Of a stretch of DNA of 22,401 bases, positions 1 through 22,401 are shown piece after piece; position 1 is the first letter of the stretch, and every line of letters starts with the position of its first letter. The notes under the pieces are model-generated. The model was not told the origin of the DNA. It ran no database searches and worked only from the letters and a program-made list of their open reading frames with translations. The stretch is from a virus: positions 1 through 22,401 of the IMG/VR virus record IMGVR_UViG_3300006030_000120. The stretch is one strand, 5' to 3'. Both the position numbers and the translations under genes were made by a program.

Positions 1-13
1 ATAAGTTAGGCGC

Positions 14-44
14 GGATAGGTGAGAGTCACTCTCTCACTTATCC
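14..44 (+). promoter_or_regulatory. 13-bp hairpin in the leader of the first gene
   Basis: Positions 14-26 pair with 32-44 over 13 bp, with one G-U pair and a 5-base loop. A second small hairpin follows (AGGGC at 48-52 with GCCCT at 57-61). Neither is followed by a T-run, so a simple intrinsic terminator is unlikely. The pair occupies the untranslated stretch just before the gene at 90 and could be a leader RNA structure or mark the end of an upstream gene outside the window. Confidence 0.4.
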
Positions 45-89
45 ACTAGGGCAACCGCCCTAAACACCGACTAGAGAGAGGGTAATCTC

Positions 90-377
90 ATGGCTCACAG
101 AGTCGTGAAAGTACGCAAGGCATGGAAACGCCAAACCCCTAAAGTGGCTTTCCCTGTAACGATACGCAAACCTAATGGGGAGACTTTCATAGTCGCCCCT
201 ACTCACAAGCGAGTCGCTAAGCGCAAGCCAGCAAGCAAGCGCAAGCAACGAGCAACGAGCGCGACACCTAAAGTGTCGGCGCAAGATACGCGAGCAATCG
301 CACTAGCAGAACGCCAGCAAGCGTTCATAGAGTCGCAGAAGCGACTTGAACGAGAGATGCTAGGCTCATACAATTAG
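90..377 (+). CDS. Small basic hypothetical protein
   Basis: This 95-residue protein is rich in Lys and Arg, with an especially basic stretch at about residues 40-55 and a helical Glu/Gln-rich tail at about 65-92. I do not recognise a family. The ATG follows a strong purine-rich site (GAGAGAGGG) about 7 bases upstream. The charge would suit nucleic-acid binding, but that is inference only. It is the first gene of the plus-strand arm and is separated from the next by a structured 95-base gap. Confidence 0.6.
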   Translation: MAHRVVKVRKAWKRQTPKVAFPVTIRKPNGETFIVAPTHKRVAKRKPASKRKQRATSATPKVSAQDTRAIALAERQQAFIESQKRLEREMLGSYN

Positions 378-384
378 AGGATAG

Positions 385-428
385 TCGCGCACACCTAAAG
401 GGTGCGAGGGTTCATGACCCTAGCGCGA
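385..428 (+). ncRNA. Possible three-way-junction RNA element between genes
   Basis: An outer 6-bp stem (TCGCGC at 385-390 with GCGCGA at 423-428) encloses two perfect small hairpins: CACC 392-395 with GGTG 401-404, and AGGGT 407-411 with ACCCT 417-421. Only four bases at the junction are unpaired. The element is transcribed with the plus-strand genes and lies about 45 bases before the next start. It may be a cis-acting RNA structure; its function is unknown and chance folding is possible. Confidence 0.35.
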
Positions 429-472
429 CACGCGATAGCACAAGGCTACGCACTAGGTTAGAGAGTAATCTA

Positions 473-580
473 ATGAGCAACATTGAAAGCATGTATGCCA
501 TTATGAACCGACTCTCTGATGAGTCTGTGAAAGCCATAGCATTATGGCTAGCCGACTATAATCAGAGGGAAGGTAAGTAA
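473..580 (+). CDS. 35-residue hypothetical protein
   Basis: A short ORF starts MSNIESMYAIMNRLSDES and ends in EGK. It has a purine-rich site (TTAGAGAG) upstream, and its TAA overlaps the next ATG by one base (TAATG), the arrangement used by many genes here. The leader resembles that of the gene at 90: both read TAGAGAG, then TAATCT, then the ATG. The product is a mostly helical peptide with no known family. Coupling and leader similarity are the main support. Confidence 0.5.
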   Translation: MSNIESMYAIMNRLSDESVKAIALWLADYNQREGK

Positions 581-771
581 TGTACGCACAAGATACTAAA
601 CTCAAGAACTATTGGGTGAAAGTAGTAGTTCATTATGAGTACGAGATTGAAGCAGAAAATGATGAACAAGCAGAACAAGAGGGTTGGAATTACGAGGACT
701 ACGCCTACAACGGCTCGGTCTATTCCATCAAGGTTGAGGAACTAGAGAGCGAGGAAGATGATGAGTCCTGA
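580..771 (+). CDS. Small acidic hypothetical protein
   Basis: This 63-residue protein has an alternating hydrophobic stretch (YWVKVVVHYEYEIEAEN, residues 11-27), an acidic helix and a second strand (VYSIKVEEL). The strand-helix-strand pattern with an acidic end resembles many small phage proteins of unknown role. The ATG overlaps the preceding stop by one base, and the 3' end overlaps the next gene by 14 bases, indicating one translationally coupled operon. No function can be assigned. Confidence 0.6.
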   Translation: MYAQDTKLKNYWVKVVVHYEYEIEAENDEQAEQEGWNYEDYAYNGSVYSIKVEELESEEDDES

Positions 772-958
772 CGACTTGATATTAGTGCTAAGTCCTAGCG
801 AGTTAGACACAATGAGAACGGCACTACGCAACGAGCAAGAACGCTACGAGCGACAAGGCTTCAACGGCTTGAAAGTTGCGGTTCAGAACTTGCGTGACAA
901 GATTAGTAACGCTATGATTGACAACGCCTACAACAAGGTAGGCGCAAGGAAAGGATAG
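758..958 (+). CDS. Small helical hypothetical protein
   Basis: This 66-residue protein is predicted to be helical and charged, with heptad-like stretches at about residues 12-55 (SPSELDTMRTALRNEQERY). Two ATG codons stand in tandem at the start, inside the end of the previous gene, after a GAGGAAG site. It ends 4 bases before the amidoligase gene, so it is probably co-expressed with it. I do not recognise a family. Confidence 0.55.
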   Translation: MMSPDDLILVLSPSELDTMRTALRNEQERYERQGFNGLKVAVQNLRDKISNAMIDNAYNKVGARKG

Positions 959-962
959 GCAC

Positions 963-2174
963 ATGCCTAACGAGAACGAGGACAACGAGTTGATAGAGTG
1001 TATCGCATGCTCTATTCAATACGAGTCTGATGAACTTTACTCAACTAACGAGGGCGACAGAGTATGCTCTGATTGTATGCGTACTTGTGAGCATTGTGAG
1101 TGGGTAGGACACGACGGCGACGAGTGGCACAATGTTAGTGATGAACTATGGTGTGTCGGTTGTTGGGAGAACGACTCGGTTTATTGTAATCGCTGCGAAT
1201 ACACCTACAATGGTGACAGAGTAGGTATCAACAATGTCAGAAGGATAGAGGAACAATGGTGCGAGTATTGTACGAGCGACCATGCCACATACTGTGACGA
1301 TTGTGACGACTACTACCCTGATGATGACTCATGTACTTGTAATGATACGAGTCGCATGATACACCAATACTCATACAAGCCTAACCCTGTATTTCATGGT
1401 CATACACACAACGACCTATACATGGGCTTTGAGTTAGAGATGTCATTAGGTAGAACTAACGACACAACCTACAATGAAGCGGCTAGTAAGGTGTTACCAT
1501 TACAACAAAGTAATGTGTGCTATCTCAAGTCAGATGCTTCTATTGAGGACATGGGCTTTGAGTTAGTCACACACCCACACACGCTCGGTGCTTACGAGCA
1601 AGCCACGCCACTATGGAATTACATAGAGGACTTGCGAGCCAATTACAACGCTCGCTCATGGGACACCGACTCATGTGGGCTTCATGTCCATGTGTCGCGT
1701 AGTGCGTTCAAGTCGGGCGCTCATACACATAGATTCTTGACCCTGATATACAAGAACCCTAAGGAGATGATGAAGCTGGCAGGGCGCAAGAACTCACGCT
1801 ACGCACAATTCTCTGATGTGTATCAACCTGATGAGTGGGGTATCCCACGCTTCAACTTACGCAACAAGATACATGGAAAGCATTACACCGAGCGATATTC
1901 TGCGGTCAATACGCAGAACGACTACACCTTAGAACTCAGGTTCTTTAGGGGTACAATGGCTCGTGCTGGTATCATGTCGGCACTTGAACTAACTCACGCT
2001 GCCACAGAATACACACGCAACCTATCACTTGCTGATGTCAAGTTGGGTATGCTACAATGGGATTGGTTTGCGGATTGGGTTGCCACTAACAATGGTATCT
2101 ACCCTAATCTGTATATCAAGATGAGCAAGATACAGAAGGTTTCTCTCGAGAACCGAGAGATGTTAAACGCATAG
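963..2174 (+). CDS. Amidoligase-family protein with N-terminal zinc-ribbon array
   Basis: The 403-residue protein has two parts. Residues 13-126 hold CxxC pairs at 13/16, 35/38, 42/45, 64/67, 75/78, 100/103 and 111/114 plus CxC at 124/126, enough for several zinc ribbons. From about 150 to 403 it matches the glutamine-synthetase-like amidoligase fold: GFELEM (155-160, acidic metal-binding residues), DAS (191-193), FELVTHP (199-205), CGLHVHVSR (238-246) and ELRFFRGT (324-331). Such enzymes are predicted to form amide bonds between a carboxylate and an amine using ATP; the substrate here is unknown. The glutamine amidotransferase gene begins 15 bases downstream, suggesting a pathway in which glutamine supplies ammonia. 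The zinc part may bind the target. The fold call is by motif only. Confidence 0.8.
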   Translation: MPNENEDNELIECIACSIQYESDELYSTNEGDRVCSDCMRTCEHCEWVGHDGDEWHNVSDELWCVGCWENDSVYCNRCEYTYNGDRVGINNVRRIEEQWCEYCTSDHATYCDDCDDYYPDDDSCTCNDTSRMIHQYSYKPNPVFHGHTHNDLYMGFELEMSLGRTNDTTYNEAASKVLPLQQSNVCYLKSDASIEDMGFELVTHPHTLGAYEQATPLWNYIEDLRANYNARSWDTDSCGLHVHVSRSAFKSGAHTHRFLTLIYKNPKEMMKLAGRKNSRYAQFSDVYQPDEWGIPRFNLRNKIHGKHYTERYSAVNTQNDYTLELRFFRGTMARAGIMSALELTHAATEYTRNLSLADVKLGMLQWDWFADWVATNNGIYPNLYIKMSKIQKVSLENREMLNA

Positions 2175-2189
2175 AGAGGAGAGTCACTT

Positions 2190-3080
2190 ATGTGTTTATT
2201 GGTAGTATGTAAGCCTAACTCTACACCTAGTAGGCAGGACTTACACAACGGCGCATGCTCTAACCCTCACGGGTATGGGTTTGCTATCGTTGCTGACGGC
2301 AAGATTATTACCGAGCGTAGTATGTCTGCCAAGAAATCTATTCGCAGGTTTCTACACTTACGCAAGCAATACCCTAACGGCTATGCCATGTGGCATGCTA
2401 GGTACGCTACGCATGGTGTCAAGAACGAGCAGAACTGTCACCCGTTCCAAGTCGGTGACGACCCACAGACTTATCTCGCCCACAATGGTGTGCTAGATAC
2501 CTTTATCGCAGATGGCGACAAGCGTAGCGATACGCGTGTATTCGCTGAGGATACCCTGCCTAAACTCGGTGGTGTCGCTGCTCTCAATGATGAGAATATC
2601 TATCGCATGATAGAGTCATGGGCTACGGGTAGCAAGATTGCGGTGCTATCTGTGAACCCTGTCGCTGAGTATCAACTCTATCTTATCAACGAGAAGTTAG
2701 GTACATGGGACGATGACGGCGTGTGGTGGTCTAACTCTAGTTACAAGCGGACAACCTACACCTACACCCCTAGTGTCAAGCAGTCCGACTCTGTAATCAT
2801 AGGTTACGCTGAGGACGAGAAAGAATTTTGGGAGAAGCAAGAGGACTACCTCAACAGGTACGAGGACGGCGGTGTGATAGACTTATGCCCTATGTGTGAG
2901 GCTATGATAGACTTAGAACAGTCGCCCGAGTCTTGCGAGTTCTGTGCTTCATGTCTGTATTGCTTCCAGCTACCGCTAGACTGTGACTGCTACGACCCCA
3001 AGCACAAGGCTCACTCTCGTGGGTTTGAGTTCGACAACGAGTGGACTATGAGTAAGTCCTATGACTCGCTATTGATTTGA
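2190..3080 (+). CDS. Class II glutamine amidotransferase with C-terminal cysteine-rich domain
   Basis: The 296-residue protein begins Met-Cys, and Cys2 is the expected N-terminal nucleophile once Met is removed, which fixes the start (GAGGAGAG site upstream). Class II motifs follow in order: NPHGYGF (25-31), HARYATHG (69-76, glutamine-binding Arg), NCHPF (82-86), LAHNGVL (96-102, oxyanion-hole Asn-Gly) and SDTRVFAE (113-120). The enzyme would hydrolyse glutamine to release ammonia. Residues 233-267 add eight cysteines (233, 236, 249, 252, 255, 258, 265, 267), probably zinc-binding and not part of the minimal amidotransferase. No synthase domain is fused, so the adjacent amidoligase is the likely partner; that partnership is inferred. 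Confidence 0.85.
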   Translation: MCLLVVCKPNSTPSRQDLHNGACSNPHGYGFAIVADGKIITERSMSAKKSIRRFLHLRKQYPNGYAMWHARYATHGVKNEQNCHPFQVGDDPQTYLAHNGVLDTFIADGDKRSDTRVFAEDTLPKLGGVAALNDENIYRMIESWATGSKIAVLSVNPVAEYQLYLINEKLGTWDDDGVWWSNSSYKRTTYTYTPSVKQSDSVIIGYAEDEKEFWEKQEDYLNRYEDGGVIDLCPMCEAMIDLEQSPESCEFCASCLYCFQLPLDCDCYDPKHKAHSRGFEFDNEWTMSKSYDSLLI

Positions 3081-3098
3081 CTAGGCGCATGACTCTCG

Positions 3099-3163
3099 GG
3101 TAGGGTAGTGCCGCCTACCGCGCAACACGGCACATAGATTTCCATAGGTAGAGTGCCTATGGA
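3099..3163 (+). promoter_or_regulatory. Two inverted repeats between the amidotransferase gene and the next gene
   Basis: The gap 3081-3192 holds two hairpins: GGTAGG 3099-3104 with CCTACC 3114-3119, and a perfect 8-bp repeat, TCCATAGG 3141-3148 with CCTATGGA 3156-3163 (7-base loop). No T-run follows either, so they fit an operator or RNA-processing element better than a textbook terminator. A ribosome-binding site (GAAAGGAA) follows at 3173-3180. Confidence 0.4.
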
Positions 3164-3192
3164 TTATACCCTGAAAGGAACCACCAACTACA

Positions 3193-3477
3193 ATGAGCAC
3201 CAACTCAACTAAGTCCCAGCTATGGGACATCGCTGACTCTCTACGCACCCTTGCGCTAGAGATTGACCTTGTAACTACTGTCGAGAGTAATCTTGACAAT
3301 GATTATTACCCATATGGTACTATCGTCAAGGCTAAACCCGTACAGACTCGCTTCAAACCCAAGTCTATGTGGGTATCACTAGGTGACGGCACCTACAAAC
3401 ACCTCACAGGTAAGAAGGGACTCACCGCTACACATGAACGACTCAAAGACTATGTCGATGTCGTATTCGAAGCGTAA
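3193..3477 (+). CDS. Hypothetical protein
   Basis: This 94-residue protein has a helical N-terminal third (about residues 7-33) and a strand-rich remainder including PYGTIVKAKP and MWVSLGDGTY, ending with a short helix. The ATG follows AAAGGAA at a rather long spacing of 12 bases. The second half resembles small SH3-like barrels only in pattern. No family recognised. It begins a new cluster after the hairpin-bearing gap. Confidence 0.55.
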   Translation: MSTNSTKSQLWDIADSLRTLALEIDLVTTVESNLDNDYYPYGTIVKAKPVQTRFKPKSMWVSLGDGTYKHLTGKKGLTATHERLKDYVDVVFEA

Positions 3478-3688
3478 AGAAACCGAAAGTAAGATTGCCG
3501 TAGCCGAGCCACTAGCAGGTATGCTGGTGGCAGGTTACATGGTATTGGTATTCACATCAGACATGAAGAAACCCCCTGTCATGTATGGTATGTTTACCGA
3601 CTTAGACAAAGCCCTTGATTGGGCTGAGTTGCTGACGGGTGTTGTATCAGTACACCCACTTTATAATCCTACACACAATCGAGGTTAA
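3434..3688 (+). CDS. Small hypothetical protein, start uncertain
   Basis: The ORF overlaps the end of the previous gene and stops 2 bases before the whiB start. Possible starts are ATG 3434, 3452 and 3458, and none has a clear ribosome-binding site; I chose the first. The core IAVAEPLAGMLVAGYMVLVFT is hydrophobic, followed by MYGMFTDLDKALDWAELL and VSVHPLYNP, a strand-helix-strand pattern common among small phage proteins. The hydrophobic core looks like buried strands more than a membrane span. Function unknown. Confidence 0.5.
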   Translation: MNDSKTMSMSYSKRKETESKIAVAEPLAGMLVAGYMVLVFTSDMKKPPVMYGMFTDLDKALDWAELLTGVVSVHPLYNPTHNRG

Positions 3689-3689
3689 C

Positions 3690-4010
3690 TTGATAGGTCT
3701 ATGCTCTACTCATCACGACCCTGACTTATGGTTCCCTGAGGAACAAGAGTCAAGAGGCAGACCAAGTCGCGCTAATCATGAGCGCATGGTCAAGCGTGCG
3801 TTGACTGCCATTAGTATCTGTCAGTCCTGCCCTTCTCGTTCCGCATGCCTTACCGAAGGTATGAGAGAAGAGAATATCGAACATGGTATATGGGGTGGCA
3901 TGCTCGCTGGTGAAAGAATATCACTAGCTCGCAGCCGTAGGACGGGCACGATACGAGAGCAAGCAATTGCTTTCGCAGAAGGAGTAAAGGCATGGCAAAC
4001 TATTTCATAA
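3690..4010 (+). CDS. whiB: WhiB-family iron-sulfur transcriptional regulator
   Basis: The 106-residue protein carries the WhiB signature: a first Cys in LCSTHHDPDLWFPEE, a CxxCx5C cluster (CQSCPSRSAC), then GIWGGM, followed by a basic tail (SLARSRRTGTIR). The four cysteines bind a 4Fe-4S cluster, and in hosts such proteins usually act through the main sigma factor. The best start is TTG at 3690, with GAGG 5 bases upstream and the previous stop at 3686-3688; an ATG at 3639 would lie deep inside the previous gene without a binding site. Phage WhiB proteins can alter host transcription; the targets here are unknown. The family call is firm and is the main clue to an actinobacterial host. Confidence 0.92.
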   Translation: MIGLCSTHHDPDLWFPEEQESRGRPSRANHERMVKRALTAISICQSCPSRSACLTEGMREENIEHGIWGGMLAGERISLARSRRTGTIREQAIAFAEGVKAWQTIS

Positions 4011-4396
4011 GGCTAACAGTTGTAACGATAGTTACGCTAGCCTTTACAGTTCTAGTAATAGAACCGCTTTCATCACCGCATAAGTATGGAGATACCAAGC
4101 GGGAGTGGACACCACAAGATAGCAAGGCTTACGCCTACGATAAGCTAGGATTGTGGAGAGATAAACAGATGTCTTGCCTTAGTATGTTGTGGGGTAAGGA
4201 ATCGGCATGGAACCCGAAAGCATATAATAAAATAAAGGTTCAGGGTAGAAATGCCGGCGGTATCCCACAGATACTAGGGCTTGACCCTAAATTACCAGCG
4301 ACCAAACAGATTGAACGGGGACTGGACTACATCTATTATAGATACCATACACCATGCCGAGCATGGCAACATTTTAGAAAGAAAGGTTGGTACTAA
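3992..4396 (+). CDS. Membrane-anchored lytic transglycosylase-like protein
   Basis: The 134-residue protein starts with a hydrophobic segment (about residues 5-25: FIRLTVVTIVTLAFTVLVIE), a signal anchor or uncleaved signal. The rest resembles the actinobacterial SLT-type transglycosylase domain: LSMLWGKESAWNPKAYN contains the probable catalytic Glu, then GGIPQILG, then QIERGLDYIYYRYHTPCRAW and a terminal GWY. It would act outside the membrane, cleaving glycan strands of peptidoglycan. The start overlaps whiB by 19 bases and has GAAGGAG upstream. Two cysteines (in MSCLSML and TPCRAW) may form a disulfide. It lies far from the lysis cassette at 11025-11936 and could act in wall penetration or host-wall change. 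Confidence 0.75.
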   Translation: MANYFIRLTVVTIVTLAFTVLVIEPLSSPHKYGDTKREWTPQDSKAYAYDKLGLWRDKQMSCLSMLWGKESAWNPKAYNKIKVQGRNAGGIPQILGLDPKLPATKQIERGLDYIYYRYHTPCRAWQHFRKKGWY

Positions 4397-4617
4397 TGCC
4401 TTACATAGAGGACAAGTATGTTACCTTGTGTAACTCTTGTAACAAACCCATTAAGGGTGAATCAATATCGGTTAAGGCTAAGAAGGGACACATCAAAACT
4501 TGGTTGTTCCATGCTATGCCAACCGATTGTGCGTACACCGAAGATGTTCCGGTGAGCGTAATGGAAACAGGATTTGGAGGTGACGGATGGATAGGTTCGA
4601 AGAGCCGCTTGAGATAA
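4396..4617 (+). CDS. Small zinc-finger-like hypothetical protein
   Basis: The 73-residue protein begins MPYIEDKYVTLCNSCNKP. The CNSC pair and a later HAMPTDC could make a Cys3-His zinc site. The ATG overlaps the transglycosylase stop by one base (TAATG); an upstream TTG at 4387 is less likely. The 3' end overlaps the next gene by 31 bases. Central strands (SISVKAKKGHIKTWLFH) are consistent with a small zinc-ribbon fold. Role unknown. Confidence 0.6.
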   Translation: MPYIEDKYVTLCNSCNKPIKGESISVKAKKGHIKTWLFHAMPTDCAYTEDVPVSVMETGFGGDGWIGSKSRLR

Positions 4618-4835
4618 CAGAACTAGAGCCTGACTATACAGAGTCGATGGATATTCGTGGTATACCAACCACGATATGTCCTTGTGGTTCTAAGGTATGG
4701 GATGTCAAGACTATCTTTGACCAAGAGACAGGCGAGGTAGACATGTACTTCCTAGATATGGAGTGCTCTGTCTGTGGTACGCTAGCCACCGCACCAACAC
4801 CTGAGGATTTCGAGGTACAAGATGCCGACTTATGA
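4587..4835 (+). CDS. Small zinc-ribbon hypothetical protein
   Basis: The 82-residue protein has an acidic N-terminus and a clear zinc-ribbon pattern: CPCG at about residues 32-35 and CSVCG at about 60-64, with strands between them (VWDVKTIFD, VDMYFLDM). It ends with APTPEDF and an acidic tail. The ATG lies inside the end of the previous gene, after GGAGGTG. Its own end overlaps the FmdB-like gene by 14 bases. Such ribbons often bind protein or nucleic acid; the partner is unknown. Confidence 0.65.
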   Translation: MDRFEEPLEITELEPDYTESMDIRGIPTTICPCGSKVWDVKTIFDQETGEVDMYFLDMECSVCGTLATAPTPEDFEVQDADL

Positions 4836-4995
4836 ATACAGATGCGGTAAGTGTGACTCGCTTACTGTACTTTCCCGCAGCGTAGACGAGCGAGATGAAC
4901 CTGTCTCGTGTGTCTGTGGCTTTGAGTCAACAAGAATATACAACGCTCCCGGTATCCAATTCAAGGGTACTGGATTCTACAAGACTGGAGGATAG
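4822..4995 (+). CDS. FmdB-like zinc-ribbon protein, 57 residues
   Basis: The short ORF begins MPTYEYRCGKCDSLTVLSRS and has CxxC at 8/11 and CVCG at 30-33, then RIYNAPGIQFKGTGFYKTGG. The MPTYEYxCxxC opening and the APGIxFKGxGFYKT ending are the hallmarks of the FmdB/CxxC-CxxC regulatory-type zinc-ribbon family, common in bacteria and phages and of unclear function. It overlaps the preceding gene by 14 bases in another frame and is followed by a GTG start one base after its stop. Confidence 0.85.
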   Translation: MPTYEYRCGKCDSLTVLSRSVDERDEPVSCVCGFESTRIYNAPGIQFKGTGFYKTGG

Positions 4996-4996
4996 G

Positions 4997-5458
4997 GTGA
5001 TAACCCACGAACTAAATGCTGAGGAAGTCAGCAATCTAATCAAGGCACACTTATGCGAGGACTTAGACATTACTAATGAGCGGGACTACACCATTGTCCG
5101 CAGTGATGACGACAAGTTCTTTGGCATGGTCAAAGCATTCCGAGTCGGTGAGATAGTACTTACTGAGGAGGAACACGACAAGATTACTATGGGAGCATCA
5201 AGCTCCGACTATAGTTCCTTGTTCATAGCAGTAACACCTGAAGGTGTATTCCAATTCAATCTATCTTTATTGAGACTAGACTTTCAGGCATACACTAATC
5301 AAGACAAGGCTGAATCATTTAACGCAGCAGACTTAGATATATCTAATGGAGTCCAAATCCTAGAGTGGTACCCTGAGTTTGCCAGCGAGGATGAATACAT
5401 AGATGCACTCATGAGTAATGGCGATGCCATTGGCTTTGATGAGAGTGAATCTTGGTAA
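4997..5458 (+). CDS. Acidic hypothetical protein
   Basis: I start this 153-residue protein at GTG 4997, one base after the FmdB-like stop, because GGAGGA ends 4 bases upstream; an upstream ATG at 4895 would overlap that gene by about 100 bases. The protein is acidic with mixed helix and strand, for example ELNAEEVSNLIKAHLCEDL, FFGMVKAFRVGEIVLTEEE and SLFIAVTPEGVFQFNLSLL, with an acidic C-terminus ending ESESW. No family recognised. It is the last sizeable plus-strand gene before the convergence with the replication operon. Confidence 0.65.
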   Translation: MITHELNAEEVSNLIKAHLCEDLDITNERDYTIVRSDDDKFFGMVKAFRVGEIVLTEEEHDKITMGASSSDYSSLFIAVTPEGVFQFNLSLLRLDFQAYTNQDKAESFNAADLDISNGVQILEWYPEFASEDEYIDALMSNGDAIGFDESESW

Positions 5459-5583
5459 GATTACTCAGGCTATTAGCTTTAGTATTCTTACTTGCCTTTG
5501 TGGGTGGGGCAGATGTCAAGTCAGCTATCGTGCTGACTGTCGCTGTCCTCACCTTCATTGTTCTGTTCTCCCTCAGGCGTTGA
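5452..5583 (+). CDS. Possible 43-residue membrane protein
   Basis: A TTG start at 5452, with GAGAG 6 bases upstream and a 7-base overlap with the previous gene, opens a frame encoding two hydrophobic spans (LLALVFLLAFVGG and AIVLTVAVLTFIVLF) with basic residues at both ends, compatible with a small membrane protein such as a holin-type or regulatory peptide. The first 23 codons lie outside any other gene, but the last 20 overlap the 3' end of the sigma-like gene on the other strand. Convergent overlap and a TTG start make the call tentative. Confidence 0.4.
   Translation: MVRLLRLLALVFLLAFVGGADVKSAIVLTVAVLTFIVLFSLRR
5519..5538. terminator. Hairpin at the convergence of the two arms
   Basis: AGTCAGC (5519-5525) and GCTGACT (5532-5538) form a perfect 7-bp stem with a 6-base loop exactly where plus-strand and minus-strand genes meet; it includes the stop codon of the sigma-like gene. 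The location suits a bidirectional terminator, but no T-run follows on either strand, so efficiency is doubtful. Confidence 0.3.
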
Positions 5584-6207
5584 CTTCTCAAAGTCTTCGT
5601 CTTGATATGGCTTGCGCCCACCCAACTTGTTTACAAGTCGTTGTATAGCACGCTTATGGCGCATCCTCGCTGCGTCCTCTGAGCCAAGAGATAGATAGTT
5701 GGCTATCTCCTTGAAGTCTAATGACTCGGCATGTCGGAAGAATATAATTTTTCTATCTTCTTTAGATAGCTTCCAATATGCTGAGTCAACTTCAAGTAAT
5801 AATACCTGAATGTTACCGCCTTCGGCAGGGGCAGATGGTCTGCCACCACCACTATTTAGATTCAACTTTGGTGCGATATGAAAGTTACCCATCAACACAG
5901 TAGGTAACAGCACCTCAACTAATCCCGGTTCGTAATAATATAAATCACTCACATCATAGCCAACAGTCTTGGCCTTCCACTTCTGACAATAATCCAACGC
6001 CTCATTACGCAAGCTACGATAGATAAGATTCTTAGCATCCTTCTCACCGATTGCTTCCCAAGTATCTAACTTATTAGGGTGCTCAATGAACCACTTGTAC
6101 AAGGCTTGCTTGATATCCTCATACTCACAGATAGGAAACTTCTTGTGGTACTCAGAGGCGACAGCCTCAACCACATATTCCCAGCGTTCGATTCTATTCC
6201 AGTTCAT
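5521..6207 (-). CDS. Sigma-70-like RNA polymerase sigma factor
   Basis: The 228-residue protein has a helical N-terminal part resembling a divergent sigma region 2 (ERWEYVVEAVASEY, EYEDIKQALYKWF, KNLIYRSLRNEALDY, residues 7-75), a variable Gly/Pro-rich linker (about 115-133) and a C-terminal helix-turn-helix like sigma region 4 (YWKLSKEDRKIIFFRHAESL, EIANYLSLG, RMRHKRAIQRLVNKL, about 144-195). An acidic tail follows. I prefer ATG 6207, whose ATGA overlaps the upstream stop, with GGAAG before it, over GTG 6225. It may redirect host RNA polymerase to phage genes; a non-sigma DNA-binding role is possible because region 2 is weak. Confidence 0.65.
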   Translation of the reverse strand: MNWNRIERWEYVVEAVASEYHKKFPICEYEDIKQALYKWFIEHPNKLDTWEAIGEKDAKNLIYRSLRNEALDYCQKWKAKTVGYDVSDLYYYEPGLVEVLLPTVLMGNFHIAPKLNLNSGGGRPSAPAEGGNIQVLLLEVDSAYWKLSKEDRKIIFFRHAESLDFKEIANYLSLGSEDAARMRHKRAIQRLVNKLGGRKPYQDEDFEKSTPEGEQNNEGEDSDSQHDS

Positions 6208-6596
6208 GGCTTGTCGTTCTTCCACTTTCTCGTTCCAGTTAACAAATCTTCTACAGTAATTAGATAACCCTTAGACTTATTAGGTGGTATCTCACATGAG
6301 ATTTCCCTGCCTAGTTGCTCGACAGTTTTCTTTAGGATATGGGTTGGGACTATGAAGGTTGATTGCTCAAGGACGAACGCCCAATACGCAGCCTCAGTCA
6401 CAGATAAACCCGATGGCTCCCATGAACCTGACTTCATATACCAACACTCAGTTTCAATGTAGATATTGTTGGTAATCCACCACTTCCTGTCACGCTTAAC
6501 TTCTACAGTACGCCCACCAGTTAACAACTCTTCAACAAGTTGTTCACCCTTGCGACCATAGCCAAAGTCTATGTCGAACGAGGAGTTCTTTGCCAT
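6204..6596 (-). CDS. PD-(D/E)XK-like nuclease-fold protein
   Basis: The 130-residue protein has an early GRKGEQLVEELL helix (E18), then TVEVKRDRKW with an ExK pair (E32, K34) and NNIYIETE (E48), the order of the core of PD-(D/E)XK nucleases, and a helical C-terminus. Phage relatives of this type are usually small nucleases of unknown specificity. The stop overlaps the sigma-like ATG, and its own ATG follows the neighbour's stop directly. The canonical Asp before ExK is not obvious, so the activity is uncertain. Confidence 0.55.
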   Translation of the reverse strand: MAKNSSFDIDFGYGRKGEQLVEELLTGGRTVEVKRDRKWWITNNIYIETECWYMKSGSWEPSGLSVTEAAYWAFVLEQSTFIVPTHILKKTVEQLGREISCEIPPNKSKGYLITVEDLLTGTRKWKNDKP

Positions 6597-6998
6597 TTAC
6601 TTATCCCACTTATCTCTCAGTACTAGCAGTGCTATGATGGCGTAGTTCGCCAAGTCCTTGAAAGAGTCTTCGATTGATTCATACATAGGGTCGCTATGTC
6701 TATCAACTAAGTTATTGATACGAGCAACCTTGTCATGGATACGCACACGCAATCCATTGAGCGCACCGCCTGGCGCATCAGCAATATTCTTGGGCCCATA
6801 ATCCTTGTGCTTCTTTAGCAGGACAGACATGAGCTCATCATATACAATCCTTACATCGTCTTCGAACTGGGTGGGATACGATATGCGTGCTTCTTTGTCA
6901 ACAGGGGTACGCTTAGTGTTACTGTCAGGGTATCCTCTTCGGACTTGGTCTGCGTAACGTGATAGCCCATCCCAACTAGGTGTTCTATAATCTGCCAT
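6597..6998 (-). CDS. DUF1599-like nucleotide-modification-associated protein
   Basis: Residues 60-132 match the pattern of DUF1599 (nucleotide modification associated domain 1): KKHKDYGPKNI, LNGLRVRIHDKVARINNLV, then ESIEDSFKDLANYAIIALLV. This all-helical fold is related to MazG-type pyrophosphohydrolases, and the conserved Glu and Asp residues would bind Mg2+ and nucleotide. Phage copies are thought to act on nucleotide pools or modified bases; the substrate here is unknown. The first 55 residues are less structured. The ATG has GAAGAAG just upstream. No obvious base-modification enzyme is seen in the window. Confidence 0.7.
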   Translation of the reverse strand: MADYRTPSWDGLSRYADQVRRGYPDSNTKRTPVDKEARISYPTQFEDDVRIVYDELMSVLLKKHKDYGPKNIADAPGGALNGLRVRIHDKVARINNLVDRHSDPMYESIEDSFKDLANYAIIALLVLRDKWDK

Positions 6999-7004
6999 AC
7001 TTCT

Positions 7005-7355
7005 TCACTCTCCAGCCTTGAATAGTTTACTGACTTCTCCATCAAAATCTTCCATCACACTTTCTACTATGATATCCTCAACAGTCTCACCAATAATCTC
7101 AGGGTTAGTTTCTGCTGTGAATAAAGTTATATACGCTGACTGTAGTATCTCTGATAAGTATTCTTCATCATCTCTATTGTCAAAGAGTGCACGAAGTAGA
7201 GAACCAATCATCAACTTGTATCCACCCGGGAGTATCAACGCAGGGTCGAACTGTTCATCGTCCTCAACCATATGATTGACTGCCTCGAAGGCATCATTGA
7301 ACTTGAACCCACACTCAGGGCAGCGAGGTAACTCGCCATTCTTGAAATCAAACAT
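7005..7355 (-). CDS. Zinc-finger-like acidic hypothetical protein
   Basis: The 116-residue protein begins with a C2H-like motif, RCPECGFKFNDAFEAVNHMV (residues 11-30), which could bind zinc through Cys12, Cys15 and His28. The rest is acidic and helical (LILPGGYKLMIGSLLRAL, EEYLSEILQSAYI). Its ATG overlaps the end of the Toprim gene by 8 bases, so it is translationally coupled to the primase. It may be a replication accessory protein; no family recognised. Confidence 0.6.
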   Translation of the reverse strand: MFDFKNGELPRCPECGFKFNDAFEAVNHMVEDDEQFDPALILPGGYKLMIGSLLRALFDNRDDEEYLSEILQSAYITLFTAETNPEIIGETVEDIIVESVMEDFDGEVSKLFKAGE

Positions 7356-7971
7356 TTAGTAATCCCGCTTTCTGGAGTATTGCATTCGCCCCGTTGCTCG
7401 TATAAAATGAGTTAGCGTCTTCTCCGTCGGGGAATTGGACGACAGTAACAGGGAGTTCTCGGGCGAGACTATTAGCAAATTCTTTTCCTGGCTGGTCTCC
7501 GTCTGCAAAGACAAAGACTCTTTCGAAATCGGCAAGGAGTCTCGTGTAATGTTTCTTCCAACTATTAGCACCCGGTACACCAACACAAGGAATACCGACA
7601 CAAGAACTAAGAGTAAGGGTATCCAACTCACCCTCACAAATGCCAATGAAATCACCAGCACGCTCAATGTCAAGAACATTATACATCTTTGTGTCCGCCC
7701 CAGTAAGGCCCATGTACTTCGGCTCCACCGCAGGATTGAGACTGCGGAATCGTAAGTCAACAACACCGGTTTTAGTAACATACGGTATGCTAAGTCTGCC
7801 AGTATATATCTCATGTCCCACCTCAGCCTCGACGACTACGCCTAATCGCGCCAGCCGTGCTGTTTCTATTGGAATACCCCTGCTTTTTAGGTAAGCTTCT
7901 GCCTGATAAATGTTTTCCTGGTACCTTGCTGTAGCCTTCTCCAACAATTCTTTCTGCGAATTCTTTTGCAT
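7348..7971 (-). CDS. DNA primase, Toprim catalytic part
   Basis: The 207-residue protein matches the catalytic half of DnaG-type primases: a linker helix (QAEAYLKSRGIPIETARL), GRLSIPYVTKTGVVDLRFR (58-76), the Toprim acidic motif ICEGELDTL (111-119, Glu113) and VFVFADGDQPGKEFA (152-166, Asp157 and Asp159). It would synthesise RNA primers at the fork. It lacks its own zinc-binding part, which lies in the overlapping upstream ORF in another frame (149-base overlap). The ATG at 7971 has only a weak, very close purine-rich site, so coupling or a +1 frameshift from the upstream ORF is plausible. No separate helicase-binding domain is seen. Confidence 0.85.
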   Translation of the reverse strand: MQKNSQKELLEKATARYQENIYQAEAYLKSRGIPIETARLARLGVVVEAEVGHEIYTGRLSIPYVTKTGVVDLRFRSLNPAVEPKYMGLTGADTKMYNVLDIERAGDFIGICEGELDTLTLSSCVGIPCVGVPGANSWKKHYTRLLADFERVFVFADGDQPGKEFANSLARELPVTVVQFPDGEDANSFYTSNGANAILQKAGLLNV

Positions 7972-8188
7972 CTCTTACTGTAATCCCTTCTTGCTGAGCA
8001 ATGATTTGCAAACTATTTCCTTGAACTCCGCATGCAAAGCAGATGAAGATATTGCTGTCCAAGTTTGCGGTACCTGATTGGTGCGTATCACCGTGGAATG
8101 GACATCGGAGATTGACTTGCCCGTGTGTTCGTCCAAACTTTGCACCGTAGTGGACAAGCACATCTCTAATACTTGGGAGGTCATTCAT
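7823..8188 (-). CDS. DNA primase, CHC2 zinc-finger part
   Basis: The 121-residue ORF carries the primase zinc finger: NLRCPFHGD (Cys29, His32) and FICFACGVQGN (Cys50, Cys53), followed by the helical segment TVRDAKEFAERI. This domain recognises the template in DnaG primases. After about residue 85 the sequence becomes Arg/Ser/Lys-rich and unlike a primase, exactly where the +1 frame begins to encode the Toprim part. The natural product may therefore be a fusion made by frameshifting, or two subunits. The ATG overlaps the resolvase-like stop by 8 bases. Confidence 0.8.
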   Translation of the reverse strand: MNDLPSIRDVLVHYGAKFGRTHGQVNLRCPFHGDTHQSGTANLDSNIFICFACGVQGNSLQIIAQQEGITVRDAKEFAERIVGEGYSKVPGKHLSGRSLPKKQGYSNRNSTAGAIRRSRRG

Positions 8189-8534
8189 ATCTCTCTCTCA
8201 TCCATTGTTCTAAATCCTGTATAACCCATGACTTCTCTATGCCATGATTGCGTCGCTTCACTATGACGAAGGCTGGAGGTATGGTCGCCAATCCCCTAGC
8301 CTTCGCATAGTTCTTTGCCTCAACCTGCGCTTCGTCCCAAAAGGCAGGCAAGTCTAACTTCTTTCTATTCTTTAACTCCATGATGTATGTCTTGCCTTGC
8401 AAGAATACATACAAATCACCCTCATCTTTGGCGCCAGCTTTAGTAAGACGCTCTGCTACTGCTTCGTGTTCACGAAACCATCGCATAACATCTGTCTCAT
8501 ACTGTGCACCTTTGCGACCATTAGGGTTAGCCAT
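8181..8534 (-). CDS. Holliday-junction-resolvase-like PD-(D/E)XK nuclease
   Basis: The 117-residue protein shows the archaeal/phage resolvase-type core: GRKGAQYETDVMRWF (E13), then GAKDEGDLYV (D40), YIMELKNRKK (E53, K55) and a helix with Gln70 (EAQVEAKNYAKARG). It could cut branched DNA during replication and recombination. It starts on the TAATG overlap with the small gene upstream and overlaps the primase zinc-finger ORF by 8 bases. Substrate preference cannot be read from sequence; other PD-(D/E)XK nucleases remain possible. Confidence 0.7.
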   Translation of the reverse strand: MANPNGRKGAQYETDVMRWFREHEAVAERLTKAGAKDEGDLYVFLQGKTYIMELKNRKKLDLPAFWDEAQVEAKNYAKARGLATIPPAFVIVKRRNHGIEKSWVIQDLEQWMRERYE

Positions 8535-8722
8535 TAGTATGCGCTCTTATCTTTCTCTAGTATTCGTATTGCCCAGTCGAGTCCGTCTTGTACGCCTTGC
8601 GTATAAGCGTCCTTAGCTGGTGGTTTGGCATCATCAATCTTCTGTATGCACTTGGCAACATGTCTGAGATATTCAGACTGTGCCATTTCTTTTGCATGAA
8701 TTTCAAGATAGTCATCATCCAT
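8534..8722 (-). CDS. Small hypothetical protein
   Basis: This 62-residue protein is acidic at the N-terminus (MDDDYLEIHAKEMAQ) and largely helical, with a C-terminal helix DGLDWAIRILEKDK. Both ends use TAATG overlaps, with the helicase stop upstream and the resolvase-like start downstream, so it is embedded in the replication operon. No motif was recognised; an accessory role in replication is a guess from position only. Confidence 0.6.
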   Translation of the reverse strand: MDDDYLEIHAKEMAQSEYLRHVAKCIQKIDDAKPPAKDAYTQGVQDGLDWAIRILEKDKSAY

Positions 8723-9504
8723 TATACATTCTCCGGTATGTCATCAACGAACATATACTCAGGGTTGAAAGCAATCCATGTCATCAATCCGCCCCCAGCA
8801 TCGGCTCGACCATAGCGATTCTTAACAGGCGCGACTCCCATGCTTGTTCCAACAACACCGAGTGTGCATATAAGTGCAGGTAACTGTGCAACCTTACCCT
8901 GTATGGCACTACGCGGTTGACAGGGGGTACCAGCAACAGCCTCGCTAGTGTGATGTAGAACCAACACTGCAGCATTCGTAGCGCGAGCAAGATACTTTAG
9001 CTCCTTCATAATCGCTCGCATTGAAGCGAACTCTTCGCCACCATCGGTGGCAACATCCATCAAGTTATCTACCACAATCAGTTGTGGTGGGCATCCCCAT
9101 AGTTCTTCGAAGGCTTGTACTTCTTCGTCAATATCCTGCAGAGATGGTGCTGATTCAAATGACCATACGATGTGGCTACCTTTAGCCAGCACTGCACGAG
9201 TCCAACCCAAATCAGTATTCAATAATTGTTCAACATCACCTTGATTCTTACCACTAATCATAGATGCTAAACGCATAGCCATAGTGTGTGCGTTAGTGTC
9301 AGCGCTAATGTATAGCGTGGGAACTTTCATCTTTAGCGCAAGAGCAAGGGCAAGTGTTGACTTACCTACTCCCGGCGCTGCTGCGAACATCGACACTTCG
9401 CTTCGCCTGAGGACAATCTTGTTCGACTCAAACGCTTTGAAGCATGACGGTAGCGGTTCCCCACCGATACTTGGGCGACCAACGCTTCTGACAAGTGTAC
9501 GCAA
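8722..9504 (-). CDS. RecA/DnaB-like replicative helicase ATPase
   Basis: The 260-residue protein is a RecA-fold ATPase. It shows Walker A AAPGVGKST (42-50), LYISADT (64-70), Walker B LIVVDNLMD (142-150), VLVLHHTSE (180-188, like the DnaB-type sensor His) and VKNRYGRAD (227-235, probable Arg finger). It lacks the N-terminal DnaB domain, as do many short phage helicases, and would unwind DNA as a ring. The start is TTG 9504, with AAGGA upstream. It sits between the zinc-ribbon protein and the nuclease/primase genes. A RecA-like recombination ATPase is the alternative. Confidence 0.85.
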   Translation of the reverse strand: MRTLVRSVGRPSIGGEPLPSCFKAFESNKIVLRRSEVSMFAAAPGVGKSTLALALALKMKVPTLYISADTNAHTMAMRLASMISGKNQGDVEQLLNTDLGWTRAVLAKGSHIVWSFESAPSLQDIDEEVQAFEELWGCPPQLIVVDNLMDVATDGGEEFASMRAIMKELKYLARATNAAVLVLHHTSEAVAGTPCQPRSAIQGKVAQLPALICTLGVVGTSMGVAPVKNRYGRADAGGGLMTWIAFNPEYMFVDDIPENV

Positions 9505-9525
9505 TTCCGATTCCTTTTAAAGAGA

Positions 9526-9560
9526 AGCCGTAGCCAATCCATTATTAACTGACTACGGCT
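9526..9560 (-). promoter_or_regulatory. Inverted repeat before the helicase gene
   Basis: AGCCGTAG (9526-9533) and CTACGGCT (9553-9560) form a perfect 8-bp stem with a 19-base loop in the 72-base gap between the zinc-ribbon and helicase genes. In the transcribed direction TCTCTTT follows, so it could be a weak terminator or attenuator that lowers helicase expression, or an RNA-processing site. Confidence 0.4.
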
Positions 9561-9576
9561 CATTTGATTTCCTTAT

Positions 9577-9963
9577 TTAGTTGACTGGCTTGCATTGGTC
9601 AGGCGTTCCCTGTGGGGACGGACATGCCCAGAATGCATATGGCTTACCAGTATTCTTGCTAACTCCGCTACGCCAAATGCGTGCACCGTGTTTACATGTG
9701 GGAGCTGCGGTACCTGACGCTTCCGACACCGGGGTTGGCGGCGAGGAGACTGGAGGCGTGGTGTTTGTAGTGGAATTTGTAGTCGATAAAGGGGCTACAT
9801 TGTACGCTGCTGCTAGCATCTTGTTTGTTGCAGCAATCTGCGTAGCGTAGTCACCTACACCTTCAAGCAGCACACTAAGTTCGTCAGCAGTATTGGCACG
9901 GATGTTAATCATATCACCAGTACCAGTCTTATACGAGACTTGCAGTTTCCATTCTTCGTTCAT
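9577..9963 (-). CDS. Zinc-ribbon hypothetical protein, possible DNA-binding accessory
   Basis: The 128-residue protein has three parts: a strand-helix N-terminus (WKLQVSYKTGTGDMINIRAN, then ADELSVLLEGVG), a Thr/Pro/Ser-rich linker (about 59-87) and a C-terminal ribbon with CKHG, GKPYAFWACPS and DQCKPVN. The ribbon resembles those attached to topoisomerases and phage DNA-binding proteins. Its ATGA overlap couples it to the exonuclease gene. Position suggests single-strand DNA binding or recombination support, but no direct signature proves it. Confidence 0.6.
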   Translation of the reverse strand: MNEEWKLQVSYKTGTGDMINIRANTADELSVLLEGVGDYATQIAATNKMLAAAYNVAPLSTTNSTTNTTPPVSSPPTPVSEASGTAAPTCKHGARIWRSGVSKNTGKPYAFWACPSPQGTPDQCKPVN

Positions 9964-10571
9964 TTATTCTCTTTCTTTGAAGTGAATGGACAATGGTCGG
10001 ACAGACCACACCACCCACAGTTTTTTGTGTTAGGTAAGAATACCCCAGCTTTGCGTGCTTTGTCAAAGTTTTCTACGAAGTATGTAATCATGTCCTGACT
10101 GTACTTCGTTAGGTCAATCATGGTGCCAGTACCTGACTGACGAGCCATCCAATAGTTGCCGTACTTAATGTCGACACCAAACACCTGCTGTATTCCAGCC
10201 TTGTAGAATCCTAACTGGAGACTACTCGTTGGTGTCAGCTTGGAAGTCTTTAGGTCCACGACAACTAAGTCACCATCGACCTCAAAGATTCTATCAATAA
10301 CCATCTTCACTGGCACGCCAGCAAATTCAGGTATGATACCTAGTTCAATCGCAGGAACGCCTTGAGGCGTTTTCCAAATCTTCCAGTTGGTGTTAGTAGT
10401 ACGCCAGTCAATGTAACTTTGTACCCACTCTGGGCCTTTAACTTTCCAGAAGTCTGCATCTTCTTTGTTAGGATATTCTTTCGTAGACTTCCCGCCAACC
10501 CTAAGCGTTGAGATGTCGACATCTTTCGTGTACTCATGCCATGCCTCTTCCCATAATTGTTTACTCAACAT
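9960..10571 (-). CDS. RecB/Cas4-type exonuclease, C-terminal part
   Basis: From ATG 10571 this ORF encodes 203 residues. It holds the nuclease core MVIDRIFEVDGD (D93), VVVDLKTSKL (D106, K108) and SLQLGFYKAG (Q119, Y123), and three C-terminal cysteines (NCGWCGLSDHC: 185, 188, 194). In Cas4/AddB-type nucleases these join a fourth, N-terminal Cys to hold a 4Fe-4S cluster; that Cys lies in the upstream ORF. The two ORFs overlap by 11 bases (ATGTTGAGTAA), and this frame is +1 relative to the first. The ORF stays open back to 10682, but those codons resemble no family. Probably a recombination exonuclease. Confidence 0.8.
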   Translation of the reverse strand: MLSKQLWEEAWHEYTKDVDISTLRVGGKSTKEYPNKEDADFWKVKGPEWVQSYIDWRTTNTNWKIWKTPQGVPAIELGIIPEFAGVPVKMVIDRIFEVDGDLVVVDLKTSKLTPTSSLQLGFYKAGIQQVFGVDIKYGNYWMARQSGTGTMIDLTKYSQDMITYFVENFDKARKAGVFLPNTKNCGWCGLSDHCPFTSKKENK

Positions 10572-10758
10572 GTTGTTTGTCCCACTCTTCGGTTGCCTTG
10601 TGGAATGCTGAGCCACCTGCAGACCAGACTGCTGGCTGTTCAGGTATCTCAAGTAGTCGACCGAGATAGTAAAGATAACCACAGTCGATGTATGTAGTCA
10701 GTGCTGAGTACGATACATGTCCCGGTATCTTGTAATCGTCAGTAAGGTATACTCCCAT
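10561..10758 (-). CDS. RecB/Cas4-type exonuclease, N-terminal part
   Basis: The 65-residue ORF has the N-terminal signature of PD-(D/E)XK RecB/Cas4 nucleases: SYSALTTYIDCGYLYYLGRL (Cys26, candidate first ligand of the iron-sulfur cluster) and AGGSAFHKATEEW (His53, Glu57). It then stops, and the rest of the domain continues in the +1 frame. The ATG has GAAAGGA upstream and is the first gene after the control region at 10759-10906. It may be a real split gene expressed by coupling, a frameshifted single gene, a mutation or a sequence error. Confidence 0.75.
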   Translation of the reverse strand: MGVYLTDDYKIPGHVSYSALTTYIDCGYLYYLGRLLEIPEQPAVWSAGGSAFHKATEEWDKQHVE

Positions 10759-10777
10759 GGAGTCCTTTCAGTAATAC

Positions 10778-10806
10778 TTGACATATAATAAATATATTAT
10801 TATAAT
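10778..10806 (+). promoter_or_regulatory. Consensus sigma-70 promoter pointing right
   Basis: A perfect TTGACA (10778-10783) and a perfect TATAAT (10801-10806) are separated by 17 bases, the optimal spacing. Transcription would start near 10813 and run right, against the surrounding minus-strand genes, through the hairpin at 10822-10848 towards the terminator at 10936-10978. No plus-strand gene follows, so a short antisense or primer RNA is the likely product. The region is nearly all A/T, so chance -10 boxes are common, but an exact -35 at the right spacing is not. Confidence 0.6.
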
Positions 10807-10880
10807 TATATTTATATATATTATATAGACCCCTACGGGGTCTATATATTTATTTATATATTATATAATATATATGATTA
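10784..10880. other. AT-rich tract, possible replication origin or control region
   Basis: Apart from the GC core of the hairpin, this stretch is almost pure A and T. It lies in the only sizeable gene-free gap of the window (10759-11024, 266 bases), between the end of the late operon and the start of the replication operon. An easily melted tract with a strong promoter and hairpin beside replication genes would suit an origin. No clear iterons or DnaA boxes were seen, so promoter function alone could explain it. Confidence 0.35.
10822..10848. promoter_or_regulatory. Perfect 12-bp hairpin between facing promoters
   Basis: Positions 10822-10833 pair with 10837-10848 without mismatch around a 3-base loop (TAC); the core is GACCCC/GGGGTC and the rest is A/T. 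It would form in RNA from either strand and is followed by T-rich sequence on both sides. It could attenuate leftward transcription of the replication operon, serve as an antisense RNA contact, or be a protein-binding or origin hairpin. Confidence 0.55.
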
Positions 10881-10906
10881 TACTCATGACTTAGGGGAAG
10901 AGTCAA
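10877..10906 (-). promoter_or_regulatory. Leftward promoter of the replication operon
   Basis: Read on the minus strand, TTGACT (10906-10901) and TATAAT (10882-10877) are separated by 18 bases. The start point would be near 10870, giving a leader of about 112 bases before the exonuclease ATG at 10758. It points into the replication operon and lies just beyond the late-operon terminator, the expected position for an early promoter. Confidence 0.55.
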
Positions 10907-10935
10907 GGGTTTTTCTACTTATCTGATAAACACAA

Positions 10936-11008
10936 AAGACCCCCCTTCCTAGGGTGATTACCTTAGGTTGGGGGGTTTCGTGTCTTAAAACGGCCTTAGA
11001 AGGCGTTT
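10936..11008 (-). terminator. Late-operon terminator hairpins
   Basis: The main hairpin pairs CCCCCC 10940-10945 with GGGGGG 10970-10975, continued by CCTA 10948-10951 with TAGG 10964-10967 after a 2-base mismatch; on the minus strand TCTTTT follows directly, a good intrinsic terminator. On the plus strand GGGGGG is followed by only TTT, so it may also stop rightward RNA. A second hairpin (AAACG 10988-10992 and CCT with AGG and CGTTT up to 11008) lies nearer the last late gene. Confidence 0.7.
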
Positions 11009-11024
11009 AAAGGGTATTCTAGGG

Positions 11025-11210
11025 CTAGCGTGCGCCTCTGCCAAACTCTGATGCCGATGGGTCGAGCCACTTAAGGACAGGCCCGAGGAACCCTGCGAGG
11101 GCTGCAGCTCCGAGTGTCTTCCAGTTGGTCTCTCCTGCGAGGTAGAGTGCGATAGCAGCTGAGGCTGCAGCACGGAACCATGTCAGCGATACTTGCTTTA
11201 GTGCTTCCAT
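11025..11210 (-). CDS. Holin-like small membrane protein
   Basis: The 61-residue protein has two hydrophobic stretches (WFRAAASAAIALYLAG at 11-26 and LGAAALAGFLGPVLKWL at 33-49) separated by a short polar turn and ending in a charged tail. The pattern and the site directly after the endolysin gene (ATG the base after its TAA) match actinophage holins, which permeabilise the membrane at lysis. It is the last gene of the late operon. Other membrane roles are possible. Confidence 0.7.
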   Translation of the reverse strand: MEALKQVSLTWFRAAASAAIALYLAGETNWKTLGAAALAGFLGPVLKWLDPSASEFGRGAR

Positions 11211-11732
11211 TTATTTTGCCTTTCGTTTAGTATTGTGAACCTTACAGCAGGTGCACACTTCAGCCTTGACTGGAAGCGGTAGCTTCTTAGTTGGGACAGG
11301 CTGTAGCTTAGCCACTACAGTATTCACAATCTTAGGTTGATTCATCCACCAGAACCAAGGGCTAGTGTCATTAGCGGAATCAGCATTGATAGAAATATGA
11401 AGATGTTTATTGTGAGGGTTGCTACCAGTATACTTGCGATTGCCAAGCTTAGCTTTATCCCTCGACCAAATTTTACCCTTGAAGATGAGGTACTTGACTC
11501 GCTCGTCTTCCTTAAGTTTCTCAAAGATAACTGCACAGTCTACCCCATTGTCTGGGTCATGTGTCAAATCAACAGCAAGCCCCGTGTTGTGGTCTGAATT
11601 CGGACTGGCTTTCTGATGAGCCAGTGATGGCAATAATCCGTCGGACAGTTTCTTGCGCTTCGGCCACAATGCTGTCGCTTGACGAAGAACAGCAATAGCA
11701 GCAGGACTCGCGGCCTTCACTACAGGTTTCAT
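11211..11732 (-). CDS. Endolysin, M15-type peptidase
   Basis: The 173-residue protein carries the zinc-peptidase motifs of the M15 family: SDHNTGLAVD (46-55, His48 and Asp55) and KHLHIS (109-114, His110 and His112). Such enzymes cleave peptide bonds of peptidoglycan, as D-Ala-D-Ala carboxypeptidases or L-Ala-D-Glu endopeptidases. No signal peptide is seen, fitting a holin-dependent endolysin. The C-terminus has a linker and a basic, Cys-rich end (CTCCKVH) that may help wall binding. It sits between two membrane-protein genes; GAGGAA precedes the ATG. Confidence 0.85.
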   Translation of the reverse strand: MKPVVKAASPAAIAVLRQATALWPKRKKLSDGLLPSLAHQKASPNSDHNTGLAVDLTHDPDNGVDCAVIFEKLKEDERVKYLIFKGKIWSRDKAKLGNRKYTGSNPHNKHLHISINADSANDTSPWFWWMNQPKIVNTVVAKLQPVPTKKLPLPVKAEVCTCCKVHNTKRKAK

Positions 11733-11936
11733 TCATTTCCTCAATGCTTCCTTGACTAGTTCGGTCAGTAGTTCTACCTTCTCTTCAAGCGAGTTAACCT
11801 TATCCTTAAGACTGGAACCACCATTGGGTTTAAGTTCATAAAGGTAATGCTTGACGAGCCATCGCACTAGCGATGCAAAGCCTACGATAAGGGTTAATAT
11901 GGATACGGCAAGAGCTGCCCAGTCAGCAAGTGTCAT
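11733..11936 (-). CDS. Membrane protein with coiled coil, possible second holin
   Basis: The 67-residue protein has one N-terminal span (WAALAVSILTLIVGFASLVRWLV, residues 6-28) and a C-terminal coiled coil (SLKDKVNSLEEKVELLTELVKEALRK). Single-span proteins of this build are common next to phage endolysins as holins or accessory lysis proteins. The stop lies immediately before the endolysin ATG, and the start has AGGA about 11 bases upstream. The lysis role is inferred from context. Confidence 0.65.
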   Translation of the reverse strand: MTLADWAALAVSILTLIVGFASLVRWLVKHYLYELKPNGGSSLKDKVNSLEEKVELLTELVKEALRK

Positions 11937-11939
11937 GGT

Positions 11940-13916
11940 TTATACTGTCCTAATGGTCATAGTTAGAATACCACCATAACCAGTAAATCCTCTGTCAGGT
12001 GGTGTTGCACGGTTGAATGTAATTTGTTCAATGACACATTGGCGTGACTCACCAGTAGTCAAGTCTTGCCATGTGACAACATCTCCATCTTCTTCAATAG
12101 CTTCAAGCTGACCGATTCTATCAAAGGCACGGCCTTCATATCCGACCATGACATTGTACTTGTCAGTCTCTACATCGAAGCAGTAGACGGGGAATCTTAT
12201 GACTCGCTGGCGAGGCGTAGCAATAGTAGCCTTAGCCTGATAGCCCTTGAATGTTGGGCCCTTGGTTGTGTCAGTTGCGTCCCGGTATAGAATAAACTTA
12301 TATGCTACATACTCTTGTGAGCCAGTAGGTTGTGATGTAGTAACTTCAACAGGCGAAACATTGGCATCGTATGATATGATGTCGTACTCAGTGCCTTCAG
12401 CATCTACAGTTTCTAGTGTCATAGAACCGTAGGTGTATTCACCACGAGCAAGTAAGCGCTTAAAGTTCTTAGGTTCTAGGGTATTGTAGCGGATGTAACC
12501 TGTAGTCAGGTATCCTGTTGTCATCAATGTGCTAGCTGTCTCAGAGTATACGTAGCCGTCAGCACTACCATTGTTTGCTGTGCAGTAAGCAAGCCTATCT
12601 GTCTCACCTAAGAAAGCGCAAGATGTAGTCTTATGTCCTGATACACCAGGATAGTATATGTCGTTAGCATATGGGAATATGAGTGTAGATATTTCATTTG
12701 ACAAGTCCATGCGGATTACCCCAGGAGCCCCGTCAACACCTGTTGCACACCAAACATATCTGTCACGGGCAGCAAAGTCATAGCAAGGCTGGCTTGTCTC
12801 TACTACAAGTGGACCATAAGTCAATGAGCCATCAGCATCTACGTTGGCTACACGGATACCCTTGTTGGTGCCAATCATCATTCTGCCGAGGTAGTAGTAA
12901 ATCTTATGGATAATCTCACCAGCAGGCATTTCAGCAGCAGTCACAGCCTGATTCAAGGTAGGCATAGTACCGTTGGTATTGAGTGTAAACTTATAGATAT
13001 TGGACTGAACACCGCTGTATCCTGATATGTAGATAGCAGCACCAGATGCAGTGATGCTAGTGAAGATATGGTCAGCATCTCCATGAGTGTAGACAGCGGT
13101 AGGCAGGGACGAAGCGTTGGATGAGAACTCATAGACAGAGTTATTGGCGCACATAATGATACGCTCTTTGACATACTCCATTACAGCATTAGTTACTGTA
13201 ATACCAGCAGCGGTGAACATAACCGTAGGAGATGTTGTTGATGTGCCAGTTAATGCCTTTTTATTTACCTCAAGTTTACCTGACGGACCAGTATCGTTTG
13301 TCACCCAGAAAGCTGTAGTTCCATCATCACAGATAGCATAGACTTTGTCATCAGTTCCTGCGTTGTAATCAATGAAATGAGTTACGGTACCTGCAGTATC
13401 AATCTTGTCAACATCGTACTCATCATGCAGTAGTACTCCATTAGTGTTATTCCATTTGATAGAGCGTAGCTGTTGGAATGCACGGCCATTAGTTTCAATC
13501 GGGCCAGTTACATTGTGTCCCTGTGTGCTACTACGAAGTAGCGTAGCCTGACCAATCTCCCATACATTAACACCCTTGCTATCAGCAAAGCGGTATGTGC
13601 TATCCCCGGGCAATAGTGCTGGGTCATAGAATGTAATACCAGTTCCTTCATGGAAGGAGGACTGGCTGCGTAGCCACCAACCAGTAAGTGACTGCTCACC
13701 TGGCTCTGTTTGGTTATCAAACTGGTCCTTACGGAATGGTGCAGTCTGACGGATATAAGGGTTCTGGTCGCTAATTGCGTAGATGAATGGCATACCACCA
13801 ATAGCTACATCATAAGCAATATCAGTGTTCTGCCAAATGGATGCATCCGAAAGTACGCCAACGTCAACGGCAACCGCACGCGTTGCACGACCTTCGGTAA
13901 TATCACGACCAGCCAC
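11940..13916 (-). CDS. Large virion protein, probable tail component
   Basis: The 658-residue protein is rich in Gly, Thr, Tyr and Asp and strand-forming throughout, with repeated blocks of the type VYAICDDGTTAFWVTND, IFTSITASGAAIYISGYSG, RMMIGTNKGIRVANV and RYVWCATGVDG that look like propeller blades (about residues 200-440). The end (FTGYGGILTMTIRTV) and the segment TGESRQCVIEQITFN resemble tail domains. The GTG start has AGGAG upstream. Its place in the late operon, near the lysis genes, suggests a distal tail or host-contact protein. No enzyme motif seen. Confidence 0.6.
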   Translation of the reverse strand: MAGRDITEGRATRAVAVDVGVLSDASIWQNTDIAYDVAIGGMPFIYAISDQNPYIRQTAPFRKDQFDNQTEPGEQSLTGWWLRSQSSFHEGTGITFYDPALLPGDSTYRFADSKGVNVWEIGQATLLRSSTQGHNVTGPIETNGRAFQQLRSIKWNNTNGVLLHDEYDVDKIDTAGTVTHFIDYNAGTDDKVYAICDDGTTAFWVTNDTGPSGKLEVNKKALTGTSTTSPTVMFTAAGITVTNAVMEYVKERIIMCANNSVYEFSSNASSLPTAVYTHGDADHIFTSITASGAAIYISGYSGVQSNIYKFTLNTNGTMPTLNQAVTAAEMPAGEIIHKIYYYLGRMMIGTNKGIRVANVDADGSLTYGPLVVETSQPCYDFAARDRYVWCATGVDGAPGVIRMDLSNEISTLIFPYANDIYYPGVSGHKTTSCAFLGETDRLAYCTANNGSADGYVYSETASTLMTTGYLTTGYIRYNTLEPKNFKRLLARGEYTYGSMTLETVDAEGTEYDIISYDANVSPVEVTTSQPTGSQEYVAYKFILYRDATDTTKGPTFKGYQAKATIATPRQRVIRFPVYCFDVETDKYNVMVGYEGRAFDRIGQLEAIEEDGDVVTWQDLTTGESRQCVIEQITFNRATPPDRGFTGYGGILTMTIRTV

Positions 13917-13924
13917 TTATTCTC

Positions 13925-14647
13925 CTAGCCTTGTTGTTCTTTTAACTTCTCTTTTAATTGTTCGTTAGTCCAGTACATAGCATAGTAGTCATAGTCAAGC
14001 GAGAAACGCTTCATGTGTTTGACTATCGCCCCGGTATGTGCATGTAGTGGGATGCCTGCCGCTTTCATGCGGCGGAAGAAGATGATATCTTCACCGACGA
14101 AATGGTCATCAACACCATCGCCAGTCTCCATAAACATACCCTTGCCAGGGTGAGCTGCTCTCATCTTTGGTACGATAGACTTGTGCATCAGCACAAATCC
14201 AAAGCCAGCACAGTCACACTTGATGACTTCATCTTTAGGTAGTGGGTGATGGTACCTGATTTGGAATTCATCAACATCATCAAAGAGTACAGGGAAGGGA
14301 CGCATTAAGCTACCCTCATTCTCTTTAGAGATGAAGTAGACACCGCTGACAACAGGACGATTAATCTTGTCTGCCGTCTTCCACAGTTTAGCCATAGCAT
14401 CTAGGCTAAGGACTATGTCTGAATCTACCCACAGTAGCCAGTCAGTCTTAATCTTATCTGCCCAATGGTCAAAGAGTACTTGGCGTTGTCTGCCAATCTG
14501 ATTACCTTGGACTCGGATACTGGTGTGAATAGGCATACCGTTGGCACCGCCAGTAATTACTGCTGTCATTAACCCTTCGGTAAATTTGCCGTCAGTTGTG
14601 CCATTGTCACACCAGCCGATTGCTACAGTTTCATTCTTTTGAATCAT
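13925..14647 (-). CDS. Glycosyltransferase, GT-A (family 2-like)
   Basis: The 240-residue protein shows a nucleotide-sugar transferase core: RQRQVLFDHWAD, WLLWVDSDIVL (70-80, with the metal-binding DxD at 75-77), RPVVSGVYF, CDCAGFGFVLMHKS and HFVGEDIIFFRRMKAAG (182-198, with the catalytic acidic pair), then a late His (VKHMKRF). It would transfer a sugar from an activated donor to an unknown acceptor in the cytoplasm. Its site among tail genes suggests glycosylation of virion proteins or of host surface molecules. GTAGGGG precedes the ATG. Confidence 0.8.
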   Translation of the reverse strand: MIQKNETVAIGWCDNGTTDGKFTEGLMTAVITGGANGMPIHTSIRVQGNQIGRQRQVLFDHWADKIKTDWLLWVDSDIVLSLDAMAKLWKTADKINRPVVSGVYFISKENEGSLMRPFPVLFDDVDEFQIRYHHPLPKDEVIKCDCAGFGFVLMHKSIVPKMRAAHPGKGMFMETGDGVDDHFVGEDIIFFRRMKAAGIPLHAHTGAIVKHMKRFSLDYDYYAMYWTNEQLKEKLKEQQG

Positions 14648-14663
14648 TGTCCCCTACCTTTAC

Positions 14664-14786
14664 TTAAATTGATGTCCAATCACGAATGGTTCCGCCACAC
14701 TTAGGGCAGATATAGGCTTCATTCTTGCCTTCTATAATCCATTGTTGATGGGCTGCGTTGTGGGCAGCCCAGTCAATGTCATTCAT
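14664..14786 (-). CDS. 40-residue zinc-knuckle protein
   Basis: A short ORF runs from MNDIDWAAHNAAHQQW to TIRDWTSI and contains a CPKCG pair at 27-31 and two His residues (9, 13) that could complete a zinc site. Its ATG overlaps the stop of the upstream gene by one base (TAATG), and it fills most of an otherwise empty 138-base gap before the glycosyltransferase. The role is unknown; coupling and the conserved-looking motif support it. Confidence 0.65.
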   Translation of the reverse strand: MNDIDWAAHNAAHQQWIIEGKNEAYICPKCGGTIRDWTSI

Positions 14787-15019
14787 TACTTGCTTAGTGC
14801 TGCGATTTCTTCTGCGGTTAGACCGAGTGCTGCAAGTTTGGCTTCGGCTGCTGCTTTGGCTGCTGCCTTTGCTTCTTCTGCTGCGATGCGTTCTGCTTCC
14901 GCTACAGCGAAGGCTGCTGCATCTGCTTCACGTTGAGCAATTTCTTCTGCAGTTAATGGGACAACGGTTTGTTCCCCCGTGCTGCAGTCTACTACCACTT
15001 TGGTTAGTGTTTCTGTCAT
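14786..15019 (-). CDS. Small Ala/Glu-rich coiled-coil protein
   Basis: The 77-residue protein has a short strand region (TKVVVDCSTGEQTVVPLT) and a long, mostly Ala/Glu/Lys helix from about residue 23 to 68, ending in GLTAEEIAALSK. Similar small proteins occur near phage tail-fibre genes, where they may act as chaperones or assembly factors; that link is an inference from position. The ATG follows AAAGGGA. It is coupled to the next small gene by TAATG. Confidence 0.6.
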   Translation of the reverse strand: MTETLTKVVVDCSTGEQTVVPLTAEEIAQREADAAAFAVAEAERIAAEEAKAAAKAAAEAKLAALGLTAEEIAALSK

Positions 15020-15034
15020 TTGTGTTATCCCTTT

Positions 15035-15565
15035 CTATAGGATTCCGTAGAGTGTTGCGGTTGTATATTGGACAAAACTTTTTGCATTTCCGTTATTATC
15101 TTCTGTTTTTAGTGTAATAGAAGTTATGGCTGCTGTGTTAGACCATAAACCAGCCACCATATTCTGTCTACCGTCAGTTGCATTATTTTCATTGACTCCG
15201 TCAATACTTACAGATTTATTAGTGTTTCCTGTATAGTTTGGAATATAAAATGTGTTGTTACTAAAAACACTCGTTGTAGCAGTTAGCGATGTTATATAAG
15301 ATGAAAGCGAATTTGCTCCAGTTGGAGAAATTGAACCACTGCCAGAACCATATCCGTAAAGAAATTTTGATGAATATCCAGTTGTAGAACTATTAAATTG
15401 CATATAGATACCACCAAAAGGTACACCTGCCTGATTGTCGTTGTTTCGTGCACTGGTAAATAAAAGCAAATCAGTGTACCCACTAGGAATATTTGTAAAT
15501 TCAATCGTGCTCGCCCCACCGCTACCCACAGTACTAGATGCAATCTTATATATCTGTAGTGCCAT
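15035..15565 (-). CDS. Tail-type paralogue, type A, second copy
   Basis: The 176-residue protein starts with the shared N-terminal motif TVGSGGASTIEFTNIPSGY and ends with the shared LYGI. It groups with the protein at 16662-17183: both have FxxxxxYIPNY, NKSxSxD, ENNAT, AGLW and FVQ. Small strand-rich proteins with this layout next to fibre genes are likely receptor-binding or decoration proteins, but the role is inferred. The ATG overlaps the type B stop (TAATG). It is the last of six related genes. Confidence 0.65.
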   Translation of the reverse strand: MALQIYKIASSTVGSGGASTIEFTNIPSGYTDLLLFTSARNNDNQAGVPFGGIYMQFNSSTTGYSSKFLYGYGSGSGSISPTGANSLSSYITSLTATTSVFSNNTFYIPNYTGNTNKSVSIDGVNENNATDGRQNMVAGLWSNTAAITSITLKTEDNNGNAKSFVQYTTATLYGIL

Positions 15566-16056
15566 TAGGAGTATGCCTCAATTCCGTATAGGGCAAAGGT
15601 TGAGCCCGAAGCAAAACTTTGGTCCGACATAGAAATTTCAATAGAAGATATTGCCGAGGTGCTTTGATACAGACTGACGGCTTCTGCTACACCATCGTTT
15701 GCATAGTTGCAGCGCGTGAGGTGTGTCTTATAGGTGGTTGTGTTTGAGTAGTTCATAAAGTGGGTGATGAAGTTGCCCCATTCCGTTCCAACAAACCCTA
15801 CAAGAGAAACTGGAACTGATGTAGTCCACCGAGTAGAAGATGCGGCTGACCCTGAGCCATAGATACGGGTGGTGGAATAACCACTTGTTGCGCCATTTAG
15901 TTTGTACACCAAATTATCTCCAGCAACAGTATTTTTACCGAAGCCAACAAGCACTAAATCGGTATAAGAACTTGGGATGTTTGAAAAAGTAATGTATCGC
16001 GTTGTTGATGTGAGCGTAGTCTTTTCAATCAGAGTATATGTGCCTGTCTTAGCCAT
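15565..16056 (-). CDS. Tail-type paralogue, type B, second copy
   Basis: The 163-residue protein has the family motif ITFSNIPSSYTDLVLVG near the start and SFASGSTFALYGI at the end. It pairs with 17183-17680 through HFMNYxNTTTYK and the SxxFASGSTFxLYGI ending. I start at ATG 16056, two bases after the previous stop, instead of extending to 16155, because the extension overlaps the type C gene and has no family resemblance. Predicted strand-rich virion surface protein; function inferred. Confidence 0.65.
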   Translation of the reverse strand: MAKTGTYTLIEKTTLTSTTRYITFSNIPSSYTDLVLVGFGKNTVAGDNLVYKLNGATSGYSTTRIYGSGSAASSTRWTTSVPVSLVGFVGTEWGNFITHFMNYSNTTTYKTHLTRCNYANDGVAEAVSLYQSTSAISSIEISMSDQSFASGSTFALYGIEAYS

Positions 16057-16058
16057 AG

Positions 16059-16658
16059 TTATTTCACCCCGTATAGTGCGAAGTGGGAGTGTTGTTGTAA
16101 AGTATTTGTCATAGCAGCAATTTTTATGTAACCAATTGCGCTTGTGGACATCCATACAGAGGAAACCAACGCTGCACTTCCGCCAACTCCGCCAACTGTT
16201 CCGTTTACATCTACGCCGCCAAATTTGCGCATTGTTTTATATTTATTAGTGTTCGCATAATCTAAAATGTCTATAACACCTGCACCGAAAGTGCCGCCCG
16301 TTGTTGTTCCAAAATCGTTTACGCCTTCCCAATAAGTTTGAGAAGTATCGGCTGAGGCGGCAACTGAATCGCCATTTCCTAACAAATAATGCCGCGTATA
16401 GTTCGCCCCTGTATCGGCTGAAGATACACCAACATTTATTTTGAAACTTTCTACACCAAAAGTTCCTCTGTTAGTTTGTGCGATATACCGAACCTGAAGA
16501 TGAGTGAACGTGGACGGGATTGAGGTAAATTCAACACTAGAACTCCCACCACTACCTACTACTATCTTAGCAATAGTCTCAAAGTAATTGTTGTCAGCAG
16601 CAATATCATTATACTTGGTGCCATATATTCCAGAGTTACTTATCTTGGTGATAGCCAC
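16059..16658 (-). CDS. Tail-type paralogue, type C, second copy
   Basis: The 199-residue protein starts at GTG with GGAAGGA upstream, 3 bases after the previous stop. It has a unique N-terminal 30 residues, then the family motif VGSGGSSSVEFTSIPSTF, the type C motifs HLQVR and VIDILDYANTNKYKTMR, and the end SHFALYGVK. It closely follows 17680-18264 in all these. The N-terminal extension found only in type C could anchor the protein to the fibre or another triplet member. Confidence 0.65.
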   Translation of the reverse strand: MAITKISNSGIYGTKYNDIAADNNYFETIAKIVVGSGGSSSVEFTSIPSTFTHLQVRYIAQTNRGTFGVESFKINVGVSSADTGANYTRHYLLGNGDSVAASADTSQTYWEGVNDFGTTTGGTFGAGVIDILDYANTNKYKTMRKFGGVDVNGTVGGVGGSAALVSSVWMSTSAIGYIKIAAMTNTLQQHSHFALYGVK

Positions 16659-16661
16659 AGA

Positions 16662-17183
16662 CTAGTCCTTCCTAATTCCAAATAGATATGCTGTTGAGTG
16701 TTGGACAAAACTACCTGAACTTAGACTCAACTGCATTGATGTAATTGCGCTAGTTTGAGTCCATAAACCAGCAGTAATGCCCATAAATGTTGCGGTCGCG
16801 TTATTTTCTGGAACCCAATCAGAACTTGTACTCTTATTGTTACTGCTTGTGTAGTTAGGAATATAAATTTCGCAGTTTGAGAATGTACTTGTTGTTTCAC
16901 CGCTTGTTGTAGTAATTGCTGCTCTAATTTTACCTTCGGTTGTATTAGAAGATGAAGCAACAGTTGAGCCGTTACCGCGTAAAAATATACCTTGATAATT
17001 GCTGGTGCTTGTATTGCTATTGAATTGTAAATAAACATAGTCAGGCCCAGAGGCTTGATTGCTTCTCGTAGATAATTTCACTAATAAATCCGTATAACTT
17101 TGCGGAATGGAACTAAAAGTAATACTGCTAGCCCCACCACTGCCTACTGTTACGGTGGCTATTGCTGTATATGTAAGTGCCAT
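16662..17183 (-). CDS. Tail-type paralogue, type A, first copy
   Basis: The 173-residue protein opens MALTYTAIATVTVGSGGASS, then ITFSSIPQSYTDLLVK, and carries the type A blocks CEIYIPNYTSSNNKS, PENNAT, AGLWTQTSAITS and SFVQHSTAYLFGI. It is the partner of 15035-15565; both start MAL and have the ENNAT block. The TAATG overlap with type B links the triplet. Probable strand-rich tail surface protein. Confidence 0.65.
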   Translation of the reverse strand: MALTYTAIATVTVGSGGASSITFSSIPQSYTDLLVKLSTRSNQASGPDYVYLQFNSNTSTSNYQGIFLRGNGSTVASSSNTTEGKIRAAITTTSGETTSTFSNCEIYIPNYTSSNNKSTSSDWVPENNATATFMGITAGLWTQTSAITSMQLSLSSGSFVQHSTAYLFGIRKD

Positions 17184-17680
17184 TATGCCGCCTTGATGCC
17201 GTAGAGAGTGAAGGTTGAGCCGGAAGCGAAGGTTTGTGAACTGTTATTTCTAACAAGAATTGTAGTAATTGCAGAAGTAGAACGCCACAAACTAACATTC
17301 GCATCGGTTGATTTGTTAGATTGGTTAAATCTGTTTACCATACTTTTGTAAGTAGTGGTATTTGCATAATTCATAAAATGACAAATAGCGTTTAATCTTT
17401 CTGTGCTGAACCCATCATAAGTCCCCACCATCATACCGTTGGTACTATTGCTCAACCTTGCGCTCAATGCGCTTGTGCCATTTCCATACAGCGTAGTCGT
17501 TGAATAATTGCTACCCGAATCAGAATTGACGCGAATATAAACGGTAGCCCCTGAACTGGACATAGCCGTATCTATTACTAAAACTAAATCGGTGTAACTT
17601 CCGCTTATAGAAGTAAATTCAACAGTTGCTGCCGCGCTGCTAAGCGTTGTCGTTGCAATCGGTTCGTATGTTGTAGGCAT
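17183..17680 (-). CDS. Tail-type paralogue, type B, first copy
   Basis: The 165-residue protein has the family N-terminal block ATVEFTSISGSYTDLVLV, a middle NYSTTTLYGNGTS, then HFMNYANTTTYKS and WRSTSAITTI, ending FASGSTFTLYGIKAA. These match 15565-16056 closely in the second half and much less in the first, as expected if the exposed part has diverged. Both ends overlap neighbours by TAATG. Virion role inferred. Confidence 0.65.
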   Translation of the reverse strand: MPTTYEPIATTTLSSAAATVEFTSISGSYTDLVLVIDTAMSSSGATVYIRVNSDSGSNYSTTTLYGNGTSALSARLSNSTNGMMVGTYDGFSTERLNAICHFMNYANTTTYKSMVNRFNQSNKSTDANVSLWRSTSAITTILVRNNSSQTFASGSTFTLYGIKAA

Positions 17681-18264
17681 TATGCCCCCTTAATTCCGTA
17701 TAGGGCGAAGTGGGAGTATTGGTTAAAATTACCACTATTTGCAGCAATTTTTATAGATGTAATGGCGTTTGTATTTCTCCAAGAACCACTAAACAAATAA
17801 ACGTGTCCCGAACCATTCCTATCTAAGCCTGTCAAACAACGCATTGTTTTATACTTATTAGTATTTGCATAATCTAAAATGTCAATAACTGAGACAACTG
17901 GTTCGCTAGCCCATAAACCAAAACCATAATATTGGATATTATCATTTGCCGTTGTACCAGCACTTGCCGTACTGCCATTTCCTGTTAGCCAATGAGATGA
18001 ATAATTAGAGCCTGTATCGTTATTATATGTTGCACTTAGACTTTGATTTCCAGCATAACTACCTAGACTCATAATCCGAACCTGAAGGTGAGCAAAGGTA
18101 GACGGGATTGACGTGAACTCAACATTTGAAGCACCACCACTACTAACAGTTACAGTAGCAATAGACTCATAATTGGATATAGACCCGTAGTTCCCTGCTA
18201 GGAAAGAACGACTCTTAGGTTGTCCCAGCAAGATACTAGAGGAAGATGCTCTAGTAGCAGCCAT
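17680..18264 (-). CDS. Tail-type paralogue, type C, first copy
   Basis: The 194-residue protein has a Ser-rich N-terminal extension (about 30 residues), the family block VSSGGASNVEFTSIPSTFAH, then HLQVR, NYSSHWLTGNGS, VIDILDYANTNKYKTMR and SHFALYGIKGA. It is the first gene of the first C-B-A triplet, and its ATG overlaps the preceding small virion gene (TAATG). Family identity with 16059-16658 is clear by eye; function as a tail surface protein is inferred. Confidence 0.65.
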   Translation of the reverse strand: MAATRASSSSILLGQPKSRSFLAGNYGSISNYESIATVTVSSGGASNVEFTSIPSTFAHLQVRIMSLGSYAGNQSLSATYNNDTGSNYSSHWLTGNGSTASAGTTANDNIQYYGFGLWASEPVVSVIDILDYANTNKYKTMRCLTGLDRNGSGHVYLFSGSWRNTNAITSIKIAANSGNFNQYSHFALYGIKGA

Positions 18265-18599
18265 TACGCTATTTCGCTTCCAAAGATATTGAAGGAAAGG
18301 TTGGCGGTTGAAGCATAGACAGTAATGACATCAGAGGAATCCATAGTGATACCTAAGGTCAATACTGTTGAATCAGATGCACCTACTGTCACATCATAAG
18401 CAAGGTAATGCTCGTTGGCTAGTGTTGCTCCGTTAGGACGAACAGCAATGCGGAATGTCGCAGATGATGATGCACGATTTGCTATCACAATGCTAGAGAC
18501 TACTGTTTGCGTTGCTGGTGATGATGGACAGGTGTAGGCAGTAGTTGCCGTAGTAGCCGAAGGTGCTACTTGTCCAAGTACTTTATATGTTGTTGGCAT
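18264..18599 (-). CDS. Small conserved virion-associated protein
   Basis: The 111-residue protein begins MPTTYKVLGQVAPSATTATT and continues with strands VVSSIVIANRASSSATFRIAV, then AYDVTVGASDSTVLTLGI and a closing LSFNIFGSEIA. This Ser/Thr-rich beta-sandwich-like type recurs beside fibre genes in aquatic phages, where it is uncharacterised. A good AGGAG-type site precedes the ATG. It probably contributes to the tail fibre or baseplate surface. Confidence 0.65.
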   Translation of the reverse strand: MPTTYKVLGQVAPSATTATTAYTCPSSPATQTVVSSIVIANRASSSATFRIAVRPNGATLANEHYLAYDVTVGASDSTVLTLGITMDSSDVITVYASTANLSFNIFGSEIA

Positions 18600-18611
18600 T
18601 TTTCTTTCTCC

Positions 18612-20480
18612 TTAGGCTCCCATTAATAGGAATACGGTTGGTGTTGGGTCTGTAGTTACGGCAGCCCACGAAGCGGTAGTTCCGTTTGTGGTCAAATAGT
18701 ATCCATTGTTTCCAGTCTGAGATGGTAGTCCTGACGGTGCTGCAGCCCACGCAAGTCCTGTTGCTGCTGTTGCAGATACTGTAAGAACATATCCATCAGT
18801 TGATGCTACTGTCAGAATTGCTGGAGTGTCATTAGCGCTAGCCGAAAGTATGTCACCTTTAGCATTGAAGGTAGACTTAGCAACTGCTCCATTAGCCAAG
18901 TCATATGCTGACTTAACTGAGTTAGGTGTAGCAGCCGTTGTGACAGATGTGCTAGCAGTTGAGTCTTCAAGTTGTACTGCACCAGACTGTGTTGTGGTAG
19001 CAGATTGGATAGAGATAGTTACATCCCCACCTGTTCCTCCACCTGTAATCGGGGAAGTAACGTTAACTGCGGTAATGTCGCCAGACTGAGGAGCAATCCA
19101 CTCAAGTCCGCTAGCAGTAGCAGAGTTAACGCTTAAGACATAACCATTGGTAGATGCTGCTGCCAGACGTGATGCTGTGTCTGCTGCAGAGGCTACAATC
19201 AAATCACCCTTAGCATCAAAGATAGTTGCCGATATTGCTCCAGCAAGAACCGCTGCAGCCGATGCTGCGCTGGCTGCTGCTGAAGTTGCTGATGTTGCTG
19301 CACTGGCTGCACTTGTGGCTGCAGCAGTAGCGCTAGCAGCAGCAGAGGTAGCAGATGTAGCAGCAGCACTTGCTGAGTTAGCAGCAGATGTTGCAGAAGC
19401 AGCAGCGCTTGTTGCGCTGGTGGCTGCTGCAGATGCCGATGTAGCAGAAGCAGTAGCACTATTAGAAGCCGATGTAGCCGATGTGGCTGCTGCAGCGGCA
19501 GAGTTAGAAGCCGTAGTTGCACTTGCTGCAGCGCTAGTAGCAGAAGTTGCTGCTGCCGTAGCAGAAGTCGCTGCAGAGGCTGCAGAGGTGGCTGCTGCTG
19601 TGGCTGAGGTAGATGCACTGTTGGCGCTAGTTAGGGCGTTAGAAGCGCTTGTAGCCGCGCTAGAGGCACTTGTAGCGGCAGAGGCAGCACTTGTAGCAGC
19701 CGATGCTGCTGAGGTTGCTGCAGCCGTTGCTGAGCCTAGAATGCTATCTACATAATCTTTAGGGGTAGCAGAGGATGAAATCATACCTGCTGAGGACAGA
19801 CCTGTAATTACTGGCGTACCCGATAATACAGGACTCGTCAAGGTTTTATTTGTCAGAGTCTGTGTTGCATCTACAATGACTACCGTACCTGTTGTGTTAG
19901 GTAGGGTGATTGTGTTGTCCTGTGTTGGGTCAACTACAGTCAGGGTAGTCTCATAGGCATCTGCCGTAGTACCTTCAAATACTAGGACTGCTCCAGCAGA
20001 AGCTGTTCCTGTAATTGTTGGGTCAGAAATTGTTGGTGCTGTAAGAGTCTTATTGGTAAGAGTTTGTGACTTAAGTGTACCAACAACAACACCTTCGCCG
20101 GAGCCAATGCCGTGCATTGTGTGTCCGGTACCTGAGCCATCGTTGTAGTAAGCGTCGGCTTCAGCGTGTAGGTTAGCATCGCGGAAGTCACGGCCGATTG
20201 CCATGTGGCGAACTACTGCACCCGCTGAGTGTTCCTGTGCCGATGAGCCGTCAATGGCACGAGTGATTGTAAAGGTGTTAGTGGCTACCGCCGTGGCATC
20301 TACAATTTCCTCAAGGGCGGTATCAGGGTCGATTACCAATGTGAAGGTACGACCAGAAGGGATTGTCACACCACCTAGTAGAGTAGTTCCTGAAACAACT
20401 GTCATCGAGGTTGCACCCGATGTGATTGTTCCAGTCAGCGTACTCTGCTGGCTACGGGACGAGTATTGGCGTGTTGTCAT
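18612..20480 (-). CDS. Tail fibre protein with long Ala/Ser/Thr repeat
   Basis: The 622-residue protein has an N-terminal strand-rich domain (about 1-100, with VVRHMAIGRDFRDAN), twin modules with QTLTNKTLTAPT and QTLTNKTLTSPV (about 139-240), a low-complexity Ala/Ser/Thr region (250-410) of 7-residue units such as AATSAAS, then paired repeats starting FDAKGDLIVASA and FNAKGDILSASA and ending in a short C-terminus. This is the layout of a trimeric phage tail fibre whose repeat forms a shaft; the distal part would contact the host. AGGAA precedes the ATG. Confidence 0.8.
   Translation of the reverse strand: MTTRQYSSRSQQSTLTGTITSGATSMTVVSGTTLLGGVTIPSGRTFTLVIDPDTALEEIVDATAVATNTFTITRAIDGSSAQEHSAGAVVRHMAIGRDFRDANLHAEADAYYNDGSGTGHTMHGIGSGEGVVVGTLKSQTLTNKTLTAPTISDPTITGTASAGAVLVFEGTTADAYETTLTVVDPTQDNTITLPNTTGTVVIVDATQTLTNKTLTSPVLSGTPVITGLSSAGMISSSATPKDYVDSILGSATAAATSAASAATSAASAATSASSAATSASNALTSANSASTSATAAATSAASAATSATAAATSATSAAASATTASNSAAAAATSATSASNSATASATSASAAATSATSAAASATSAANSASAAATSATSAAASATAAATSAASAATSATSAAASAASAAAVLAGAISATIFDAKGDLIVASAADTASRLAAASTNGYVLSVNSATASGLEWIAPQSGDITAVNVTSPITGGGTGGDVTISIQSATTTQSGAVQLEDSTASTSVTTAATPNSVKSAYDLANGAVAKSTFNAKGDILSASANDTPAILTVASTDGYVLTVSATAATGLAWAAAPSGLPSQTGNNGYYLTTNGTTASWAAVTTDPTPTVFLLMGA
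19251..19733 (-). repeat. Ala/Ser/Thr heptad-type coding repeat within the tail fibre
   Basis: About 160 codons encode only Ala, Ser and Thr with rare Asn or Leu, in degenerate 7-residue units (AATSATS, AAASATS, AASAATS). The DNA is correspondingly rich in imperfect 21-base repeats built from GCW/WGC triplets. The reverse strand shows a long Ala/Val-rich open frame (19147-19755), a by-product of the repeat. Such repeats can change length by recombination. Confidence 0.8.
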
Positions 20481-20488
20481 CTATGTTC

Positions 20489-21415
20489 CTATCGGCTGTA
20501 GTGAACTCGGGTTGGGAATTGACCCTGGAAGGCTGATATTTCTTCTTTGAGTCTCTGTTGATAAAGTGCAAAGATTTGACGAGCAGCGGAGTTGGCAGAG
20601 CCAAAGGAGCGCTTAGCATCAATCTCATCAGCTTGTGGGCTAATCTGGCTAGCACGAGCTGGGTCAAGGTATGTAAGTAGTCGGTAAGCTGCACCAAGGA
20701 CTACAACATCACGAGCAGTCTCGGAGTATCCTGTGGTAGTTGTGAAGTCATCTGATGTGTTAGACATTGCAGATGGTTGCTTCAAGTAGTTTACTTTAAC
20801 AGTGCGACCTGCTGTGATATAGTCACCTATGGTAACTGTCTGGGCATTGTTGCCCCATGTTGCAGATTCTGCCTTTGCGTCCCATGTCCAACGGCGAACC
20901 GGAATCCACTCTTGACTTGGCCCAATATCCTGCCAAGACATACTGAGGATATTTTCAATCAGACTACCGCCCGAGTCTGTTACCTCGTATGTTGTAACCG
21001 ATGGATTAAATGTAAATGTTGTTTGTCCAATCACCATAAGCTGTGTGCCCATAGCACGGACAGTGTCGTTGATAGCACGCTTCACTACATAGCGTGGGAA
21101 GATTGGAGAGATAGTAACCTTAGCATCAACAGCATGGGTAGCAGCAGTTGTGCCTAGATATCCGCGTCCGTATGGCGCGATAGTTGCCGTGTTGCCTACA
21201 CGGTCAAAGGATGTAATCCACATCAATTCCTCGTCAACTTCAATGATACCCTTACCTACTGAGTCAGTTGAGCCAAGGCTCAGAATCGTTGGCGAGGAAC
21301 TAGGAGAAGTTAATGTGGTGACTGCAGCCGTCAGGTATGTGCTTCTGTCCTGCTGGTATGTGTAGCCTGAGAGGTTGATTAAAACCTCATCAATCATTGA
21401 GCCAAGTGTTGTCAC
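20489..21415 (-). CDS. Virion structural protein, possible neck or connector
   Basis: The 308-residue protein has an N-terminal helix (LGSMIDEVLINLSGYTY), a strand-rich region with IIEVDEELMWITSFDR and APYGRGYLGTTAATHA (about 58-93), a central helix RYVVKRAINDTVRAMG and a helical C-terminus (DVVVLGAAYRLLTYLDPARAS ... ALYQQRLKEEISAFQ). The mix suits a head-tail connector or neck protein, but no specific family is certain. GTG start with AAGGAG upstream and GTGA overlap with the previous stop. It lies just before the fibre gene. Confidence 0.55.
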   Translation of the reverse strand: MTTLGSMIDEVLINLSGYTYQQDRSTYLTAAVTTLTSPSSSPTILSLGSTDSVGKGIIEVDEELMWITSFDRVGNTATIAPYGRGYLGTTAATHAVDAKVTISPIFPRYVVKRAINDTVRAMGTQLMVIGQTTFTFNPSVTTYEVTDSGGSLIENILSMSWQDIGPSQEWIPVRRWTWDAKAESATWGNNAQTVTIGDYITAGRTVKVNYLKQPSAMSNTSDDFTTTTGYSETARDVVVLGAAYRLLTYLDPARASQISPQADEIDAKRSFGSANSAARQIFALYQQRLKEEISAFQGQFPTRVHYSR

Positions 21416-21687
21416 AGGTTAATGCTCCTTAAAGCGTCAGTCGGGGATAAGTCTGTTGTTCCTGCAAGTTCATTGCAGATACCGCCAAGAGCTTTGTAGT
21501 TATTAGGTTGACGGTTAGCATCGGCTTTCTTATTGAGGGCAGCAATTAAGGCCAGTCCAGTAGTTCCTGCGTATACATTAGCAGCCTGAGTAGGTGCTAC
21601 ATAATTGAGTAGCGATGGGTATGTGCCACCATTAGCTAAGCGATTAAGCTCGCTAGTAAATGAACTACCTGCTGTACCTGTTGCCAT
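21412..21687 (-). CDS. Small hypothetical virion-operon protein
   Basis: The 91-residue protein is Ala/Asn/Thr-rich with helical stretches (SFTSELNRLANG, GLALIAALNKKAD, NYKALGGICNELAG) and ends RSINL. It is coupled at both ends: TAATG with the basic protein upstream and GTGA with the structural gene downstream. Location within the structural genes suggests a minor virion or assembly role. No family recognised. Confidence 0.6.
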   Translation of the reverse strand: MATGTAGSSFTSELNRLANGGTYPSLLNYVAPTQAANVYAGTTGLALIAALNKKADANRQPNNYKALGGICNELAGTTDLSPTDALRSINL

Positions 21688-22082
21688 TATCTATACCTCG
21701 AAGTTTTCTTTGCTATTGATTTAGGTTGCTTAGAGAACTGCTTGCCCTTGCTCAAGTCTTCACGCTTCTTAGCTGATGTCTTAGCGTATTCAGCAGCAGA
21801 GAGTTTCTCTCTTGCTTTCTTTGGCAGATATCTTTCACCTGTAGCTTTAGAACCTTGAGTGCTTGGCTTACCAGACTTGGTTCCCCACTCTTCTTTAGTC
21901 CACTTGGACAAAGACTTTTGCTTGCTAGTCTTGGCACCGGTGTAACCACCGCCAGCCTTCTTATATTCTTGTGCTACAATCTGAGCCTTACGAGCAGACC
22001 ATTGCCCCGCTTTGCCACCTTTTGTGCCAGCAAGTACGCGGTTCTTGATACGCTCTCTGAGTTCAGGTTTGGTGTATGACAT
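21687..22082 (-). CDS. Conserved basic protein, DUF5872-like
   Basis: The 131-residue protein starts MSYTKPELRERIKNRVLAGT and is strongly basic throughout (KQKSLSKWTKEEWGTKSGKP, AREKLSAAEYAKTSAKKRED, ending KTSRYR). The wording matches, from memory, a small conserved family (DUF5872) found in phages and other viruses; its function is unknown and a DNA-associated role is a guess from charge. I use ATG 22082, which overlaps the upstream stop as TAATG, instead of GTG 22088. Confidence 0.65.
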   Translation of the reverse strand: MSYTKPELRERIKNRVLAGTKGGKAGQWSARKAQIVAQEYKKAGGGYTGAKTSKQKSLSKWTKEEWGTKSGKPSTQGSKATGERYLPKKAREKLSAAEYAKTSAKKREDLSKGKQFSKQPKSIAKKTSRYR

Positions 22083-22401
22083 TACCACTTCACCTTGTCA
22101 GCCCAATAAGCCGCCGACATCTTACCCTTCGCGATATTGCTCGCATGCCGCGCCTTGAACGACTCGCGCCTGGCCTTCGCCGCTTTGCTCTCGCCTTCTT
22201 TCTTGGGAGAGCCTGAGACGCCCTGCTGGCCGAAGCGAATAGTCTTCACCTCGTCGCCGACCTTGGCCACGACCACATGGCTCTTTGTCGGGTGGGATGG
22301 TGTCTTTTTCGGCTTGTTGTAGCCAGCGACACCAGCCCGCTCGAGGCGCGGGTCTTTCTTCACAGCCCGCCTTCGCCGGTCGCTACGTGCAGCGTCGTGC
22401 C
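22082..22401 (-). CDS. Conserved basic protein, DUF6321-like, cut by the window edge
   Basis: The visible sequence includes LERAGVAGYNKPKKTPSHPT, KSHVVVAKVGDEVKTIRFGQ, SKAAKARRESFKARHASNI and the end KGKMSAAYWADKVKW, matching from memory a conserved viral family (DUF6321) of unknown role. A GTG at 22363 could start it, but the frame stays open to the edge and encodes more basic residues (DRRRRAVKKD), so the gene probably continues beyond. Its DNA is clearly more GC-rich than its neighbours (76 of 120 bases in 22141-22260), hinting at recent acquisition. Confidence 0.65.
   Translation of the reverse strand, partial: HDAARSDRRRRAVKKDPRLERAGVAGYNKPKKTPSHPTKSHVVVAKVGDEVKTIRFGQQGVSGSPKKEGESKAAKARRESFKARHASNIAKGKMSAAYWADKVKW

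Follow-up and report, generated by a model that had tools for sequence, protein, structure and literature searches.

Results

Six related genes follow the tail fibre gene

The window analysed here is an entire 22.4-kb IMG/VR record (22,401 nucleotides), a fragment of a viral genome that encodes a WhiB-type regulator, a sigma factor and a glycosyltransferase, as do the 'Ca. Planktophila' phage isolates E7 and F5. With E7 it also shares the order adaptor-like protein, tail fibre, 109/111-aa protein, three-gene unit C-B-A, glycosyltransferase and large tail protein, the E7 region having two extra glycine-rich proteins. Because gene content matches that of the Planktophila phages E7 and F5, and gene order that of E7, the host of the window phage is most likely a 'Ca. 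Nanopelagicales'-type actinobacterium. The features of the region, in the order of transcription, are:

18612..20480, minus strand: main tail fibre, 622 aa (PHROG 38058 tail fibre protein, E 2e-119; same position in E7)
18264..18599, minus strand: small tail protein, 111 aa, between the fibre and set 1 (PHROG tail-fibre profiles, E 4e-5; homologue in E7)
17680..18264, minus strand: C1, type-C head protein, 194 aa, with an N-terminal leader, opening set 1 (C clade)
18175..18264, minus strand: C1 leader, about 30 aa, beginning MAATRASSSSILLGQPKSRSFLAGN, proposed slot-1 docking peptide (leader alignments)
17183..17680, minus strand: B1, type-B head protein, 165 aa, without leader, set 1 (typed by tree)
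16662..17183, minus strand: A1, type-A head protein, 173 aa, without leader, set 1 (typed by tree)
16059..16658, minus strand: C2, type-C head protein, 199 aa, GTG start, with a leader, opening set 2 (typed by tree)
16581..16658, minus strand: C2 leader, about 26 aa, MAITKISNSGIYGTKYNDIAADNNY, proposed slot-2 docking peptide (leader alignments)
15565..16056, minus strand: B2, type-B head protein, 163 aa, set 2 (typed by tree)
15035..15565, minus strand: A2, type-A head protein, 176 aa, set 2 (typed by tree)
14786..15019, minus strand: 77-aa protein, directly after A2
13925..14647, minus strand: glycosyltransferase, downstream edge of the variable region (PHROG 34859, E 4e-103)
11940..13916, minus strand: conserved tail protein, 658 aa, backbone marker (PHROG 11667, unknown function; homologue in E7)

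The first-pass annotation had described six consecutive paralogues in the order C-B-A-C-B-A; the motifs it quoted were found, its block limits proved correct, and a profile search returned exactly six family members in the record. The start of B2 was placed at a fitting ATG at 16056, the start in the ORF list lying upstream, at 16155. In set 1 neighbouring genes overlap by 1 nt (B1 start with C1 stop, A1 start with B1 stop). The 111-aa protein upstream of C1 fell outside the C/B/A family in a shuffle test (absolute Z < 4), and the 622-aa tail fibre is the likely carrier of the C/B/A heads.

Pairwise alignments showed significant similarity between the copies, as had been anticipated. Identity within a type was 44% for C1/C2, 46% for B1/B2 and 49% for A1/A2 (shuffle Z 33-41), against 29-36% between types (shuffle Z 9-20); since Z reaches 9-20 even between types, all six genes are homologous, far above chance. 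When 74 proteins were analysed with IQ-TREE, every C, B and A member fell into the clade of its own type (support 100/98, 100/99 and 100/99 respectively), so that the genes grouped by type and not by position in one block or the other, and FastTree likewise recovered the genes at positions 1, 2 and 3 as pure clades (93/93, 93/93 and 92/92). Similarity across types and the three supported clades support the earlier proposal that the three types descend from one ancestor. Because these clades are fully supported across phages, the triplication is ancient; it is present in every relative examined and is not peculiar to the window phage.

The triplet is kept whole and in one order across related viruses

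Loci were collected by viral contig scans, to which were added isolate E7 and one MAG contig from an uncultured actinobacterium, the sole match of a C-type alignment search in genome contigs. This yielded 278 loci, 247 of them distinct; the search that found them started from the window's proteins and went by similarity, many of the contigs are fragmentary, and counts of pairs are non-independent. Genes were assigned to C, B or A by comparison with one profile for each type (median margin 95 bits). Results showed a single C-B-A set in 207 of the 247 distinct loci, loci at contig edges being counted, and no complete triplet in any other order among the 247, so that the order seen in the window is fixed across the relatives examined. 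Among the 182 loci flanked on either side by 700 nt or more, every one had all three types and none lacked a type. The genes are closely packed: the distance from stop to start fell between -10 and +25 nt at 256/268 C-B and 222/241 B-A junctions, the commonest junction being a 1-nt overlap such as TAATG. Two complete sets, the arrangement whose frequency among relatives the first-pass annotation had suggested comparing, were found in eight records (the window, L024, L027, L249, L221, L174, L283 and L207), and partial extra copies in L212 (CBABA) and L156 (CBAB). Small ORFs resembling the 77-aa protein trail many cassettes and lie between both sets in L283 and L207. Judged by its distribution over these contigs, C-B-A is an obligate, conserved three-gene unit.

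Position, fusions and predicted fold point to a tail-tip role

C, B and A each encode the same domain of roughly 165 residues. AlphaFold models were made of C1 and A1 (pLDDT 90.9 and 93.9), and both are all-beta sandwiches with matching strand order. Matches to PDB folds were weak, with Z of 6-8 (at most 8.1), and included the GH32 C-terminal sandwich, galectins, legume lectins, Pgp3 and C1q; the C1q/TNF-like or galectin-like matches (Z 6.1-6.9) lie below trust level. Matches as weak as these neither fix the fold nor establish a lectin-like function. A search of sequences of solved structures returned no relative, and neither Pfam nor PHROGs held a family naming C, B or A. Weak Pfam matches of B1 to AcrF1, DUF6711 and DUF2341 were all below cut-offs and were dismissed as chance.

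In a viral structure-prediction library 118 entries matched at E <= 0.001, and among the top entries those with names include tail fibre, Stf (side tail fibre), FN3, collagen and glycine-rich proteins (E 1.6e-20 to about 1e-9). Family members in L124, L148, L024, L068 and L147 carry FN3 or glycine-rich domains as fusions (read by eye), and in L111 and L117 the domain ends a fibre-like protein. The C/B/A genes themselves sit in the tail-fibre module, just after the PHROG 38058 fibre and the small tail protein. Tail-fibre position, fibre-domain fusions and fibre-like structural neighbours support the role in receptor-binding tips that had been proposed for these genes, and the proteins would accordingly be candidates for binding receptors. 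They could instead serve in virion decoration, superinfection exclusion or fibre assembly, their variation having some other cause, as the silence of Pfam and PHROGs about all three and the small proteins of unknown role trailing the cassettes might suggest. We consider this very improbable, given the location after the fibre, the fusions, the structural neighbours and the report of a hypervariable island discussed below.

Head cores are exchanged gene by gene

Pairs of phages with close backbones were compared along the cassette. Gene ends kept an identity of about 0.8-0.95, and the cores dropped to the level of unrelated phages. The pattern differed from pair to pair: L128/L129 differ only in the B core and L047/L048 only in the A core; L029/L058 and L037/L081 differ in the C and A cores with B kept; L050/L053 differ in the B and A cores with C kept; and in L079/L086 all three cores differ, between junctions that are 96-99% identical and downstream DNA that is 99% identical. 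Over equal locus sets backbone distances correlated with each other (r 0.70-0.91), and cassette distances correlated with backbone distances at only -0.01 to 0.22 and with each other at 0.20-0.45, highest for B-A. The alignments show that phages have traded head cores singly, gene by gene, with gene ends and junctions nearly constant.

Insertions at the junctions in L116, L119, L087, L128, L129, L133 and L070 are HNH-type endonuclease-like ORFs, which may promote the exchange; HNH_3 was confirmed for that of L116. Of 33 HNH-like ORFs retrieved with two such queries, 27 were no more than 300 nt away from a cassette gene, a proportion that is biased because both queries themselves came from cassettes. 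In L128/L129, the pair that differs in B alone, the HNH gene stands on opposite sides of B. HNH_3 had no match in the window. Two other sources of variation were considered and set aside: a diversity-generating retroelement, PF00078 having no match in the window, and an invertible tail-fibre switch, PF00239 serine invertase having no match in the window and the copies being direct, not inverted; both are local absences from a fragment.

The leader of C tracks backbone and slot

An N-terminal extension was limited to C (median 15 residues, against 0 in B and A). In 48 non-independent pairs whose backbones are close and whose C heads have been swapped, leaders matched at 73% and heads at 48.5%, the value for random leaders being 19%. 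The leader of the C protein of L007, MAIRSLKNGTFSRSLLVGN, also begins glycine-rich tail proteins adjoining the cassette in E7, L273, L059 and others, and the E7 glycine-rich protein with this shared leader type belongs to PF21722. Among four two-set phages (the window phage, L027, L221 and L174), leaders from the same slot scored 59 and those from different slots 23, and the observed slot labelling equalled the best possible one, ranking 2 of 16 with its mirror included; the heads of these four phages had no slot preference. The closest leaders to that of the window's C2 were the slot-2 leaders of L174 and L221; the window's C2 leader is without the LAGN ending, a point against the overall reading proposed below. 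These comparisons show, at the level of sequence, that the C leader follows both phage backbone and slot, and we infer that leaders may act as docking addresses.

With these results in hand, C, B and A can be asked to be something other than parts of one complex: separate receptor-binding proteins, each a homotrimer at its own tail site with its own receptor, that share no more than an operon. The heads of phage fibre tips are often homotrimers, C, B and A are swapped independently of one another, and the family has free-standing and fibre-fused versions, all of which would suit such an arrangement. Independent adhesins should, however, come and go singly, and 0/182 well-flanked loci lack a type; extra copies are mostly whole sets (8 complete against 2-3 partial), B and A are without a leader, and the cassette genes covary more with each other than with the backbone. 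We therefore hold separate proteins to be rather unlikely. The heterotrimer that the first-pass annotation had raised as a possibility gains support of an indirect kind.

The two sets of the window do not look like a local duplicate

The first-pass annotation had further supposed that the whole triplet was duplicated in place and then diverged. Identity between set 1 and set 2 of the window was 54% for C, 46% for B and 52% for A, against medians of 49, 48 and 50% for random phages. Across two-set phages, same-type identity between sets was 32-54% (random-pair medians 48-50%), and in all eight the sets differ about as much as the sets of random phages, or more. The tree sisters of four window genes lie each in a different phage: L007 for C1, L074 for B1, L035/L057 for C2 and L082 (its A) for A2. 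At the DNA level, the nearest sequence to C1 was L007 (93% over 478 nt of core), C2 was 94% identical to L035 over 501 nt and A1 was 95.6% identical to L134 over 408 nt; B1 was 91% identical in amino acids to L074, and a search for near relatives of B2 returned none. The similarity of 93-96% to L007, L035 and L134 is confined to the core of one gene, the remaining alignments of L007 and L035 to the window being mostly at about 65-70%. L007 and L035 are 99-100% identical to each other over much upstream DNA and differ in their C cores, that of L007 matching the window's C1 and that of L035 its C2. Since core identity of 93-96% is shared with phages whose flanks have diverged, it is explained by exchange, and the window's head cores look to have been traded in from elsewhere.

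These data leave the supposed local duplication unsupported. That both sets have the same order and the same types would be expected if the second were a tandem duplicate of the first that then diverged fast, and the leaders suggest that the two-set layout may be old in the lineage. Against this stand the eight two-set phages, whose sets are as different as those of random phages or more, the spread of the closest relatives over different phages, and the core-only DNA identity, which marks exchange; we give tandem duplication with fast divergence scarcely any credence. The two-set layout itself may nevertheless be old, given that in several phages of this kind the leaders of C1 and C2 are specific to their slots. 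An assembly chimera was thought unlikely, the end of A1 having, by eye, no stretch in common with that of the gene that usually precedes C and seven other contigs carrying two sets.

Discussion

Isolates and comparable systems

Phages E7 and F5 were isolated on one host strain and are reported to be alignable over 63.6% of the genome (PMC10202952). We found their cassettes to be 99.8% (C), 100% (B) and 100% (A) identical, with 1.5-kb flanks at 99.1% and 93.0%. Such near identity fits selection for one specificity, although this is a single pair and recent common descent is possible. The region has been described as a hypervariable second genomic island, possibly related to host recognition, with three proteins named DUF2541, and metagenomic under-recruitment was reported for it (PMC10202952). 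It contains the same genes, with one C-B-A set that is preceded by the fibre and by two glycine-rich ('collagen-like') proteins, and by position we take the three DUF2541-named proteins to be C, B and A. Membership of DUF2541 (PF10807) was rejected at the sensitivity of HMMER, which found no match in the window (an E. coli control was positive), in the E7 trio up to E 5, or among 84 C and 92 B members up to E 0.01; a link visible to the more sensitive profile-profile comparison may exist. Three such proteins are already reported in the E7/F5 island; on their paralogy, fixed order, single-gene swapping, leaders and double sets the main text of PMC10202952 is silent.

Known systems resemble the cassette in part. 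The C1q islands of pelagiphages (PMC3909814) likewise place a hypervariable head domain with a conserved N-terminus beside the tail fibre, and the fold of A1 is weakly similar to C1q heads (Z 6.1-6.6), but those genes are described singly, unlike the three distinct obligate paralogues exchanged gene by gene here. In gp38, the fibre-tip adhesin of T-even phages, conserved segments also surround hypervariable ones; gp38 is however a single protein whose variable segments are separated by glycine-rich motifs, whereas C/B/A are beta-sandwiches in whose alignment consensus lines no gp38-type glycine-rich motifs were found. The tail spikes of Ackermannviridae (PMC11414711), branched multi-adhesin assemblies, are several receptor-binding proteins per phage that form a complex; these are separate spikes there, in contrast to small paralogues of one fold in a fixed triplet, added as whole sets.

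A proposed swappable receptor-binding head

We consider it probable that the window phage is an actinophage of the 'Ca. Nanopelagicales' type and that its six genes are an obligate three-gene receptor-binding cassette present twice, whose products would form a hetero-oligomer and bind receptors. C would be docked to the tail fibre by its leader and would be joined by B and A, the products of translationally coupled genes, in a hetero-oligomeric head. The conserved ends would hold the subunits together and supply homology for recombination, and the variable core faces would bind host surface glycans or other receptors, so that exchange of any one subunit could alter specificity. Against this reading, swapping of one gene is unexpected if subunits have to fit closely, and would call for interfaces in conserved parts. 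Because its two sets carry different leaders, the window phage probably displays two different heads, which at two docking sites could recognise two receptor variants. A more exacting form of this proposal is conceivable, though we would not favour it as it stands: an obligate 1:1:1 C-B-A hetero-oligomer with C as anchor, each slot filled by one allele of a large common pool, in which specificity is the combination C x B x A, leaders are address tags and junction-specific HNH homing endonucleases help exchange.

'Ca. Nanopelagicales' are abundant bacteria of freshwater lakes, and their strain diversity has been attributed to phage pressure (PMC10202952). Since the cassette is carried by two isolated phages, these proposals are directly testable. 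If they are true, the head would be an unusual receptor-binding structure, built from three different paralogues, and a swappable three-slot cassette would let a phage lineage track host diversity by combination and not by mutation.

The type-A gene of the second C-B-A set in the window (A2) is directly followed by a small ORF:

14786-15019, 77-aa protein (VVVDCSTGEQT...LTAEEIAQREAD)

Small ORFs similar to this one follow 86 of the 213 cassettes, and in the related viral loci L283 and L207 such an ORF separates the two sets. HNH homing-endonuclease-like ORFs of two kinds were found at the C/B, B/A or A/downstream junctions of cassettes in about two dozen cases, including:

L116:2034-2609
L119:8119-8694
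L087:1009-1578
L128:2465-2887
L129:1162-1551
L133:4166-4516
L070:10546-11046

These junction ORFs may drive head exchange, the swapping of variable cores between phages. In locus L134 (8725-10456), frameshifts, due either to sequencing error or to decay, split the cassette into several short ORFs, even though the A core there shares 95.6% identity with window A1.

Elsewhere in the window, an amidoligase-like protein (963-2174) adjoins a class-II glutamine amidotransferase-like protein (2190-3080). The region at 20489-21415 matches an SU10-like adaptor protein, and this match suggests a short-tailed (podovirus-like) virion.

The isolated Planktophila phage E7 encodes:

L151:12175-13974, two glycine-rich proteins, the first matching PF21722

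Because both carry the same type of N-terminal leader as some C proteins, a single docking peptide may serve two kinds of head.
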